From Glaciecola amylolytica (GTDB lineage Bacteria; Bacteroidota; Bacteroidia; Flavobacteriales_D; Crocinitomicaceae), in contig CP034120.1 of NCBI GenBank assembly GCA_003856375.1, positions 4,211,501 to 4,275,500 of the forward strand: DNA of 64,000 nucleotides. Direction: 5' to 3'. This document shows positions 1-64,000 of the stretch, in pieces (the stretch's first letter is position 1; every line of letters begins with the position of its first letter). The position numbers and the translations under genes are program-made. The notes under the pieces were generated by a model. The model ran no database searches. It saw only the letters and a list, made by a program, of their open reading frames with translations, and was not told the origin of the DNA.

Positions 1-1528
1 CCTGTTCTTTGTTCATACGGTCGTACAAATCATCAAATTTCGGACTTCTGTATTTGAAAGGATTCATGAATTCGGAATTCATCGCTGCATATTTTCCGTA
101 GAAAATGCTCAGGAAACTTTCTCCGTCCGGATAGTCAGCAATCCAACCGGAAACCCACATACTTGCCTTTCCGGATTTGACATACTGATTGCGTGTTTCA
201 AAATCAATCAGTTCTACGAATACCGAAATACCCAGATTTTCTTTCAATTGCTGAGCAATGCCTTTTGCCAGCAAGTGGTTGGCAGCGTCTTTGTTTCCGC
301 TCACATAGATTGTCATGACCGGGAAACCGTTTCCATTCGGGAAACCTGCTTGCGCAAGTAATGCTTTGGCTTTTGCAACATTGTAATCAGGTCCTTTCAC
401 CCGGTTTGCAGGGAAAAACTCGGTATTCGGAATGAATCCGTTCAAAACCGGATATCCTTCACCAAGCAAGGTGTGATTTACCAGATTTACGCGGTTGATA
501 GCGTGATTAATCGCTTTTCTGACGCGCACATCCTTGAAGGCAGGATTTCTTTGAGACATTCCCAAAAAAGTAACTGAAAAGGATTGTTTGGAATCAACTT
601 TGTGTTTCACCGTCTTTCCTTCCTGAGCTTCCTGCAAAGAACCTAAGATATTGTCCACTTCTTCCGTGGGAATTTCCAATACAAGGTCTATTTTTCGCTC
701 TCTGAAAGCAATGAGTTCACTTCGTTTGTTTTTGGTATAACTCAATTCTATTTCTGCAAGGAACGGAAGCTGATTCCCGAATTGGTCTTTTGCCCAGTAA
801 TTCGGATTGCGTTTCAAGGTGAGTCCTTTTCCGGAAAAATCTTCCAGCATGAAGGGCCCTGTTCCTACAGGATGGTTTTTGATATCATTTTTGTACAGAT
901 CGTATGCTTCTTTGGGGAAAACTCCAAAACCGGAGTAAGTGAGCAATTTGTCGAAACCAGCAAAGGCTTCCACCAGATCAATCCGGAGCTTGTATTTGCT
1001 CAATACTTTAATTCCTGAAACTCCGCCGGCTTTCAATTGTGTTTTGGTAGCATCGTTATAGGCAGCAGCTCCCACAACGCGGTCGTGGAGCATGAAACTG
1101 ACTTCGTTTATTTTCAATCCGCTGCAAGCCATGTCGAGCGTAAACTTCACATCATCTGCAGTCAATTCGCGGCCTTCTCCGTCCAGACATTCATCCGGAT
1201 GGAAGTAAACACCTTTTCGGATGGATAAAGTATAGGATTTCCCGTCGGGTGAAATGCTGAAACTTTCTGCAACAGATGGAATCACCTTGGATCCGGATGC
1301 ATCGAGACGCAAAATGGGGTCAAAAATCTGGGAAGTAATTCGTTGTGTATAAAGAGTAGTAGCTTGAAGGGGAAATAATGCTTCTATTTTTTCAGAAGAC
1401 ATGAAGCGAAATTCACCTCCATACCTGGCTCCTCCGATAGCTTTCAGATCTTCCACATTTACCGAATCATCCGAACATCCAGCAAAACCGAAAGCAAGCA
1501 AGGAAATAAGAATGAACTGTTTAAACAT
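1..1528 (-). CDS. Peptide ABC transporter substrate-binding lipoprotein (family 5), partial
   Basis: The gene runs off the left edge of the window, so only about the first 509 residues are visible. It begins at an ATG at 1528 with MFKQFILISLLAFGFAGCSDD, a lipoprotein signal peptide whose lipobox is FAGC, so the mature protein is probably lipid-anchored. Downstream is the typical SBP_bac_5 layout: an early segment like FDPILRLDASG, then SFSISPDGKSYTLSIRKGVYFHPDE, later GTGPFMLE and FKDVRVRKAINHAINR. This family binds oligopeptides (OppA/DppA type), nickel or related ligands for an ABC importer. No permease or ATPase gene is visible beside it, so the ligand is unknown. The family call is firm; the substrate is inferred only from family habit. 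Confidence 0.9.
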   Translation of the reverse strand, partial: MFKQFILISLLAFGFAGCSDDSVNVEDLKAIGGARYGGEFRFMSSEKIEALFPLQATTLYTQRITSQIFDPILRLDASGSKVIPSVAESFSISPDGKSYTLSIRKGVYFHPDECLDGEGRELTADDVKFTLDMACSGLKINEVSFMLHDRVVGAAAYNDATKTQLKAGGVSGIKVLSKYKLRIDLVEAFAGFDKLLTYSGFGVFPKEAYDLYKNDIKNHPVGTGPFMLEDFSGKGLTLKRNPNYWAKDQFGNQLPFLAEIELSYTKNKRSELIAFRERKIDLVLEIPTEEVDNILGSLQEAQEGKTVKHKVDSKQSFSVTFLGMSQRNPAFKDVRVRKAINHAINRVNLVNHTLLGEGYPVLNGFIPNTEFFPANRVKGPDYNVAKAKALLAQAGFPNGNGFPVMTIYVSGNKDAANHLLAKGIAQQLKENLGISVFVELIDFETRNQYVKSGKASMWVSGWIADYPDGESFLSIFYGKYAAMNSEFMNPFKYRSPKFDDLYDRMNKEQ

Positions 1529-1640
1529 AGTAAGTACCGTTGTAGTGATTCACAAAAATAACATTTAAAACAAATTGCGCTAACCTGGAAGAAATATACT
1601 AAAGTATGCTTTTTCGAGAGGTCATTCCTTAAAAAGGCAA

Positions 1641-1660
1641 AAGCCCCATAATTGGAGCTT
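1641..1660 (-). terminator. Probable intrinsic terminator of trpS
   Basis: On the minus strand AAGCTCC (1660-1654) pairs with GGGGCTT (1647-1641), with one G-T pair and a six-base AT-rich loop, followed by TTGCCTTTTT. It lies about 100 bases past the trpS stop. A second 7-bp hairpin (TTATGTT/AACATAA, 1687-1705) lies between it and the gene. Confidence 0.55.
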
Positions 1661-1760
1661 CAGCATGTTGGTTTAATAAGAGTAGTTTATGTTGGTGTAA
1701 CATAAGTTGATTCAAATATAGTACTTTTTGATTAAACGGTATAGTTTATTAAAAAAATTT

Positions 1761-2729
1761 TTAGTATCCGATTTTGTTCCTAACTCGTTTTAGTGTCTCC
1801 TGAGCAATTAGTCTTGCTTTAGAAGCCCCTATTTCTAAGGCTTTATCAATCTGTGACTTGTCTGCCATCAATTCGTTATATTTTTGTCTTTCTGTTGAAA
1901 ATTTAGTTAAGATCAACTCCAAAAGTGCCGTTTTAGCATGTCCGTAACCAAATCCGCCAGCGAGGTACTTGCTTCGCATGCTTTCATTTTCTTCAGCAGA
2001 AGCTAAAAGACGGTAGATTTTGTAAATATTGCACGTGTCCGGATCCTTTGGTTCTTCCAGTCCTTTACTGTCTGTAATAATCGACATGACCTGTTTTTTC
2101 AACTCCTTTTCAGGCAGGAAAATATTGATAATGTTACCTCTTGACTTACTCATTTTTTCACCGTCCGTTCCCGGAACGATTTCCGTGTTTTCGTCAATTT
2201 TCGCATCCGGAAGAACAAAGGTTTCTCCCATCTGATGATTGAATCTGGAGGCTACATCACGTGTGAATTCAAGATGCTGCAACTGATCTTTACCAACCGG
2301 AACCAATTCCGCATCGTAAATCAGGATGTCGGCCGCCATGAGCATCGGATAAGTAAAAAGACCGGAATTCACATCGTCCAAACGATCTGCTTTATCCTTG
2401 AAACCATGCGCCAAACTCAATCTTTTGAAAGGAAAGAAACACAATAAATGCCACATTAATTCCGAAACTTCTGCTACATCACTTTGTCTGTAATAAGTGG
2501 TGTTTTCAGGGTTCAACCCGCAAGCTAACCAAACAGCTGCTGTAGAATACGTGTTTTCACGCATGATTCCGGAATCTTTGATCTGAGTCAAAGAATGTAA
2601 ATTCGCTATAAAAAGAAAAGACTCGTTCTGAGGGTCTTTCGACATTTTAATAGCAGGTAGGATTGCACCGAGCAAATTCCCCAAGTGTGGAGTACCCGTG
2701 CTTTGAATACCTGTAAGAACTCGTGACAT
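1761..2729 (-). CDS. trpS: Tryptophanyl-tRNA synthetase
   Basis: This class I aminoacyl-tRNA synthetase charges tRNA-Trp with tryptophan in the cytoplasm. The 322-residue length is normal for bacterial TrpS. The HIGH-box equivalent TGTPHLGN is at residues 11-18, and the KMSKS loop is exact at residues 192-196 (EKMSKSRGN). The segment GKDQLQHLEFTRDVA around residues 146-160 is a further TrpS signature. The ATG at 2729 gives the standard N-terminus MSRVLTGIQSTG. It is transcribed alone, divergent from the acyltransferase at 2850, and ends before a hairpin terminator. Nothing in the leader suggests tryptophan-dependent control. Confidence 0.98.
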   Translation of the reverse strand: MSRVLTGIQSTGTPHLGNLLGAILPAIKMSKDPQNESFLFIANLHSLTQIKDSGIMRENTYSTAAVWLACGLNPENTTYYRQSDVAEVSELMWHLLCFFPFKRLSLAHGFKDKADRLDDVNSGLFTYPMLMAADILIYDAELVPVGKDQLQHLEFTRDVASRFNHQMGETFVLPDAKIDENTEIVPGTDGEKMSKSRGNIINIFLPEKELKKQVMSIITDSKGLEEPKDPDTCNIYKIYRLLASAEENESMRSKYLAGGFGYGHAKTALLELILTKFSTERQKYNELMADKSQIDKALEIGASKARLIAQETLKRVRNKIGY

Positions 2730-2849
2730 TTGAATTGTTTTTTGCGAATTTACTCGTTTCTCTTCGCTTAATCGAATGAATTGTTTAGAATTTCGAGATT
2801 GGCTGTTTTTTTGTTACCGATTTTTCAATGGAAGCGTTATTTTTGAGAG

Positions 2850-3605
2850 GTGAAGCAGTTCCTGGGAGTCTTAAGTTTATGTTATAAGTTGTACGTCGGG
2901 CTGATCTTCGTAACAACCCTGCTGTTTTTCTACCCTTTTATTTGGATCACACTGGCCCGCGTTTCCTGGAGGAAATGGAGTTTCCCGATTAATGTAGTTT
3001 GGAGTTATACGGTGAGAATTCTGAGTTTCATCTGGGTGCACCGCCTGAGAAAAGTGAAACTTCCCAAAGGGCCGTACCTGATTGTTTCCAATCATACTTC
3101 ATATTTCGACATTTTCATCATGTATTCCCTTTTGCCGCGCCACCGGTTTTTGTTTATGGGGAAAAGCGAAATTTTGAGTTATCCCCTGATGAAAACTTTC
3201 TTTAAGAAATTGAATATTCCGGTTTATCGTAATGATCGGATCAAATCTGCGAAATCATTCATTCAGGCCAAGAATGCGATAAAAGATGGGTGGTCGATCG
3301 TGATTTTTCCGGAAGGAGGAATTCCCGATTTTGATTTGCCACAAATGGCACCTTTCAAAGAAGGAGCATTCAAATTGTCGAAGAATGCTCAGATTCCGAT
3401 TGTCCCGATTACTTTTCTGGATCATTACCACATGTTCTCGGATCCGGATCAGGTGTTGGGATATGCGCATCCCGGAATTTCGCGGGTTTACATGCACGAT
3501 ATTATTTCAGTTGAAAAGCAAAACGGGATGTCGGAAACAGAATTATCCGATTACGTGTTTGATGTTTTGGCCGGACCTTTGAGACAAAGAGCTTTAATGA
3601 AGTAA
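2850..3605 (+). CDS. plsC: 1-acyl-sn-glycerol-3-phosphate acyltransferase family protein
   Basis: This is a membrane acyltransferase of the PlsC/AGPAT family, which moves a fatty acyl group onto lysophosphatidic acid in phospholipid synthesis. An N-terminal hydrophobic stretch (about residues 6-35) is followed by the catalytic NHX4D motif, NHTSYFD, at 81-87 and by FPEGG at 153-157, the glycerol-phosphate-binding motif. At 251 residues it has ordinary family length. The start is a GTG at 2850; no nearby ATG fits better. A TATTTTTG box at 2838-2845 sits only four bases before the start, so the transcript may have almost no leader. The exact acyl acceptor is not proven by sequence. Confidence 0.88.
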   Translation: MKQFLGVLSLCYKLYVGLIFVTTLLFFYPFIWITLARVSWRKWSFPINVVWSYTVRILSFIWVHRLRKVKLPKGPYLIVSNHTSYFDIFIMYSLLPRHRFLFMGKSEILSYPLMKTFFKKLNIPVYRNDRIKSAKSFIQAKNAIKDGWSIVIFPEGGIPDFDLPQMAPFKEGAFKLSKNAQIPIVPITFLDHYHMFSDPDQVLGYAHPGISRVYMHDIISVEKQNGMSETELSDYVFDVLAGPLRQRALMK

Positions 3606-3643
3606 TCGAAAAGCAATTCGAGCAAATTTTGTAATTTTGCAGC

Positions 3644-3937
3644 ATGGAAAAAATCTCTGAAGAAACAATTGATCACATTGCACACCTTTCAAGACTGCGT
3701 TTTGAAGGAGATGCGAAGGTTGCTATCCGTGAAGATTTGGATAAGATTATCGGATTTATGGGGAAATTGTCTGAGATTCCGACAGATGACGTAGAACCGT
3801 TGATTTTCATGAGTGATGAAGTGAATGTACTTCGCGATGATGTGCCGGAAGTAACGATCACACAAGCAGAAGCATTGAAAAATGCACCGAAGAAAGATTC
3901 GGATTATTTCCGTATTGCAAAGGTTTTAGACAAGTAA
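3644..3937 (+). CDS. gatC: Asp-tRNA(Asn)/Glu-tRNA(Gln) amidotransferase subunit C
   Basis: GatC is the small stabilising subunit of the GatCAB complex, which amidates Glu-tRNA(Gln) and/or Asp-tRNA(Asn). The 97-residue protein has the family pattern: MEKISEETIDHIAHLSRLRF at the N-terminus, then a central LDKIIGFMGKLSEIPTDDVEP and the C-terminal LRDDVP segment. The subunit A gene is about 7.6 kb away at 11504-12910 and gatB is not in the window, so the subunits are scattered, as in many Bacteroidota. A TAATTTTG box (3632-3639) ends four bases before the ATG, hinting at a leaderless message. Confidence 0.95.
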   Translation: MEKISEETIDHIAHLSRLRFEGDAKVAIREDLDKIIGFMGKLSEIPTDDVEPLIFMSDEVNVLRDDVPEVTITQAEALKNAPKKDSDYFRIAKVLDK

Positions 3938-3940
3938 GAA

Positions 3941-4789
3941 CTAAAACACCCATCCAATCGTAATTCCTGCATAAGGTTGAAATCTGATTTCTGCTTCTCC
4001 TCCCCGGAATACGAATAAATCCGGATTAGGTCTGTATTCAACATGCGGCATTCGGGTAAAAAGCAAATCTGCTCCAAGGAAAAGATGCTCGTTGATCTGC
4101 TGACGGAAGTTATAGCGGATATAATAACCGGCTCTGTTAAATGCATATTTTTTGGGCGCCCGCTCAGAAGGATTTTCTCCCGGAATCTTGATATAACCCT
4201 GAAGATCGTAGTTTAAACCGTAATAAACTCCCGCAGAAAAAGTGTGCTGTCTTTTCAGACGATCCGCTGCGCTGTATTCATCCAGAATAAAAGAAAAGCC
4301 AAGAGAGGCAGAAAGCCGGTTGATGCTGTTGATGACTTTGTAGTTTCCCTGATCATCGACAGCATAGCTGTAGTAATCGGTTCTTTTAGCCGCAAATTTG
4401 TAATATGTAAGTCCCAGATCGAGCTGTAATCTTTTTTGACTCCATGAACGAGTGCGGACTTCTGTTTCCGTAGGATCGATTCGTGGTTTTTCAGTGGTTA
4501 GCAATGTGACTCCCAATGCGATGTCAGACAAAGAATTCTTCCGGTTCACATTGGGCGAGGTTTTTTTCATGGAAGAAAGCGGATATGCAGCTATTTCCTG
4601 ATTATGTCTTGCAGCAATGGAAAGGTATTTATTGAAGCGATAAGTGATTTTTCCCTGAATGTTATAAGAAAGGGTAGTTTGTATACTTGCGTTTATGGGT
4701 GAGAGTTCCATTACGAGCTGATCACTGTTCTGCTGTCCGGATGAAAAAATTGAAACGAAACAAACGGGTATTAGAATCGCTGTTTTCAT
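3941..4789 (-). CDS. Secreted protein, probable outer-membrane beta-barrel, function unknown
   Basis: The 282-residue protein begins with a short signal peptide (MKTAILIPVCFVSIFSSGQQ). The rest is rich in alternating aromatic/polar strands such as GKITYRFNKYLSIAARHNQ, LDLGLTYYKFAAK, FSAGVYYGLNYD and GYYIRYNFRQ, and it ends in a phenylalanine (GITIGWVF). That pattern fits an outer-membrane beta-barrel recognised by the BAM complex. No enzymatic motif was seen. It converges on gatC with three bases between stops. Its upstream region contains a perfect 8-bp inverted repeat (4817-4839). The barrel assignment is inference from strand pattern; the role is unknown. Confidence 0.6.
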   Translation of the reverse strand: MKTAILIPVCFVSIFSSGQQNSDQLVMELSPINASIQTTLSYNIQGKITYRFNKYLSIAARHNQEIAAYPLSSMKKTSPNVNRKNSLSDIALGVTLLTTEKPRIDPTETEVRTRSWSQKRLQLDLGLTYYKFAAKRTDYYSYAVDDQGNYKVINSINRLSASLGFSFILDEYSAADRLKRQHTFSAGVYYGLNYDLQGYIKIPGENPSERAPKKYAFNRAGYYIRYNFRQQINEHLFLGADLLFTRMPHVEYRPNPDLFVFRGGEAEIRFQPYAGITIGWVF

Positions 4790-4816
4790 AAATTGAGTTT
4801 GTTTGGTGGTTTGTTA

Positions 4817-4839
4817 CTATCAATGAATTTAATTGATAG
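4817..4839. repeat. Perfect 8-bp inverted repeat upstream of the barrel-like gene
   Basis: CTATCAAT (4817-4824) and ATTGATAG (4832-4839) are separated by seven bases and lie 28-50 bases upstream of the start at 4789. The placement suits an operator or leader hairpin, but no regulator can be named. Confidence 0.35.
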
Positions 4840-4954
4840 ATCACATAACGCTAATTTGTTTTCGAAGAAATAAAGAATAGTTGATTCTGAAAATGACAAT
4901 TAACATCACGGGTTGCTGCGTGAAAATTTAGTTGGTGCTGATGAATAACGGATT

Positions 4955-4991
4955 AAAAAAATCCCCAAACTGCCTGCGCAAATTTGGGGAT
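4955..4991 (-). terminator. Intrinsic terminator of pgk
   Basis: On the minus strand ATCCCCAAA (4991-4983) pairs perfectly with TTTGGGGAT (4969-4961) across a 13-base loop, followed by a run of six T. It lies about 24 bases beyond the pgk stop codon. Confidence 0.8.
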
Positions 4992-5014
4992 TCCTGATTT
5001 CTATTTATTCGTTT

Positions 5015-6208
5015 TTACGAACGAATTGCCTTAATGCCAGGTAATTCAATTCCTTCTAAATATTCTAACATCGCGCCTCCTCCGGTAGAAACGTAACTTA
5101 CTTTGTCAGCCAATCCGAATTGATTGATTGCTGCTACGGAATCACCTCCACCGATTAGAGAAAATGCTCCTTTTTCAGTTGCTTTTACAATGGATTGAGC
5201 TACTTCGGCCGTTCCTTTCTGGAAATTGCTCATTTCAAAAACTCCCATCGGACCATTCCACAAGATCAATTTGGAATCCTCAATGATCTCAGCACATGCT
5301 TTGATAGATTCAGGACCGATATCCAAGCCCATCCATCCCGAAGGAATTGCGTTGATCGGAACCAACTGTGTGCTTGCGTTGTTGTCAAACTTATCTGCAA
5401 CAATCGTATCTGTCGGAATGTATAAATTCACTCCTTTTGCTTTTGCCTTTGCCAAAATATCGTTGGCAACATTGAGGAATTCATCTTCGACCAAAGAGCT
5501 TCCCACATTTCCTCCCTGAGCTTTTACAAAAGTGTAAGCCATTCCGCCACCAACAATCAGGTTGTCTACTTTTTCCAATAAACGATCAATAATGGTGATT
5601 TTGGAAGAAACTTTTGCCCCTCCAACAATAGCAGTAAGCGGCTTGTCATCGCTGTTCAAAACGCGGTCCACACTTTTGATTTCTGCTTCCAGTAAGTAAC
5701 CGAACATTTTATCATTCGGGAAATACTTTGCTACAACAGTTGTCGAAGCATGCGCTCTGTGAGCCGTTCCGAAAGCGTCATTTACATAACAATCTCCGTG
5801 TTTCGCCAAATCTTCCGCGAAAGACTCCGTTCCTGCAGTTTCCTGCTTGTAGAAACGTACATTTTCCAATACCAGAATCTCTCCCGGTTTCAGATTAGCA
5901 CTCATTTCAAAAGCACTTGCTCCGATACAATCAGAAGCAAATTTGATGTTTTTACCCAATAAACTTTCGATTCTTCCAACGATGTGTCTCAATGAAAACT
6001 TGTCTTCAGGACCTTCTTTCGGTCGTCCCAAATGTGACATCAAGACCACGCTTCCGCCATTTTCCAAAATGTGCTTGATAGTCGGCAATGCTGCACGAAT
6101 TCGTGTATCATCAGTTATTTCCAGTGTTTCTTTGTTCAAAGGAACATTAAAATCAACACGCACCAACGCGCGCTTGTTTTGAAAATCGTAAGTTGCTATT
6201 GTTGCCAT
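5015..6208 (-). CDS. pgk: Phosphoglycerate kinase
   Basis: This glycolytic enzyme transfers phosphate between 1,3-bisphosphoglycerate and ADP. The 397-residue length is standard. Visible signatures include RVDFNVPL near residue 17, SHLGRP around 59-64, the [13 protein letters not shown] segment, [14 protein letters not shown]-type lysine region, [12 protein letters not shown], and the C-terminal nucleotide-binding loop [11 protein letters not shown]. It is a single-gene unit with a well-placed promoter (6231-6261) and a strong terminator (4955-4991). No oddities were found. Confidence 0.98.
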
Positions 6209-6230
6209 TAATGGAATCTTAATTTTGCGG

Positions 6231-6261
6231 CAAAGTTAGGGTAAAGATCGGAAATGGCAAA
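6231..6261 (-). promoter_or_regulatory. Bacteroidota-type promoter of pgk
   Basis: On the minus strand TTTG (6261-6258) is followed after exactly 19 bases by TAACTTTG (6238-6231). This matches the -33 TTG / -7 TAnnTTTG consensus known for Bacteroidota primary sigma factor. Transcription would begin about 17 bases before the pgk ATG. Confidence 0.65.
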
Positions 6262-6282
6262 TTGAAATTCCGGACTGAAATA

Positions 6283-6310
6283 AAATGGCGACGAGGATCC
6301 GTCGCCATTT
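6283..6310 (-). terminator. Intrinsic terminator of the secreted protein gene at 6342
   Basis: AAATGGCGACG (6283-6293) and CGTCGCCATTT (6300-6310) form a perfect 11-bp stem with a six-base loop. Read on the minus strand it is followed by a T-rich stretch (ATTTTATTT), 30 bases past the stop at 6342. Confidence 0.75.
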
Positions 6311-6341
6311 ATGAGCAGGTAGTTTTAGAGATCGTAATTTT

Positions 6342-7142
6342 TTATTCAGACCAAAGAACAAGGTCTACAATGATCACACCGTCTTCATTCACAAGTGCAT
6401 TTGAAAGTGTTACCGTATTTGAACTGGTTCCGCTCCAATATCCGTTGAATGAATCGAAAGTATACGTTCCGGCCGGAAGGAAGAAAATCCCGGTACTGTA
6501 ACCACGCTCGTCTTCCGGATAAAGATATTCTCCCGTCGTTTGGTTGTAAGCATAGTACCCATGCAAATCGTTTGTATAAGTTGTTTGTCCCTGTGAATCT
6601 ACCAGACGAATTTCTACCGTATAGATTGTTGTCGTTTGCTTGATCACTTCAATCTCCGAAACAATATTGTCTGCAGCATCAGCTTGTGCAGCCAGAACGG
6701 TGCGAAGAGCCGGAATCAATGAATTGGCATCGTTGTAATGGTTTTGAATCACCGCATCTTTGATCTGATTTGTCAGATTAATCACATCATCATTCAAGAT
6801 AACCAGCTGAATTGTGAGCTGAGTTACGGATGTTCCGGAAAAAGGTACAGGGCTTTCATCTTGTGCTAGTCCCATAAAGTAATCGATGTCGTCCGCATTG
6901 TTTTGAACGTGATTAACAAGTACAAACAAATCGTCGTAAAATGCATCAGCATCCGGAGTTCCTGTGATATTCAATTCATAAACAAGCCGGTCAATTGCAT
7001 TTGAAGCATTTTGTACATCCTGAGGAATGTTTTCGGCCGTTTGAATGGCGTTATCAAGATTCTGTTGTGTGTTGTTCTGAGCAAAGGAAGTGCTCAAACC
7101 TGTCAGCAAAAGAGCTGCTGCATAAGTAGCTAATTTTTTCAT
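6342..7142 (-). CDS. Secreted protein of unknown function with a C-terminal beta domain
   Basis: The 266-residue product starts with a clear Sec signal peptide ending near SFAQN. Residues about 25-170 look alpha-helical, with regularly spaced hydrophobic positions and many Asp, Asn and Gln residues (NLDNAIQTAENIPQDVQNA). The last 95 residues switch to a beta-rich, Tyr/Gly/Thr-rich segment (TVEIRLVDSQGQTTY, FFLPAGTYTFDSF, SNTVTLSNALV) like an immunoglobulin/prealbumin-type sandwich. No catalytic motif was recognised. It stands alone between pgk and the envelope gene group and has its own terminator. Function is unknown. Confidence 0.6.
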   Translation of the reverse strand: MKKLATYAAALLLTGLSTSFAQNNTQQNLDNAIQTAENIPQDVQNASNAIDRLVYELNITGTPDADAFYDDLFVLVNHVQNNADDIDYFMGLAQDESPVPFSGTSVTQLTIQLVILNDDVINLTNQIKDAVIQNHYNDANSLIPALRTVLAAQADAADNIVSEIEVIKQTTTIYTVEIRLVDSQGQTTYTNDLHGYYAYNQTTGEYLYPEDERGYSTGIFFLPAGTYTFDSFNGYWSGTSSNTVTLSNALVNEDGVIIVDLVLWSE

Positions 7143-7302
7143 AGTGGAATTATTTTTTACTTCCTGAAAGGTACTTTAAGGAATATTAAAAGGTCGGAAG
7201 AAAGAATTAAGTTTTAATTAAAAAACAACTTTTTTGTGAGAAACTCTTTGGGTCTTTGCGTTTGAAAAATGAATTCTTCCCCGAGAATTGGATGATCCGA
7301 AT

Positions 7303-8118
7303 TCATGCCATTAAAAACCAAAGCCCCATCAAACCTAAAGGCAGTTCCCACATGAATTCAAGACGCAATTGATAACCTACCTTGAAGGAAATCAGGTGGC
7401 CGACCCCTCCGCAGAATAGAATGAAAGGAAGGAGCCAGTGGAATCCCAACAAATGAGCCTGAAGCAAAAGTGCCAGAAAGAGCAAGGAAAAACCAATGTA
7501 TTTTGAAAGTGAAACACCGATTAGCTGCGGAACGGTGAACAATGATTTTGGGTCATGTAATGCATCCCGACTATCGAAAGGAATGATCTGTGCGAAAACA
7601 GCAATGAAAAGAAGCAGGGGAACTTCCTGAGGAATCAGATCCAGACGTTTCAATGAAGCAAAAGGAATCAGAACAATGAGAACCCAGCTGAATGAAATCA
7701 GTATATTCTTGGCGAAAGGAAAATTTCGGATTCCGTTTCGGATCAAAGGAAGAGGAAGTGCATAAAGCGCAACAATCACCGCATTCAGGCCAATGAGGAA
7801 AAGACATTCTTTCGTCAAAGGAATGTAAAACAGGCAGGCTAAACACGAAAGAAAATTGACAACGAACCAGGTAATTTGAAAAGGGTAGGTATTTTGCATC
7901 CAAAGCAAGCGGCGATTGGAACGAACAGTATGATGTAACTGACGCAAACGGAACAAACGATGAAGCTGATAGGCGCTAACTGTTCCGGTGAAACTCCAGA
8001 GAGCGAACAATTCCAGATGATCCAGATGAAAATAACTCCCGATTCCGTAAACAAGGCTCGTTACGCACAAAGCAACCCAGCTATTTGTATAAATCAATAT
8101 GCTGAGAGTTGGTCTCAT
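7303..8118 (-). CDS. Polytopic membrane protein, UbiA-prenyltransferase-like
   Basis: The 271-residue protein is mostly hydrophobic with about eight possible membrane segments (LILYTNSWVALCVTSLVYG-like start; SLACLFYIPL; ILISFSWVLIVLIP; LLFLALLLQAHLLGF). One polar loop, PFDSRDALHDPKS, resembles the second Asp-rich motif (DxxxD) of UbiA-superfamily prenyltransferases; the first motif position holds YQLHRLFRLRQL and lacks the usual aspartates. So it may be a diverged or inactive relative. It follows the GT9 gene with one base between, so the two are probably co-transcribed with an envelope glycan role. The superfamily call is tentative. Confidence 0.5.
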   Translation of the reverse strand: MRPTLSILIYTNSWVALCVTSLVYGIGSYFHLDHLELFALWSFTGTVSAYQLHRLFRLRQLHHTVRSNRRLLWMQNTYPFQITWFVVNFLSCLACLFYIPLTKECLFLIGLNAVIVALYALPLPLIRNGIRNFPFAKNILISFSWVLIVLIPFASLKRLDLIPQEVPLLLFIAVFAQIIPFDSRDALHDPKSLFTVPQLIGVSLSKYIGFSLLFLALLLQAHLLGFHWLLPFILFCGGVGHLISFKVGYQLRLEFMWELPLGLMGLWFLMA

Positions 8119-8119
8119 A

Positions 8120-9136
8120 CTATTTTAGAATTTCTTGCAATACTGTTTCAACAGCAATATCGGAGATGCAGTCGCAGTCTTTTTTTGCTTTGCATTTAGG
8201 GCAGTTTGCATCAAAAACAAGTGCTGTTGACTGTTTGCCCAAAGGTCTCCATCTTCCGGGGTGAATCGGAATTCGGGGAGAAAACAAACCGATGGCTTTG
8301 GTATCTAAGAATCCCGCAATGTGAAGCGGTCCCGTGCTGCAGGCAACCAATGCAGAAGCATTTTTTATCAGCCAGATCAATTGGTCAATGCTCAGTTTTC
8401 CGGTTGAATCATGACATTTCGGATTGTCGGATAGTTTTTTGCGAAAGAGTTTTCCTTCTGCTTCCGTTCCGGTAAAAACAACTTCGTAACCGTTTACGAT
8501 TAATTTCTCCGCCAGATCCAGGTATTTTTCAATAGGCCATTCCCGGGCGCTTCCCTGCGATTTAGGATGAAGAACAACATATTTTTCTGTGCGAACGCTT
8601 TCAAATTCCTCCGGCAGCTGCTGTTTTTCAATCATGAAGCTCGAAGTGTATTTGTTGACTTCTTCAAATGAAGGAATTTCCGACAGACCAAAAGGGCGGA
8701 GCAGTTCGAAATTCAATTGAGCTTCGTGCAGCGGTGATTTCTTTCGGGTAAAATCCGGCCGGATATTGCAAGTGCTCAAATGAAAAAAACGGTGAGACGT
8801 TCCGATCCGGGTTGGAACAAGTGCTTTTTTGAACAGTTTAGCCAATTCCTTTTTGGGAAAAACGTGAACCACTGCATCGATTCCAAGGTTTTCAACCGCG
8901 TCGATCTGTTCCTTTTTAGGCAGTGTAAACAAATCATCTACTTTGACAATATCATCAATTGCAGTATAGTATTTTACGATCGGAGCGGTGTAATTTCTGC
9001 AAAAAAAAGTGATTCTGCAATCCGGAAACTGCTCCTTCAACCAGGCCGTAACCGGAAGTGTGAGTAATACATCGCCAATACTGTCGACCCGACTAATTGC
9101 AATATGTCTTCCGTTCCAATTCTTATTTTCCTTCAC
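8120..9136 (-). CDS. Glycosyltransferase family 9 (heptosyltransferase-like)
   Basis: GT9 enzymes such as WaaC/WaaF add heptose to the lipopolysaccharide inner core on the cytoplasmic face. Family features here include ISRVDSIGDVLLTLPVTAWLK near the N-terminus, VVLHPKSQG for the nucleotide-sugar side, and the strongly conserved late segment NASALVACSTGPLHIAG. A Cys-rich tail (CPKCKAKKDCDC) is a Bacteroidota variant. The start is a GTG at 9136 inside the end of the upstream GT2 gene (14-base overlap), which indicates translational coupling. Its donor sugar cannot be told from sequence. Length 338 residues is normal. Confidence 0.85.
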   Translation of the reverse strand: MKENKNWNGRHIAISRVDSIGDVLLTLPVTAWLKEQFPDCRITFFCRNYTAPIVKYYTAIDDIVKVDDLFTLPKKEQIDAVENLGIDAVVHVFPKKELAKLFKKALVPTRIGTSHRFFHLSTCNIRPDFTRKKSPLHEAQLNFELLRPFGLSEIPSFEEVNKYTSSFMIEKQQLPEEFESVRTEKYVVLHPKSQGSAREWPIEKYLDLAEKLIVNGYEVVFTGTEAEGKLFRKKLSDNPKCHDSTGKLSIDQLIWLIKNASALVACSTGPLHIAGFLDTKAIGLFSPRIPIHPGRWRPLGKQSTALVFDANCPKCKAKKDCDCISDIAVETVLQEILK

Positions 9137-9878
9137 GATTCAGTCTTCTTAGTTCCTTGTATTTTAAAACGTTGGATTGAGCACTGATTTGGGCAATCTT
9201 AAAACCTTTCCATCCGTCCAGAAAGCCTAATTTAATAAAATACATGGCAATGAAACGACCCAATGCGCTGATATACGGTTTCAGAGGACCAACTTTTTTA
9301 CCTTTTGCATGAAATTTCTGTGCTGTCAACAGCGAGTACTTATCTGCGCGTGCACGATGATCTTCGTAGGAATAATAGGAATAGTGTTCCAAAACACCTT
9401 GAAATATTTTCGGTTCGCATGCCGGATAAATGAGTTCTTCGTGCACATATTCGCCCGACCAGTAAGATCCTTCTTTGGGAAACAATCGTGGTTTGATATC
9501 CGGAAACCAGCCGCTGTGACGAATCCATTTTCCCATGTAATTGGTCATGCGGTTCACGGAATAGGTTCCTTTGAAACCACGAGCTTTCTCCGTCTTGATT
9601 TCGTTATAAAGTTCGTCACTCAATGCTTCGTCAGCATCTAAAGAGAGAATGTAATCGGAAGTAACGAGGCTGTTCAGGTAATTTTTACTGGCTGCGTATC
9701 CTTCCCAGGCGCGTTGCTCAAAGCGAACACCGTATTTTGAACAAATTTCTGCTGTTCGGTCGGTGGAAAAAGCATCCAATACGATGATTTCATCTGCCAG
9801 ATCCCGGATGGATTTCAGACAGCGTTCCATGTTGCGTTCCTCGTTTAAGGTAATGATAACAACCGCAAGCGAGTTCAT
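9123..9878 (-). CDS. Glycosyltransferase family 2 (LPS core WaaE/KdtX-like)
   Basis: The 251-residue enzyme has a GT-A fold signature: LAVVIITLNEERNMERCL at the start, DEIIVLDAFSTDRTAEI, and SLDADEALSDEL containing the DxD-type metal site. The segment YEDHRARADKYS late in the protein is typical of the WaaE/KdtX subfamily, which adds glucose to lipopolysaccharide heptose. Its 3' end overlaps the GT9 gene by 14 bases, and the lytic transglycosylase gene ends six bases upstream of its start, so these genes look like one envelope operon. The precise acceptor is inferred. Confidence 0.85.
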   Translation of the reverse strand: MNSLAVVIITLNEERNMERCLKSIRDLADEIIVLDAFSTDRTAEICSKYGVRFEQRAWEGYAASKNYLNSLVTSDYILSLDADEALSDELYNEIKTEKARGFKGTYSVNRMTNYMGKWIRHSGWFPDIKPRLFPKEGSYWSGEYVHEELIYPACEPKIFQGVLEHYSYYSYEDHRARADKYSLLTAQKFHAKGKKVGPLKPYISALGRFIAMYFIKLGFLDGWKGFKIAQISAQSNVLKYKELRRLNREGK

Positions 9879-9884
9879 ATCGGA

Positions 9885-11489
9885 TTATTTAACACGTAAG
9901 CGTTGTCCGACACGGATACGGCTCGCAGAAACTCCCGGATTCAAACGCTGCAACTGCCCCATTGTCATTCCGTGCTTTGATGCGATTCGTGAGAAAGTAT
10001 CTCCGCTGCGGATCGAATAATATTTTTTTGCAACTGGAGGAGTTGGTATCGGAGGAGTCGGTTTCGTATTGTTTCCGGCATTTTCAACACTGTCTTTTAC
10101 AGCCTCGGCATACTCTTCGTTTTCAACCGTGGTACTGACTTTCGTTTGGATCTTCAGCAAATCCCCAACCATGATGCGGGCACTGGTCAGATCGTTCCAG
10201 TTCATCAGTTCCTGAATCGCTACATTGTATTGAGCGGCAATGCTTCCGAGACTTTCACCCGACTTCACTTTGTGATAGGTGTAATTGATCGTGGTGATAA
10301 CTTTTGTTTTCGGAACATCGATCTTACTGTTCACAGGATTCGAAACGACCAATTGATCATTTTTAGAATCGACTGCAACATCAGTTGGAAGCGGGTTTTT
10401 GATCCCTCCGGAACCATAAATACGCTGCTCCAGTGCATAAAGCGAATCTTCCAGACTAACGAGTAATCCGATTTTTTCCAAAGGACCTGTTACGCACTGA
10501 CGCGGAAATGTCGGCGGAATATACGATGTTTTATAAACCGGATTCAGACCTTGAATTTCTGTTACCGACCAGGAAACGATTTTTTCAATCGTTTGCATGT
10601 GAATTCCGCGATTCAGACACAAGGTATCCAATTGATAAAAATGAATCTTCGGCTCAACCGGAAGAATATTGTGTTCTGCGTGATAAGTCAGTAAATACGT
10701 CGCTGCGATGAAATTCGGAACATATCCCTGAGTTTCTCTCGGAAGATACGGTCTCACTTCCCAGTAAGTTCTTTTTCCTCCTGAGCGGCGGATTGCCTTA
10801 TTCACGTTTCCGGGACCGGCATTGTAAGCAGCCAGAGCCAGATTCCAATCTCCGTAGATATCGTAGAGTTTCTTCAGGTAGCGGCAAGCAGCATCTGTTG
10901 CTTTTACCGGGTCCATTCGCTCGTCGATGTATGAATCTTCTTTCAAACCGTACTGTTTTCCGGTTGCATACATGAACTGCCATAAACCAAGAGCTCCTGC
11001 GCGCGATTTAACCTGAGGTCTCAATCCGCTTTCAATCACCGAAAGGTATTTCAATTCAAGCGGAAGACCGTATTCAGCCAGTTTTTCTTCATACAGGTCG
11101 AAATACAAACGGGAACGTCCAAGTACAACTCGTGCGAAGTTTCTTCTGTTTTGAGCAAAGAATTTGATCGTCGACAATGAAACGTTGTTACAATCGAAGC
11201 CAAAAGAAGATGTTTGATTCAGTTTTGCAAGCCGTTTGCAGTAATCTTCGTCTGTAAAAGAAGGAATTGTTCCTGCTTCATAATCCAGCGCATCAATAAT
11301 GGAATCGTAATTCAGTCCTTTTGCGAAATCATTGTAGTAGAGATTCAAACTCTGGTCTACTATTCGGATAAATGCCTCTCCGGTTACGGTATCTTTTACT
11401 GGTGGCTTTGGTTTTCGCTGAGCGAGTGAGTGCTCAGAATGAATCAAACAAATAAAAAGTAACAGAGGGATGAATCCGAATCGTTTCAT
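9885..11489 (-). CDS. LysM-containing lytic transglycosylase (MltD-like)
   Basis: This periplasmic or outer-membrane enzyme cleaves the glycan strand of peptidoglycan. The ATG at 11489 (MKRFGFIPLLLFICLIHSEHSLAQ) gives a good signal peptide and is preferred over a TTG two codons upstream. The SLT domain spans about residues 120-270: catalytic Glu in YLSVIESGLRP at 153, then SRAGALGLWQFM and LALAAYNAGPGNV. Two LysM peptidoglycan-binding domains follow, around 395-445 (YHKVKSGESLGSIA) and 488-534 (YYSIRSGDTFSRIA), separated by a Pro-rich linker. It sits first in the run with the two glycosyltransferases. Confidence 0.93.
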   Translation of the reverse strand: MKRFGFIPLLLFICLIHSEHSLAQRKPKPPVKDTVTGEAFIRIVDQSLNLYYNDFAKGLNYDSIIDALDYEAGTIPSFTDEDYCKRLAKLNQTSSFGFDCNNVSLSTIKFFAQNRRNFARVVLGRSRLYFDLYEEKLAEYGLPLELKYLSVIESGLRPQVKSRAGALGLWQFMYATGKQYGLKEDSYIDERMDPVKATDAACRYLKKLYDIYGDWNLALAAYNAGPGNVNKAIRRSGGKRTYWEVRPYLPRETQGYVPNFIAATYLLTYHAEHNILPVEPKIHFYQLDTLCLNRGIHMQTIEKIVSWSVTEIQGLNPVYKTSYIPPTFPRQCVTGPLEKIGLLVSLEDSLYALEQRIYGSGGIKNPLPTDVAVDSKNDQLVVSNPVNSKIDVPKTKVITTINYTYHKVKSGESLGSIAAQYNVAIQELMNWNDLTSARIMVGDLLKIQTKVSTTVENEEYAEAVKDSVENAGNNTKPTPPIPTPPVAKKYYSIRSGDTFSRIASKHGMTMGQLQRLNPGVSASRIRVGQRLRVK

Positions 11490-11503
11490 AGGCAAATAAG
11501 GGT

Positions 11504-12910
11504 TTAATTTTGCATGATCTGATCTGCTAATGAGAAAATTGCTTCTTCATTGAAATCGTCAGCCATAATTTGTAAACTCAATGGAAGTCCGTTGCTGTGC
11601 ATTCCGTTTGGAATTGCAATCGCCGGGTTTCCTGTTAAGTTCGCGTGTACAGTAAAAATATCTTGTAAATACATCTGAATCGGATCATTGATTGAACCGA
11701 ATTCAAAAGCTGTGGATGGAGTGGTCGGCAAGATCAATAAGTCAAACTGACTGAAAATCTCTTTTGTTTTATTCTTTAAAACACGTCGCACTTTCATCCC
11801 TTTCGTGTAATACGCGTCATAATATCCATGGGAAAGTACGAAAGTACCCGCCATGATACGTCTTTTCACTTCAGTTCCGAAACCTTCCGAACGGGAAAGT
11901 GTATAAGTTTCTTCAACTCCTTTGGCTTTTGGAGATTGATAGCCATAGTGAACACCGTCAAATCTGGAAAGATTGGAAGATGCTTCTGCAGTTGTCAAAA
12001 CATAATAAGTCGGAACGAGGTATTCCAGATATGGGAAGCTTACTCCTTCAACGGTGTGACCTTTCGCACGCAAATCGGCGATGGTAAGTTCCATCATCGT
12101 TCGCACTTCCGGATCCACACTTTCGTTTTCAAGCGCTTCTTTCAGATAAGCAATTTTCTTTGTTCCTATCGCCGGAATTTCCGTAGAAAAACCAAGCGGT
12201 TTGGAGGAGCTTGTTGCATCCTTCTGGTCTTTTCCGGCCATGATTTCCATCACCAGAACCGTATCTTCCAGATTATTGGCAAAAGGCCCGATCTGGTCGA
12301 AAGAAGAAGCATAAGCAATCAATCCGTAGCGGCTTACGCGACCATAAGTCGGTTTGAAGCCCACTGTTCCGGTAAATGAAGCCGGTTGTCTGATAGAACC
12401 ACCGGTATCCGATCCCAAAGCAACGGTACATAATCCAGCCGAAACTGAAACAGCAGAACCTCCTGAAGAACCTCCGGGAACATGTGTCGGACGAAGATTG
12501 TTCTTCACCGGCCCGAACGCAGAATTTTCATTGGAACTTCCCATTGCAAATTCATCACAGTTCAAACGACCGATAATAATTGCATCTTCCGCCAAAAGTC
12601 TTTCAACTACAGTAGCCGAATAAAGTGATTCAAAACCCCCGAGGATTTTCGAACTCGCACTTACAGCATGACCTTTGTAGCAGATGTTATCTTTTAATCC
12701 GATAACCATTCCAGCCAATCTACCTGCTTTTCCTGAAGCTAACTTTTGATCTACCAAACGAGCCTGATCCAATGCGCTTTCTGTAAATACTTCCAAAAAG
12801 GCATTTAAATCTTTGTTTTTTTCAATTTGCTCTAAGTAAGAATGCACGATACTCTCCACAGTTCTTCCTGCGGAGAGTGCAACTTTAACTTCCGAAAATG
12901 TTCTATACAT
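11504..12910 (-). CDS. gatA: Asp-tRNA(Asn)/Glu-tRNA(Gln) amidotransferase subunit A
   Basis: GatA is the amidase subunit of GatCAB and releases ammonia from glutamine. The 468-residue protein carries the amidase-signature Ser-cisSer-Lys machinery: the lysine in VIGLKDNICYKG, and the two serines in GGSSGGSAVSVSAG followed by SDTGGSIRQPA with the nucleophile. The C-terminal segment FTVHANLTGNPAIAIP is also diagnostic. Upstream by 20 bases is tatA on the same strand, so both may share a transcript, with the lytic transglycosylase gene starting 14 bases after the gatA stop. Confidence 0.96.
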   Translation of the reverse strand: MYRTFSEVKVALSAGRTVESIVHSYLEQIEKNKDLNAFLEVFTESALDQARLVDQKLASGKAGRLAGMVIGLKDNICYKGHAVSASSKILGGFESLYSATVVERLLAEDAIIIGRLNCDEFAMGSSNENSAFGPVKNNLRPTHVPGGSSGGSAVSVSAGLCTVALGSDTGGSIRQPASFTGTVGFKPTYGRVSRYGLIAYASSFDQIGPFANNLEDTVLVMEIMAGKDQKDATSSSKPLGFSTEIPAIGTKKIAYLKEALENESVDPEVRTMMELTIADLRAKGHTVEGVSFPYLEYLVPTYYVLTTAEASSNLSRFDGVHYGYQSPKAKGVEETYTLSRSEGFGTEVKRRIMAGTFVLSHGYYDAYYTKGMKVRRVLKNKTKEIFSQFDLLILPTTPSTAFEFGSINDPIQMYLQDIFTVHANLTGNPAIAIPNGMHSNGLPLSLQIMADDFNEEAIFSLADQIMQN

Positions 12911-12930
12911 GTAGAATGGATTGACTTAAT

Positions 12931-13107
12931 CTATTTTTTCTCTTCTGTAGTTGTTGGAGCAGAAGAACCGTCCTCGCCTTTGCTAGCGTCTTTGAATTCT
13001 CTGATTCCTTTTCCAAGACCTTTCATTAATTCAGGAATTTTTTTCCCTCCGAACAATAAAAGAACTACAGCAAGGATTAAAATAATTTCTGTTGCACCTA
13101 ATTTCAT
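12931..13107 (-). CDS. tatA: Sec-independent (Tat) translocase subunit TatA/E
   Basis: This 58-residue protein is short but has every TatA feature: one N-terminal membrane helix ([22 protein letters not shown]), the FGGKKIPEL hinge, an amphipathic helix ([14 protein letters not shown]), and a charged tail rich in Glu, Thr and Lys. TatA oligomers form the conducting part of the twin-arginine translocase for folded proteins. The ATG at 13107 is preceded by a TAATTTTG box on the minus strand (13132-13125). tatC is not in the window. It lies directly upstream of gatA. Confidence 0.9.
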
Positions 13108-13124
13108 AACTTCCTAATTTGTGC

Positions 13125-13132
13125 CAAAATTA
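13125..13132 (-). promoter_or_regulatory. Possible -7 box of tatA-gatA
   Basis: TAATTTTG on the minus strand matches TAnnTTTG and would place the transcription start about a dozen bases before the tatA ATG. No clear -33 TTG was found at the right distance. Confidence 0.4.
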
Positions 13133-13223
13133 AGGAAATATCAGATATGTTTTCTGTTAAAAATGCGACAGTCTTGGTTTTGATTCAAATTCTTAAGGTT
13201 TTTTAGGAAAAAGAAGTGCAGGT

Positions 13224-13868
13224 TTATTCTTTGGTGTAGAGCAGTTTTGTGCCTGTAAACAAGGCTTTTTCCAAGCGTTCCCATTGCTCAAAAGTTGGTG
13301 CAAGAATCGCTACTTCCGAGCCATAGCGCGTAATGGTGTTGATTTGTAAAATAGATTCGAAAAGCGGCTGGAATTTCAGTTCACTGTGAATGATCGTCAT
13401 CGTTCCACCTGAAAAACTCAACAAACTGGGTTCGAAATAAGATCCTTCGTGAAAATTGATTACGTATCTGTTTGCAGTGAGTTTCGTGAAGGTATTCAAA
13501 GAGCCTTCTCCCGCAATCATCAATTTCGATTCGATTCCGTAATAATAATTTTCTCCTTCCAAAACGCAGGGAACGGAATCATTGGTTTTAACCCCGAACA
13601 AGTAATTTCCTCTGACCTGCAATTTGGACGATTCCCGAACCTGCTCCCGGCTGATGCTTGCAATAGCCATCGTTACGATAGAAATCCCTTTTTCATCAAT
13701 CACATAAGTCGTTTGTGAATCGCTACTTTTGTACTTTCCAAAATGAATTTTATCGGTTGTTGTCTGGGAAGGGCTTCCGAAAGGAAGCGGGTCTGAAAAT
13801 TGGACGGTTTTTTGAGAAAAACTGAATAAATGAACAAAAAGGGTAAAAACAAGAAGAACTTTTTTCAT
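13224..13868 (-). CDS. Secreted protein of unknown function
   Basis: The 214-residue product starts with a signal peptide (MKKVLLVFTLFVHLFSFSQ, cleavage probably after FSFSQ). The mature part contains short beta-like stretches (TTYVIDEKGISIVTMAIASIS, SKLQVRGNYLFGVK, GSEVAILAPTFEQW) and no recognised catalytic motif. It is divergent from recJ with 25 bases between start codons, so the two promoters must overlap. It stands alone on its strand, followed by an AT-rich gap before tatA. Conserved Bacteroidota hypothetical protein is the most that can be said. Confidence 0.55.
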   Translation of the reverse strand: MKKVLLVFTLFVHLFSFSQKTVQFSDPLPFGSPSQTTTDKIHFGKYKSSDSQTTYVIDEKGISIVTMAIASISREQVRESSKLQVRGNYLFGVKTNDSVPCVLEGENYYYGIESKLMIAGEGSLNTFTKLTANRYVINFHEGSYFEPSLLSFSGGTMTIIHSELKFQPLFESILQINTITRYGSEVAILAPTFEQWERLEKALFTGTKLLYTKE

Positions 13869-13893
13869 AACTTATATTAGAAAACGGAAATTT

Positions 13894-15618
13894 ATGCAAA
13901 AACACTGGTTTATCAAACAAAGACCCACTACCGACAAAATTCAGGCCATGGTTAATGACTTAAAAGTGAGTCCGATTATGGCTTCTTTGCTTACTCAAAG
14001 AAATCTTACAACTCTACCCCAGATTCGTTCATTCTTCACTCCCGAACTAGTTGATCTGCACGATCCGTTTTTGATGTTGAACATGGATGCGGCGGTTGAA
14101 AGACTGAATACAGCTGTTCAAAATCAGGAGCGGATTACCATTTTCGGAGATTACGATGTGGACGGAACGACCTCTGTGGCGTTGGTCTACAGTGTTTTGA
14201 AAGATTATGCTTCCTTGGATTTCTACATTCCGGATCGCTATGACGAGGGTTACGGTTTGTCTTACAAAGGAATAGACACCGCTTTGGAAAAAGGCTGCAC
14301 TTTGCTGATTGCGCTCGACTGTGGAATCAAAGAAGTGGAAAAAGTGGCTTATGCAAAGGAAAAAGGATTGGATATTATTGTTTGCGATCACCACACGCCG
14401 GGTTCCGTTATTCCGGATTGTATTGTGTTGGACCCGAAACAGGAGGGATGCGCTTACCCATTCAAGGAATTATGTGGCTGCGGGGTCGGATTTAAACTAC
14501 TGCAAGCCTGGTTTTCAAAGACCGGCAAGGATGTGGGGGAGTTATATGAATACCTGGATTTGGTTGCAATCGCAATTGGTGCGGATATCGTTCCGGTGAC
14601 GGGAGAAAACCGGATTTTATGCAAACATGGAATCCAGCGGATGAATGAAAATCCGCGGATCGGTATTCTGGCTTTGGTGGAACAGGCGCAACGTTCTTTT
14701 CCGCTCGATTTGTCGAATGTGGTTTTTACCATTGCTCCGAGGATCAATGCTGCCGGCCGTTTGAAAAGCGGATCAAGAGCGGTTGATCTCTTATTGGCGG
14801 AATCAAAGGAAGAAGCTAAGAAAATTGCTTTGGAAATTGATGAATACAATTCCGAAAGACGCATTTTGGATGCCCAGACAACAGAAGAAGCACTGGAATT
14901 GATCGCACGTGACGAATTATTTTCAAACCGGAAATCAACGGTTGTTTTTCAGTCCGATTGGCACAAAGGAGTCGTCGGAATTGTAGCTTCAAGATTGATT
15001 GAACATCATTACCGCCCAACGATTGTTTTGACTGAGAATAAAGGAGAAGCTACCGGTTCTGCCCGTTCTGTTTCAGGATTCAACGTATATGAAGCCATTA
15101 CTTCCTGTGAACATTTGCTCACTCAGTTCGGAGGTCATCAGCATGCAGCCGGACTTTCCATGCCTTTGGAAAATATCATTCCTTTCAAAGAACATTTTGA
15201 TGCGTATGTGCAAAAACACATTCAGCCGTTGGATGAAGTAGAGGATTTGGTGATTGATATGGAAATTGCCCCTTCCGATTTGTTTTTGGCAGGAGAATCT
15301 GCTTTTCAGGTTCCGAGAATTTACCGGATGCTGGAGCAAATGGAACCTTTCGGCCCGGGAAATGACAAACCGGTTTTTTGCGTCAGAAACGTTTATGCCG
15401 ACAAGCAGCGAATTCTGAAATCAGCACATCTGAAATTTGATCTGGTGGATCCGGCTAAGGGAATCCGGCTTTCAGCGATTGGTTTCAGTATGGCAGACAA
15501 AGCAGATCTGGTTGCATCAGGCTGCGCTTTTGATTGTGCATTTACTTTGGAAACAAACACCTGGAATGATAAAACGACCTTGCAGATTCAGGTGAAGGAT
15601 ATCAGGGAAACCCTGTAA
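13894..15618 (+). CDS. recJ: Single-stranded-DNA-specific exonuclease RecJ
   Basis: RecJ degrades single-stranded DNA 5' to 3' in recombination and mismatch repair. The 574-residue length is standard. The DHH phosphoesterase motifs are clear: FGDYDVDGTTS (D86, D88, D90), ALDCGIKEV, and VCDHHTPG with the defining Asp-His-His. The DHHA1 nucleic-acid-binding segment follows, including SARSVSGFNVYEAI and QFGGHQHAAGLSM. The C-terminal OB-like region ends normally. It is monocistronic, divergent from the secreted protein gene and followed at once by a strong bidirectional terminator. Confidence 0.97.
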   Translation: MQKHWFIKQRPTTDKIQAMVNDLKVSPIMASLLTQRNLTTLPQIRSFFTPELVDLHDPFLMLNMDAAVERLNTAVQNQERITIFGDYDVDGTTSVALVYSVLKDYASLDFYIPDRYDEGYGLSYKGIDTALEKGCTLLIALDCGIKEVEKVAYAKEKGLDIIVCDHHTPGSVIPDCIVLDPKQEGCAYPFKELCGCGVGFKLLQAWFSKTGKDVGELYEYLDLVAIAIGADIVPVTGENRILCKHGIQRMNENPRIGILALVEQAQRSFPLDLSNVVFTIAPRINAAGRLKSGSRAVDLLLAESKEEAKKIALEIDEYNSERRILDAQTTEEALELIARDELFSNRKSTVVFQSDWHKGVVGIVASRLIEHHYRPTIVLTENKGEATGSARSVSGFNVYEAITSCEHLLTQFGGHQHAAGLSMPLENIIPFKEHFDAYVQKHIQPLDEVEDLVIDMEIAPSDLFLAGESAFQVPRIYRMLEQMEPFGPGNDKPVFCVRNVYADKQRILKSAHLKFDLVDPAKGIRLSAIGFSMADKADLVASGCAFDCAFTLETNTWNDKTTLQIQVKDIRETL

Positions 15619-15620
15619 AA

Positions 15621-15655
15621 CAAGTAGGGGGCGAAAATTTTTCGCCCCCTACTTG
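15621..15655. terminator. Bidirectional terminator between recJ and the carboxyltransferase gene
   Basis: CAAGTAGGGGGCGAAAA and its complement TTTTTCGCCCCCTACTTG form a near-perfect hairpin of about 17 bp between the convergent stops at 15618 and 15668. The stem carries A-tracts and T-tracts on its arms, so it can act on both strands. A 14-base part (15635-15648) recurs at 31856-31869. Confidence 0.85.
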
Positions 15656-15667
15656 TTTATTTAATGA

Positions 15668-17212
15668 TTACAATGGGATATTCCCGTGTTTTTTCTTCGG
15701 AAGTGTTTCTGATTTTTTCTCCAGAGATTTGAAAGCGGCAATCAATGTCGTGCGCGTTTCCTCCGGAAGGATCACCGCATCCACGAAACCTCTTTCAGCT
15801 GCGCGGTATGGATTTGCGAACATTTCAGCATATTCTGCTTCTTTTTCTTTCCATTTCGCCTCTTTGTCTTCAGCAGCGGCAATTTCGGATTTGAAAATGA
15901 TCTCAGCGGCTCCTTTTGCTCCCATTACAGCGATTTCGGCTGTTGGCCAGGCATAATTTAAGTCGGCACCGATATTTTTAGAGTTCATCACGTCGAAAGC
16001 ACCACCGTAGGCCTTACGTGTAATGACTGTAATTCTTGGAACGGTTGCTTCGGAGAAAGCATATAACAATTTTGCCCCGTGTGTAATAATTCCGCGCCAT
16101 TCCTGATCAGTTCCCGGAAGGAATCCAGGTACATCTTCCAATACCAAAAGCGGAATATTGAAACAATCACAGAAACGAACGAAACGTGCTCCTTTACGTG
16201 AGGAATCGATATCCAAAACTCCTGCCATGGAAGAAGGCTGGTTGGCAACAATTCCGATGGATCTTCCATCTAAACGAGCAAAACCAACTACGATATTTGG
16301 TGCGAAATCTGCCTGCACTTCGCGGAAAGTATCGTCATCAATCAAACAATCGATGATTTCGCGAATGTCGTATGGCAGATTTGAATTATCCGGAACAATA
16401 TGCTGGATGCGGTTTGATTTTTCTTTTGCGAACAAAACGCTGTCGAATTGAGGAGCAAGCTCCATGGCGTTTTGCGGCATATACGTCAAAAGTTCACGAA
16501 CTTTACGCAAACATTCCACATCGTTTCCTGCCGTAAAATGAGTTACTCCGGATTTTTCCGCGTGAGCTTTTGCTCCACCCAGATCTTCCGAGCTTACTTC
16601 TTCGTGTGTTACGGTTTTTACTACGTTTGGCCCGGTTACGAACATATAGGAAGTATCTTCCACCATGAAAACGAAATCCGTCAATGCCGGAGAGTAAACC
16701 GCTCCACCTGCACATGGCCCCATGATTACTGAAATCTGAGGAATAGCACCGGAAGCACGCGTGTTTCGATAGAAAATATCTGCATAACCTGCAAGGGAAA
16801 CAACCCCTTCCTGAATTCGGGCACCACCGGAATCATTTAATCCAATTACCGGAGCACCATTTTTCATGGCAAGATCCAGAACCTTACAGATTTTCTGAGC
16901 GTGTGTCTCCGAAAGAGAACCTCCAAGTACGGTAAAATCCTGAGAGAAAACATATACAATTCTTCCGTGGATCGTTCCGAATCCGGTAATAACACCGTCA
17001 CCCGGACTTTTCGTTTTCTCCAACCCGAAAGAAGTTGCTCTGTGTTCCACAAACATTCCGATTTCCTGGAACGAGCCTTCATCCATTAATAAAGTAATTC
17101 GCTCTCTTGCACTTAATTTTCCCTGTGCATGTTGTTTATCAATTCGAACTTGTCCGCCACCCAATTGAGCAGCTTCTCGTTTTTGAATCAGTTCAGCATT
17201 CTTTTCTTTCAT
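15668..17212 (-). CDS. Acyl-CoA carboxylase carboxyltransferase (beta) subunit, propionyl-CoA type
   Basis: This 514-residue protein is a biotin-dependent carboxyltransferase of the PccB/MmdA class, which moves carboxyl from carboxybiotin onto an acyl-CoA, most often propionyl-CoA. Signatures include [17 protein letters not shown] near the N-terminus, GGARIQEGV around residue 130, the oxyanion glycines in [16 protein letters not shown], and in the second domain [12 protein letters not shown] and [11 protein letters not shown]. No biotin carboxylase or biotin-carrier gene is adjacent in the window. The monocistronic unit ends at the shared terminator. Methylmalonyl-CoA decarboxylase alpha is the alternative role. 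Confidence 0.9.
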
Positions 17213-17470
17213 GAAAAAAGGTTTGTGGACACCAAAGATACACTTTCATGTTAAAAATCGGTTTTCAGGAGAACAACAGAACAAAAATCATTCATTGAAG
17301 TGTAGGTTTCTGTATGCAGTATTCATTTTATTTTTGATTGATATTCAGTTTTTTATATCCTTTTTTTGTCTGGTTTTACGCACTAAATCCAGTTCATCTA
17401 TTTATTTCAAATCCGGGTTTTGTTTTCCTGTTTCAGAAAATGCTATCTTAGATTAAAAGAATAGTTGCTT

Positions 17471-18229
17471 ATGCGAATTTTCAATCTTTGGTTACTGATT
17501 TTCGTTGTTTTTGCTTCTGCAGCTTGTAAAAAAGACAGCAAACGCCGCATCGAGAAATTTCATCGTCAGGAAGTGGGTTCTTCCGCAAATGAGATCCTTT
17601 CCAACAAAGACTACAAATCTTTAACAGTGGAAATCGTCTACATGACCGGTTACCGGCCAACGGATGAGGCCGTGAACAACTTGAAGTCGATGATCAGTCA
17701 GTTTTGCAACAAACCGGACGGAGTTAACTTTAAGTATCACGAGATTTCTGCTCAGGGGAAAACAGCTTATTCCATCAGCGATGTCAGATCGATCGAAACC
17801 GATACAAGAGAAGAATTTACTTATAAAAAGGACCTGGCCATCTACTTTTTGTTTCTCGACGGACCATCAAGTGAAAATCAGGGAGGGAATATGGTTTTGG
17901 GGCAGGCATATTACAACACGTCCATGGTTATTTATGAGAAATCACTGCAAGATAATTCGGGAGGATTCGGGGAACCGGAGCTTTACAAGCTGGAAACGGC
18001 AGTCATTAATCACGAATTCGGACATATTCTCGGTTTGGTCAACAACGGTTCAAATATGTATCATGCACATCAGGATTCTGCTAACGGAGCACATTGTGAT
18101 AATTCGGATTGTTTGATGTACTGGGAAGCGGAAACGGGATCAATCTTCTCCAACCTGATAGGAAATGTACCCATCCCGACATTGGATAATAATTGTGTGA
18201 AGGATTTGAAGGAGAACGGCGGGAAATAA
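17471..18229 (+). CDS. Metzincin-like zinc-protease lipoprotein
   Basis: The ATG at 17471 gives MRIFNLWLLIFVVFASAACKK, a lipoprotein signal with lipobox SAAC; a TTG two codons upstream is less likely. The 252-residue protein carries a zinc-protease motif HEFGHILGL at residues 181-189. The third metzincin ligand position holds Asn, not His. About 20 residues later comes HCDNSDCLMYWE, which contains CX4CXM, a pattern known from archaemetzincins and related small metzincins, where the Met is the Met-turn. Similar Bacteroidota proteins are usually called membrane metalloproteases. It is monocistronic. Substrate and activity are unknown. Confidence 0.65.
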   Translation: MRIFNLWLLIFVVFASAACKKDSKRRIEKFHRQEVGSSANEILSNKDYKSLTVEIVYMTGYRPTDEAVNNLKSMISQFCNKPDGVNFKYHEISAQGKTAYSISDVRSIETDTREEFTYKKDLAIYFLFLDGPSSENQGGNMVLGQAYYNTSMVIYEKSLQDNSGGFGEPELYKLETAVINHEFGHILGLVNNGSNMYHAHQDSANGAHCDNSDCLMYWEAETGSIFSNLIGNVPIPTLDNNCVKDLKENGGK

Positions 18230-18412
18230 TTTTAAAGTGAAAAGTTCTTTTTTTGATGTCAAATTCAATAATTTCAGTCTCCTTATTCTATTTAAGTTAC
18301 TCAAAAACATGATTGTATCGAATACACGGAACTCTTTTTTTAACTTTTCCCTTCTACCTTTTAACTAGTTTATAACCATTCTAAATTAACAAACCTGACA
18401 GTTTTCTGACAA

Positions 18413-18439
18413 TTGAGAACTTCCCGTTTCCCAATTTTG
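18413..18439 (+). promoter_or_regulatory. Possible promoter of the hem operon
   Basis: TTG (18413-18415) and CAATTTTG (18432-18439, one mismatch to TAnnTTTG) are 16 bases apart, giving a start about 20 bases before the hemA GTG. The gap 18230-18466 holds nothing else beyond AT-rich sequence. Confidence 0.4.
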
Positions 18440-18466
18440 CAGGAATAACACTAGAAGTTACCATTC

Positions 18467-19693
18467 GTGATTAAGCAACTGCACACAATCGCTTTTACAC
18501 ATCGAAATTTGGAAGTCTCCAAAATCGGACGTTTGCACATCGAACAAGATGCTGTTCAGTCGCGTTTTCAAATTTTAAAAGAACGTTTGCACATTGACGA
18601 GATCATGTTTTTGTCGACTTGTAACCGGGTGGAGTACTTTTTAGTGACAAACGAACTGGTTTCCGAAGCATTTCTGATCGACTTCTTTTCAGCGCTTTAT
18701 CCTGAATTTGACGAAGAAAAAGTGAATTTTTTCGCTGGAAATGCACTTGTTTACGGAAAAATGGATGCAGTGAATCACGCACTTCGCGTGGCAGCTTCCA
18801 TTGATTCTCTGGTAATCGGTGAAAGAGAAATCATCACACAAGTTCGGCAGGCTTACGAACAATCGCGCGATTTAGGTTTGTCGGGAGATACCTTACGAAT
18901 CTTGTTCCGTCACACAATCGAAACGGCGAAACGCGTTTATACAGAAACAAAAATCTCTCAAAAACCGGTATCGGTAGTTTCCATTGCTTATCAGCGTTTG
19001 GTTGGGATGGATGCTCCGAAAGATGCACGTGTACTGGTAATCGGAGCGGGAGTGACAAATACGGCGATGCTGCGTTTTTTGAAAAAACACGGAATGTCGA
19101 ATTTTGTGATCTTCAACCGGACTTTGGAAAAAGCAGAGGCTTTGGCAGAAGAATTGGGTGGAAAAGCATATCCGCTTACAGCATTGAGTTCATACAAGGA
19201 AGGTTTTGATATTTTGGTTTCATGTACCGGTTCGGAAGAAACGATGGTTGATGCAGACCTTTACGAAACCTTGTTGAATGGAGATTCTGCACCTAAGATT
19301 ACAATCGACTTAGCACTTCCGAGTGATATTTCAGAAGAAGTTCATCAAAAATTTGCTACAAGAAGCATTTCCATCGATGTACTTCAGAAAATCTCAGACA
19401 GTCATTTGCAGGAACGCTCACAGGAAGTCATTCATGTGGAGCAAATCCTCGAAGAAGCAAATAATGAATTTCGCAATATTGCGAAGTTCCGTGCTATTGA
19501 AGTAGCAATGAGACCAGTTCCACAAATGGTCAAAGACATCCGTGCAACGGCATTCAATGAAGTTTTTAAAAACGAATTGGATCAACTGGATCCTTCTTCC
19601 ATGGAGATCCTGGAAAAGGTCGTTGGTTATATGGAGAAGAAATACATGAGCATGCCGATGATTATGGCTAAAGAAATCATGTTTAAATCGTAA
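18467..19693 (+). CDS. hemA: Glutamyl-tRNA reductase
   Basis: HemA reduces Glu-tRNA(Glu) with NADPH to glutamate-1-semialdehyde, the first step of the C5 tetrapyrrole route. The 408-residue protein has the catalytic-cysteine segment MFLSTCNRVEYF near residue 50, SIDSLVIGEREIITQVRQAY, the Rossmann nucleotide site VLVIGAGVTNTAMLRFL and the dimerisation helix at the C-terminus. The start is a GTG at 18467 (MIKQLHTIAFTHRN). It leads an operon with hemC nine bases downstream and hemD overlapping hemC, so all three make the common precursor in one transcript. Confidence 0.97.
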   Translation: MIKQLHTIAFTHRNLEVSKIGRLHIEQDAVQSRFQILKERLHIDEIMFLSTCNRVEYFLVTNELVSEAFLIDFFSALYPEFDEEKVNFFAGNALVYGKMDAVNHALRVAASIDSLVIGEREIITQVRQAYEQSRDLGLSGDTLRILFRHTIETAKRVYTETKISQKPVSVVSIAYQRLVGMDAPKDARVLVIGAGVTNTAMLRFLKKHGMSNFVIFNRTLEKAEALAEELGGKAYPLTALSSYKEGFDILVSCTGSEETMVDADLYETLLNGDSAPKITIDLALPSDISEEVHQKFATRSISIDVLQKISDSHLQERSQEVIHVEQILEEANNEFRNIAKFRAIEVAMRPVPQMVKDIRATAFNEVFKNELDQLDPSSMEILEKVVGYMEKKYMSMPMIMAKEIMFKS

Positions 19694-19702
19694 TTTTACT
19701 TC

Positions 19703-20614
19703 ATGAGAAAAATTCGTATCGGTTCGCGCGGAAGTGATTTAGCACTTTGGCAGGCAAATCATGTTAAAAAGCAATTGGAAAACCTGGGAGCAGAAGTAAG
19801 CATTACGATTATCAAAACTCAGGGAGACCAGATTCAGCATTTAAGCTTCGACAAACTGGAAGGAAAAGGTTTCTTTACCAAGGAAATCGAACAGGCTTTG
19901 TTGGATGAATCGATTGATCTGGCCGTACATTCTCATAAAGATTTAGAAACAAATCCTCCGGAAGGATTGATTATAGCAGCGGTTTCCGAGCGTGAAAACC
20001 CGGCGGATGTACTATTGATTCATCCGAATGCGTTTGAAGCGGAAGCATTTTGGAGTTTGAAACAGGAAGCTGTTGTGGGAACTTCATCTGCCCGAAGAAA
20101 AGCACAATTGGTTGGTTATCGCCCGGATGTGACGATCAAAGACCTGAGAGGAAATGTACCGACAAGACTTCAAAAATTGATCGACGGTGAATACGATGCG
20201 ATTTTGCTTGCAAAAGCAGGATTGGAACGTCTGAAACTGGATTTGCAGGGAATGCATGAAGTGGTTTTGGATCCGGAGCAATTTATTCCGGCACCCGCAC
20301 AGGGAGTTTTGGCATTGCAGATTCGTGAAAAGGACAATGAGTTGTTTGATTTCATGCAGGCAATGAATCATGTCGATATTCAATCTCAAATCGCATTGGA
20401 AAGAACGGTTCTGAATCGTCTGCAGGGAGGTTGTCAGCTTCCTTTGGGAGCATATTGCCCGGAAGAAGGAAGATTATTGGTCGCTTTTGCTCACGAATGG
20501 GAGCAGGGAGCTCAATGGTACGAATTCGAAGGCCCGCATGATCTGGACATGGTCGATGTAGTCCTGGAGGCATTATTGGCAGAAGAAGATGAAGATCACG
20601 AGTATATTTCTTAG
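19703..20614 (+). CDS. hemC: Porphobilinogen deaminase (hydroxymethylbilane synthase)
   Basis: HemC polymerises four porphobilinogens into hydroxymethylbilane. Signatures are RKIRIGSRGSDLALWQANHV at the N-terminus, the substrate-binding HSHKDLETNPP, GTSSARRKAQL and LRGNVPTRLQKL, and the dipyrromethane-cofactor cysteine in LQGGCQLPLGAYC. The 303-residue length is normal. It follows hemA by nine bases and overlaps hemD by 26 bases, so translation of hemD is likely coupled to it. Confidence 0.97.
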   Translation: MRKIRIGSRGSDLALWQANHVKKQLENLGAEVSITIIKTQGDQIQHLSFDKLEGKGFFTKEIEQALLDESIDLAVHSHKDLETNPPEGLIIAAVSERENPADVLLIHPNAFEAEAFWSLKQEAVVGTSSARRKAQLVGYRPDVTIKDLRGNVPTRLQKLIDGEYDAILLAKAGLERLKLDLQGMHEVVLDPEQFIPAPAQGVLALQIREKDNELFDFMQAMNHVDIQSQIALERTVLNRLQGGCQLPLGAYCPEEGRLLVAFAHEWEQGAQWYEFEGPHDLDMVDVVLEALLAEEDEDHEYIS

Positions 20615-21263
20615 TTCAGAAAGCGATTCGTCTCTTACTTTCCTTTCTTTTTGTGAGGAAAACAAAATTTCCATCCTTCGAAAATCATTTATTTCTTTTG
20701 ACGCGGTTGAATTCGAACTTCCATTGGAATGGGATGTCGTTTTCTTTTCGTCGCCCCGGTCTTTTGATTTCTTTGTTTCCAAAGGAATCGAATGGAAACC
20801 GGATCAGCAGATCGCCTGTATCGGAAATGAAACGAAAAGACACATAGAATCTGCCGGACTTACGGTTTCGTTTGCAGGAGAGAATGCAGGAAGCCCCAAA
20901 GAAGTTGCCGCTCATTTCAAAGAATGGTTGAAAGACCGGATTGCCTTGTTTCCGCAATCAACCAAATCGAACAAATCGATCGAAACAGCACTTCCGACCA
21001 ATCAGCGTAAACCATTGGTAGTTTATAAAACGATCGAAACCCCCATTCGACTAAGTGATGCGTTCTCCATGTATGTGTTTACGAGTCCGTCTAATTATGA
21101 GAGCTTTAGCTCTTTAAATACACTTCCGGATGACGCAATTGTGGTTTCCTGGGGAGAAATGACAGATCAACAAATTGTAAATCAAGGCTCTAAATCAGAT
21201 CATATTTTAAAGACCTCAACCTATTCTGAATTGTTGAAAATCCTTCATAAATTAAATTCCTAA
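20589..21263 (+). CDS. hemD: Uroporphyrinogen-III synthase
   Basis: HemD closes and inverts ring D of hydroxymethylbilane to uroporphyrinogen III. The family is poorly conserved; the 224-residue length fits, as do the two alternating halves with VVFFSSPRSFDFFVSKG in the first and MYVFTSPSNYESF in the second, and the position directly after hemC. The start at 20589 lies inside hemC (26-base overlap in a different frame). hemB, hemE and later genes are not in the window. Confidence 0.87.
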   Translation: MKITSIFLSSESDSSLTFLSFCEENKISILRKSFISFDAVEFELPLEWDVVFFSSPRSFDFFVSKGIEWKPDQQIACIGNETKRHIESAGLTVSFAGENAGSPKEVAAHFKEWLKDRIALFPQSTKSNKSIETALPTNQRKPLVVYKTIETPIRLSDAFSMYVFTSPSNYESFSSLNTLPDDAIVVSWGEMTDQQIVNQGSKSDHILKTSTYSELLKILHKLNS

Positions 21264-21333
21264 AAATTAGATTTTTTTAACTAAAAGAGCTAAATTTAGT
21301 TATGTTTTAGAACCAATTGCTTTCAAAGTTGTT

Positions 21334-21341
21334 TAACTTTG
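21334..21341 (+). promoter_or_regulatory. Possible -7 box of the hydroxylase gene
   Basis: TAACTTTG matches TAnnTTTG and lies about 78 bases before the ATG at 21419. Its position argues against the alternative TTG start at 21317, which would lie upstream of the transcript. Confidence 0.35.
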
Positions 21342-21418
21342 TGGTGTTGTTAATAGAACAACGAGTGCCAAAATTGACGTTTAAAATTCAAAAAGTAATA
21401 CTCACTAATTTCTATTCT

Positions 21419-22081
21419 ATGGAATCAACTTCTAATGAAAATTATGAATTCCGCGTTTATCCAGATGAAAAGTCGCCTAAACTCTTTAAATCCCCGCTGC
21501 TAGAGGTTTTAACTAAAACAAAACTTTGGATTATTATCGTTTTGTATAGTGTTTTTGCCGCTTTTTGGCTCTGGTTTTATGTGTACTATTTTCAAGGAAC
21601 GGCAATCAGCCTGATCTCATTGTTCTTTCTTGGGTTTTTTACATGGACGCTGGGCGAATACGTGCTGCACCGTTTTGTTTATCACAAAATCAAAGATGCA
21701 TCTTACGATACGGGAATGCAATATGTATTCCATGGAATTCACCACCAATACCCGAGTGATGAGGATCGGATTATTCTTCCTCCTGTTCCCGGTTTGGTAA
21801 TTGCAAGCGTATTTCTAACGGTTTTCTATTTTTTGATGGGAGGAGCCGCATTGGCTTTCGGTCCAGGATTTTTGATCGGTTACCTGGTTTACATCACGAT
21901 CCACTGGATGGTTCACAGCAAACCTGCTCCGGCTCGTTTTAACTTTTGGTGGAGACATCACAATATTCACCATTATCAGCAGCATGACAAAGCGTTTGGA
22001 GTTTCCACGCCTATCTGGGATATTGTTTTCAGAACCATGCCTGTAAAAGGAAGAAAAACCATAACAATCCTTAAGAAATAA
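21419..22081 (+). CDS. Sterol desaturase/fatty acid hydroxylase superfamily membrane protein
   Basis: This 220-residue integral membrane protein carries the histidine clusters of the di-iron hydroxylase/desaturase superfamily: HRFVYH, HGIHHQYP, HSKPAP and HHNIHHYQQH, between hydrophobic segments (IIIVLYSVFAAFWLWFY, SLISLFFLGFF, AFGPGFLIGYLVYITIH). The layout is closest to bacterial relatives of fatty acid 2-hydroxylase, which hydroxylate lipids such as sphingolipid or ornithine-lipid acyl chains. An in-frame TTG at 21317 would add 34 residues but the ATG at 21419 gives the more usual start. It is convergent with the pigment locus and probably not part of it. Confidence 0.85.
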   Translation: MESTSNENYEFRVYPDEKSPKLFKSPLLEVLTKTKLWIIIVLYSVFAAFWLWFYVYYFQGTAISLISLFFLGFFTWTLGEYVLHRFVYHKIKDASYDTGMQYVFHGIHHQYPSDEDRIILPPVPGLVIASVFLTVFYFLMGGAALAFGPGFLIGYLVYITIHWMVHSKPAPARFNFWWRHHNIHHYQQHDKAFGVSTPIWDIVFRTMPVKGRKTITILKK

Positions 22082-22102
22082 TAAAGGAAAGTACGTAAGA
22101 TC

Positions 22103-22165
22103 CTTGTGTGCTTTGTGCTCTTAGTGGTTTACCACAAGACTCACAAAGAGCACGGGGATTTTTTT
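22103..22165. repeat. Imperfect inverted repeat between convergent genes
   Basis: GTGCTTTGTGCTCTTAGTGGT and the complement of ACCACAAGACTCACAAAGAGCAC form an imperfect stem around GTGGTTTACCAC, followed by GGGGATTTTTTTT. It may end transcription of the hydroxylase gene. The arm phrase ACCACaa..CACAAA resembles the ends of the cassettes at 31695, 52601 and 59019. The rest of 22166-22297 holds TTCGC/GCGAA and G-rich short palindromic pieces and no gene. Confidence 0.45.
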
Positions 22166-22297
22166 TGGAATGACTTCTTTTGTGTAGAAATCAGTTCCCT
22201 CTTTGGAGGCGGGAGAGTTCGCAATAGCGAATGAAGACTGAGACCAGCCTGAAAGGTGTTGGTCGAAGGATAGGGGGAGGACTACGAAAATCGTAAT

Positions 22298-23335
22298 CTA
22301 TTTCTCTATAAGAATCAAACTGTGGCGAATAGCGTCGAAATGATTATAGATTAGAATGGTGCGCGGACGATCTGTTGCACCATTTTCTATTAAGTGTCGT
22401 GCTTGCCCGTTGAGTAAGCGAACAGCCAGATAACTTGCAAATGCGCTCACTGTTCGGTATTCCCCGACAGCTTTTTTAAAGAATACGACCGGTTTGTTTC
22501 CAAACGATTCCTGTACTTTATCGTACCACGAATCAGTTAAAGCATCTCCGTTTTTTCCAAGCAGCAAGCAATCGATATCAGCAGGAGTGAGGTTTTGTTC
22601 TGCAAGAAACGAATGAACGAAATCCACGATTTCCTCTTCTGAAAGATTGGAAGATTGCTTGAATGCACTGAATTTTGCCAAACTGCCTTCCGGATTGTTG
22701 CTGAGAAAGAATTGTGTGGACCCTTCTCCGCAATACGAGCCGTTCGTCTGTGAGTTTAGCAGATCATCATTGGAGATCAGTTCTTCTTTAAACCGATTTC
22801 CAAGGCGGTCTATATTGTAGTTATAATCGGAAATTTCTTCGACAGCACCCAGGAGAATGCTTTTTTCTGTTTGCTGGTGTTCGTCAAAATACAAAGAAGC
22901 GTCCAGCAAGGCGGATTCAAAGGCCAACGAACCATTTACATGAGTCATGTTGTAGCCTTGATTCTCGGAAAGCAAGGCCACTTGTCCGGCAAGTGCATTG
23001 GGCGTACTCTGAACAAAGTTTGTAGGAGTCAGAGTTCCTTCGTTGTATTCTACAATCTGATTCAGGAATTTGATACAGTCTTCCAAACCGCCGTTCGCCG
23101 TTCCGAAGATGATTCCGTCTGGCTTTGAATTTCTTCCAAGCAAAGGTAGTGAAACCCCGATTCCCATTCTTACGGCTTTTCCCATGCGGCGCAATTGCCC
23201 GTTCGGAATCAAATCCTGGTAAGAAGGTTCGATAGCGGTATAGATATACTGATTCAAGGTTTGCCAATCGCCGTTCTCAAACGACAGATCATGCGTTTTT
23301 TGTGGTGAAATAGCGTATAAATCGGTTACGTACAT
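22298..23335 (-). CDS. Ketosynthase-like chain-length-factor protein (copy 1)
   Basis: The 345-residue protein has ketosynthase fold segments but no active site: where intact KS proteins have TACSS, it reads MTHVNGSLAFESALLDA, and the two catalytic His motifs (NAHGT, GHT) are absent. The segment TPTNFVQSTPNALAGQVAL is typical of KS-fold proteins. Such proteins pair with an adjacent intact KS as chain-length factor in type II polyketide and aryl polyene systems. Its ATG at 23335 lies 10 bases inside the end of the KS gene, so the two are translationally coupled. The paralogue at 33608 has the same arrangement. Confidence 0.8.
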   Translation of the reverse strand: MYVTDLYAISPQKTHDLSFENGDWQTLNQYIYTAIEPSYQDLIPNGQLRRMGKAVRMGIGVSLPLLGRNSKPDGIIFGTANGGLEDCIKFLNQIVEYNEGTLTPTNFVQSTPNALAGQVALLSENQGYNMTHVNGSLAFESALLDASLYFDEHQQTEKSILLGAVEEISDYNYNIDRLGNRFKEELISNDDLLNSQTNGSYCGEGSTQFFLSNNPEGSLAKFSAFKQSSNLSEEEIVDFVHSFLAEQNLTPADIDCLLLGKNGDALTDSWYDKVQESFGNKPVVFFKKAVGEYRTVSAFASYLAVRLLNGQARHLIENGATDRPRTILIYNHFDAIRHSLILIEK

Positions 23336-24525
23336 GCTGAAAAAATTAAAGAGGTGCAATTTCCTCCAAAACCAAAGGAATTGGAAAGAACGTGTTTAAT
23401 TTCTGTTTCAGGTGTATATTTCAATACAGGACGAAAAGAAAAATCTTCGATCGGTTCCTGTACTCTTAAACTTGGATAAAGCTCCTGCCCTTGAAGAGCA
23501 AAGATGCTGTAAATTGCTTCAATCACACCGGCAGCCGCCAATGTATGTCCGACATAGGATTTGGTTGAACTGAAAGGAGGAACCTGTTCAAAAAGCTTTG
23601 AAAACGCATAGGATTCCGTCACATCGTTGTTTGGAGTTCCCGTTCCGTGGGCATTGATATAGTCGATGTCCGAAGGTTTCAAAGAAGCTCGTTTCAAAGC
23701 GAGTTCCATCGCCATTCTGGGGCCTCTGGCGTCATCGGAAGTTGCTGAAGGATGAAAAGCGTCATTACAGATCCCGAACCCGGCAAATTTCGCCTGAATG
23801 GTAGTGGAATTTTTTACATCTTCTCTTCTTTCCAAAACAACATATGCTGCTGCTTCACCCAAACTCAATCCTTCGCGATTCGTGTCGAAAGGTTTGCAGG
23901 GTTCTTCGCTCAGAATGCGAAGTGAATTAAATCCGTTGACGGTAAACTTCGCCAGGCAGTCGCTTCCTCCCGCGATCACGCGATCCACTTTTCCTGTTTC
24001 CAGTAAACGTGCACCCAATGCAATGGCATTTGCCGAAGAAGAACACGCCGTATTGATCACGTCGGTAATTCCTTTCATGTTGTACAAACGAACAATTTGC
24101 AGTGCGTGATCCGATCCTTCGTAATTTTTCACGAATTCGGAAGGAGTTCCCTGAAGGTTTGCATCGTTGTACAGATCATCGGTATAGCACATTCCTCCAA
24201 CGGTACTCGAGCTGATAAAAGCTGTGCGCGTTGAAGAAACATCTTCCAAACTCAGTTTGGCGTGCGTAATGGCTTCCCGGAAAGCTTTAATGGCAATAAG
24301 TGAAGTTCGGGTATAGCCGAGCCCTTTTTCGAGCCCCAGTTCCGAAAGCAATTCCTCATCACTTTGATCGATTTCACCGAAAACCAGTGATTCGGTGTAA
24401 TGGGATTTGAAATGCTTTGCTTTCTTGATTCCCGAAATTTCCTGTTGCAAGGAATGAAGGTTTTCAGCAATGGTTAAACCAATTGAACTGATTGCACCCA
24501 TTCCTGTCACAACAATTTCACCCAT
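23326..24525 (-). CDS. Beta-ketoacyl-ACP synthase, KAS II type (triad copy 1)
   Basis: This 399-residue enzyme condenses malonyl-ACP with an acyl chain. The Cys-His-His triad is intact: C161 in INTACSSSANA, H293 in INAHGTGTPNND and H327 in STKSYVGHTLAAAG. The ATG at 24525 (MGEIVVTGMGAISSIG) is the natural start, four bases after the ACP gene stop. Together with that ACP and the chain-length-factor protein downstream it forms an ACP-KS-CLF triad, duplicated at 33608-35960. In flexirubin and aryl polyene loci these condensing enzymes build the polyene chain; which copy does what is not evident. Confidence 0.93.
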   Translation of the reverse strand: MGEIVVTGMGAISSIGLTIAENLHSLQQEISGIKKAKHFKSHYTESLVFGEIDQSDEELLSELGLEKGLGYTRTSLIAIKAFREAITHAKLSLEDVSSTRTAFISSSTVGGMCYTDDLYNDANLQGTPSEFVKNYEGSDHALQIVRLYNMKGITDVINTACSSSANAIALGARLLETGKVDRVIAGGSDCLAKFTVNGFNSLRILSEEPCKPFDTNREGLSLGEAAAYVVLERREDVKNSTTIQAKFAGFGICNDAFHPSATSDDARGPRMAMELALKRASLKPSDIDYINAHGTGTPNNDVTESYAFSKLFEQVPPFSSTKSYVGHTLAAAGVIEAIYSIFALQGQELYPSLRVQEPIEDFSFRPVLKYTPETEIKHVLSNSFGFGGNCTSLIFSACT

Positions 24526-24529
24526 AAAT

Positions 24530-24799
24530 TTATTTTGTGCGATTCTCAATGATGTAATCTACAATTGTATTTACATCTACCAAAATTTGTCTTCCCTCAG
24601 TCGGGTTTTTGATTTTAATACCGTATTCACGGTCTAATAATACGATTAGTTCAACGGAATCAATGGAGTCTAAACCAAGATCTCCACCAAATAAAACTTC
24701 ATCGTTCTTAATGTCTGCAGGAGTCAAATCCAACAAATTCAAATACTTAATTAAATGTTCTTTGAATTCAACGATTAATTCTTCTCTGTTTGTAGTCAT
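24530..24799 (-). CDS. Acyl carrier protein (triad copy 1)
   Basis: The 89-residue protein is a four-helix carrier with the phosphopantetheine attachment serine S45 in LGLDSIDSVELIVLL. It would carry the growing chain for the KS immediately downstream. It is closely related to the ACP at 35706: both share LTPADI, a GLGLDSID-type motif, and YGIKI. The phosphopantetheinyl transferase at 56383 is the likely activator. It lies four bases after the ABC permease gene, within the darA-led operon. Confidence 0.93.
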   Translation of the reverse strand: MTTNREELIVEFKEHLIKYLNLLDLTPADIKNDEVLFGGDLGLDSIDSVELIVLLDREYGIKIKNPTEGRQILVDVNTIVDYIIENRTK

Positions 24800-24802
24800 A
24801 TT

Positions 24803-26080
24803 TTAAATATAATTTTGAATTCTCAACTTGATGAATATCAACAGCTGACAAATTACAGTGAACAAAAATAAGAAAGATATAGTTCCGATTAATTCACTCC
24901 ACGCACCATTTTTCAAGAAAAGGGTGTAATAACCTTCCAAACACCATTTCAAAGGTGAGATATTTCCTATGGTTTGCATGTAATCCGGCATGACGAAATT
25001 GGGAACCCAAATTCCGCCGATTGCTGCAAAAATAATGATCGAAATGGCACCGAATCCATTTGCCTGCTCCTGTGTTTTGGCATAAGTTCCAACCAAAACA
25101 GCATAGGAAATAGCCGAAACGGCGGAAAGTAAAGTCACAACCAAAAACGGTAAAAAGGCATTCGGCATAGCCAATTTCGGTAAGCCGATATGCGGGAAAA
25201 TATAGATTCCCATCAGGAAAAGAAGCAATAATTGCGACAGCGCAACAAAAAGATAAACCAGAAATTTGGAGATCAAGGTTAAAACGAAAGCTTGCGGAAT
25301 GGTCTGCAATCGTAAAAAACTTCCCGAAAGGCGTTCTTTTACAATGTTTCCGCCCAATGAAATAACCATGAAGAACATCGCGAAAATGGACCACGCAGGA
25401 ACGTTATGCTGACTGGAATTGGGAATTAACTCAGCAACCGAATTCAAACTTGCATTCGCAGTTTTTAATTTAGTTTCGCGGTTAATAATGGCTTGTCGAA
25501 TGGTTGCAGGAATGGAATCGTAACCCATTTCCAGAAATAACTTCGAAACCATTTCCTCATTTTCAATCCCGTTGGTGATTGCCTGAATTCCATTGATGAC
25601 CGAAATGCGGAAATTCTCCTGAACAACCGGATCGAAGTAAATGGCAATTTCCTGTTTCTTGGGCTTCATTTTGGGTGCTTTTTCAATGACGCCCATCTGC
25701 TCCAGCATCAATTTGGAAATGTTGTTCGCATTATCACCCAGGCGCTTGCTGAAATTTGCCGGAATATAAATTCCCAGCATGGCATCTTCGTCAATGGTAT
25801 TTCGTTTGAGAGCTGCTTCGGAAAGTGTGTTTTTTCGTTTGATATCAAAACTTCCGGAATGAACCAATGCTTTTACCAATGAATCGCCCAAACTTCCTTC
25901 ATCCTGATTTGAAATCAGAACGGTGAGTTTGTTTTCGTTTACAATCTGGAAAGCGCTGTCCTGAACAATGGTGATGATGAAAACCAAAAGCAGGGGCATG
26001 AGGTACATCAATAGCAAGCCCACTTTATCGTGAAGTACCAACAGTATTTCTTTCCAGACAGATGCTCTTAATTTTTTCAT
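24803..26080 (-). CDS. ABC-2 type transporter permease
   Basis: The 425-residue permease has an N-terminal membrane helix (LLLMYLMPLLLVFIITIVQD), a long extracytoplasmic domain (residues about 40-225), and five or six further helices in the last 190 residues (IFAMFFMVISLGGNIVKERLSG, FLPFLVVTLLSAVSAISYAVLVG, AISIIIFAAIGGIWVP). This matches ABC-2/DrrB-YhhJ-like exporters. The start overlaps the ATPase gene stop (TAATG). Its place between the ATPase and the first ACP-KS-CLF triad suggests export of the pigment or its lipid precursor. Confidence 0.9.
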   Translation of the reverse strand: MKKLRASVWKEILLVLHDKVGLLLMYLMPLLLVFIITIVQDSAFQIVNENKLTVLISNQDEGSLGDSLVKALVHSGSFDIKRKNTLSEAALKRNTIDEDAMLGIYIPANFSKRLGDNANNISKLMLEQMGVIEKAPKMKPKKQEIAIYFDPVVQENFRISVINGIQAITNGIENEEMVSKLFLEMGYDSIPATIRQAIINRETKLKTANASLNSVAELIPNSSQHNVPAWSIFAMFFMVISLGGNIVKERLSGSFLRLQTIPQAFVLTLISKFLVYLFVALSQLLLLFLMGIYIFPHIGLPKLAMPNAFLPFLVVTLLSAVSAISYAVLVGTYAKTQEQANGFGAISIIIFAAIGGIWVPNFVMPDYMQTIGNISPLKWCLEGYYTLFLKNGAWSELIGTISFLFLFTVICQLLIFIKLRIQNYI

Positions 26081-26823
26081 TAGTCGCGTAAAACGGTTCC
26101 CGTCAATTTGAGGATCAAATCCTCCAAGTTACTTACTTCGTGTGTTGCGAGCAAATTAGTCAAGGTATTGCATGCAATGATTTTTCCGTGATCAATCAAA
26201 ATGATCTGATTACAGAATTCCTCCGCTTCCTTTAAGTGATGCGAAGTGTAAATGATTGTGGTGCCTTGTTGGTTGAGTTCCTGCAAGAGGCTCATGATGG
26301 CAATTTTACTTTGAACGTCCACACCAACAGTGGGTTCATCCAAAAACAAGATTACCGGGTTATGAAGAAGGGAAATGATGAGGTTCAAACGTCTTTTCAT
26401 TCCTCCTGAAAAAGTAGACACTTTGCTGTTTTTTACATGAGAAAGTCCTACTTTTTGTAATAAATCGTTTATTTTTTGATCTAAAACCGCACTTTTAATA
26501 TCGTACAGACTTCCGAAGTATTCCAGATTCTGCTTTGCCGTGAGTTCTGGGAAAAAGGAAAAATCCTGAGGTACAAAACCCAATTTATGGCGCACTTCTC
26601 TCGGAGTTTTCTCACCATCCAATGAATAGATGACAGAACCTAAAGTTGGGTCGAGAATGCTGCACAAAATGGAGATCAACGTTGTTTTACCTGCTCCGTT
26701 CGGTCCGAAAATCCCTACAATTTCACCGCGTGCAATGGTAAAATCCACTCCGTCCAAACTGGGAGAAGTGCTTCTGTTATAGGATTTATAAACCTTTGAA
26801 ACATGCAAAAGAGTCTCCTGCAT
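26080..26823 (-). CDS. ABC transporter ATP-binding protein
   Basis: This 247-residue ATPase has Walker A GPNGAGKTTL (residues about 40-49), signature STFSGGMKRRL, and Walker B VILFLDEPTVGVD, followed by the switch His in YTSHHLKEAEEF. It drives the permease encoded next, with which it overlaps by one base. The subfamily (DrrA/CcmA-like) is that of drug and lipid exporters. The start at 26823 is an ATG, five bases past the stop of the BtrH-like gene. Confidence 0.94.
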   Translation of the reverse strand: MQETLLHVSKVYKSYNRSTSPSLDGVDFTIARGEIVGIFGPNGAGKTTLISILCSILDPTLGSVIYSLDGEKTPREVRHKLGFVPQDFSFFPELTAKQNLEYFGSLYDIKSAVLDQKINDLLQKVGLSHVKNSKVSTFSGGMKRRLNLIISLLHNPVILFLDEPTVGVDVQSKIAIMSLLQELNQQGTTIIYTSHHLKEAEEFCNQIILIDHGKIIACNTLTNLLATHEVSNLEDLILKLTGTVLRD

Positions 26824-26828
26824 TTCAG

Positions 26829-27836
26829 TTAGAATTTAATTTTCGCCAGATCTTGAAAAGCATCTTTTTCCACCGCGCTGATTTGTACCAGAAGGTCTGC
26901 ACAAGCGTCAAAGTCTTTTTGTTCTGTTAAACGGCCTTTGTAGATTCCGGACATCAAAAGAGCACTGTCTCTCCAAAGATCTCCTGCCTTGGTCATTTTT
27001 TCGGAAACGCGAAGCAATTCATCGTTTTGCATAATTGCGGCAGCTTCTTCTAAAAATGCGGCATACAAAAAGCGGAAACCGCCGCCGCCTGTTCCGATTT
27101 CTTCCTGCATCCGGACGATTTGTCCCAAATGCAATCCGGCCTGGCGCGGACCCAATTTTTCTCTCCAGCCTCTGATCTTTTTCGACGTGTAAACAATTCC
27201 TTTTACTCCGGCAACGGATCCGGGAATTTTCAGCATATCTCTGCAATTGCGTTTGATTCCCTTAACGATTGCTTTTTTGATCTGCTCCTGAGTAATGTTA
27301 CCTACCTGAACCGGATAATAAAGATGTCCTTTCGGAGCGAGTGCACCTTTTGCAAAACGCACTTTTTCCAATTCTTCGGCACTGATAGAAGTTGTTACTT
27401 CCATTACGGGATCACTTACCAGGTAACGATCTCCTTCTTTCCCGAAGACAATCAGGTTATGTGCATTGAAGTGAAAACGGTATTCTTTAGGGAAGTAAGG
27501 CAGGTGAAATACACCAACCTGACATCCAACCTGAACACCTTCGGCCAATTTTGCATCCAGAAATGCCATAGCATCTTTCGGATCTTTGAATTTTTTGCGT
27601 TCAACCTTTACGTCCAGCGCTTTGCATGTACGCTTGAAAATTGCTCCGGGCATGGTTCTGAAAGAAATCGCCGGACCATTATTCACGGTCATGAAAGGAA
27701 TGTGAATATAGAATAATCCGGAACCCATTCCGAAAGCCAAAGGCTCTGAAATGAAACCAACACCTTGGTGCTTTAACAGACTAACTGTTACGCCATTTTC
27801 ACAATGCGCTGTTTGGTGATGAACAAATTCTGACAC
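26829..27836 (-). CDS. BtrH N-terminal domain protein (putative acyltransferase)
   Basis: The 335-residue protein begins with HCENGVTVSLLKHQG (H11, C12), the papain-like BtrH_N pattern with a paired Cys and His, and continues with VGCQVGVFHLPY and HAHNLIVFGKEGDRYLVSDP, in which HNLIVFG provides the second histidine and DP closes the N-terminal domain. The C-terminal half is the helical DUF4872-like part. In butirosin synthesis BtrH transfers an acyl group from a carrier protein to the aminoglycoside. By analogy this could join the aryl polyene acyl-ACP to the resorcinol hydroxyl. The start is GTG (27836), overlapping the previous stop (TAGTG). Confidence 0.75.
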   Translation of the reverse strand: MSEFVHHQTAHCENGVTVSLLKHQGVGFISEPLAFGMGSGLFYIHIPFMTVNNGPAISFRTMPGAIFKRTCKALDVKVERKKFKDPKDAMAFLDAKLAEGVQVGCQVGVFHLPYFPKEYRFHFNAHNLIVFGKEGDRYLVSDPVMEVTTSISAEELEKVRFAKGALAPKGHLYYPVQVGNITQEQIKKAIVKGIKRNCRDMLKIPGSVAGVKGIVYTSKKIRGWREKLGPRQAGLHLGQIVRMQEEIGTGGGGFRFLYAAFLEEAAAIMQNDELLRVSEKMTKAGDLWRDSALLMSGIYKGRLTEQKDFDACADLLVQISAVEKDAFQDLAKIKF

Positions 27837-28234
27837 TAAGCTTTGAAGTTTTTGAGTTCGTTAACGGAAATTTCAAACGCATCTGCATATCTTTTCAGGA
27901 CAGCGTCGTTTAATTTTTTAAATGCACCCGGTTTCAAATGTCTTTTGATCCGGAATTTCCAAATACCTGTGTAGCCGGATAAAACAGTTAAATCCATCAA
28001 TTTTTCTTCCATGAAGTAAAGAATAGGACTTGCTTCACCGCTTTTTATTTTCTCTTTTGCATCGGAAGTTCTTCGTTCGATTTCCTTCCAGGCTTCATCC
28101 AAAGCTACTTTTTTTGTTTCCCAGCCGGTACTTAATTCTGTATCGTAATGACCCTCTTCGTTCTTCACGTAACAAACTTCTCTTGTAAAATGTTCAAGAG
28201 CACTTTTATCTTGAGGAACTTCGGACTTTTTCAT
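27836..28234 (-). CDS. Flexirubin-locus conserved protein, function unknown
   Basis: This 132-residue soluble protein has no signal peptide or membrane segment. It is mixed helical with many Lys and Glu residues: KVALDEAWKEIERRTSDAKEKI and LKPGAFKKLNDAVLKRYADAFE. No domain was recognised. It abuts darB on one side (stop and start adjacent) and overlaps the BtrH-like gene by one base on the other, so it is translated with both and probably acts in resorcinol formation or acyl transfer. That role is inferred from place only. Confidence 0.6.
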   Translation of the reverse strand: MKKSEVPQDKSALEHFTREVCYVKNEEGHYDTELSTGWETKKVALDEAWKEIERRTSDAKEKIKSGEASPILYFMEEKLMDLTVLSGYTGIWKFRIKRHLKPGAFKKLNDAVLKRYADAFEISVNELKNFKA

Positions 28235-29383
28235 TTAGCAAACAGTTAAGTACGCAAAAACGTATGAGAATCTTGAACTTTCAGGAACCGCAAGCAGGAT
28301 CGTGTCACCCACTTTTAATTTACCGCTGTTGAACAACTCGTCTACCATCAGGTAAATTGATCCGGCACCTACATTTCCGCGTGTTTCCAGGTTGGTAAAC
28401 CAACGTTCTTTTGGAATTTCATAGTCGTAAGCCAACAATTCATCGTAGATTTTATCTGCGAAGAAATAGCTCGACATATGCGGAAGGAACCATGTAATAT
28501 CTTCTTTTTGAATGTTTTTTTCGACCAACAGATCGTACATTCTTTTGAAACCAACTTTTACGATATGCTGATCCAGCAACTTAACATCCTGCTTGATGCT
28601 CATGATGGATTTGTCGATCATCTCCTGAGGTTCGAAATCCATGTAGCTTTTCAAGGTTCCGTCGCTTCTTTTTTCGGAAGCCATGTACATACACGCTTCG
28701 ATTTGGTTGGCGAAAGAAATACCTTCCATCCATTCGATGCGCAACGAAATACCTTCTTTGCTTTTCTGATCTTCTAGCATGAAAACTCCTGCACCGTCAG
28801 AAAGCATCCAACGAAGGAAATCTTTGTCAAAAGACAAGAAAGGGTTTTCCTCCAACTCGATAAGTCTTTGAATTTCCAATTCGAACTGATCGGAACGCAA
28901 AACGCGCGACAAACGCTCAGAACCGGATGAAACTGCCTTTTTGCTCATTCCAGCTAAAACAGACATATATGCATATTTCATCGCATGCATTCCAGAGCAG
29001 CAAACTCCTGCAGGAGAAACAACTTCAATGTTTCGGGATTCCGGCAACCATCCGTGAACCATCACACCGTGAGACGGCATCATTTGTTCCGGGGAAGAAG
29101 TTCCGCAACTGATTAAATCCAGTTCCTTGATTTCTTCCGGTCTGTTTTCGAATAACTTGCGAATAGCAAGTGCAACCATTTGTGAATTGGTATGGGTTGC
29201 CTGACCATTTTTATCAATAGCATAATGACGGCTCTTAATTCCGTTATTACGCAAAACGATTCTTCGTGATTTGGATGCGCGATCATTAATTAAACCCAAG
29301 TAATCTTCCATCTCATCATTTGAAATGGGATCGTTTGGTAAAAAAGATGCCGTACGTGTAATATATACTTCCTTCAAACTCAT
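28235..29383 (-). CDS. darB: DarB-like KAS III ketosynthase of dialkylresorcinol synthesis
   Basis: DarB proteins condense two beta-ketoacyl chains head to head and start ring closure to a cyclohexenone/resorcinol. The 382-residue protein has the KAS III catalytic set: C129 in VCCSGMHAM, H302 in FLPHMSSYF and N337 in ETRGNVGAGS, which are the FabH Cys-His-Asn equivalents. It starts with MSLKEVYITRTASFLPNDPI. It is placed between darA (three bases upstream) and the 132-residue protein. The call rests on family resemblance plus the neighbouring darA. Confidence 0.88.
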   Translation of the reverse strand: MSLKEVYITRTASFLPNDPISNDEMEDYLGLINDRASKSRRIVLRNNGIKSRHYAIDKNGQATHTNSQMVALAIRKLFENRPEEIKELDLISCGTSSPEQMMPSHGVMVHGWLPESRNIEVVSPAGVCCSGMHAMKYAYMSVLAGMSKKAVSSGSERLSRVLRSDQFELEIQRLIELEENPFLSFDKDFLRWMLSDGAGVFMLEDQKSKEGISLRIEWMEGISFANQIEACMYMASEKRSDGTLKSYMDFEPQEMIDKSIMSIKQDVKLLDQHIVKVGFKRMYDLLVEKNIQKEDITWFLPHMSSYFFADKIYDELLAYDYEIPKERWFTNLETRGNVGAGSIYLMVDELFNSGKLKVGDTILLAVPESSRFSYVFAYLTVC

Positions 29384-29386
29384 TCT

Positions 29387-30298
29387 TTATCTCAATTGAG
29401 TGCCTCTGTAATATGCTAATTCGCGTTTAATATGTCTTCCTGTAAAGGGGCGTACAAAGATATGATATATCGTTAAAACTATTGGTGAAACGATAAATAA
29501 AGCGAAAATCAAATAATATTTAAAGAAGTTCACCCAGAATTTTCGGTTTCCACCTTTCTCTGTTTTCTTGATAATCAGGTTCGCCCAAATTAAAAAAAGC
29601 TTTTTGGCTCTGGATTCAATGAATAAAATGGATATAGGAATGATGACACCTCCTTTTGCAATTAATGCATCCTGGAAAGTATTTTCTTGATTGGTTTCTA
29701 ATTTGTTTTTCAGCAATTCTCCGAACTGACTTACGTTTTCAATGTCTTCATCGGAAACACCCGGTTTCGGGAAAATTCCCCACTTTTTGGTCTTTTGCCC
29801 CGTAAGCATCCAATGAAGGATCGTTACTACGCTCACCAGATTACTTGTCTTGTCAATTAAAGGAACATTTCCGATCAGTTTACCTCCCGCAGAAGCAATT
29901 TGTTTTTTGACTGCTTCCTGAGAATTGATCCACATATTTCTGCAGCCCAAAACGGAAACAACCGGAGTGTCTTTCATTAATTTACGGAATCCTTCGTGTT
30001 GCAGGATGGAAGAAGCTGGCAGTGAAGGGGAAAGAAACCATGGTTGGTATCCAAAAATAATCAAGTCATACTGGTCTCTTGAAAATTGCAATTCTTTAAT
30101 TGGAATCGCTTTTTCGAGAACTGTTTCAGGCATTGCGTCAAAAAAAGCAGGCCCGTTCCATGGAAATGGAAAAGCAGTAACGGGTTCAACTTTCACCCAT
30201 TCTATTGTGCTGTCAACGAATGGCTTGCAGAAATTTTCAAGAATTTCCGTAAGCTGTCCCGACTGAGAATAATGTATAACTAAGATGTTCTGTGCCAT
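29387..30298 (-). CDS. darA: DarA-like aromatase of dialkylresorcinol synthesis
   Basis: DarA works with DarB and is assigned to the aromatisation of the ring. The 303-residue protein opens with a flavodoxin-like domain, NILVIHYSQSGQLTEIL, where the Ser/Gln/Gly loop would hold FMN phosphate; QYDLIIFGYQPWFLSPS and VSVLGCRNMW follow as flavodoxin strands. A hydrophobic helix near residues 262-285 (YYLIFALFIVSPIVLTIYHIF) suggests membrane attachment. It is first in the operon running down to 22298. A TAAATTTG box lies 44 bases upstream of the start (30349-30342). Confidence 0.88.
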   Translation of the reverse strand: MAQNILVIHYSQSGQLTEILENFCKPFVDSTIEWVKVEPVTAFPFPWNGPAFFDAMPETVLEKAIPIKELQFSRDQYDLIIFGYQPWFLSPSLPASSILQHEGFRKLMKDTPVVSVLGCRNMWINSQEAVKKQIASAGGKLIGNVPLIDKTSNLVSVVTILHWMLTGQKTKKWGIFPKPGVSDEDIENVSQFGELLKNKLETNQENTFQDALIAKGGVIIPISILFIESRAKKLFLIWANLIIKKTEKGGNRKFWVNFFKYYLIFALFIVSPIVLTIYHIFVRPFTGRHIKRELAYYRGTQLR

Positions 30299-30341
30299 AG
30301 TTAATTGGGGTCTTGGGAAAAAGAATTCCTTTTAACCGATA

Positions 30342-30349
30342 CAAATTTA
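30342..30349 (-). promoter_or_regulatory. Possible -7 box of the darA operon
   Basis: TAAATTTG on the minus strand matches TAnnTTTG. A TTTG lies upstream at 30367-30364, but with only 14 bases between them, which is short for a consensus promoter. Confidence 0.4.
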
Positions 30350-30450
30350 GCAAGGTTTTGTTTCAAAACTACTTTTTGTTGCCTTTTGGAACAAGAATCA
30401 TTCCACTTTAATATTCCATTCTTTTAAAGTTATCATTAGTTTTGCCGTCC

Positions 30451-31626
30451 ATGGAATCAAGTCAGGCATCGATAAACCGCATTTCCGGTTGTGTAATTAT
30501 TCCCACCTATAATAACGAGCGCACTTTGGAGCGCGTTGTTCGGGGAGTGCTTGAATTGGTGCCGGCCAAAGATGTGATCATTGTCAATGACGGATCTACG
30601 GATTCCACGGCAGAAATTCTGAAGCAATTCGAGACGCAGGTAACGATTTTGGTAAATGAACCAAACAGGGGGAAAGGATATTCTCTTCGAAAGGCCTTCA
30701 AGTTTGCGCAGGAAAAAGGCTATGAAAATGCACTGACGATTGATTCTGACGGACAGCATTACCCGAGCGATATTCCGGTGTTGGTGGAACAGGCCATTCT
30801 GAATCCCGGAGCAGTAATTATGGGTTCCCGGAATATGGAACAGGAAGGAGTGCCGCAGAAAAGTTCTTTCGGGAATAAGTTTTCCAATTTTTGGTTCAAG
30901 GTAGAAACCTGGATCACTTTACCTGATACACAAACAGGTTTCCGGATTTATCCGTTGAAACCAATGAAGAAAATCTGGTTGTTCACCAATAAATTTGAAC
31001 TGGAAATAGAAGTGATCGTGAAATTGGCCTGGAGGTTTGTTCCTTTTGTTGCCGTTCCGATTCAGGTGAAATACGATCCGAATGAGCGTGTTTCGCATTT
31101 TCGCCCGGCGCGTGATTTTACGCGAATCAGCATTCTGAATACGTTTTTGGTGTTAACGGCCTTGATCTGGTATTACCCGAGAAAGTTTTTTTCCATCCAA
31201 ACCTGGAATGTTATCAAGCACGAAGCCATTAAACCGGAAGAGTCGAATTTTAAAAAGGCACTTTCAATCGGTTTCGGGGTTTTTATGGGCATTGTCCCGA
31301 TCTGGGGCTTTCAATTATTGATCGGAATTCCGCTGGCGGTTTTGTTCCGGATGAACAAAGTTTTGTTTATCGCAGCCGCAAATATTTCCATTCCACCAAT
31401 GATTCCTTTTATCATTTACGGAAGTTTTCTGAGCGGTCAATTATTTCTGAATGGCGAAACGAATATTTCTCAATTGGCAGATCTGAGCCTGGAAGCGATA
31501 AAAGCAAATGCCTATCAATATGTGATTGGGGCCTGCATTTTTGCAGTGATTGCTTTCGTGGTTTCTTTTTTGGTGAGTTTCGGGTTGTTGAAATTGTTCC
31601 GGAAAGAACCGAAAACAGATCATTAA
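30451..31626 (+). CDS. GT2 glycosyltransferase with C-terminal DUF2062 membrane domain
   Basis: The 391-residue protein joins a GT2 polyprenyl-phosphate-type glycosyltransferase to a DUF2062 domain. The GT part has CVIIPTYNNERTLERVV, VIIVNDGSTDSTAEIL and LTIDSDGQHYPSD with the DxD-type site; the C-terminal part (about residues 270-385) contains ALSIGFGVFMGIVPIWGFQL and IPPMIPFIIYGS, membrane segments of DUF2062. The ATG at 30451 is preferred to a TTG three codons upstream. It is divergent from darA and convergent with the dehydratase gene. Sugar transfer to the pigment or to a lipid is possible, but unproven. Confidence 0.85.
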   Translation: MESSQASINRISGCVIIPTYNNERTLERVVRGVLELVPAKDVIIVNDGSTDSTAEILKQFETQVTILVNEPNRGKGYSLRKAFKFAQEKGYENALTIDSDGQHYPSDIPVLVEQAILNPGAVIMGSRNMEQEGVPQKSSFGNKFSNFWFKVETWITLPDTQTGFRIYPLKPMKKIWLFTNKFELEIEVIVKLAWRFVPFVAVPIQVKYDPNERVSHFRPARDFTRISILNTFLVLTALIWYYPRKFFSIQTWNVIKHEAIKPEESNFKKALSIGFGVFMGIVPIWGFQLLIGIPLAVLFRMNKVLFIAAANISIPPMIPFIIYGSFLSGQLFLNGETNISQLADLSLEAIKANAYQYVIGACIFAVIAFVVSFLVSFGLLKLFRKEPKTDH

Positions 31627-31635
31627 ACTAGTCGG

Positions 31636-31663
31636 GGGCGTCCTGTATATACGGGATTCGCCC
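31636..31663 (+). terminator. Hairpin after the GT2-DUF2062 gene
   Basis: GGGCG (31636-31640) with TCCTGTAT pairs to ATACGGGA and CGCCC (31659-31663), giving a stem of about 13 bp with a two-base bulge. It starts ten bases past the stop. The T-run after it is weak, so termination strength is uncertain. Confidence 0.5.
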
Positions 31664-31694
31664 GAAATCATTTTAACATACAATTGCGTGATGA

Positions 31695-31827
31695 TTTACC
31701 ACAAATGCGCAAATGTTGGAGGTGCTTACCAGTCGCCTCGATCTCTTACAAAAACGGATAAATATTACTTATTTGGTTCAAAGGCGAGTGCGATAGCCGA
31801 GCTAAAAATTTGTGTATTTGCGGTAAA
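31695..31827. repeat. Gene-free inverted-repeat element related to the GxxExxY cassette
   Basis: TTTACCACAAATGCGCAAAT at the left end is the inverted counterpart of the right end (ATTTGTGTATTTGCGGTAAA). Reading inward from the right, the complement continues ..TTTTTAGCTCGGCTATCGCACTCGCC, which matches the left arm of the cassette at 59019-59059 in about 32 of 41 positions. The element is 133 bp, contains no gene, and fills the gap between two convergent genes. Confidence 0.6.
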
Positions 31828-31875
31828 AATTAAGTGGGAATTGTAATTAATTCCCAAATTTTTCGCCCCGACTGA

Positions 31876-32241
31876 TTAGTTATAAATTCCCTGAAACTTC
31901 AAGCAAATTCCTTCAGAAGTACTCATTTGTCCGGAAACCTTCAAGCTTTGATCTTCCTGTTCCGTAATGGTCATCTTAAGTGCAGCATCCGGAGTGTTTA
32001 CCGGATTCAGAACAGCCAGAAATTTACTGGTGGCAAGTGTTTTCAATTGAATTGTTTTGTTGAACTGAGTTCCCAGGATTTCTTTCACGATTTCCAATTG
32101 CACAACGCCCGGAGTAACCGGATTTCCCGGAAAGTGACCATCAAAAATGGAATGTTTCGGGTCAATTGAAATGTGTGCTTCCAATACGTTTTCCTCAAAA
32201 TTCAATGAGTTTATGCGGTAAAAACTGTCTTTTAGTATCAT
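31876..32241 (-). CDS. Hotdog-fold 3-hydroxyacyl-ACP dehydratase (FabZ/FabA-like, ApeI-like)
   Basis: The 121-residue protein has the hotdog dehydratase core GHFPGNPVTPGVVQLEIVKEIL with the catalytic His of HFPGNP and the acidic residue about 14 positions later. It would remove water from 3-hydroxyacyl-ACP during polyene extension. The second hotdog protein (38052) lacks the His loop but keeps an acidic ..ENIAQ helix, so the two could form a heterodimer like the ApeI:ApeP dehydratase described for aryl polyenes. The start overlaps the LolA-like gene stop (TAATG). It is the last gene in the operon from 44156. Confidence 0.85.
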   Translation of the reverse strand: MILKDSFYRINSLNFEENVLEAHISIDPKHSIFDGHFPGNPVTPGVVQLEIVKEILGTQFNKTIQLKTLATSKFLAVLNPVNTPDAALKMTITEQEDQSLKVSGQMSTSEGICLKFQGIYN

Positions 32242-32867
32242 TAGAATGTTGTGAATTTGCTGTCGTTAATAGTGCCGTTTTGCTGCATATTGGTAAAACT
32301 GTAGATCAGTTTATCCGTTTCATTTTGCTTCATGGTGAGTTCTTTCAATAAAAGCTGCTCTTTTCCGAAGATCAATGAGATTTCTGCAACATAGCGTTTC
32401 ATTTTGTCGCTTTTGGGTGTCAAGACCAATTTATAGTTCGTTTTGCTTTCGTAATAAGTGATCTTAAAATCTTTTTCATTCAGGAAATCGCCGGTCATCA
32501 TCTGAACCATCAGTTGCTGAATTTTCTTCACAACCATTTTGGAGGATGCACTGCTCACTTCCTTTCCTTTTTCCTGAAGTTTGACGGTTTTACCGTTGAT
32601 GAGAATGATCTGACTTTCGGGTTTGGTTTTCTCCCAGCGAATCTTGTCTTCTTTTTTGTACCACATTTTCCCCGAACCCTTTTGCGGCGTGCTCAATAGG
32701 GAAGAAGAAGCCGTTTCAGAAAAATCGGATTGAATGGATTTGGTTTCCTTGTGCTGTTTTTCAAGAGCCGTTTTGCAAGCCTTCGGGTCGGAAAGTTTGG
32801 TGTATTCCTGAGCGAAAGAAGCACCGGATACCGTTAGAAAAAGAAGGAAACTAGTGATGAATTTCAT
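32241..32867 (-). CDS. LolA-like outer-membrane lipoprotein carrier
   Basis: The 208-residue protein has a signal peptide (MKFITSFLLFLTVSGASFAQ) and a LolA-type beta-sheet barrel pattern: QSDFSETASSSLLSTPQKGSG, MWYKKEDKIRWEKTKPESQ, ILINGKTVKL. LolA carries lipid-anchored proteins across the periplasm. Aryl polyene and flexirubin loci often hold such a gene, so it may instead shuttle the lipid-like pigment to the outer membrane. It overlaps the deacetylase gene by 17 bases and the dehydratase gene by one base. Confidence 0.8.
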   Translation of the reverse strand: MKFITSFLLFLTVSGASFAQEYTKLSDPKACKTALEKQHKETKSIQSDFSETASSSLLSTPQKGSGKMWYKKEDKIRWEKTKPESQIILINGKTVKLQEKGKEVSSASSKMVVKKIQQLMVQMMTGDFLNEKDFKITYYESKTNYKLVLTPKSDKMKRYVAEISLIFGKEQLLLKELTMKQNETDKLIYSFTNMQQNGTINDSKFTTF

Positions 32868-33618
32868 GAGTCATTTTTTTCAGTTGTTCTTGCCTCGCAA
32901 AGATAATACCATTCGACTGCGCACGTTGAATATATGCTTCCAAAACTGCGGAAGTATGCGCTAAATTGTCGTGCATTAAAACAATGCTTCCTTTTTTGGT
33001 CAGCCGGATCAGCCGGGTAAGCAATTGTTCTTCGTTTTTGAATGAATCGTAGGAGCGTACATTCCAACCAACAATTTTCAGGTTTCGCTTTTTGAGTACG
33101 CTTGCAATGCTTGGATTCATGTATCCGATAGGCGGACGGAAAATCCGGATTTCTCTTTTCGTAAGCTGAGCCAGATTCTTTTCTGCTGTATCAATTTCTG
33201 CCGCAATTTTTTTCCGGCTGTACATGGCAAAGAAAATAGGGTGATTTTGCGTGTGATTCCCGATCTCGTGCCCTTCGTCGATGATGCGCCGGATCAATTC
33301 CGGATGTTCCATTGCTTTCTTCCCGATCACAAAAAACAGTGCTTTGATCTCGTATTTCTGAAGAATATCGAGTACTTCGGCCGTATGAGCAGGATCAGGG
33401 CCATCGTCAAACGTGAGAATAACTTCTGGAGCAGAGTTTTTATAGACCGCCGGATAAAAGTATTCGAAGCGAAGAAACAAGATTCCGAAAGCGAGAATGA
33501 CATTGAATAAAACGACAATGGAAATAATGATCGTCCAGAAATAAGGACTTTCGCGAAAAAACAGAAAACAGATCAGAAGCGAAAGACACCCAACGGCAAT
33601 ATTGAGTTTATGCTTCAT
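32851..33618 (-). CDS. Polysaccharide deacetylase (NodB) family membrane protein
   Basis: The 255-residue protein has two N-terminal membrane helices (residues about 5-50) and a NodB domain with metal-binding D71-D72 in LTFDDGPDP, HX3H in HEIGNHTQNHP (H122, H126), a RPPIGYMNP motif, and a C-terminal GSIVLMHD histidine. All catalytic motifs are present, so it should be an active metal-dependent deacetylase. Its substrate within a pigment locus is unclear; deacylation of a lipid or pigment intermediate is a possibility. It overlaps the chain-length-factor gene by 11 bases and LolA by 17. Confidence 0.88.
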   Translation of the reverse strand: MKHKLNIAVGCLSLLICFLFFRESPYFWTIIISIVVLFNVILAFGILFLRFEYFYPAVYKNSAPEVILTFDDGPDPAHTAEVLDILQKYEIKALFFVIGKKAMEHPELIRRIIDEGHEIGNHTQNHPIFFAMYSRKKIAAEIDTAEKNLAQLTKREIRIFRPPIGYMNPSIASVLKKRNLKIVGWNVRSYDSFKNEEQLLTRLIRLTKKGSIVLMHDNLAHTSAVLEAYIQRAQSNGIIFARQEQLKKMTHEIHH

Positions 33619-34528
33619 TTCTGCTCAAAAGAGTTAAGCCTAATTTTCCGGATTCCAGGTTGTTTACGATCAATACCTTTTTTGCTGAAGCTTGTTCAAT
33701 GAACCAGTCGTGAGCCAAATGGAATGCAAAAGCGGAAGAACTTTGATAATATCCCGAGTAAGCGAGGAAATTAACGTGTTTCGGCCCGGATGCCGCAAAG
33801 ATATTGTTTCCTTCCAGAATCAAATCCAAATCGGATAATTGGATAGCGTGCTTCTTCAAAAACGAGGAAACTGCCTGCTCCGGATTTTCATCCGAAAAAA
33901 TCACTTCACATGCCTGAACATATGCAATGGATTGGTTTTTATCCGAAGAAATAACTCCGAAGCTTGCTCCGGAAGTAAACGGAAAGTCTGTTTTGATTAA
34001 GGATCCACGCAATCTTTCCAAAAAGGGAATGGCTTCATCGGCTGCACCGACAAGCACGGATTTTTTTCCTTCATCCACACACAAAAGTCCATCCATCAAA
34101 GCAACTTCAAACGAAATAGCGTTTTGTGTATGCGTCATGTTGTATGCGTGGTTCTTCAAGTCCAACGAAATCTGACCTGAAATGGTGTTGTGGGTACTTT
34201 GTATAAAAGCAGTCGGTGAAAGAATATCTCCGCTGACTGTATTGATCGTTAGCAGGAATTTTTCAGTGTCTGTCAGGCAGCCAAGTGCCGTTCCAACGGA
34301 AATGGAATCGAATTCAAGAGCGGTTTTTTGCTGACATTCTTTCGAAGCTGCAATTCCCATGCGTAAAATAGTGCTCAAACGTCTGAGCGCTGCAACAGGA
34401 ATATAGGTTTTGTAATCCGGTGAGATTAAAGCATGATCGGAATTCAAAGGTTTCAATTCCTTCCACAGATTTTCCTTCTGAAAAGAATCCTGATGCGTAA
34501 TTGACTCGATATGTTGAATGAAATACAT
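33608..34528 (-). CDS. Ketosynthase-like chain-length-factor protein (copy 2)
   Basis: This 306-residue protein is a paralogue of the one at 22298: both share a PTxFxQST segment, YNMTH and a following FExAL. As in copy 1 there is no nucleophilic cysteine (MTHTQNAISFEVALMD) and no HGT or GHT histidine. It follows the intact KS by one base, as in copy 1, supporting a KS-CLF heterodimer. It is about 40 residues shorter than copy 1. Together with ACP and KS it forms the second triad. Confidence 0.8.
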   Translation of the reverse strand: MYFIQHIESITHQDSFQKENLWKELKPLNSDHALISPDYKTYIPVAALRRLSTILRMGIAASKECQQKTALEFDSISVGTALGCLTDTEKFLLTINTVSGDILSPTAFIQSTHNTISGQISLDLKNHAYNMTHTQNAISFEVALMDGLLCVDEGKKSVLVGAADEAIPFLERLRGSLIKTDFPFTSGASFGVISSDKNQSIAYVQACEVIFSDENPEQAVSSFLKKHAIQLSDLDLILEGNNIFAASGPKHVNFLAYSGYYQSSSAFAFHLAHDWFIEQASAKKVLIVNNLESGKLGLTLLSRNEA

Positions 34529-34529
34529 G

Positions 34530-35705
34530 CTAAACCTTGCTTAAAATAATGGTGGAGTTGTTTCCGCCAAAACCAAAGGAATTGGAGAGAATGTGCTTGA
34601 CCTCGTTTCCTTCCGAATAATTTTTCACGGGAACAAGTCCTGTTTCTTCAATCGCTTGTCTGAAATTCAGGTTGGGAAGTAAACTTCCGTTGTTCAATGC
34701 CAGAATTCCGAAAACGGCCTCAATTCCTCCGGAAGCAGCTAAGGTGTGACCTGTATACGCTTTGGTGGAACTAAAAGGTGGAACGGTATTCCCGAAAACG
34801 TTTTTGATTCCGTGAGATTCGGATAAATCGTTGTTTGGAGTCGCTGTTCCGTGTGCATTGATGTAATCAATATCCTCCGGATTCAAACCGGCAACTTTCA
34901 AAGCACCTTTCATCGATAAACTTGCTCCTAAACCTTCCGGGGAAGAAGCGGTTTGATGATAAGCGTCCGAAGCATTGCTCCATCCGGAAAGAATTGCCAA
35001 AGGTTTTTTACCCGTTTTTTGGATACTTTCTTCGGTTTCCAGAACCAGAAATCCTGCACCTTCTCCGAGATTCAACCCTTTTCTGGTTTCATCAAACGGT
35101 CTGCACCATTCGTCGTCAAAGATCATTAAGGAGCGAAATCCGGAAATGGTGAACTGTGAAAGTCCGTCCGTTCCTCCAACAACTGCGCGGTCCAATTGTC
35201 CGCTCAACAGCATTCTTGCTCCGAGCATAATGGAATTTGCCGCAGAAGAACACGCTGTGGAAATGGTATTGACATATCCGTCGATTCCCAACTCTTTCGC
35301 AATCTGTTCGCTGGTAGTTCCACTCGGGTGATTTCTATAAATTTCCAAATCATCTTTTTCGCCATTCAGGAAGTCTTTGTAAGCGATTTCACTTACGTCC
35401 ATTCCTCCGACAGATGTTCCGGAAATCAATCCTGTTTTCAATTCAGCCGACAACGCATGACCCTGAAATGCTTCCTTTGCAGCAATCATTCCGAGCAAGG
35501 CGGTCCGCGATGCATTCTGAGTTAAAGAAAAACGTTCGATCAACTCGCTGTTTGTCCAACGGATTTCTCCTACTTTAAATCGTTCTGTGTAGGTTTTTTC
35601 TCCTTGCCTGATGCCGGTTTTTTCAGAACGCAAGGCATGCAAGGTTTCTTCTACGTTTTCACCGATAGAAGAAATAGCGCCATATCCAGTAACGTAAATG
35701 CGCAT
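34530..35705 (-). CDS. Beta-ketoacyl-ACP synthase, KAS II type (triad copy 2)
   Basis: The 391-residue KS has a complete Cys-His-His triad: C152 in ISTACSSAANSI, H285 in INAHGTATPNND and H320 in STKAYTGHTLAASG. It resembles the KS at 23326 across its length. The start ATG at 35705 directly follows the ACP gene stop. It would extend the polyene or the resorcinol side chain together with the CLF-like partner at 33608. Confidence 0.93.
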   Translation of the reverse strand: MRIYVTGYGAISSIGENVEETLHALRSEKTGIRQGEKTYTERFKVGEIRWTNSELIERFSLTQNASRTALLGMIAAKEAFQGHALSAELKTGLISGTSVGGMDVSEIAYKDFLNGEKDDLEIYRNHPSGTTSEQIAKELGIDGYVNTISTACSSAANSIMLGARMLLSGQLDRAVVGGTDGLSQFTISGFRSLMIFDDEWCRPFDETRKGLNLGEGAGFLVLETEESIQKTGKKPLAILSGWSNASDAYHQTASSPEGLGASLSMKGALKVAGLNPEDIDYINAHGTATPNNDLSESHGIKNVFGNTVPPFSSTKAYTGHTLAASGGIEAVFGILALNNGSLLPNLNFRQAIEETGLVPVKNYSEGNEVKHILSNSFGFGGNNSTIILSKV

Positions 35706-35960
35706 TTATTGATTTTTAGCAATGTAATCCGCCAAGGTATTTACGGATTGAAAAATTTCTTTCCCCTGATTCGGATCTGCGATTTTAATTCCGTAGTTGG
35801 AATCCAATAGAACGATGAATTCCAATGCGTCGATGGAATCCAATCCAAGTCCCTGATCTCCGAACAAAGGAGCATCGTCTTGAATATCTGCCGGAGTTAA
35901 ATCTTCCAGATTGAGTTGCTCAATGATTTGAGCCTTCAGGTTTTCTTTTAAGTCACTCAT
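35706..35960 (-). CDS. Acyl carrier protein (triad copy 2)
   Basis: The 84-residue carrier has its phosphopantetheine serine S42 in GLGLDSIDALEFIVLL. It is closely similar to the ACP at 24530 (both LTPADI.., YGIKI). Its ATG overlaps the end of the ketosynthase-fragment gene by eight bases. It belongs to the second ACP-KS-CLF triad. Confidence 0.93.
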   Translation of the reverse strand: MSDLKENLKAQIIEQLNLEDLTPADIQDDAPLFGDQGLGLDSIDALEFIVLLDSNYGIKIADPNQGKEIFQSVNTLADYIAKNQ

Positions 35961-36561
35961 TTCTATATTGTTTAATTAGAGTTGAAAGTTCGATTTCAGT
36001 TGAATTTATTGTCTCGTTCGAAGGAGAAAGCAAAAATAGGAAACATTCTTGTTCGCCATTCGTTTTTGCTTCTACCCATCCACCAAGACAAAGCGTATTT
36101 CCTTTGTTAAATCCGATTTGTGCCCATTCCGTAAAATTTGCAGCGTTGAATTGCTCTTCGATGAAAAAGCAGTTTTCGCCGTACCATTTATTCCGGATCG
36201 ACAATTCTCCCGTTACGATATTCGGCAACGTATAAACGAACAAAGACGGACTCGGATTGTTGAGTTTTTGATAAGAATCTACAAAGAGGTTGTCGGTATG
36301 CTGACTCGAAGAAGAATTTGCAAAAAGGAGGAACAAATCGTTTTCCAGGTCTGCATCTTTGGGGAAAAACGGAAGCAATAATTCCGTTCCGATGAAGGCC
36401 ATTTTCGACAAGACATCCATCTTGTAGAATTTAGGATACTCCGCACCCAATTGCTGATAAGCTGCCTTGAACGGATTTTCTTCGGCTTTGGTATCAAAAA
36501 CCAATTTTCCGTTGAGTTTCGTTCCATCCGGACAAACGTAGCTATGTGCCAATATCTTCAT
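35953..36561 (-). CDS. Degenerate ketosynthase-fold protein
   Basis: The 202-residue protein (ATG at 36561, MKILAHSYVCPDGTKLNG) has a segment SPSLFVYTLPNIVTGELSIRNKWYGEN that copies the strand-turn before the active site of ketosynthases (TLPNxxxGEI). It has no nucleophilic Cys or catalytic His set and is about half the length of a KS. It is therefore a non-catalytic ketoacyl-synt_2-like protein, perhaps a scaffold partner. The start overlaps the preceding KS stop by four bases (ATGA) and its end overlaps the ACP start, so it is translationally coupled to both. Confidence 0.6.
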   Translation of the reverse strand: MKILAHSYVCPDGTKLNGKLVFDTKAEENPFKAAYQQLGAEYPKFYKMDVLSKMAFIGTELLLPFFPKDADLENDLFLLFANSSSSQHTDNLFVDSYQKLNNPSPSLFVYTLPNIVTGELSIRNKWYGENCFFIEEQFNAANFTEWAQIGFNKGNTLCLGGWVEAKTNGEQECFLFLLSPSNETINSTEIELSTLIKQYRNE

Positions 36562-37634
36562 CCTTCTTTTTGTAAGATTAAACTTGCATTTCCGCCACCG
36601 AATCCGGAAGCGGTTTTGAGTACGGTTTTCAATTCTTTGGAACAAACTTCCCGCACAATATTCAATGGAACGGAAGTCCCCGTTTCGTTAAAACCTAAGT
36701 TCGGAAACAGAAGGTTTTGCTCCATCGATACAATGCTCATAATGGTTTCGAGAATTCCGGCTGCACCAAGTGTATGACCGAAATAACCTTTCATGCTGTT
36801 GAGCGGAATGTGGTCGAGCTGCGTTCTTCCGAAAGCAATGCTTTCCATTTCATCGTTGAAAACAGTTGCTGTTCCGTGTGCTGAAATGAAATCGATATCT
36901 TTTGCGGTCAAACCGCTTCGTTTAAATGTTTTTTCAATGGATCGTACCAAACCTTCTCCTGTACGCGATGGTCCGGAGATGTGATTGGCATCATTGGAAG
37001 ATGAGCCGCCTTTGTACAAAACCGCATGGTCGCGCATTTTCTCTTTGGAAACCAGAACAATTCCGCAACCTTCACCCAAAGTGGTTCCGTTTCTGTCTTT
37101 GTCGAATGGTTTGCAAGCGTCACTGCTCAGCGCAAAAAGACTTTGAAAACCGTAGGAAACGAATTCCGAAATGGCATCAATTCCGATCACGAGTACCTGG
37201 TCGAATTTATCCGCCAATAAATAATCTGCTGCTGTATTGATGGCAATAACTCCGGAAATACAGGCATTTGATATAATAAAAACCGGAGATTTCGGAAAAA
37301 ACTCCCGGATAATCGTTTGTGTGCTTGAGAAAGTATCTTCGGGCAGTAAATCCAGATTTCCCTTGGTAGAACTCACAATGACTGCTGTTCTTTCCAATGA
37401 ATTTTCCGCAAGTGTGAATTGGATTTGCTCCAAAGCTTCCCGCAACAGGCTGTCATAACGGTTCGTTTCGATTTCCGTTCTTTTTGCCAAAGGAAGATTG
37501 CTGTTCTGAAAACCTGATTTTTCAAACACCTGAATTCCGGAAGCTCCGTTTTTGAAAGCTTCCAGGTGTTGTTCAACCGTGTTTCCAAGCGGTGTAACCA
37601 AAGAAAGGTATTGTATGTAAACGGATTTATTCAT
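36558..37634 (-). CDS. Beta-ketoacyl-ACP synthase, divergent
   Basis: The 358-residue KS (ATG at 37634; the codon before it is TTG) is shorter than the others but keeps all catalytic residues: C125 in IISNACISGVIAI, H253 in SAHGTATVFNDE and H287 in GYFGHTLGAAG. The nucleophile context ACISG differs from the ACSS of the others and recalls ApeR/ApeO-type aryl polyene synthases. It is translationally coupled to the degenerate KS protein downstream and overlaps the thioesterase gene upstream by eight bases. Confidence 0.88.
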   Translation of the reverse strand: MNKSVYIQYLSLVTPLGNTVEQHLEAFKNGASGIQVFEKSGFQNSNLPLAKRTEIETNRYDSLLREALEQIQFTLAENSLERTAVIVSSTKGNLDLLPEDTFSSTQTIIREFFPKSPVFIISNACISGVIAINTAADYLLADKFDQVLVIGIDAISEFVSYGFQSLFALSSDACKPFDKDRNGTTLGEGCGIVLVSKEKMRDHAVLYKGGSSSNDANHISGPSRTGEGLVRSIEKTFKRSGLTAKDIDFISAHGTATVFNDEMESIAFGRTQLDHIPLNSMKGYFGHTLGAAGILETIMSIVSMEQNLLFPNLGFNETGTSVPLNIVREVCSKELKTVLKTASGFGGGNASLILQKEG

Positions 37635-38055
37635 CAATCCAGTTTTGCTTTTCCTCCCACATATGATAGAATTCAGGCTTGATCAATTCCAATGTTCTGT
37701 CGGATGTGAACATAAATACCTGCATTGTCATTCCGGTTGCTGCTACCTGTTTGGTTGCATGATTAATTACTTCGTAGCGAAATACGATCTTTGCCGAATC
37801 ATGGTGTTCCAGGATTACGTTTACCAAAGCGGATTCACCGTAGAAAATGGACGCTTTATGAGATATTTCCGATTTGACGATGGGAATGAAGTAACCTTTT
37901 GCATGCACATCCAGGTATTCGATTCCGTAGTCTTTGCCGAATTGCTCTCTGGCGTCCTCAAAAAACTTCAGGTAGTTTCCATGCCACACGACACCCATTG
38001 CGTCTGTTTCACTGAAGCGTACAGGTATCAGAATGGATGATTTCAGAACTTTCAT
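37627..38055 (-). CDS. Acyl-CoA/acyl-ACP thioesterase (4HBT hotdog family)
   Basis: The 142-residue protein (ATG at 38055, overlapping the previous stop as ATGA) has the 4-hydroxybenzoyl-CoA thioesterase/YbgC pattern VRFSETDAMGVVWHGNYLKFFEDAREQF with the catalytic Asp in the DAMGVVWHGNY loop. It would hydrolyse a thioester, releasing a finished acyl chain or editing stalled ACPs. Aryl polyene loci contain a similar thioesterase. A TTG eight codons upstream is possible but would lengthen the overlap. Confidence 0.87.
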   Translation of the reverse strand: MKVLKSSILIPVRFSETDAMGVVWHGNYLKFFEDAREQFGKDYGIEYLDVHAKGYFIPIVKSEISHKASIFYGESALVNVILEHHDSAKIVFRYEVINHATKQVAATGMTMQVFMFTSDRTLELIKPEFYHMWEEKQNWIDE

Positions 38056-38471
38056 GTCAAAACGATTTTCATTTGACAACTCAAAAGCACTTCTCCGTTC
38101 GATTTTGCGGTTCCTTCAATTAAATGAATCGTATCGAAGGTGCTCAGGATCTGAACAGAAGTTTCGATCTGATCATTCAATTTTGCCTGATTTGCGATTT
38201 GAACCTGTGTCACTGCTCCGATAAACCCGATTTTCGGTTCACCGTCTTCTTCGAGACTGTTCAGATAACCAAATCCTGCAGCGCAGGTTTGAGCAATGTT
38301 TTCAATCAATGCCGATTCGGATAAAACACCGTTTTCCAGAAACAGATTGTCGGAAGCAATCGTGAAATTGCTTTGAAAACCCGTCTGATCGGCGTTCAAA
38401 AGAGCGTCAATCATCACAAAAGGAGCCTTTTGCGGGATGATCGATGTAATATTTTCTTTGTTAATCAACAT
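38052..38471 (-). CDS. FabZ-like hotdog protein lacking the His loop (ApeP-like)
   Basis: The 139-residue protein (ATG at 38471) begins INKENITSIIPQKAPFVMIDALL, like FabZ PHRxPFLLVD, and has SALIENIAQTCAAGFGY, where the Glu of ENIAQ is the FabZ acidic residue. The catalytic HFPGxPxxPG loop is missing (ASDNLFLENGVLSES instead). Taken with the His-bearing hotdog protein at 31876, the two look like complementary halves of one dehydratase. The ATG start gives an 11-base overlap with the acyltransferase gene. Confidence 0.75.
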   Translation of the reverse strand: MLINKENITSIIPQKAPFVMIDALLNADQTGFQSNFTIASDNLFLENGVLSESALIENIAQTCAAGFGYLNSLEEDGEPKIGFIGAVTQVQIANQAKLNDQIETSVQILSTFDTIHLIEGTAKSNGEVLLSCQMKIVLT

Positions 38472-39333
38472 AATAATCAAAAAAGTTAAACCATTGGGTC
38501 GGACTGGCTTTTACCTGTTCTTCCAAATGCTTTACATAAGCCTCAGCAATTTTCTCAGGAGACTCAAATTCGGTCAAAGGATTTGTTGCACTTAATTCGT
38601 AGTGAGTGCTTCCCGATTTTACTGCGTATACAAAGGTAAGCGGAACTTTGAATTTATGTGCCATTATAAACGGTCCGGCCGGAAATTCCGCCATGCCGTT
38701 CAGGAAGGGCAATTTAAAGTTTTTCTGACCCGGAGTTGTTCTGTCGGCATGAAGCGCGATCAGCTCGTTGCGTTTCAAAGCCTGGTGAATCAGGATGAGG
38801 TGCGACAAATCATCTTTAATGGGAATCAGTTTGTATTGTGATTTCCCGGTCGAATCTTCCACATACGCTTTGATTTTTTGAACCTCAGCGTCCAGCATCA
38901 GAATGTTGATCTTTAATGTGATTCGTTCTCCAAGCAAATTTCCTGCGTTTTCCCAGTTTCCCACATGAGCGGAAAAGAGGAAACCACCTTTCCCTGCCTC
39001 ATTCATTTTGATCAGAGCCTCTTCGTTGTTAAAACGAAAAGTAAAGATTCTTTTACGCGGCGTTTTTAAAGCAATTCTGTCGATCAGCGTTTGTCCGAAC
39101 AAATACAAGTTGCGGGCAGTGGCTTTAATTGCTTGCCATTTCGTATAATGAAATCCTTTCTGATAAAACGAAATAAGTGCTTTTCTGGGTTTTCTTGAAA
39201 AAAGGAGAAAATAGCCGGAAACACCGATACAAAAAAAGTATGCGAAACGGACTCCTAAGAATCGAATAGAGTAGATGAAAAACTTATAACCCCAAAGTGA
39301 ACCCCGGGTTTTGCCGTTCCATTTTTGTTCCAT
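38461..39333 (-). CDS. LpxL/HtrB-like lysophospholipid acyltransferase
   Basis: The 290-residue membrane enzyme belongs to the lipid A late-acyltransferase family: an N-terminal membrane segment (YFFCIGVSGYFLLFS), the HX4D/E catalytic motif HVGNWENAG, HADRTTPGQK and the FPAGPFIMAHKF region. In flexirubin and aryl polyene loci such enzymes are candidates for attaching the polyene acyl group to a lipid or to the resorcinol. It lies between ACP3 (six bases upstream) and the dehydratase half. The acceptor is unknown. Confidence 0.85.
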   Translation of the reverse strand: MEQKWNGKTRGSLWGYKFFIYSIRFLGVRFAYFFCIGVSGYFLLFSRKPRKALISFYQKGFHYTKWQAIKATARNLYLFGQTLIDRIALKTPRKRIFTFRFNNEEALIKMNEAGKGGFLFSAHVGNWENAGNLLGERITLKINILMLDAEVQKIKAYVEDSTGKSQYKLIPIKDDLSHLILIHQALKRNELIALHADRTTPGQKNFKLPFLNGMAEFPAGPFIMAHKFKVPLTFVYAVKSGSTHYELSATNPLTEFESPEKIAEAYVKHLEEQVKASPTQWFNFFDYYVD

Positions 39334-39339
39334 TCACCC

Positions 39340-39585
39340 TTAAGCGTTCAAACGTTGTTCAACTAAATCGTAGAAATCGCTAAACGTTTCGATACTTTTG
39401 AAATCCTCTGCCGTTGGCTTGATTCCTAAATTTTCTTCAATAACGACTACTAAATCTACATAGTCTAAGCTATCTAAGTCTAAGGTTTGTTGAAGATTGT
39501 TTTCAGGTAAAATTAATGCAGCATCAACCTCAAATTCTTCGGATAAGAATTGTTTTGTTGTAAGAATGATGTCTTCTCTTTTCAT
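39340..39585 (-). CDS. Acyl carrier protein (third copy)
   Basis: This 81-residue ACP has the attachment serine S39 in LDLDSLDYVDLVVVIEE. It is distinct from the two triad ACPs, being more like fatty-acid ACPs (DSLDYVDL). Its gene follows the KS at 39602 and precedes the LpxL-like acyltransferase, suggesting it either takes the coumaroyl starter or hands the finished chain to that enzyme. Confidence 0.92.
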   Translation of the reverse strand: MKREDIILTTKQFLSEEFEVDAALILPENNLQQTLDLDSLDYVDLVVVIEENLGIKPTAEDFKSIETFSDFYDLVEQRLNA

Positions 39586-39601
39586 AAATTGTGGGGTTCG
39601 C

Positions 39602-40825
39602 CTATTTTTTAAACTTTTTAATAATCAGGGAGGAATTTGTTCCTCCGAATCCAAATGAATTGGACAAAAAGCAATCGATCTTGTGTTCCATGTAATTTGG
39701 AATGATATTGATCTTTGCCGACTGTTCATCCGGATTTTCAAAATTGATATTTGGTGCCACGAAATCGTTGTTCATCATCAACAATGAATAAACGATCTCA
39801 CTTGCTCCTGCCATCCAACATTCGTGCCCGGTCATACTTTTGGTAGAACTAACAGGAATTTTGGAACCCAAAACACTGGAAATGGCTTCTGCTTCCGTTG
39901 AATCACCGATTGGTGTGGAAGTAGCATGCGCATTCACATAATCGATATCTGCAGGTGTTAAATTTGCTTGTTTCAAAGCCATGTTCAAAGATCTGAACTG
40001 ACCGTCAAAATTCGGATTGGAAATGTGGTCGCCATTTGAAGAAAACCCGAAACCAACAATTTCTCCATAAATCGGAGCATTTCTTTTCAGGGCAGATTCC
40101 AATGATTCGATAATCACTGTTGCTGCTCCTCCTGAAGGAACCAAACCGTCACGATCCCGGTCGAAAGGTCTGCTTGCTTTTGAAGCATGATCATCACGAA
40201 CGGAAAAAGCTCCCAGTCCATCGAAGCTGCTCATAGCGTAAACATTGATTTCCTGCGCTCCACCGCAAACAACTCGTTCCTGCAAACCTTGTTTGATCAG
40301 CAAATATCCCATTCCAATGGAATGAGAACCTGAAGAGCAAGCTGCGGAAATGGTAAAGTTCATTCCTTTCAACTTGTAAATCGTTGAAAGATTCATGTTT
40401 ACCGTGGAATTCATGTTCTGGAAAATATCTCCGCTTCCGATCAGGGTGGTGTTCTTTTTCAAACGCACTCTGTCAACGGTGTCAACCACAGCGCCTGCCG
40501 TAGAATCGTTTCCGAAAATAATTCCTGTTTCTGTTTTATCCAGAAAATCAGCATCCAATCCGGAACCTTCCATCGCTTGTTTTGTCGACATGAAAGCAAA
40601 ACGCGCGGGTTGGTGCATTCCGATTCGCTGACGACGAGATAAAAACGGATTCAAATCCGGTTCTGCAACCATTCCTGTGAAACACGAACGGTATCCGAAT
40701 TCCTTACGTTCTTCATCGTAAATAACGCCGCTGCGCCCAAGACGCAATGACTCCAGAACTGTGTCCAGATTCTCACCCAAACACGAGTAAGCACCAATTC
40801 CAGTAATTACTACACGATGTTCCAT
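39602..40825 (-). CDS. Beta-ketoacyl-ACP synthase, FabB-like
   Basis: The 407-residue KS has C163 in ISAACSSGSHSIG, H300 in VNAHATSTPIGDSTE and H334 in STKSMTGHECWMAGA. The GHECWMAGA segment is unlike the other three and is close to FabB/FabF of aryl polyene ApeR type. It lies three bases after the ketoreductase gene and 16 bases before ACP3, so a KR-KS-ACP set is formed. Its probable role is elongation from the 4-coumaroyl starter. Confidence 0.92.
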   Translation of the reverse strand: MEHRVVITGIGAYSCLGENLDTVLESLRLGRSGVIYDEERKEFGYRSCFTGMVAEPDLNPFLSRRQRIGMHQPARFAFMSTKQAMEGSGLDADFLDKTETGIIFGNDSTAGAVVDTVDRVRLKKNTTLIGSGDIFQNMNSTVNMNLSTIYKLKGMNFTISAACSSGSHSIGMGYLLIKQGLQERVVCGGAQEINVYAMSSFDGLGAFSVRDDHASKASRPFDRDRDGLVPSGGAATVIIESLESALKRNAPIYGEIVGFGFSSNGDHISNPNFDGQFRSLNMALKQANLTPADIDYVNAHATSTPIGDSTEAEAISSVLGSKIPVSSTKSMTGHECWMAGASEIVYSLLMMNNDFVAPNINFENPDEQSAKINIIPNYMEHKIDCFLSNSFGFGGTNSSLIIKKFKK

Positions 40826-40827
40826 TC

Positions 40828-41559
40828 TTAAGCGTAAATTCCTCCGTTAATATTAATAACCTCTCCCGTAATGTAAGCTGCCTTCTCAGACGCTAAAAAA
40901 CTCGCAAGATACGCTACTTCCTCCACTTTTCCAAAGCGATTGGCAGGAACCATTCGTTTTAATTCATTCATATCCAGATCACTAGTCATGTCTGACTCAA
41001 TGAAGCCCGGAGCGATAGCATTTACGGTGATATTTCGTTTAGCGATCTCCTGAGAAAGTGCTTTTGTTGCAGCAATCATGCCACCTTTGGCAGCAGAATA
41101 ATTGGTTTGTCCGGGAACACCTTTCAACCCGCTCAATGAAGCGATGTTGATGATGCGTCCGCTGCGTTGTCTTAACATACGTTGAATAATTGCCTGAGTA
41201 CAATTATACATTCCTTTCAAAGAAGTGTTCAAAACAGCATCCCAATCGTCTTCAGTTACCCACGGAAACAAGTTGTCTTTCGTGATTCCCGCATTGTTTA
41301 CCAATACATGAATAATTCCCTCCGGATTATTGGAATACCAGTTTTCAACCGTCTCTTTTACCAAAGCACCGTCCTTCACATCAAAGTGAAGAAGTTCTCC
41401 GCTTCCGCCAGCCTGTTGAATCAAATTCAGCGTTTCTTCCGCTGCTGCTTTATTTGAAGCATAATTGATCAAAATATGCAGGTTCAGATCCTGAGCCAAT
41501 TGAAGGGCAATTGCACGCCCGATTCCGCGGGATGCACCTGTTACTAAAGCACATTTCAT
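40828..41559 (-). CDS. 3-oxoacyl-ACP reductase (FabG-like SDR)
   Basis: The 243-residue short-chain reductase has the TGASRGIGRAIA nucleotide site, NNAG at 88-91, and catalytic S141, Y154 and K158 in IASLSG..QTNYSAAKGG. It would reduce 3-oxoacyl-ACP to 3-hydroxyacyl-ACP in each polyene extension. The gene overlaps the lyase gene by four bases (ATGA). It is the only reductase of this kind in the locus. Confidence 0.95.
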   Translation of the reverse strand: MKCALVTGASRGIGRAIALQLAQDLNLHILINYASNKAAAEETLNLIQQAGGSGELLHFDVKDGALVKETVENWYSNNPEGIIHVLVNNAGITKDNLFPWVTEDDWDAVLNTSLKGMYNCTQAIIQRMLRQRSGRIINIASLSGLKGVPGQTNYSAAKGGMIAATKALSQEIAKRNITVNAIAPGFIESDMTSDLDMNELKRMVPANRFGKVEEVAYLASFLASEKAAYITGEVININGGIYA

Positions 41560-43085
41560 AGGTTGAGAGTTGTTTGCTTAAGGGTATTTGTGATATTTTT
41601 AATTGCTTCAAACTGTGGAACATCCTCATTGATAGTCGGAGTGATGGCGCGAATTTGAGCATAAATTTCTTTGGTCTTGGAAGAAAGTTTGTTTTTCTTG
41701 GTTTCCTCCAGTAAATCAATTGCCTGACAAACAGCCATCATGTGAATGGCCATGACCTGAAACCCGTTTTCGATTACTTTTTTCGTGATCACAGCACTGT
41801 TGGTTCCCATACTCACGATATCCTGATTGTCGTTGTTGTTGGAAATACTGTGAACGTACATCGAATTCGAAAGCATCTGGCTTTCAGCAGTTGTGGAAGT
41901 TGCCGTAAACTGCATTCCCTGAATTCCGAAGTTCAAACCAAGTGTTTGTGTATTCAGGAAAGGAGGGAACAATCCGTTGATTTTGCTGTTCAGAATGAAA
42001 TTCAACTGACGTTCTGCAAGCATGGTCAATTTGGTAATCACCAGTTTGATCTTGTCCATTTCCAATGAAACGTAGTCTCCGTGGAAGTTTCCTCCGTGGA
42101 ATACATTTCCGCGTTCCAGGCTCACAACCGGGTTGTCATTGGTAGAATTGATTTCGTTTTCCACGATTGCTTTGGCAAAATCCAAGGTGTCTTTTACTGG
42201 GCCAAGGATTTGCGGAATACAACGAATCGAATAATACTCCTGAATTTTCTTTTTGAATTCCGTTGTTTCAGCGGCTTTATCATCCGTGAAAAGCTCTTCG
42301 CGTTTTTTGATCAGGGTGCTGTCTTTCAGGAAATCACGCATGGATTTAGCAATTGCATGCTGACCAGCGTGTAGTTTCACTTCATTTAAGCCTACCGAGA
42401 AAGAATCGTCATATGCTTCAACAATTTCGTTGATCATCGTGGAAGCGGCAATAGCCCAATCCAACAAACGGTAAGAGTAGATCAGATTTACGGCACCGAT
42501 TCCCGACATACAGGAAGTTCCGTTCATCAATCCCAATCCGTCGCGCAATTTTACTTTTAACGGAGCAATATTTTTTTCAGCTAAAACTTCAGCTGTTTTT
42601 CTTCGTTCGCCATTAACGTAAACATATCCTTCACCGATCAGGTTCAGGGCCAAATGTGCCAGCTGAACCAAATCGCCGCTTGCTCCAACACCTCCGTGCT
42701 CAAAAATTTCAGGAATAATGTCGTGATTCAGAAATTGAACCAATTGTTCGATTACTCCGTAACTCACTCCTGAGTTTCCTTGCATGAAGTTCGTTAGGCG
42801 CGATAAAACAACTGCTCTTGCAGATTCTGCATCCAATACGTTTCCTGTTCCGGAAGAATGGCTTCTGATCAGGTTGTATTGAAGTTGGTTTAATTTGTCT
42901 TCGTCGATCTTGAATTGAGCCATGGGCCCAAATCCGGTGTTGATACCGTAAATGATCTTATCACTTGAAAAGTCCTGTAAAAAGGAAAATGATTTTTCCA
43001 GGGTCTGACGAACGTCATCAGAAATAATGTATTCCTTTTTTTCAAGGCTGAAAGCTTCTACTTGCTTTAAATCGAGTTTGTTCAT
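41556..43085 (-). CDS. Aromatic amino acid ammonia-lyase, tyrosine-type
   Basis: This 509-residue MIO enzyme would deaminate tyrosine to 4-coumarate, the aryl polyene starter. The self-forming MIO triad Ala135-Ser136-Gly137 is in GGVGASGDLVQLAHL, with the catalytic Tyr of IYGINTGFGPMAQ at 46. The selectivity segment LQYNLIRSHSSGTG and the rest of the chain closely follow Flavobacterium johnsoniae tyrosine ammonia-lyase as remembered, so TAL is preferred to histidine ammonia-lyase. It is second in the operon, 21 bases after the methyltransferase gene. Confidence 0.9.
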   Translation of the reverse strand: MNKLDLKQVEAFSLEKKEYIISDDVRQTLEKSFSFLQDFSSDKIIYGINTGFGPMAQFKIDEDKLNQLQYNLIRSHSSGTGNVLDAESARAVVLSRLTNFMQGNSGVSYGVIEQLVQFLNHDIIPEIFEHGGVGASGDLVQLAHLALNLIGEGYVYVNGERRKTAEVLAEKNIAPLKVKLRDGLGLMNGTSCMSGIGAVNLIYSYRLLDWAIAASTMINEIVEAYDDSFSVGLNEVKLHAGQHAIAKSMRDFLKDSTLIKKREELFTDDKAAETTEFKKKIQEYYSIRCIPQILGPVKDTLDFAKAIVENEINSTNDNPVVSLERGNVFHGGNFHGDYVSLEMDKIKLVITKLTMLAERQLNFILNSKINGLFPPFLNTQTLGLNFGIQGMQFTATSTTAESQMLSNSMYVHSISNNNDNQDIVSMGTNSAVITKKVIENGFQVMAIHMMAVCQAIDLLEETKKNKLSSKTKEIYAQIRAITPTINEDVPQFEAIKNITNTLKQTTLNL

Positions 43086-43106
43086 GTGTTATCGGGGAGA
43101 GAATAA

Positions 43107-44156
43107 CTATTTCGGTAATTTAACTTCAAGAATGGTATGGAAACGATCCAGGTGCAATCTGTGCTCCTCAACGGTTTCAAATCCTGCTTTTTCAACGATG
43201 TATTTCAATGCAGAGGAAGAATACATTTTACTGTTTCCGTTTGCCATTGCAGTGAAATAAAGCGAAGTTGCGATCAAGCTGAATTCTGCAGCCGGGAAAC
43301 GCTGATCATCAATGAAAGTTTCCATGATGAAAATTGTTGCATCCGGTTTCATATTTTTCTTGATTTTCAACAAGATAGCTTCAATTTCTTTCTCGCTGAA
43401 ACAATCCAGAAACTGACTCATCCAATATACGTCAGCTCCGGCAGGAATTTCAGAATTCGGATCAAGCATATCGCGCTCATTGAAATCAACGCGGTCTTTA
43501 ATTTCCGGAATCGCTTCAATGTTTGCTTTCGCAACTTTCAATTGAACCGCCAGATCAAAAATACTTACGCGCACATTCGGATCGTGCTGCGTACTAGCAA
43601 CAGCCCATTTTCCGGTATTTCCACCGATGTCATAAATATGCTTCGGATTGTGACGGAAAATGATTTTCAGGGCTTCACCGAATGAATTGTCTGAATAATG
43701 ATGATCAAAATCAAACCAGGATGTTTTCAATGGTTCCGGTAAGATGGAAAGTCCTTCGTAAATCGTATTCCACGGACCAATTTCTTTCAAACCTTCCGGT
43801 TTTCCGTTCAAAATGGAATCTTTCAGGTGAAACAATCCTTTGTAACAGATATCCTGCGTAAACATCATGTTCACTTTTGTCATCTCGTCGCGTGTCAGGA
43901 AATAACCGATTTTGGATAAGGTGTACTTGTCACCGTTCAATTCCAGAATGTCGGCAGCTTTCGCCATTTCAACCAAAACCCGAACACCGTATTCACTGAT
44001 ATTTTTTCGCTTTGCAATTTCTTCAATGGTAAGGCCTTCTCTTTCCTCATAGATTTCATCCATGATACCAAGGCTGGACATCGTATATACAGTTTGGAAC
44101 ACAAATGGGCTAAAGGCAATTTTTTGAGCCTCGTACAAAGAATTTAATGCTTTCAT
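43107..44156 (-). CDS. SAM-dependent methyltransferase (plant-type O-methyltransferase fold)
   Basis: The 349-residue protein has an N-terminal dimerisation/winged-helix part (GLTIEEIAKRKNISEYGVRVLVEMA, residues about 35-65) and a C-terminal SAM domain with motif I HIYDIGGNTGKWAVAS, then MLDPNSEIPAGADVYWMSQFLDCFSE. These match the AdoMet_MTase family 2 enzymes that methylate phenols. Possible targets are the aryl ring (C- or O-methylation) or the resorcinol. It is first in the long operon running to 31876, with a TAACTTTG box upstream (44239-44232). Confidence 0.83.
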   Translation of the reverse strand: MKALNSLYEAQKIAFSPFVFQTVYTMSSLGIMDEIYEEREGLTIEEIAKRKNISEYGVRVLVEMAKAADILELNGDKYTLSKIGYFLTRDEMTKVNMMFTQDICYKGLFHLKDSILNGKPEGLKEIGPWNTIYEGLSILPEPLKTSWFDFDHHYSDNSFGEALKIIFRHNPKHIYDIGGNTGKWAVASTQHDPNVRVSIFDLAVQLKVAKANIEAIPEIKDRVDFNERDMLDPNSEIPAGADVYWMSQFLDCFSEKEIEAILLKIKKNMKPDATIFIMETFIDDQRFPAAEFSLIATSLYFTAMANGNSKMYSSSALKYIVEKAGFETVEEHRLHLDRFHTILEVKLPK

Positions 44157-44231
44157 AGGTTTAATCTATAATCCGAAGTTGGGTTTTTTATAAGTTATTT
44201 CTGTTCGATTAAGGTTTTCAAAATGTGGCAT

Positions 44232-44239
44232 CAAAGTTA
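44232..44239 (-). promoter_or_regulatory. Possible -7 box of the methyltransferase-to-dehydratase operon
   Basis: TAACTTTG on the minus strand matches TAnnTTTG and is the same octamer as the pgk -7 box. It lies about 76 bases before the start at 44156. No clear -33 TTG was found. Confidence 0.4.
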
Positions 44240-44349
44240 GAAAAAAAAATAGTTTCACGAAGGATTGTTAAATCTTAGAGCGCAGTTATCTGCTAAAATC
44301 CAAAATGAACGCTTATCCGAAGCGCTATTTCATTAATTTTGAAGTCGAA

Positions 44350-45945
44350 ATGAACGAAGAATTTGACGTTACCATCATTGGTTCGGGAGTAAGTGGTTTG
44401 CTCTCGGCGGCCTTGTTATCCAGATCCGGAATGAAAGTACTTGTGTTAGAGAAACACTACCTGATCGGTGGGTATCTGCAAGGTTTCGAACGAAAGGATT
44501 TTGTTTTCGATACGGCAATTCATTGGTTGAATCAATACAATGAAGTGGGAACCGTTACGCGGGTTTTCAAAATGTTGGGAGAAGATTTCCCGAAGCCGCA
44601 ACCGATGAAACGCATTCAACGCCACATTTCGAATAATCACGATTACATTCTGACTGATAATCCGGATGAATTGAGAAATCGATTGATTCAGGATTTCCCG
44701 CATGAAAAAGCGGGAATTGAACGTTTTTTTAAAGTTGCCAAACGAATTGCACAGGTTTCATTGCGATTTACGGAGTTTTTTCAATCCGTTGAAACAAAAT
44801 CCCCATTGGAAATACCGTTCTTTCGTATGAAACAACTTGGAATCATTTATCCGTTGATTCCATATGCAGTTGGTGGAGCGGATGTGAAAAAAGGATTGAG
44901 TAAATTTTTCAAAGATCCGGATCTGCAGGAGTTGTTTTGCACCGAACGTGATTTGCTTTCCTGTATTTTCCCGATTGCCTGGGCATATAATTCCGATTAC
45001 CAGAATCCGCCGATTGGAGGAAGTCAGGTTATTCCGGCATGGCTCGAAAAACAAGCGGATCAGGATAAATGTGAAATCCGATTGAGTTCAGAGGTGATTG
45101 GATTTGAGTTTGATTCGGATCAGATTTCGGGAGTTCGTTATAAAAAGCGCGGAAAAGAATATCTGGTGAAAACCAAATACGTCATTGCGGCTTGTGATGT
45201 GGATTTATTATACCGAAAACTGGTTCCTTCCGAATTTGTTCCCCCGAAATTCTTTGAAACACTCAATGATTCGGAAATGTACAGCTCTTCGGTTACGATT
45301 TCGGTGGCGCTGGATTGTCCGGCAGAAGATTTGGGTTTCGGACACGAATTGACTTTGATCTGTGAAGAATCCAGTACGCGTGACGAACACAGCTCCGGAG
45401 ATCCGCACAAATCGGCTATTTCGGTTCTGGCTCCAACGGTTCGCGATCATACGTTGAGTCCGGAAGGAAAAGGAACATTGACATTGTATGTTCCGGCGTG
45501 GATGGATTACATGGATAACTGGAAGACTGAAAAAAATGCAAAAGGCGATTTTGTCCGCACAGAAGCATATAAAAAATTGAAAGAGGATTTTGCGCAAATC
45601 ATTCTGGACCGCGTTTCAGAAAAAATGTGCCCGGATTTACGCCGGCATATTTTATTCTATGAAGTGGCAACTCCCGTAACTTATTATCGCTACACCGGAA
45701 ACAAAAACGGATCGATGATGGGAACCAGACCGGGAAAGAAAAATATGCAAAGCAAAATTGCGCATTACCGCACTCCGATTAAAAATTTAATTATTGGCGG
45801 TCAATGGGCTGAATTGGGCGGTGGAGTCCCGATAGCAGTGAAATCTGCCTTTAATGCATCCTTGATTATCCTTAAGAAATGGGATAAGCCTAAATTCAAA
45901 AAACTCCTGAATGCATACAAAAAAGGGGCGAAACTCAACTCATAA
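44350..45945 (+). CDS. CrtI/phytoene-desaturase-like FAD oxidoreductase (copy 1)
   Basis: The protein (531 residues from the ATG at 44350; 546 from an ATG at 44305) starts with MNEEFDVTIIGSGVSGLLSAALL and LVLEKHYLIGGYLQGF, the Rossmann FAD site of the phytoene desaturase/retinol saturase family. The C-terminal FAD segment NLIIGGQWAELGGGVPIAVKSA is present. A TAATTTTG box (44334-44341) lies inside the longer reading, favouring the inner start. The role in pigment synthesis is not known: polyene desaturation, isomerisation or ring oxidation are options. It begins the plus-strand operon ending at 52542. Confidence 0.85.
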   Translation: MNEEFDVTIIGSGVSGLLSAALLSRSGMKVLVLEKHYLIGGYLQGFERKDFVFDTAIHWLNQYNEVGTVTRVFKMLGEDFPKPQPMKRIQRHISNNHDYILTDNPDELRNRLIQDFPHEKAGIERFFKVAKRIAQVSLRFTEFFQSVETKSPLEIPFFRMKQLGIIYPLIPYAVGGADVKKGLSKFFKDPDLQELFCTERDLLSCIFPIAWAYNSDYQNPPIGGSQVIPAWLEKQADQDKCEIRLSSEVIGFEFDSDQISGVRYKKRGKEYLVKTKYVIAACDVDLLYRKLVPSEFVPPKFFETLNDSEMYSSSVTISVALDCPAEDLGFGHELTLICEESSTRDEHSSGDPHKSAISVLAPTVRDHTLSPEGKGTLTLYVPAWMDYMDNWKTEKNAKGDFVRTEAYKKLKEDFAQIILDRVSEKMCPDLRRHILFYEVATPVTYYRYTGNKNGSMMGTRPGKKNMQSKIAHYRTPIKNLIIGGQWAELGGGVPIAVKSAFNASLIILKKWDKPKFKKLLNAYKKGAKLNS

Positions 45946-46000
45946 GATATTTTCGTAGCTTTGTCCACTTTTATTTCCTCTACCTTAAGAACTAACACAA

Positions 46001-49000
46001 ATGATCGGTCAAGTTTGCGCACGAATTGTTGAATTTTTTCTCCGGAAAAGATTTGTTTTTTGGGCTGTCTTCTTACTTGTAACTGCCTTTTTGGTGTTTG
46101 GTGTTTCAAAATTGCGCATCAATCAGGATTTGTATGCCATTTTCCCGCAAGGCAAAGAGTTTAAAAAATTCAACAGCATCGTTCAGAAAAATAAGCTGAA
46201 CAAGCAAGTTGTCTTTTCGATAAAAAGCCAGGAAGATGAGGAACAGACTCTTGAAAAACTGGAAGAGCTTCAGGCAGATCTTCAAAAACGCTTTTCGAAA
46301 GAACTGAGCGGAGTTGAAGTGGTTAAAACGGTAGACGAAGGCGCGTTGATCGGTTTTCTTCAAAAAAGTTCCCTTCGAAGTCTGGAAACAAGCGATTTTC
46401 AACGAATTGAAGGCAAATTGGAGCCAGATTCGATCCGGAAAGCTCTGAAACGTACTTCTGACATGCTGACCGGCCCGAATGCCTTTTTCATCAGCAGACT
46501 GGCAGCAAATGATCCGCTGGGATTGTTTTACGGCCGCTTGAAGGAATTGAATCCAAGCGCCGATTCAGGAAATTACGTGGTGAAAGACGGAGTTGTTTAC
46601 TCACGCAACGAACAATATGCTTTTTTCTTCGGAACGATTGAATTGAATCAGAAGGATACCAAGAAATTGGAGGCATTTGCAAAACGTCTGGAGGATTTCA
46701 AACAAGAAAAAGCCAAACAGAAAGACCTTGGTTTTGATTATTTCGGAACTTTCCAGGTGGCAGTTGAAAATGCTAAGCAAGTGAAGTTTGATGCTTTTCT
46801 GACATCCATGCTGAGTATTTCCGCTATTTTGCTTCTCCTGATCTTGTATTACAGAAGTATTTTGGCGCCGTTCTACTTTTTACTTCCGGGCTTCTTCGGG
46901 ATTTTGAGCGGAGCAGGTTTGGTGGGTTATCTTCATCCCGATATTTCTGCAATTTCATTGGCAACTTCTTCTGTTTTGCTGGGAATCGTGCTCGATTATT
47001 CCTTCCATTTCTTCACACATCTGAAGCATTTGGGATCGGTGGTGAAAACCGTGAAAGAAATTAGTTCACCGATGATGCTGGGTAGTTTCACGACGATCGT
47101 AGCCTTATCAGCTTTACTCTTTACGAATTCGGTGGTGCTTCAGAATTTTGGTCTCATTGCGCTGACAACCCTTTCCGGATCGGTTCTGTTTACCTTATTG
47201 TTTCTGCCGGTTTTGGTGCAGTTTTTCCGAATCAAAGTCTCGGAAAGAGATAACGTTAAAAGTAGTTTTAAACTAAATAAATCGTTTGTCCGGATTTCCT
47301 TTTTGCTCATTGCATTGGTGTCGATGGTATTTCTGTACAAGTCCTCAGAAATGGAATTTGATTCGGATATGAACAACCTGTCGTTTCACACCGAAGAGTT
47401 AAAAAGAAAAGAGAAATTCTATACGGGAATCAACCCGAATACGGACAAAAAACTGTTTGTTTTCTCTTCCGCAGCTTCAATGGAAGAGGCGCGTATCTCC
47501 AATGATGCGGTTTACAATGAATTTGTTTCAAACAGAGCGCAATTCGGAATTTCGGAGTTCGTTTCACTTTCTCCCTACTTGCCTTCCAATACTACTTTGA
47601 AGAAATCAGATGAAAATTGGGTTGCCTTTTGGAAAAAACACGCACAGGTGAAACAACAGATTCTGGATCTGGCTCCGGAATACGGTTTGAATGGCGAAGG
47701 TTTTCAGCCTTTTTTCAAACTGATCGAAAAACCGGAATTTGATAAGGAAGAAGGGCAGAGATTGGTGGAAGAAATCGGGCTGCATAAGTTCGTTTCGGAG
47801 GATGCAGGTCATTATTCCTATGTAACTTCCATTACGGTAAAGAAAAACAAACAGGAATCAGTCAAAGAAAAACTGACGGAAATAGATGGTGTTTTTGTGC
47901 TGGATATTTCTGAAATGGCAAAATCGATGCTGAGTGTTGTGAAACAGGACTTTGATTATTTGTTCCTGTTCTCTTCCATGCTGGTCTTCTTTTCGATTCT
48001 GGTTGTTTATGGCCGCATCGAACTTACTTTGTTTGCCTTTTTCCCCATGGTGCTTGCCTGGGTTTGGATTCTTGGTTTGGCAAGCATGCTGGATATTCCT
48101 TTCAACTTCATAAACATCATTGTTGCAACGTTCATTTTCGGTTTGGGAGACGATTTCAGCATCTTCACCACGGATGGCTTGATTCAGCAGGCAAGAACGG
48201 GTGTAAACTCCATTAAATCGACTCAGTCAGGAATTATTCTTTCCGGAATTGCAACCATTATCGGAACGGGAGCACTCATTTTTGCAAAACACCCTGCTAT
48301 TCATTCCATTGCTGCCGTCAGCGTGATTGGAATCGGATCGGTGATGCTGATTACTTTGTACGTTCAGCCGCGCGTTTACCGCTTCTTTGTTTTGAACCGG
48401 AAAGAAAAAGGTCTTGGACCGATTACTTTCTTCTACTTCATTTACAGCATGCTGTTGTTCCTGTATTTCTTCACCGGAAGTTTGATTCTGAATATTCTTT
48501 TGTTGTTTGTTCTGATTCCAACTCCGATGAAGCGGATTCACAAGCAGGCAATTTTGAATTATGCAATTTCGAAATTGGTGAAATCGACCTTGTATGCTGG
48601 GTTTCATATCAAGAAAAAAATAGTTGATAAGGAAAAGCTGGATTATAAAAACCCAAGCATTATCATCGCAAATCACACCTCCTTTCTGGATATTCTGGCA
48701 GTTCTGATGCTGCACCCGAAAACGGTGATCATGGTGAAGAAATGGGTGTATAATTCACCGATTTTTGCTCCGTTTATTCGTTATGGAGGCTATTTGTTTG
48801 CGGAAGAAGGTGCAGAGGGAAATCTGGACGAGATCAAAAAGCGTGTCGGAGAAGGATATTCATTGGTTATTTTCCCGGAAGGAACCAGAAGTAAAGACGG
48901 TGAAATCAAACGTTTCCATAAAGGAGCTTTCTACATTGCCAAAGAATTGAACTTGCCGATTCAACCCTTATTGATTTTGGGAAATCACGAAGTGAACCCT

Positions 49001-49804
49001 AAAAACGATCTGATTATCAATCAGGGACATATTATCATCAAACCTTTGGATCGATTGTACGCTTTAGAGGAAGAATCATATAGTGCCTTCTCCAAAAGAG
49101 CCGTTCAGATCATGCGCCAGGAAATGCATGAATTGCGAAAAGAATATGCCACAACTGCGTTCTATACCCGAAAGGTCATGGAGAATTATTTGCTGAAAGG
49201 GCCGGTTCTGGAATGGTACGTACGGGTGAAATGGGGCATGGAAAGAAAGAATTTTGATTTCTATAATCGACTGATCGACAACCGGAAACGAATTGTGGAT
49301 GTAGGCTGCGGTTATGGATATTTATCAGTTTTCCTGAATTATTTCGATCCCGGCAGAGAAATCGTTGGAATGGATTACGACGAAGACAAGGTGACGGTGG
49401 CAGATAACTGCATTAAGAAATCGGAGAATCTGCGTTTTGAAAATGCAGACATCCGGGAATGGGATTTGCCGGAATCGGATGTGTATTTCTTCAACGATGT
49501 GATTCATTATTTACGACCGGAAGAACAGCTTCACTTATTGCATCAGGTAAACGAAAAACTGAGCAAAAACGGAATTATTGTCATTCGCGATGGAATCATA
49601 GAATTACAGGACCGACTGAAAAATACCAAGTTAACAGAAGTTCTTTCCACAAAATGGTTTAAATTCAATAAGACGACGAATGATTTGTCTTTCCTGTCTG
49701 CAAAAGAAATTGAACGCTTTGCGCAGGAAAACGGCTTCGGATTCGAATTGATTGAACATTCATCAAAAACATCGAATGTATTGATGATTCTTAAAAGAAT
49801 GTAA
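46001..49804 (+). CDS. MMPL/RND exporter fused to PlsC-like acyltransferase and methyltransferase domains
   Basis: This 1267-residue protein joins three parts. Residues 1 to about 840 form an MMPL/RND-type transporter: helix at 15-35, periplasmic loop, helix bundle near 260-410 (ISLATSSVLLGIVLDYSFHF), a second loop, and a second bundle near 640-800 (IIVATFIFGLGDDFSIF). Residues about 860-1050 are a PlsC acyltransferase with NHTSFLD (N890) and FPEGTR (about 957). Residues about 1080-1267 are a SAM methyltransferase with VDVGCGYGYLSVFL (about 1099). Pigment or lipid export coupled to modification is the likely role. A TAGCTTTG box lies at 45956-45963. Confidence 0.92.
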   Translation: MIGQVCARIVEFFLRKRFVFWAVFLLVTAFLVFGVSKLRINQDLYAIFPQGKEFKKFNSIVQKNKLNKQVVFSIKSQEDEEQTLEKLEELQADLQKRFSKELSGVEVVKTVDEGALIGFLQKSSLRSLETSDFQRIEGKLEPDSIRKALKRTSDMLTGPNAFFISRLAANDPLGLFYGRLKELNPSADSGNYVVKDGVVYSRNEQYAFFFGTIELNQKDTKKLEAFAKRLEDFKQEKAKQKDLGFDYFGTFQVAVENAKQVKFDAFLTSMLSISAILLLLILYYRSILAPFYFLLPGFFGILSGAGLVGYLHPDISAISLATSSVLLGIVLDYSFHFFTHLKHLGSVVKTVKEISSPMMLGSFTTIVALSALLFTNSVVLQNFGLIALTTLSGSVLFTLLFLPVLVQFFRIKVSERDNVKSSFKLNKSFVRISFLLIALVSMVFLYKSSEMEFDSDMNNLSFHTEELKRKEKFYTGINPNTDKKLFVFSSAASMEEARISNDAVYNEFVSNRAQFGISEFVSLSPYLPSNTTLKKSDENWVAFWKKHAQVKQQILDLAPEYGLNGEGFQPFFKLIEKPEFDKEEGQRLVEEIGLHKFVSEDAGHYSYVTSITVKKNKQESVKEKLTEIDGVFVLDISEMAKSMLSVVKQDFDYLFLFSSMLVFFSILVVYGRIELTLFAFFPMVLAWVWILGLASMLDIPFNFINIIVATFIFGLGDDFSIFTTDGLIQQARTGVNSIKSTQSGIILSGIATIIGTGALIFAKHPAIHSIAAVSVIGIGSVMLITLYVQPRVYRFFVLNRKEKGLGPITFFYFIYSMLLFLYFFTGSLILNILLLFVLIPTPMKRIHKQAILNYAISKLVKSTLYAGFHIKKKIVDKEKLDYKNPSIIIANHTSFLDILAVLMLHPKTVIMVKKWVYNSPIFAPFIRYGGYLFAEEGAEGNLDEIKKRVGEGYSLVIFPEGTRSKDGEIKRFHKGAFYIAKELNLPIQPLLILGNHEVNPKNDLIINQGHIIIKPLDRLYALEEESYSAFSKRAVQIMRQEMHELRKEYATTAFYTRKVMENYLLKGPVLEWYVRVKWGMERKNFDFYNRLIDNRKRIVDVGCGYGYLSVFLNYFDPGREIVGMDYDEDKVTVADNCIKKSENLRFENADIREWDLPESDVYFFNDVIHYLRPEEQLHLLHQVNEKLSKNGIIVIRDGIIELQDRLKNTKLTEVLSTKWFKFNKTTNDLSFLSAKEIERFAQENGFGFELIEHSSKTSNVLMILKRM

Positions 49805-49805
49805 G

Positions 49806-51329
49806 TTGGACCAGGGAAAGAAAATAGTGGTGATCGGAAGTGGAATCGGAGGGCTTGTATGCGCTTTGGTTTTGGCGAAACACGGCTATAAGGTTCAGGT
49901 TCTGGAGAAAAACCATCAGATTGGCGGTTCGCTGCAGGTTTTTAGCCGCGACAAACAGATTTTCGATACGGGAGTTCATTACGTTGGCGGTTTGGATAAG
50001 GGCGAAAACCTTTATCAGATCTTTAAATACCTCGAAATCTTTGATGATCTGGAAATGAAACGCCTGGATGAAAACGCGTTTGATGTTATTCGCTTGTCGA
50101 GCGGCATTTCGGTGAATCACGGAATGGGTTATGAAAATTTCAAAAAGCAATTAAAACTCAGTTTTCCGGATAATCAGAACGATATTGATGCAATTTGTGC
50201 CGAAATTCAGGAATTTTGCACCTGTTTTCCGCTTTACAACCTCGAATTGGATTCGGAAAGAAATTATGTAGATCATCCGGAAGTATTGGAGGTCGGGGCC
50301 TGGGAACATCTTTCCACCTTAACCAGTAACGAAGATCTGATCCGGATTATTTTGGGTTCCGGACCCTTGTATGCGGGAATGAAAGGAATTACACCTTTTT
50401 ATGTCGTGGCTTTGATTCTGAACAGCTTCATCAAAGGGAGTTATCGTTTTGTCAACGGAGGTTCGCAAATTGCCAAATTACTGATGAAACGGATCGGCGA
50501 ACACGGCGGCGAAGTTCTGAGACGAAAAGAAGTGGTCTCGGCATCTTACAATGAATCCGGAATGATCTCTTCCCTGAATTGTTCGGATGGTTCTGTTTTT
50601 GAGTGCGATTTCGTGATTTCAAACCTGCATCCGAAAGAAACGGTTCATATTCTGGGAAAGGAACACTTCAAGAATGCGTATGTGAACCGCATTTCGTCCG
50701 TTCCGAACACGATTGCGTCTTTCATGCTCTATTTGTCTTTCGAAGAAAACTCCTTTCCATATTCCAACTCGAATTATTACGATTATTTCACGGATAATAT
50801 CTGGAACGAAGAGTTTAGTTTTTCTGATTCCTGGCCGCAAATGACTTTTACTTCCGCTCAGGTTTCGAAATACACAAAAGATTTTGCAGATTCCCTTTCG
50901 GTGATGTGTTACATGGATTTTAACGAGTTCAAAGCCTGGGAAAACTCCGTGCGGACCATTGTCAAGGAAAGCGAACGGGAGGAAAGCTATGAAGCATTCA
51001 AAAAAGTCTGCGAAAACCGGGTGATTGACCGTTTGGAAGAACGTTTTCCCGGAATCCGATCAAAGATTAAACATGTTTATTCTTCTACACCGATCACATA
51101 CAGAGATTATATTTCCACACCGGATGGATCGATGTACGGAATACAGAAGGATTTCAATCATATTCACAAGACACAGATCAATACCAAAACACACGTTCCA
51201 AACCTGTTTCTGACAGGTCAGAATATCATTTTTCATGGAATTTTGGGTGCGACTATTGGTGCTCTTGTAACATCTTTTAATTTTGTAAATAATAAGCTAA
51301 TCGTAGAAAAAATCAAAATGTATGACTAA
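49806..51329 (+). CDS. CrtI/phytoene-desaturase-like FAD oxidoreductase (copy 2)
   Basis: The 507-residue flavoprotein starts at a TTG (49806), one base after the previous stop; the FAD site KIVVIGSGIGGLVCALVLAKHGYKV begins at residue 6, so no later start can be right. It shares LEKNHQIGGSLQVF and the C-terminal LFLTGQNIIFHGILGATIGAL with copy 1's family. It overlaps the next gene by eight bases. Its substrate in the locus is unknown; a desaturation or ring oxidation is inferred. Confidence 0.85.
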   Translation: MDQGKKIVVIGSGIGGLVCALVLAKHGYKVQVLEKNHQIGGSLQVFSRDKQIFDTGVHYVGGLDKGENLYQIFKYLEIFDDLEMKRLDENAFDVIRLSSGISVNHGMGYENFKKQLKLSFPDNQNDIDAICAEIQEFCTCFPLYNLELDSERNYVDHPEVLEVGAWEHLSTLTSNEDLIRIILGSGPLYAGMKGITPFYVVALILNSFIKGSYRFVNGGSQIAKLLMKRIGEHGGEVLRRKEVVSASYNESGMISSLNCSDGSVFECDFVISNLHPKETVHILGKEHFKNAYVNRISSVPNTIASFMLYLSFEENSFPYSNSNYYDYFTDNIWNEEFSFSDSWPQMTFTSAQVSKYTKDFADSLSVMCYMDFNEFKAWENSVRTIVKESEREESYEAFKKVCENRVIDRLEERFPGIRSKIKHVYSSTPITYRDYISTPDGSMYGIQKDFNHIHKTQINTKTHVPNLFLTGQNIIFHGILGATIGALVTSFNFVNNKLIVEKIKMYD

Positions 51330-52542
51330 AGAAGTTGATGTTGTCGTAATTGGTGCAGGTCCAGCGGGTTCTGTGGCATCCTCTAAACTAATAAAAGAGG
51401 GTTTCAAGGTTTTGGTTTTGGAGAAAATGCAGTTTCCAAGATTCGTAATCGGCGAGAGTTTATTGCCTCACAGTATGGATTATTTGGATGAATTGGGACT
51501 TCTTCCTGCGGTTGAAGCTTTGAAATTTCAAATTAAGACAGGAGCATGCTTTTATCATGACGGTGAACGTTGTGATTTCCTGTTTGAAAATCAGTTTTCG
51601 GAAGGTTGGTCTTATACTTTTCAGGTAAAACGTGCGGATTTCGATCATACTTTGATCAAGGAAGCTGAAAAGCAAGGTGCAGAGGTAGAATTTCAGGCAG
51701 AAGTTACGGATGTGAAGACTTCAGCAACAAGACAAGTAGTTACTTACCGCGATAAGAACGGAGATATTCATGAAGTTCACTGTCGTTTTGTGATGGATGC
51801 AAGCGGATACGGACGCGTACTTCCTCAGATGTTTGATCTGGAAGTTCCGGTTTCTACTCCGCCGCGTGGAGCTGTTTTTGCTCATATCGATGATAGAAAG
51901 AGAACTCCGGAAGCAGGCCGGAATATTTTCGTGCATGCTTTCAATGACAATACAGCATGGATCTGGTCGATTCCTTTCTCTGACGGAACGGCTTCTGTTG
52001 GAATCGTTGGAAACAAGGATTTCATAGAAGAATGCTATGCCGACGGAGGAAAATTGTTCAAAAAGCGTGTAGCTGAGTTCCCAGGTTTGGACGGACGTTA
52101 CGACGGAGTTGAATTCATGTTTGAACCGCGTTTGATCGTAAACTATGCCGTTTCTGTAAAACAGGTTTACGGAGAAGGATATGTTTTGTGCGGAAACAGT
52201 ACAGAATTCCTTGATCCGATCTTCAGTTCGGGAGTAACGCTTGCGATTTCTTCCGGATACAAAGCAGCAGCATTGGTTGCAAAGCAATTGAACGGAGAAA
52301 ATGTGGATTGGGAAAACGATTACAGCGTGGTTTTGAAGAAGGGAATTGATGTCTTCAGAACATACGTTCTGGCTTGGTATGAAGGAACTTTAGGAGATAT
52401 TTTCTTCAGCGAAAAGGTAGATGATCTGATTCGTCAGCAAATTTGTTCCGTATTGGCAGGTTATGTCTGGGATGAAACGAATCCTTTCGTTAAAAAGCAC
52501 AGCACTCTGGTGAATGCGGTTGCGCATATCGTGAAGATGTAA
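51322..52542 (+). CDS. Flavin-dependent halogenase/hydroxylase-like oxidoreductase
   Basis: This 406-residue protein has GAGPAGSVASSKLI, the FAD site, PRFVIGESLLPHSMDYLDELGLL, and WIWSIPF, a WxWxIP motif found in flavin-dependent (tryptophan/phenol) halogenases, followed by DGTASVGIVG. The substrate-binding C-terminal half contains GNSTEFLDPIFSSGVTLA. Flexirubins are often ring-chlorinated, so halogenation of the aryl ring is an attractive role; hydroxylation or a geranylgeranyl-reductase-like reaction are alternatives. It is the last gene of the plus operon and is followed by a clear terminator. Confidence 0.8.
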   Translation: MTKEVDVVVIGAGPAGSVASSKLIKEGFKVLVLEKMQFPRFVIGESLLPHSMDYLDELGLLPAVEALKFQIKTGACFYHDGERCDFLFENQFSEGWSYTFQVKRADFDHTLIKEAEKQGAEVEFQAEVTDVKTSATRQVVTYRDKNGDIHEVHCRFVMDASGYGRVLPQMFDLEVPVSTPPRGAVFAHIDDRKRTPEAGRNIFVHAFNDNTAWIWSIPFSDGTASVGIVGNKDFIEECYADGGKLFKKRVAEFPGLDGRYDGVEFMFEPRLIVNYAVSVKQVYGEGYVLCGNSTEFLDPIFSSGVTLAISSGYKAAALVAKQLNGENVDWENDYSVVLKKGIDVFRTYVLAWYEGTLGDIFFSEKVDDLIRQQICSVLAGYVWDETNPFVKKHSTLVNAVAHIVKM

Positions 52543-52569
52543 TGATATATTGAAAAGATAATAAAGAAA

Positions 52570-52595
52570 GGACGTGATGTATCGCGTCCTTTTTT
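52570..52595 (+). terminator. Intrinsic terminator of the plus-strand tailoring operon
   Basis: GGACGTGA (52570-52577) pairs with TCGCGTCC (52582-52589) across a four-base loop, with one G-T pair, followed by TTTTTT (52590-52595). It lies 28 bases past the halogenase-like gene stop. Confidence 0.85.
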
Positions 52596-52600
52596 GCTTC

Positions 52601-52697
52601 CCACAAATGCACAAATGTAAAGGGCGCTTACCGGTCTCCCTTCAAAGTATAAAAGAGACGAGACCGTAAGGCGTCTCAAAAATTTGCGTATTTGTGG
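52601..52697. repeat. Gene-free 97-bp inverted-repeat element related to the GxxExxY cassette
   Basis: The left end CCACAAATGCACAAATG and the complement of the right end (CCACAAATACGCAAATTT) match with few differences; further in, GCGCTTACCGGTCTC faces ACGCCTTACGGTCTC. The ends carry the same CCACaAAtnCnCaAAt phrase as the elements at 31695 and 59019. It lies between convergent genes directly after the terminator and holds no gene. Confidence 0.55.
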
Positions 52698-52736
52698 AAA
52701 AGAGGTTTAATCCAATTCTGAAAACGGATAAGCTTA

Positions 52737-53393
52737 TCAATTCTCATTTTTTATGCGGGAATCAGGATTTCTTTTCCAGATACCATATTGTTTTTCTGTA
52801 AGTTCAATAATCACGTTGAAAAACGTTCTTGCCCAATAATTTCGAAAACCATCACCACCTGTTTTTCCGCTGAATTTGCCGTAAAGCAATATCTTATTCT
52901 GATCGTTGAGATTAATGGCAACAAAATGATAGATACCTGTTTCCTGAGTTTGATCCAATGATTCGGCTATGAGCAACAGCCCGATTCCCTTCAGTTGAAA
53001 ATTATAGGAATTCAGAAATTCTTCTATTTCAGCTTTGGTATAGTTGGGAGTTTCATTATCCGCCATGTCCTCAGCAATTGAAGTTTCATTGATTTGAGTA
53101 ATGACTTCGGTTTTAAATTGAACAGACAATGAACGAAAGATGTTCCGGATGTCGTACTTTCTTTTTTCATCAAGAATCAGTTTATTCCAGGCAGGGAAGT
53201 AAGTTTCTTTTATTTCGTCAACGGTTAATTTCGGATTTTCAGAGATGCTTCCGATCAATTTGACATGAGAATAATCGATTCCAAGCCAGATAACCTTTGC
53301 TCCGGGAGTCTTGAAAAGATCGTTTGAAGTCTGGGCAGAAGAAATCAAAGATGTGAGTAGTAAAAATAGTAGGTAGGGAAGTTTGGTTTTCAT
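52737..53393 (-). CDS. Secreted protein of unknown function at the end of the ligase operon
   Basis: The 218-residue protein has a signal peptide (MKTKLPYLLFLLLTSLISSAQ) and a mature domain with WLGIDYSHVKLIG, GIYHFVAINLNDQNKILLYGKFSGK and RNYWARTFFNVI. No domain was recognised. It follows the ligase gene by nine bases and is probably co-transcribed with it. A periplasmic or outer-membrane role in pigment placement is possible from position only. Confidence 0.55.
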   Translation of the reverse strand: MKTKLPYLLFLLLTSLISSAQTSNDLFKTPGAKVIWLGIDYSHVKLIGSISENPKLTVDEIKETYFPAWNKLILDEKRKYDIRNIFRSLSVQFKTEVITQINETSIAEDMADNETPNYTKAEIEEFLNSYNFQLKGIGLLLIAESLDQTQETGIYHFVAINLNDQNKILLYGKFSGKTGGDGFRNYWARTFFNVIIELTEKQYGIWKRNPDSRIKNEN

Positions 53394-53402
53394 TGTTTCG
53401 AG

Positions 53403-54656
53403 TTATTTAAACACAATTTTCTCCGGTTTGCGCATGTGGTTTTTGAAAACCTGACTGCGCAAATAATCTGTTTCCAGAAACACAAAATGGGGAACTACCC
53501 GCAATTTCGCTTTGCAATCTTCAATAATTTCATTCATTACCGGAGAATGCTCGATTCTGTTTTCCAATAAGATGGTGATCGTGTCGTGGCCCAAATAATC
53601 CTTTGAAACCTCGATCTTGTAACAGCTTACTTCCGATCGGCTGTCAAAAATTTCATAAATGGATGGAGGGAAAATAGTCGTTCCCTTAAACTTGATCATT
53701 TGATTTTTTCGTCCCAGAATTGGTCCCACACGAACAGAATTTCTTCCGCAAGTGCATGGTTCTCTGTAAATACGGGCTACATCTCCTGTTTTGTAACGAA
53801 TCAACGGAGTTCCTTCAGTTCCGATTGTACTGATGACGATTTCTCCTTTTTCACCATGAGGAACTTCCTTTCCTTCTTCATCCAGGACTTCCAGATAAAT
53901 CAGATCTTCGTTTAAATGCCCGCCTTGATGTGCCGTACATTCTGTGAACGCTGCTCCCATTTCAGTGGAAGCATAGGTAGAAAACAATTCGATATTCCAA
54001 TCTGCATGAATGCGTTTTGCCAGTACATTTTCGGATAAATCATCTTCGCGGATGGGTTCTCCGATGCAAATAACAGAACGAACGGAGCTTTCATTGATGT
54101 TGATACCATTTTGCTTCGCATAATCAATCAGATTGATCAGAAAGCTCGGAACAGCGATCAAAATCGTGGGTTTGTTTTCCAGAATTGAATTCCATTGCAA
54201 AGCCGGTACTCCCGGACCAATGCGGATCATTCCTGCGTTGAGTTCCTGAACTCCCAGGTAATAAGCCAACCCGGCCATGAATTGCTTGTCGATAGTAGTC
54301 ATCAATTGAAAAAGATCCCCGGTTTTTGCTCCGGTTAATTCAAAAGATTCCTTTTCGTTTTTAGCCAGACGTAGCAAATCTTTCTTCGTCAGATAAATCG
54401 TTACAGGTTTTCCGGAAGTTCCGGAAGTCGTTACGTATTCCGCAATCTGATTCGGTGAAACACACAAAAAATCACGATTGTTCAGCGACAAATCTTCTTT
54501 GTTGGTAAACGGAAGCATCCGGAATGTTTCTGGAGTCACGTTTTCAAGAGCCGCTTTTGAAAAATGTCTTTGGTAGAAAGGAGAATGTGTGAGTACATAA
54601 TCCAGCGTGTGAACTATCTGTTGAAATTGGATATTGTTTTCAATTACTTCTGACAT
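53403..54656 (-). CDS. PaaK/phenylacetate-CoA-ligase-like AMP-forming acyl ligase
   Basis: The 417-residue adenylating enzyme has YVTTSGTSGKPVTIYL for the phosphate-binding loop, STYASTEMGAAFTEC, GEIVISTIGTEGTPLIRYKTGDVAR and a Cys-rich CTCGRNSVRVG zinc-like site common in the PaaK group. In aryl polyene synthesis an AMP ligase loads the 4-coumarate-type starter onto an ACP or CoA; this is the only such ligase in the locus. It overlaps the C45-like gene by 13 bases. Confidence 0.88.
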   Translation of the reverse strand: MSEVIENNIQFQQIVHTLDYVLTHSPFYQRHFSKAALENVTPETFRMLPFTNKEDLSLNNRDFLCVSPNQIAEYVTTSGTSGKPVTIYLTKKDLLRLAKNEKESFELTGAKTGDLFQLMTTIDKQFMAGLAYYLGVQELNAGMIRIGPGVPALQWNSILENKPTILIAVPSFLINLIDYAKQNGININESSVRSVICIGEPIREDDLSENVLAKRIHADWNIELFSTYASTEMGAAFTECTAHQGGHLNEDLIYLEVLDEEGKEVPHGEKGEIVISTIGTEGTPLIRYKTGDVARIYREPCTCGRNSVRVGPILGRKNQMIKFKGTTIFPPSIYEIFDSRSEVSCYKIEVSKDYLGHDTITILLENRIEHSPVMNEIIEDCKAKLRVVPHFVFLETDYLRSQVFKNHMRKPEKIVFK

Positions 54657-56308
54657 TCTTTGATCAAATTTTTGAGTTCCTGCTCTATTTGTGGCGAAGC
54701 AACACGTTTCGTCAATGCTTTTTGATAATACAAAATAGCTCTTTTTTTGTTTCCTTTCTTCTGAAAGTATTTTCCTAATTGTTCGTAGGTAATGTATAAT
54801 TCCGAGTTATTGGAAACAAACGTCGCGATTTGCTTCTCGCTAAGATCCAGTTTTTGATCAAACATCAGGTAGGCTGAAATTTGCTGTTTCACCGTTTTGA
54901 AATCCTTGAATTTCTGGTAGGAAACAGATTTCACGAATGCATCCTGCGGAATGGAATCAACCAACTGAATGTGTTTCGTTTTAAACGTTTTGGCAAGATC
55001 ATATCCCAAATAAGTTCCCAACTGGAAATTAGTACTCGAAATAAAGTAAAGCCTGCTTTCAGGTTGCATCACAACACTGTGGTGAGCCAGCAATTGATTT
55101 AACGCCCGTGGATTTCCCATTCCGAGTGTATCGCCGTCCCAACCGTTTTGATTTCTCAGAATAGAAGCGGCAGCCATTGGATTCAACACCTTGGATTTTG
55201 CCAATAACTGATTCATGCGGTCGAAACGGTATTTGGAATCGCTTTTTGCAATGTTTTTAACGTTTTCCGGGTCTTTTTTGAATGTTTCGGATTGATAGTG
55301 ATTGGCACAAACCAGAACATCCGTTTTGCTTTCGTAAACTCCCAGTTTAGCCGGAGATTTCTCTATTAAAACAGCTTTTCCGTCTTCAGCTGAAGAAATC
55401 ATAAGCGTTTCGGAAACGAACGTGTGCCGTTTTTTGGCAATTGTAACGGCTTCGTCAATGTTTTTTGCGTACTGCAAAATTTCCCGTGCCAGAAGCGAAA
55501 TCGGCATTTTAGAACTTGTCGGCAAATCCGATTTGGAAGCGTTGATTGTTACCGTCAGACCTTTTTCATTCATTCCGGAAGCAACTCCGGTGAATCCCGC
55601 CCAGGAATAGGAAGTGAATTTGTATCCTTTGCTTGGATTCACAAAAATGACCAGTTTATTCTTCGCGAAATCGTCACCGACATAAAAATCGAAGTTTCTT
55701 CCGACCAACAACTGCTGATTTTCACTTTTAGTTCCTTTTACCGCGAAAGACGTACAACCTACAACACTGTAATCATTCAGCGCATGACCAATATCATGAG
55801 CTGCGTGATAATTCAGGATGCGGGTATATTTTGAAGCGATGTAATTGTAACGGTCGGAAAATGATTGTGAAATTCCGTAGATCTCTTGCTGATTTTCCAG
55901 CGGAATGTTTTCGGGAAGATCGCTGTTGAAAAACCCGACCATCAATTTAATGGCGTGTCTCCAAAGTTTATTCGGAAGGAAATTATTGATTTGTCCCACG
56001 AAAATATCTTCTTGTTCCTGAACCAATTCTTTTGCAAGTTTTCCGTAGATCAAACCTCTTTCATAAGGTTCACCTTCCAGATACATTTCCCAAACGCCGA
56101 ATTTATTCTTTTTCAGGTAGGAACTTCCCAATACGTAATGGTCTTTCCCAACTTGTTTGCGTTCACCAACTTCAATAGAAGGAACTTCCGGAGTATCAAT
56201 CTGTGCATTAAACAGAATGATCGTAAACAAAACAAAGACAAAAGCAAATACCAGTTCTGTGGGAATCCAAACAAGACGGAATAGGTATTTTAATAAGGTT
56301 CTTAACAC
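54644..56308 (-). CDS. C45-family autoproteolytic acyltransferase/hydrolase with TPR-like tail
   Basis: The 554-residue protein has an N-terminal membrane segment (ELVFAFVFVLFTIILFNAQ) and an Ntn-hydrolase core of the acyl-CoA:6-APA acyltransferase (C45) family: VVGCTSFAVKG with the candidate nucleophile C185, LLVGRNFDFYVGD and GFTGVASGMNEKGLTVTINAS. The last 80 residues (YITYEQLGKYFQKKGNKKRAILYYQKALT) are TPR-like. Family enzymes form or break amide and ester bonds. It may form or hydrolyse the flexirubin ester; the reaction is unproven. It is first in its operon, with a TATATTTG box upstream (56336-56329). Confidence 0.82.
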   Translation of the reverse strand: MLRTLLKYLFRLVWIPTELVFAFVFVLFTIILFNAQIDTPEVPSIEVGERKQVGKDHYVLGSSYLKKNKFGVWEMYLEGEPYERGLIYGKLAKELVQEQEDIFVGQINNFLPNKLWRHAIKLMVGFFNSDLPENIPLENQQEIYGISQSFSDRYNYIASKYTRILNYHAAHDIGHALNDYSVVGCTSFAVKGTKSENQQLLVGRNFDFYVGDDFAKNKLVIFVNPSKGYKFTSYSWAGFTGVASGMNEKGLTVTINASKSDLPTSSKMPISLLAREILQYAKNIDEAVTIAKKRHTFVSETLMISSAEDGKAVLIEKSPAKLGVYESKTDVLVCANHYQSETFKKDPENVKNIAKSDSKYRFDRMNQLLAKSKVLNPMAAASILRNQNGWDGDTLGMGNPRALNQLLAHHSVVMQPESRLYFISSTNFQLGTYLGYDLAKTFKTKHIQLVDSIPQDAFVKSVSYQKFKDFKTVKQQISAYLMFDQKLDLSEKQIATFVSNNSELYITYEQLGKYFQKKGNKKRAILYYQKALTKRVASPQIEQELKNLIKECQK

Positions 56309-56328
56309 GGATTTGAATAAATAGACTA

Positions 56329-56347
56329 CAAATATACGCTATTTTTG
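56329..56347. promoter_or_regulatory. Back-to-back -7 boxes between divergent genes
   Basis: TATATTTG on the minus strand (56336-56329) points to the C45-like gene and TATTTTTG on the plus strand (56340-56347) points to the phosphopantetheinyl transferase gene. Both match TAnnTTTG; neither has a -33 TTG at ideal spacing. Confidence 0.35.
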
Positions 56348-56382
56348 AGCTGAATCTGAGTAAATTCAAGTCTGAGCGAACA

Positions 56383-56940
56383 ATGATTAGTATAATTAAC
56401 AATCCGGATTTTGTGCTTGCTTATTTTAAGCAGGAGAACTACGAAGAATCGCTGCGGAACGGTGTGAATAAGCGTGATCTGGAGAAACAAGGGGTTCAGA
56501 AATTGCTGAATGAATTGGGTTATGGAAATCTTCAGGTGGTTTATAAAGCGACAGGACAACCTTATTTCGAAAGCAAACCGGATCTGTTTTTGTCCATTTC
56601 ACATTCGAAAGGCTGGTTTGCCGTGATGCTTGCTTCAAAGCCGGTTGGCATTGACGTTCAGGTTTATTCGGAAAGATTAAAAGCCGGACAGGATTATTTC
56701 AGAAACGACAAGGAGATTCAGTTTGCGGAGAATGAAACCGCACTGCACTTAATGTGGTGTGCGAAGGAAGCTTTTTATAAATGGAAGGAAGGTAATATCG
56801 CTGATCTGAAGGAAGACGTTAGTTTGTTGCGGATTGAAGAGGAGACCTTGGTCATGGATTTTGAGGAAACAGAATACTTACTGAAGTACCAATTGATTGA
56901 AGATGCTTTTTTGGTTTTTGTAAATGAAACTAATTATTAA
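56383..56940 (+). CDS. 4'-phosphopantetheinyl transferase superfamily protein (Sfp type)
   Basis: This 185-residue enzyme converts apo-ACP to holo-ACP using CoA. It carries FLSISHSKGWFAVML, GIDVQVYSERL with the Mg-binding Asp, and WCAKEAFYKW, the WxxKEAxxK motif. At the edge of the locus it is likely the dedicated activator of the three ACPs. It is divergent from the C45-like gene and convergent with the dehydrogenase gene. Confidence 0.9.
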   Translation: MISIINNPDFVLAYFKQENYEESLRNGVNKRDLEKQGVQKLLNELGYGNLQVVYKATGQPYFESKPDLFLSISHSKGWFAVMLASKPVGIDVQVYSERLKAGQDYFRNDKEIQFAENETALHLMWCAKEAFYKWKEGNIADLKEDVSLLRIEEETLVMDFEETEYLLKYQLIEDAFLVFVNETNY

Positions 56941-57000
56941 GTTTTAATCATTCAATGATCACTTGAAATAAACCATCTTAATTAGAAGAATTACAATAGT

Positions 57001-57954
57001 TTAAAATTCAAAATTCCCTTCATTCAAAATCTTATCAGCCAAAACGGAACTAAGTTTGTAGTAGCTTTCATTTGTCCAGCCTCCTACATGTGGTGTCAAT
57101 AAAATTTTATCGGATTGAAGCAGGAAATTCAACTCTTCGTTGGAATCGTTTTCGAAGAAGTTTTCAAAGGATTTTTTCTCAAATTCATTGACGTCCAATC
57201 CGGCTGAAATCGTTATTCCTTTTTGAATAGAGTTAATTAATGATTTAGTTTCAACTATTTTTCCTCTTGATAAATTCAACAAGTAAATGGGCTTGCCAAG
57301 GGCATCGAAAAACTCCTGATCTGCAAAGTAAATGGTCTCATCGTTTTGCGGAATGTGAAAAGAGATCACATCCGATTTCCGAAGCACGGCTTCCAGGGTT
57401 GCTTCAATGACAAAATCATCGCCGAAACCTGTTTTGTATTTGTCGTAAGCCAAAAGCGTGATATCAAAACCGCGTAGTTTTTGAGCAAAAGCCCTCCCGT
57501 TGTTTCCATAACCGATGATTCCAACCGTTTTTCCGTCGAGTTCCACTCCGCGATTTCCTTCCCGGTCCCAGATTCCGTTTTTCACATCGCGGTTTGCTGT
57601 GTGAATTTTGTTCATCATGGAAAGGAGCATTCCCAAAGCATGTTCACCAACGGCATTTCTGTTTCCTTCCGGAGCATTGTGCAGGGTAATTCCGCGTTTT
57701 AAGCAATAATCTTCGTCGATATTTTCCATTCCGGCACCCGAACGCGCAATAAACTGAAGGTTCGGAGCGAATTTCAGGATCGATTCATCCATCGTGAAAC
57801 GGGAACGAATCACAATTCCGTGAGCATCATGCAACCTGTTTTCGCATACTTCTCTCGACCACTCATGACCTTCAATGCATTCGTATTCCCCGCTTTGGGT
57901 CAAACGTTCCGATAAAATGGGGTGAACGGTATCTAGAAAGATAACTTTTTTCAT
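57001..57954 (-). CDS. D-isomer-specific 2-hydroxyacid dehydrogenase (phosphoglycerate-dehydrogenase-like)
   Basis: The 317-residue enzyme is a SerA/PdxB-like NAD-dependent dehydrogenase: KTVGIIGYGNNGRAFAQKL gives the Rossmann site, the catalytic Arg is in LNLSRGKIV, Glu in NEFEKKSFE, and the His in LTPHVGGWT. No ACT regulatory domain follows. It may act on 3-phosphoglycerate or another 2-hydroxyacid. It converges on the transferase gene and lies outside the pigment locus. Confidence 0.87.
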   Translation of the reverse strand: MKKVIFLDTVHPILSERLTQSGEYECIEGHEWSREVCENRLHDAHGIVIRSRFTMDESILKFAPNLQFIARSGAGMENIDEDYCLKRGITLHNAPEGNRNAVGEHALGMLLSMMNKIHTANRDVKNGIWDREGNRGVELDGKTVGIIGYGNNGRAFAQKLRGFDITLLAYDKYKTGFGDDFVIEATLEAVLRKSDVISFHIPQNDETIYFADQEFFDALGKPIYLLNLSRGKIVETKSLINSIQKGITISAGLDVNEFEKKSFENFFENDSNEELNFLLQSDKILLTPHVGGWTNESYYKLSSVLADKILNEGNFEF

Positions 57955-57988
57955 GGGGTAATTTTGATTACTCCGAAGTTACCTCTAA

Positions 57989-58231
57989 TTATTTGAAAGA
58001 CTTCAGTGCGAATTGTAAAATAATAGGAATGATGCGTTCAATGAAGGTGGCTTCTCCGTTATTAGATCCGCCCAAAGCTTCGTGAAGCATATTGGAAGGC
58101 TGCAGATTTTTCTTTGCTCCCTGCACGCCTCTTTTGAATTTTTGCGCATGAATTTCACGCTCGAGCTTCAGGATTTTCAAATCCAGTTCAATTTCTTTGA
58201 AAGAATTGTATTTCCGCGGTTTTCTGCTCAT
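57989..58231 (-). CDS. Small soluble protein of the YtxH/holin-X operon
   Basis: The 80-residue product (MSRKPRKYNSFKEIELDLKI at the start) is rich in Lys and Arg, with a helical N-terminal half, and ends FIERIIPIILQFALKSFK. No catalytic motif was seen. It overlaps the stop of the holin-X-like gene by one base, so it is the third member of the operon at 57989-58912. Similar tails accompany YtxH/holin-X pairs in other Bacteroidota; its function is unknown. Confidence 0.6.
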   Translation of the reverse strand: MSRKPRKYNSFKEIELDLKILKLEREIHAQKFKRGVQGAKKNLQPSNMLHEALGGSNNGEATFIERIIPIILQFALKSFK

Positions 58232-58581
58232 CAGTCGTTAAAAAAGAGGGTGGAACATTTGCGCAGAATTTGCCGCTCAATGATTCTCGAACGAACGAAT
58301 AGCAGCAGAAAAATAAGCACCAGGTAGATTCCGGATACAATCAGAAATCCGAGCCAGTAACTTTCGAGTGCTTCACCGATTGCCAAGGCAGCAGAAACGG
58401 ATCCGAAGATCAAAAACATCATCAGGAAGAAGGAGAGCAATATCAGTTTCACCACCATTTTGGTAGATTTCATCACGATTTTGAAGCCCCATAATTTGTA
58501 GTATTCAATCGTGCTTTCGAGATAGGCCTTCGCTTCTTCCTGAATTTGCTGGGTGTTTTCCTTTAGTTCGTCAAACGCCAT
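58231..58581 (-). CDS. Phage-holin-X-family (PF07332-like) membrane protein
   Basis: The 116-residue protein has a helical N-terminus (ENTQQIQEEAKAYLESTIEYYKL) and two membrane helices (LILLSFFLMMFLIFGSVSAALAI and LGFLIVSGIYLVLIFLLLFVR). It fits the holin-X family, which in chromosomes is an ordinary envelope protein and not a phage lysis gene. It lies one base after the YtxH gene. Confidence 0.8.
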   Translation of the reverse strand: MAFDELKENTQQIQEEAKAYLESTIEYYKLWGFKIVMKSTKMVVKLILLSFFLMMFLIFGSVSAALAIGEALESYWLGFLIVSGIYLVLIFLLLFVRSRIIERQILRKCSTLFFND

Positions 58582-58582
58582 A

Positions 58583-58912
58583 TTACTTTGCAGTTTTCTT
58601 CACCGGAGTTTTCAGTAATTCCAATTTTGCTTCCAAAAGAGCAATCAACTCGTCTTTTTCGTGATTTCCGCTTGCGATGGCTTTATCAATAAAATCACTT
58701 AGATTTTCTCCGACAGTTTCTGCCTTCTGATGTAAAAGCTGTGCCAATTCGTGATACTTGTCAATCAACTCATCTTTTGATTTACCAACTCCGTCTTTGA
58801 TTTTTTGGCGTGTTACCGATCCCTTATCCGGAGCAAGTAAAATTCCAATCCCCGCCCCAACTACTGCACCTGCGAGAAGTGCTAAAACCATATTTCCTGT
58901 GTTACTTGACAT
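58583..58912 (-). CDS. YtxH domain protein
   Basis: The 109-residue protein has an N-terminal membrane segment with the YtxH hallmark MVLALLAGAVVGAGIGILLAP followed by DKGSVTRQKIKDGVGKSKDEL, then a long charged helix and a C-terminal KTPVKKTAK. YtxH proteins are envelope-stress-associated; a direct activity is not known. It is first in the three-gene operon down to 57989. Confidence 0.85.
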   Translation of the reverse strand: MSSNTGNMVLALLAGAVVGAGIGILLAPDKGSVTRQKIKDGVGKSKDELIDKYHELAQLLHQKAETVGENLSDFIDKAIASGNHEKDELIALLEAKLELLKTPVKKTAK

Positions 58913-59018
58913 AATATTTTGTTTTATGTGTTCCTAATAAATATAGGAATAAAAGTCAGACAAGCGTTCAACCAATCAGGCATTTAACGTTAATTCTCAT
59001 TTCCTGTTAAAGGTGGAA

Positions 59019-59570
59019 GCCACGAATTCACGAATTTTTTGCTCGGCTAACGCGTTCGCTTTTTGAGCAAGTATAACTTTAAAGAACAAAACGTTTGTAT
59101 TTCAAGCTATCTTCATTGAAGTTGACCAACAAACCAAGCGGCAAATCAGAAACAGCTAAATAATTAATAACCTGTGCATAATGCGACTTTGCAAGCTGAC
59201 TGACCGATTTGACTTCTAAGATTATAGAATCGAAAACTACAAAATCGGCATAAAAATGATGAGGAAGAATGATATCCTTGTAATTAACCTTGAATTCCTT
59301 CTCACGTGTAAATGGGATTTTCTCTTCTTTAAACTCATATTCCAAAGCGTCTTTATAGACGATCTCAGAAAAACCATGTCCCAAGTTTCGGTGGACTTCC
59401 ATACAGAGACCAATTATTTGATAGGCCTCATTTTCTAGTACTAATTGTTTCATTTACTTTAAGATAGTCAAAAAGTTCATTTCAAACAAAAGAATATTTC
59501 ACTTTATTTTAAGAGACGTTTCAGAAGTTTGCGAGCGCGTTAGCCGAGCCCTAATTCGTGAATTCGTGGC
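59019..59570. mobile_element. Inverted-repeat-bounded cassette carrying a GxxExxY gene
   Basis: The left arm (59019-59059) reads GCCACGAATTCACGAATT then TTTT then GCTCGGCTAACGCGTTCGC. The complement of the right arm (59531-59570) has the same two blocks with spacer AGG and one T/C change, giving 36 of 37 matches outside the spacer. The 552-bp unit holds one gene (59079-59453) and no transposase. Flanking AA dinucleotides lie on both sides, too short to prove a target duplication. Two related gene-free elements lie at 31695 and 52601. Confidence 0.65.
59079..59453 (-). CDS. GxxExxY protein, PD-(D/E)XK nuclease-like
   Basis: The 124-residue protein contains GFSEIVY (the GxxExxY motif) at residues about 27-33, preceded by IGLCMEVHRNLGHG. 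The segment HFYADFVVFDSIILEVKSV gives Asp and Glu-x-Lys (D-X(n)-ExK), the active-site pattern of PD-(D/E)XK nucleases. The gene occupies almost all the interior of the inverted-repeat cassette and is the only cargo. The protein family is widespread in Bacteroidota and has no agreed function; nuclease activity is inferred. Confidence 0.85.
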   Translation of the reverse strand: MKQLVLENEAYQIIGLCMEVHRNLGHGFSEIVYKDALEYEFKEEKIPFTREKEFKVNYKDIILPHHFYADFVVFDSIILEVKSVSQLAKSHYAQVINYLAVSDLPLGLLVNFNEDSLKYKRFVL

Positions 59571-59575
59571 AACTT

Positions 59576-60016
59576 CTATTTCAGTTCCGACATCACAAAA
59601 CTGCTGTTCACCTGTCCGATATGTGGAATACGAGCCAATTGATTCTTCAGGAAATCCTGATACACCTCCATATTTGCGACTTCAATAATAAGCATGTAAT
59701 CAGTAGCACCGGCTACGTGATAAGCATGACTCACTTCCGGTAATTCACGGATTGCACTTTCAAAAACGTCAATTCCTTCTTTCTGATGACTTTTCAGACT
59801 GACCTGGCAAACTACTTTCAAATCCCGTCCAATTGCTTTCCGGTTGATCAAAGCGGTATAACCCTGAATCACCCCGATGCGTTCCAGACGTTTGATGCGT
59901 TCAAAAGTAGGGGTAACGGAAAGTCCGATTTTACCCGCAACTTCCTTGTTATTCATCTTGCCATTGGTCTGCAGCAAAGCAATAATTTGCTGGTCAATTG
60001 TATCTAAAGACGCCAT
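59576..60016 (-). CDS. Lrp/AsnC family transcriptional regulator
   Basis: The 146-residue protein has an N-terminal HTH (TIDQQIIALLQTNGKMNNKEVAGKIGLS followed by VTPTFERIKRLERIGVIQGY) and a C-terminal RAM domain (VSLKSHQKEGIDVFESAIRELPEVSHAYHVAGATDYMLIIEVANMEVYQDFL), as in Lrp and AsnC. It is divergent from the PLP lyase gene at 60181, so it probably senses an amino acid and regulates that gene. The right arm of the adjacent inverted-repeat cassette ends five bases before its stop. Confidence 0.93.
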   Translation of the reverse strand: MASLDTIDQQIIALLQTNGKMNNKEVAGKIGLSVTPTFERIKRLERIGVIQGYTALINRKAIGRDLKVVCQVSLKSHQKEGIDVFESAIRELPEVSHAYHVAGATDYMLIIEVANMEVYQDFLKNQLARIPHIGQVNSSFVMSELK

Positions 60017-60180
60017 CTTTTTTGATTTTGAGAAAATAATTCTGCTTTTTGCATTTCAAATGTTAAATATTGGAATGTAAAAACAACATTTTCTAAAAAT
60101 ATAGAATAATATTCTTCAATTCTGAAATTGAGCAAAAAATCCTTTTTCTTAGTGCAAAGTATTAACGTATAAAATTCTTA

Positions 60181-61422
60181 ATGAGACCAGAAAGTTTAAT
60201 GATGAGTTACGGGTACAAACCTTCTCTTTCGGAAGGGGCGATTAAATGTCCGATCTTCCAAACTTCAACCTTTGTGTTCAACACGGCTGAAGAGGGAAAG
60301 GCATTTTTCGAAGTAGCTTATGGAATTCGTGAAAAGGGGGAAAATGAAGAGTTGGGATTAATCTATTCACGATTAAACAATCCGGACCTTGAGATTCTCG
60401 AAAATCGTTTGTGTTTATGGGACGAAGCGGAAGATTGTGCCGTTTTCGAAAGTGGAATGTCGGCTATTTCAACTGCTTTGATGGAGTTTTTGTCGCCTGG
60501 AGATTTGTTGCTTTATTCCCGTCCGGTTTATGGCGGAACAGACCATTTCATCAATCATTTTCTGAAAAAGATGCAGATTGATTCGGTAGGATTTCGTGCA
60601 GACGAAGATTTCGAACTGATTGTTGCCCGAATTGAAGCCACTGGAAAGGCTGATCGTTTGCGCATGATTCATATCGAAACACCTGCAAATCCGACGAATG
60701 CTCTGATTGATATTCGGATGTGTGCGGAGATTAAAAAACGTTTCTCAACGGCGGATGCAGAAGTGATTCTGTCGGTTGACAATACGTACATGGGGCCATT
60801 GTGGCAGCATCCCTTGAAATTCGGTGCTGATTTGGTTTTGTATTCGGCTACGAAATACATCGGGGGTCACTCAGATGTGATTGCCGGAGCTTGTTTGGGA
60901 TCCAAAGCATTGATGGCGCGAATCAAAGGATTGAGAACCTTCTTAGGAAACATGGCAGGTCCGTGGACAGGTTGGTTATTGATGCGCAGTTTGGAAACCT
61001 TGAAAGTCCGAATGGAAGAACAGGCTAAAAATGCGGTTGAAGTTGCTAAGTTTTTGCGTTCACATCCGAAAGTAAGCCATGTCTATTATTTGGGCTTTAT
61101 TCCGGAGCAGGGAACAGAAAGTGAAAAGCGTATTTATGAGGAACAATACACTTCCAGTGGCGCGATGATTGCCTTTGATGTCGTTGGAGGAGAGAAAGAA
61201 GCTTTCGCATTCCTAAACAACCTGAAGCTGATCAAATTGGCAGTGAGTTTGGGGAGTACGGAAAGTTTGGCCGAACATCCCGCAACGATGACCCATGCAG
61301 ATGTGCCGCAAGATGTAAAAGATGTTATGAAAATATCTTCGTCATTGGTTCGTCTATCCGTTGGGGTAGAACACTACGAAGACATTATTTCAGATATTTC
61401 ACAAGCGTTGAACAACGTTTAA
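60181..61422 (+). CDS. PLP-dependent Cys/Met metabolism lyase (methionine gamma-lyase-like)
   Basis: This 413-residue enzyme belongs to the cystathionine gamma-synthase/methionine gamma-lyase group. Features are IKCPIFQTSTFVF, LIYSRLNNPDLEILE, SVDNTYMGPLWQHP and the PLP lysine in LVLYSATKYIGGHSDVIAG, with SLGSTESLAEHPATMTH at the C-terminus. The Lrp-type regulator next door suggests amino acid control. Whether it acts on methionine, cystathionine or O-acylhomoserine cannot be told from the sequence. Confidence 0.9.
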   Translation: MRPESLMMSYGYKPSLSEGAIKCPIFQTSTFVFNTAEEGKAFFEVAYGIREKGENEELGLIYSRLNNPDLEILENRLCLWDEAEDCAVFESGMSAISTALMEFLSPGDLLLYSRPVYGGTDHFINHFLKKMQIDSVGFRADEDFELIVARIEATGKADRLRMIHIETPANPTNALIDIRMCAEIKKRFSTADAEVILSVDNTYMGPLWQHPLKFGADLVLYSATKYIGGHSDVIAGACLGSKALMARIKGLRTFLGNMAGPWTGWLLMRSLETLKVRMEEQAKNAVEVAKFLRSHPKVSHVYYLGFIPEQGTESEKRIYEEQYTSSGAMIAFDVVGGEKEAFAFLNNLKLIKLAVSLGSTESLAEHPATMTHADVPQDVKDVMKISSSLVRLSVGVEHYEDIISDISQALNNV

Positions 61423-61524
61423 AGATTTTTCTCCGTCATAGATGGAGAAAGTGGGAGGGTTCTGTTGATTTATTACAAAACATGGATACTTCCAAGACAC
61501 CACACAGTCTAAATTACTACTGCG

Positions 61525-61559
61525 AAATTCCCTTGCTGACGAAAGTTGGCAGGGGATTT
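61525..61559. repeat. Long hairpin with GNRA-type loop upstream of cysS
   Basis: AAATTCCCTTGCTGAC (61525-61540) pairs with GTTGGCAGGGGATTT (61545-61559) around a GAAA loop, with one bulged T and a few G-T pairs. A looser inverted repeat (61443-61461 against 61604-61627) encloses it. The gap 61423-61661 has no convincing gene. Confidence 0.45.
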
Positions 61560-61661
61560 TGGCTTGTAGAAGGATATTTTTGGTTAATAAGTCCAAACTT
61601 TTACCCCTCTCCCAAATTCTCCCTATCTTCGTAAATTCAAACAATTTGATTTTTTCTTCTA

Positions 61662-63131
61662 ATGAATCCAACACAGGTATTAACGATTTACAATAGTTTA
61701 AGTGGTGAAAAAGAAACGTTTAAACCCATTATTGCCGGTAAGGTGGGAATGTATGTCTGCGGACCTACGCTCTACAGTGAGCCGCACATGGGGAATATGC
61801 GCACCTTCATCAATTTCGATTTGATTTACCGTTATTTACTTCATGTGGGGTATCAGGTGAAATATGTACGCAACATTACGGATGCGGGACACATCACCAA
61901 TTCGGCCGGTGAAGCGGTTGATTCTATTGGAAAAGCAGCGCGTGTGGAACAAGTGCAATCTCTGGAAATTGTTTACAAATACAATGTGAAATTTCAGGAT
62001 TTGCAGCGCATCTATAATTTGTTGCCACCTTCCATTGAACCTACGGCAACCGGACACATTCAGGAGCAAATCGAAGTAATCGAGAAGATCATTGAGAACG
62101 GATTTGCTTATGTCGTAAACGGATCAGTGTATTTTGATGTACGTGCTTACAGTGAAAAGTTTGAGTACGGAATTCTGAGTGGCCGCAAGGTAGATGAACT
62201 CGAAGAAGAAACACGCGAATTGAATGCGCAGGAAGAGAAAAGATTCTTCGCTGATTTCGCTTTGTGGAAGAAAGCCAATCCGGATGATATGCAAATCTGG
62301 CGTTCACCCTGGGGAGACGGAAATCCGGGCTGGCATATTGAATGTACGGCTATGAGTACGAAATACCTGGGAGATCAGTTCGATATTCACGGTGGAGGAA
62401 TGGACTTGAAATTTCCGCATCACGAAGATGAAATCGCACAAAGTTGTGGTTCTGTTGGCTGCAATCCGGCGAATTACTGGATGCATGCAAACATGCTGAA
62501 CGTGAACGGAAAGAAAATGTCCAAATCTTTGGGGAATTACTTTTTACCGAAGGAAATTGTTGAAGGAACAACGAATGTATTCGATAAACCATATTCACCG
62601 CAAGTAATTCGTTTTTGCATGATGCAGGCGCATTATCGCAGTACGCTGGATTTCACTCCGGATTCTCTGAATGCGGCTGAAAAAGGATTCGAGCGCTTGT
62701 CGGAAGCATACGGAAAATTGGGTTCTCTGGAAACAAAGGAAACCTCTTCTCAGGATGTAAAAGCCTTGGTTGATTCGTTCTACAAAGCAATGAATGACGA
62801 TTTCAATGCACCGATGCTCATTGCAAGCTTGTTTGAAGCAGTGAAATACATCAATACCATTTCAGAAGGAAAAGCGGCTATTTCGGCGAGTGATCTGGAG
62901 TTGTTAACCGGTGAATTTACTGCATTTGTGTTCGATGTACTTGGACTGACGATCGAAAAAGCATCTTCGGACGGCGCTTTGACGGCAGCAATGGATTTGG
63001 TATTGGATATGCGCAAAGCAGCACGCGAAAATAAAGATTGGAGCACATCAGATAAAATCAGAGACCGCTTGACAGAAGCCGGAATTGTTGTAAAAGACGG
63101 CAAGGATGGTGTGACCTGGACTGTAAAGTAG
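61662..63131 (+). CDS. cysS: Cysteinyl-tRNA synthetase
   Basis: CysRS charges tRNA-Cys. The 489-residue length is standard. The HIGH equivalent is in [16 protein letters not shown], where Cys and the later GWHIECTAM and [15 protein letters not shown] supply the zinc ligands; [10 protein letters not shown] is the KMSKS loop. The start ATG (61662) reads [20 protein letters not shown]. It is monocistronic, between a structured leader region and a palindrome-rich gap before rnpA. Confidence 0.97.
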
Positions 63132-63155
63132 ACTTCAAGACATCAGGATATTGAG

Positions 63156-63204
63156 ATTTTAGGACTTAGATTTCCTTAAGGGAGCAAAATCTAAGTCTTA
63201 AAAT
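63156..63204 (+). terminator. Hairpin between cysS and rnpA
   Basis: GACTTAGATTT (63163-63173) and AAATCTAAGTC (63187-63197) form a perfect 11-bp stem, extended by ATTTTA/TAAAAT outside. The phrase AAATCCTAA is repeated in the following bases. It can end cysS transcription, though the T-run is weak. No gene lies in 63132-63235. Confidence 0.5.
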
Positions 63205-63235
63205 CCTAAATTCTTAAAATCCTAATATCCACTCA

Positions 63236-63622
63236 ATGGAACATTTCGGAAAATCATACAAGCTTTGCAGTCGAAAAACCATCGACCGTCTCTTCAAGGA
63301 GGGAAAACAGCTGCGTGCCTTTCCGTTAACGGTTTATTATCTGGAAACCGAAACGACCGAAAAAGTTCCCTTTCAAGTGGTGCTTTCTGCTCCGAAACGA
63401 CAATTCAAACGGGCGCATGACCGCAATTATGTGAAGCGTTTGATGAAAGAGGTTTTGCGCAGGGAAAAACAACCTTTGGAAGATCTTTTGAATGCCCGGG
63501 AAAAACAATTATCACTCTTCATCGTTTATGGAAACAAGGAAGTCCTGAGTTACCCGGAATTGGAAAAGAGCGTGCGGAAACTGTTGGGGAAACTGATTGC
63601 GGAATTCGCTGATAAAGAGTAA
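63236..63622 (+). CDS. rnpA: Ribonuclease P protein component
   Basis: RnpA binds the P RNA and helps 5' maturation of tRNAs. The 128-residue basic protein has SYKLCSRKTIDRLFKEGKQ at the N-terminus and the RNR motif region FKRAHDRNYVKRLMKEVLR. Such adjacency to an S41 peptidase gene is common in Bacteroidota. Gene order rpmH-rnpA is not seen here. Confidence 0.94.
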   Translation: MEHFGKSYKLCSRKTIDRLFKEGKQLRAFPLTVYYLETETTEKVPFQVVLSAPKRQFKRAHDRNYVKRLMKEVLRREKQPLEDLLNAREKQLSLFIVYGNKEVLSYPELEKSVRKLLGKLIAEFADKE

Positions 63623-63798
63623 TCCGTTTGCCATTCATCAAAAAACCTAAAAAATCAAGTACCTTTTCCAATCTTTCGGTATTTTTACCCAATTAGAAGT
63701 CGGTTTTACGGAACGATTTTTGAAAGTCACGAAATAAGAGAAAGCACTGCTTTCAATAAAAAAACAAGCGTTAGCGCAGTTAAAGAAAAATAATAAAT

Positions 63799-64000
63799 AT
63801 GAAGCAATTCCTGCATGTTTTCGTCCTGATAACCATCGTTTTTGGTTTTAATTCTCAGGTAAAAGCGCAATCCAACGGGTTCGAGGAGATTAAATCCATG
63901 GAATTGATGGATCTCATTTTCCAGCAATTGGAAATGAATTACGTAGATGAGATCAAGCCGGGTGAAATGAGCAAAACCGCTATTGATGCGATGTTGAAGC
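63799..64000 (+). CDS. S41 C-terminal processing peptidase, N-terminal fragment (cut by window)
   Basis: Only 67 codons are visible. MKQFLHVFVLITIVFGFNSQ is a signal peptide; the mature start (FEEIKSMELMDLIFQQLEMNY then VDEIKPGEMSKTAIDAMLK) matches the N-terminal lead of Bacteroidota S41 peptidases, before the PDZ and protease domains that lie outside the window. The catalytic residues cannot be checked. Confidence 0.75.
   Translation, partial: MKQFLHVFVLITIVFGFNSQVKAQSNGFEEIKSMELMDLIFQQLEMNYVDEIKPGEMSKTAIDAMLK

Follow-up and report, generated by a model that had tools for sequence, protein, structure and literature searches.

Inverted arms of short repeated words around GxxExxY nuclease genes: a possible REP/RAYT-like system of dispersed repeats

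Genes of the GxxExxY family are commonly found between inverted arms made of short repeated words, these words vary together with the lineage of the encoded protein, and gene-less palindromes of the same layout are dispersed through the genome of Glaciecola amylolytica, short copies of this kind also occurring in many other genomes that have the gene. The reading that we favour, and to which we give slightly less than an even chance, is that gene and arms form one unit of a selfish dispersed-repeat system similar to that of REP elements and RAYT. The enzyme and the repeats taken together suggest a kind of selfish DNA that has not been described. The window, that is, the whole stretch of 64,000 nucleotides of G. 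amylolytica DNA that was analysed, carries one gene-holding unit and two gene-less elements, with the following features:

59019..59036, + strand: outer box of the left arm, two tandem CACGAATT words, 18 of 18 positions matching 59553-59570
59041..59059, + strand: inner box of the left arm (GCTCGGCTAACGCGTTCGC), 18 of 19 positions (95%) matching 59531-59549
59079..59453, - strand: GxxExxY gene, 124 aa, PD-(D/E)XK nuclease; intact ORF, assigned by profile and by a predicted fold like those of Cas4 and lambda exonuclease
59531..59549, - strand: inner box of the right arm, paired as inverted repeat with 59041-59059
59553..59570, - strand: outer box of the right arm, paired as inverted repeat with 59019-59036
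31699..31823, no strand: gene-less palindromic element, intergenic, with CACAAAT words and inner boxes, laid out as the gene unit
52601..52697, no strand: gene-less palindromic element, intergenic, with CACAAAT words, inner boxes and a hairpin fold

A preliminary description of this DNA had claimed that the arms match in 36 of 37 positions around a spacer of 3-4 bases, that a GxxExxY gene with the PD-(D/E)XK pattern is the only gene inside, and that the unit has no transposase. The three observations hold: the outer and inner boxes add up to the claimed match, the only other ORF of at least 60 codons is a 60-codon antisense frame, and TIGR04256 and PF13366 are the only profiles whose cut-offs are reached. 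The arm word of this unit is CACGAAT. In the 4.6 Mb genome of G. amylolytica, the 16-base core of the arm matches exactly only at the window unit; with up to two mismatches there are five sites, two of them in the unit, and one for the reversed control. The GxxExxY gene is present in a single copy. Within each single arm of the unit, folding into a hairpin was no better than in shuffled sequences.

The protein matches TIGR04256 (E 4e-43, 146.5 bits, curated cut-off 35) and PF13366 PDDEXK_3 (E 1.1e-37, 129.4 bits, curated cut-off 22), and residues D70, E80 and K82 are invariant across 48 aligned sequences, so that the PD-(D/E)XK residues are intact. A structure was predicted for it with a pLDDT of 96.7. 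The search with Foldseek gave as nearest solved folds SSO0001, which was the best PDB match and which we take to be a Cas4, and lambda-type exonucleases; the matches to the 4ic1 chains (E 6.9e-5 to 2.3e-4, query TM 0.59-0.61) assign the prediction to the RecB-like folds, and no solved structures related by sequence were found. Cas4 proteins hold an Fe-S cluster with four cysteines, and since the window protein has one cysteine in its 124 aa, it would lack a cluster of the Cas4 type. It does carry a motif similar to QxxxY. By its residues and modelled fold the GxxExxY protein plausibly cuts DNA. No joining activity is known for it, and we know of no strand-transfer activity in a PD-(D/E)XK nuclease.

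Arms are not peculiar to the window. In the scan of named genomes, in which near relatives are over-represented because the best 80 of 351 relatives were kept, six loci were dropped for short or N/masked flanks; inverted repeats with a score of at least 14 within 300 nt of the gene were present in 55 of the remaining 74 loci, whereas control positions taken from these loci gave 5 of 1558. This answers the check proposed in the preliminary description, namely whether such arms flank GxxExxY genes more often than chance. The loci of the genus gave 35 of 49 (one of 50 was dropped; control 0/144), and a separate draw from the phylum gave 15 of 30 (control 1/90), and chance is excluded as the explanation of arms across the family. 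As inverted arms are common at GxxExxY loci, the window gene is a typical case.

At most loci, each arm is a string of two to four inward-pointing 7-base words, one per 8-11 bases, with the consensus CRCNRAK (roughly C-A/G-C-N-A/G-A-T/G); CACAGAT, CGCTGAT, CACTAAT and CACAGAG are variants found at other loci. The samples of 74 and 49 loci overlap, and the removal of 17 duplicates among 161 rows left 144 distinct units. Within 250 nt of the gene, inward strings were present on both sides in 86 of these units, on one side in 39 and on neither in 19. The expectation that other GxxExxY loci would have arms is thus correct for most of them, but not for the last group, and we count both the bare and the one-sided units against our reading. 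Inward strings reach a density of 9.9 per kb in the 50 nt next to the gene and drop more than forty-fold, to 0.07-0.23 per kb, at distances above 500 nt, and the reversed word pattern never exceeded 0.47 per kb at any distance (150 units, before the stricter removal of duplicates to 144). Close to the gene, outward strings are enriched too (3.1 per kb, against 0.05-0.12 per kb far off), which likewise counts against us. Arms were found in distant bacteria as well, in Scalindua (L050, L071) and in bins of Lentisphaerae (L078), Ignavibacteriales (L034) and Chlamydiota (L081). One further GxxExxY gene (L136) has arms of TGATT-type words, outside CRCNRAK, and other word types were seen at L113 and L145.

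The words follow the protein. In the 86 two-sided units, the left and the right word agree at the last letter in 86 cases, at the second in 82, at the fifth in 79 and at the fourth in 63, in all four variable positions above the highest of 2000 shuffles. When placed on a protein tree, which was a quick one (124 columns, 86 rows, several long branches), the last letter requires 4 changes, against 16.5 in shuffled data (lowest of 500 shuffles: 12). For the fifth, second and fourth letters, the changes were 11, 7 and 23, against 25.9, 15.0 and 35.6, each below every one of the 500 shuffles. The clustering of letters on the tree partly reflects near relatives, and because these inflate the figures, the co-variation supports recognition of the word by the protein but does not prove it.

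The association was also observed at the level of genomes. GxxExxY genes were found in 154 of the 296 genomes sampled in the phylum (151 above the curated cut-off, three below), often with several matches each. Among genomes rich in the motif, with at least ten pattern matches, 18 of 19 have the gene, against 136 among the 277 remaining genomes; the p of 4.8e-5 ignores kinship and is too strong, because a single genus supplies 10 of the 18 motif-rich carriers. Pattern counts under 4 were entered here as below threshold. Counted by genus, by hand, nine of ten motif-rich genera have the gene. The exception is a genome (G082) with 12 arm word-pairs and no GxxExxY profile match, where the gene may have been lost or another enzyme may be used; this case of motif without gene also counts against our reading.

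Gene-less palindromes were searched in whole genomes with a word-pair pattern that covers AT-ending words at period 8. In the G. amylolytica genome this pattern gave 57 word-pairs, against 0 for the reversed pattern. Of these, 26 make up 13 convergent gene-less palindromes of 68-130 bp and two belong to the GxxExxY unit; the remaining 29 have no exact partner, several showing a degenerate one by eye. Only the pair that encloses the GxxExxY gene has its members 200-1500 nt apart. Over 14 genomes of the genus, the counts ranged from 1 (G046, which lacks the gene) to 169, against a control of 2 (G061), while GxxExxY matches ranged from 0 to 13 per genome, fragments of broken genes included. Two genomes, G030 and G065, have the gene and nevertheless only 6 word-pair matches each, and these low counts, together with that of G046, weigh against our reading. 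So does the fact that the commonest gene-less copies in G. amylolytica are of the CACAGAT type, a word different from that of its one gene; no GxxExxY gene with matching arms is present in that genome.

The layout of outer and inner boxes is common to the gene-less elements and the gene unit. Between some gene-less copies the likeness begins and ends precisely with the outer boxes (for example, 94% over 90 nt), and between others it runs further into the flank; further examples were collected as loci L171-L190. Single-strand folding was better than in shuffles for the 52601 element (z -4.3), the 31699 element (z -2.8) and L171 (z -5.2).

The GxxExxY unit occupies a shared junction between the Lrp and YtxH genes in six of the 12 genus genomes that have the anchor gene. 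In five of them, including G. amylolytica, its orientation is that of the window, one copy (G064, L010) having a stop codon. In the sixth (G030, loci L012 and L092), the gene points the other way with respect to Lrp and YtxH, with arms on both sides that are degenerate (inverted-repeat score 10). The left inner box can be recognised at L010, L011, L091 and L093, and is degenerate near Lrp in G030. Thus, relatives with the gene at the same place keep the arms, although degenerate in G030; their lack had been named in advance as an outcome contrary to the idea of a mobile unit. Remnants that look like deletions were seen in G063 and G068, and nothing in G060; G061 and G067 have another neighbourhood, and in G065 the contig ends with the unit not in view. 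At this one site compared, no alternation between arm-only and gene-filled states was found, nor an intact gene-less palindrome in any species. With six genomes carrying the unit, one flip and two remnants, its probable history is an early presence in this part of the genus, followed by inversion in one genome and decay in two. The window unit is therefore old and not a fresh insertion. In two loci (L169, L170), a palindromic string of AGACTT/AGACTA-like words lies downstream of Lrp, at the place that the GxxExxY unit has elsewhere.

The gene-less elements come and go between species. At the 52601 site, compared in ten genomes of the genus, the full element is present in G. amylolytica (G000) and G064, partial or changed forms in G068 and G063, and a remnant in G010; no element was recognised in the stretch read of G066, G060, G059, G030 and G065. 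At the 31699 site, CACATA-type repeats stand instead in G010, G064 and G068, short element-free spacers are found in G066, G060 and G059, no element was recognised in G030 and G063, and the sequence of G065 is cut. The CACATA words in this spacer (L258, L259, L260) look as if the site had been reused by another word type.

Search for traces of insertion gave no signal of target-site duplication. The longest direct match between flanks averaged 4.36 in 89 gene units (shuffled 4.21, sd 0.11) and 4.15 in 13 gene-less elements (shuffled 4.05, sd 0.20), with element ends set by the word pattern alone. A direct 6-mer or longer is common to the flanks in 15 of the 89 gene units, and the mean shows no excess over shuffles. 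This lack of signal, and that of a base-exact pair of sites before and after insertion, are counted against our reading. The preliminary description had regarded the window unit as a small selfish or non-autonomous mobile unit. A selfish nature would fit the commonness of arms, the lack of a transposase, the variable number of GxxExxY matches per genus genome and the dispersed palindromes. What does not stand is that it should be fresh or non-autonomous, as six genomes share its site and no target-site duplication is signalled; the gene-less palindromes are better candidates for non-autonomous copies.

As for enzymes and cargo other than GxxExxY, among the inward pairs in the loci 71 span the gene (without an upper limit of span), 73, none of them longer than 200 nt, do not, and the two others, of 200-1500 nt, hold a GxxExxY frame. 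No other cargo was found between arms, either in these loci, where its absence is biased because the gene served to select them, or in the word-pair list of G. amylolytica, which is free of that bias. No DDE transposase sharing the ends was found among the arm pairs of the G. amylolytica genome or of the loci. RAYT (Y1_Tnp) was considered as mobiliser and rejected, as AT-ending word strings do not occur as a pair at any of the 23 Y1 loci of the genus (at contig edges, the gene limits are approximate). Two of the Y1 loci (L208, score 29; L212, score 22) have long inverted repeats of a different, REP-like kind, and L194 scores 14.

We infer that the nuclease mobilises the elements, by binding and cutting arms in a folded intermediate that host enzymes copy. 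In such a process the nuclease, or a complex that contains it, would recognise the strings of 7-base words, perhaps together with the inner box. Recognition would take place in a folded single-stranded or cruciform state, which is open to inverted arms during replication, and the nuclease would cut at the folded arms. The folded segment could then be copied elsewhere by host replication and repair, in the way commonly assumed for REP elements and RAYT. The gene-holding unit would be the autonomous form, and the gene-less palindromes of about 70-130 bp would be non-autonomous forms carried in trans. A wider proposal, which seems to us possible but rather doubtful, is that of a bacteria-wide class of selfish DNA whose sole protein, a PD-(D/E)XK nuclease like Cas4 and lambda exonuclease, would read helically phased 7-base iterons, spread, with neither transposase nor integrase, both the unit that encodes it and dozens of gene-less palindromes in each genome, and co-evolve with its target word; a large part of the intergenic palindromes dispersed in Bacteroidota and beyond would then have their missing partner in GxxExxY.

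Part of the same evidence can be read otherwise. Some other enzyme could spread the palindromes, with GxxExxY as a passenger or domesticated gene kept, for example, for defence or repair, where RecB/lambda-exonuclease-like folds such as that of this protein are common. Several genomes of the genus have retained the gene at the window locus, its copy in Sphingomonas is flanked by fabD and fabG at distances of 33 and 2 nt, and G. amylolytica has palindromes of another word than the arms of its gene. But neither other cargo between arms nor genus Y1 transposases with such arms were found, the arm words track the GxxExxY tree, and arms can be made out by eye even at the Sphingomonas copy; we therefore take a passenger role to be unlikely, if worth keeping in mind. 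A homing type of spread, in which the palindromes are target sites of other origin and repair of the break made by the nuclease copies the gene in through the shared arms, would account for the layout of the unit, that of a gene-less element with the gene in its middle, and for the lack of target-site duplication; the weak Foldseek match of the protein to the homing endonuclease I-Bth0305I (rank 30, E 0.11) would also agree with it. But the one gene site compared offers no intact gene-less palindrome in any species, its remnants in G063 and G068 look like deletions, and the words of the unit differ from those of most G. amylolytica palindromes, so that homing appears to us distinctly unlikely.

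Two other possibilities refer to the arms rather than to the gene. If they were terminators or structural repeats, mere places where GxxExxY genes are tolerated, it would be easy to understand that both palindromes of the window are intergenic and that a terminator-like run of T immediately precedes the 52601 element and also its counterparts in G064, G068 and G063. However, by eye, the flanks of the 13 gene-less pairs tend to be T-rich or mixed before the element and A-rich after it, which is not the order of a stem followed by T, and neither the drop in string density away from the gene nor the agreement of the words with the protein tree fits such a role, which makes it very improbable. Hardly any weight is left for an invertible switch, with the arms as recombination sites and the gene as phase-variable. 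The reversed gene of G030, its arms kept on both sides, is what a switch would produce, but ordinary recombination between 40-base inverted arms is enough for one flip, five genomes have the same orientation, the unit contains no invertase, and the gene-less palindromes have nothing to flip.

The nuclease-driven unit that we favour works like the REP/RAYT and IS/MITE pairs, but its arms do not enclose the enzyme by which either is defined. As in the REP/RAYT case, one gene stands between inverted repeats (here on both sides in the 86 two-sided units), the genome also has gene-less palindromic copies, frequently as convergent pairs separated by tens of bases, and the repeat sequence varies with the protein lineage. 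It differs in that the enzyme is of the PD-(D/E)XK and not of the HUH/Y1 type, in its tandem 7-base words plus, within the genus, an inner box, in place of a tagged stem-loop, and in the 1 to 169 word-pair matches per genus genome. The RAYT side of this comparison is partly general knowledge. The other part comes from the text available of PMC3733652, where the stem-loop tag of REP is GTAG or CGTC; by eye, the ends of our elements are CCRCNRAT strings and do not show this tag. Like IS/MITE pairs, a gene-bearing unit goes with short gene-less copies of similar ends, and the MITE papers, in the portions available (PMC9769881, PMC4596501), deal with elements that have IS-like ends. Unlike them, the unit has no DDE transposase inside, no signal of target-site duplication, and iteron-like strings as arms.

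With regard to the protein, Cas4, lambda-exonuclease and RecB-type nucleases share with it the predicted fold, the conserved D and E-x-K and the QxxxY-like motif; different from Cas4, the GxxExxY protein has 124 aa and one cysteine and stands alone between arms. Rpn (YhgA-like) proteins are also of the PD-(D/E)XK kind, and we know of no terminal repeats of this type for them. They belong to another Pfam family, and the profile matches of the window protein include no Rpn. Rpn has been linked to DNA mobility (PMC5350276, as far as the available text goes). In the literature covered, from which most subscription journals are missing, and within the text available of its papers, GxxExxY appears only as a gene label with no role assigned, and no paper was found that links GxxExxY, PDDEXK_3 or TIGR04256 with repeats. 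Now that GxxExxY can be tied to a repeat that is easy to recognise and whose recognition word can be read, its biochemistry is open to direct testing, and a class of intergenic palindromes gains a possible explanation. Were the nuclease to drive the palindromes by itself, this would be a route of DNA mobility without transposase or integrase.

Finally, possible carriers were considered. No relative was confirmed among viral contigs, in a query with a single protein that reaches close relatives only, and none was found in phage records. Among plasmid records, eight have distant GxxExxY copies, and in two of these loci (L266, L269) the inverted repeats score at least 14. By eye, there is an 11-base pair in Treponema, same-direction strings in Fusobacteria and Prevotella, no arms in Persicobacter and Gemmatirosa (gene limits estimated), and arms in Sphingomonas. 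In the latter (L270, gene at 992-1420) one arm lies in front of the gene and the right one inside the ORF, in its last codons, where it is translated as the C-terminus. The left arm of this copy has matches in 17 places on six replicons of that species.
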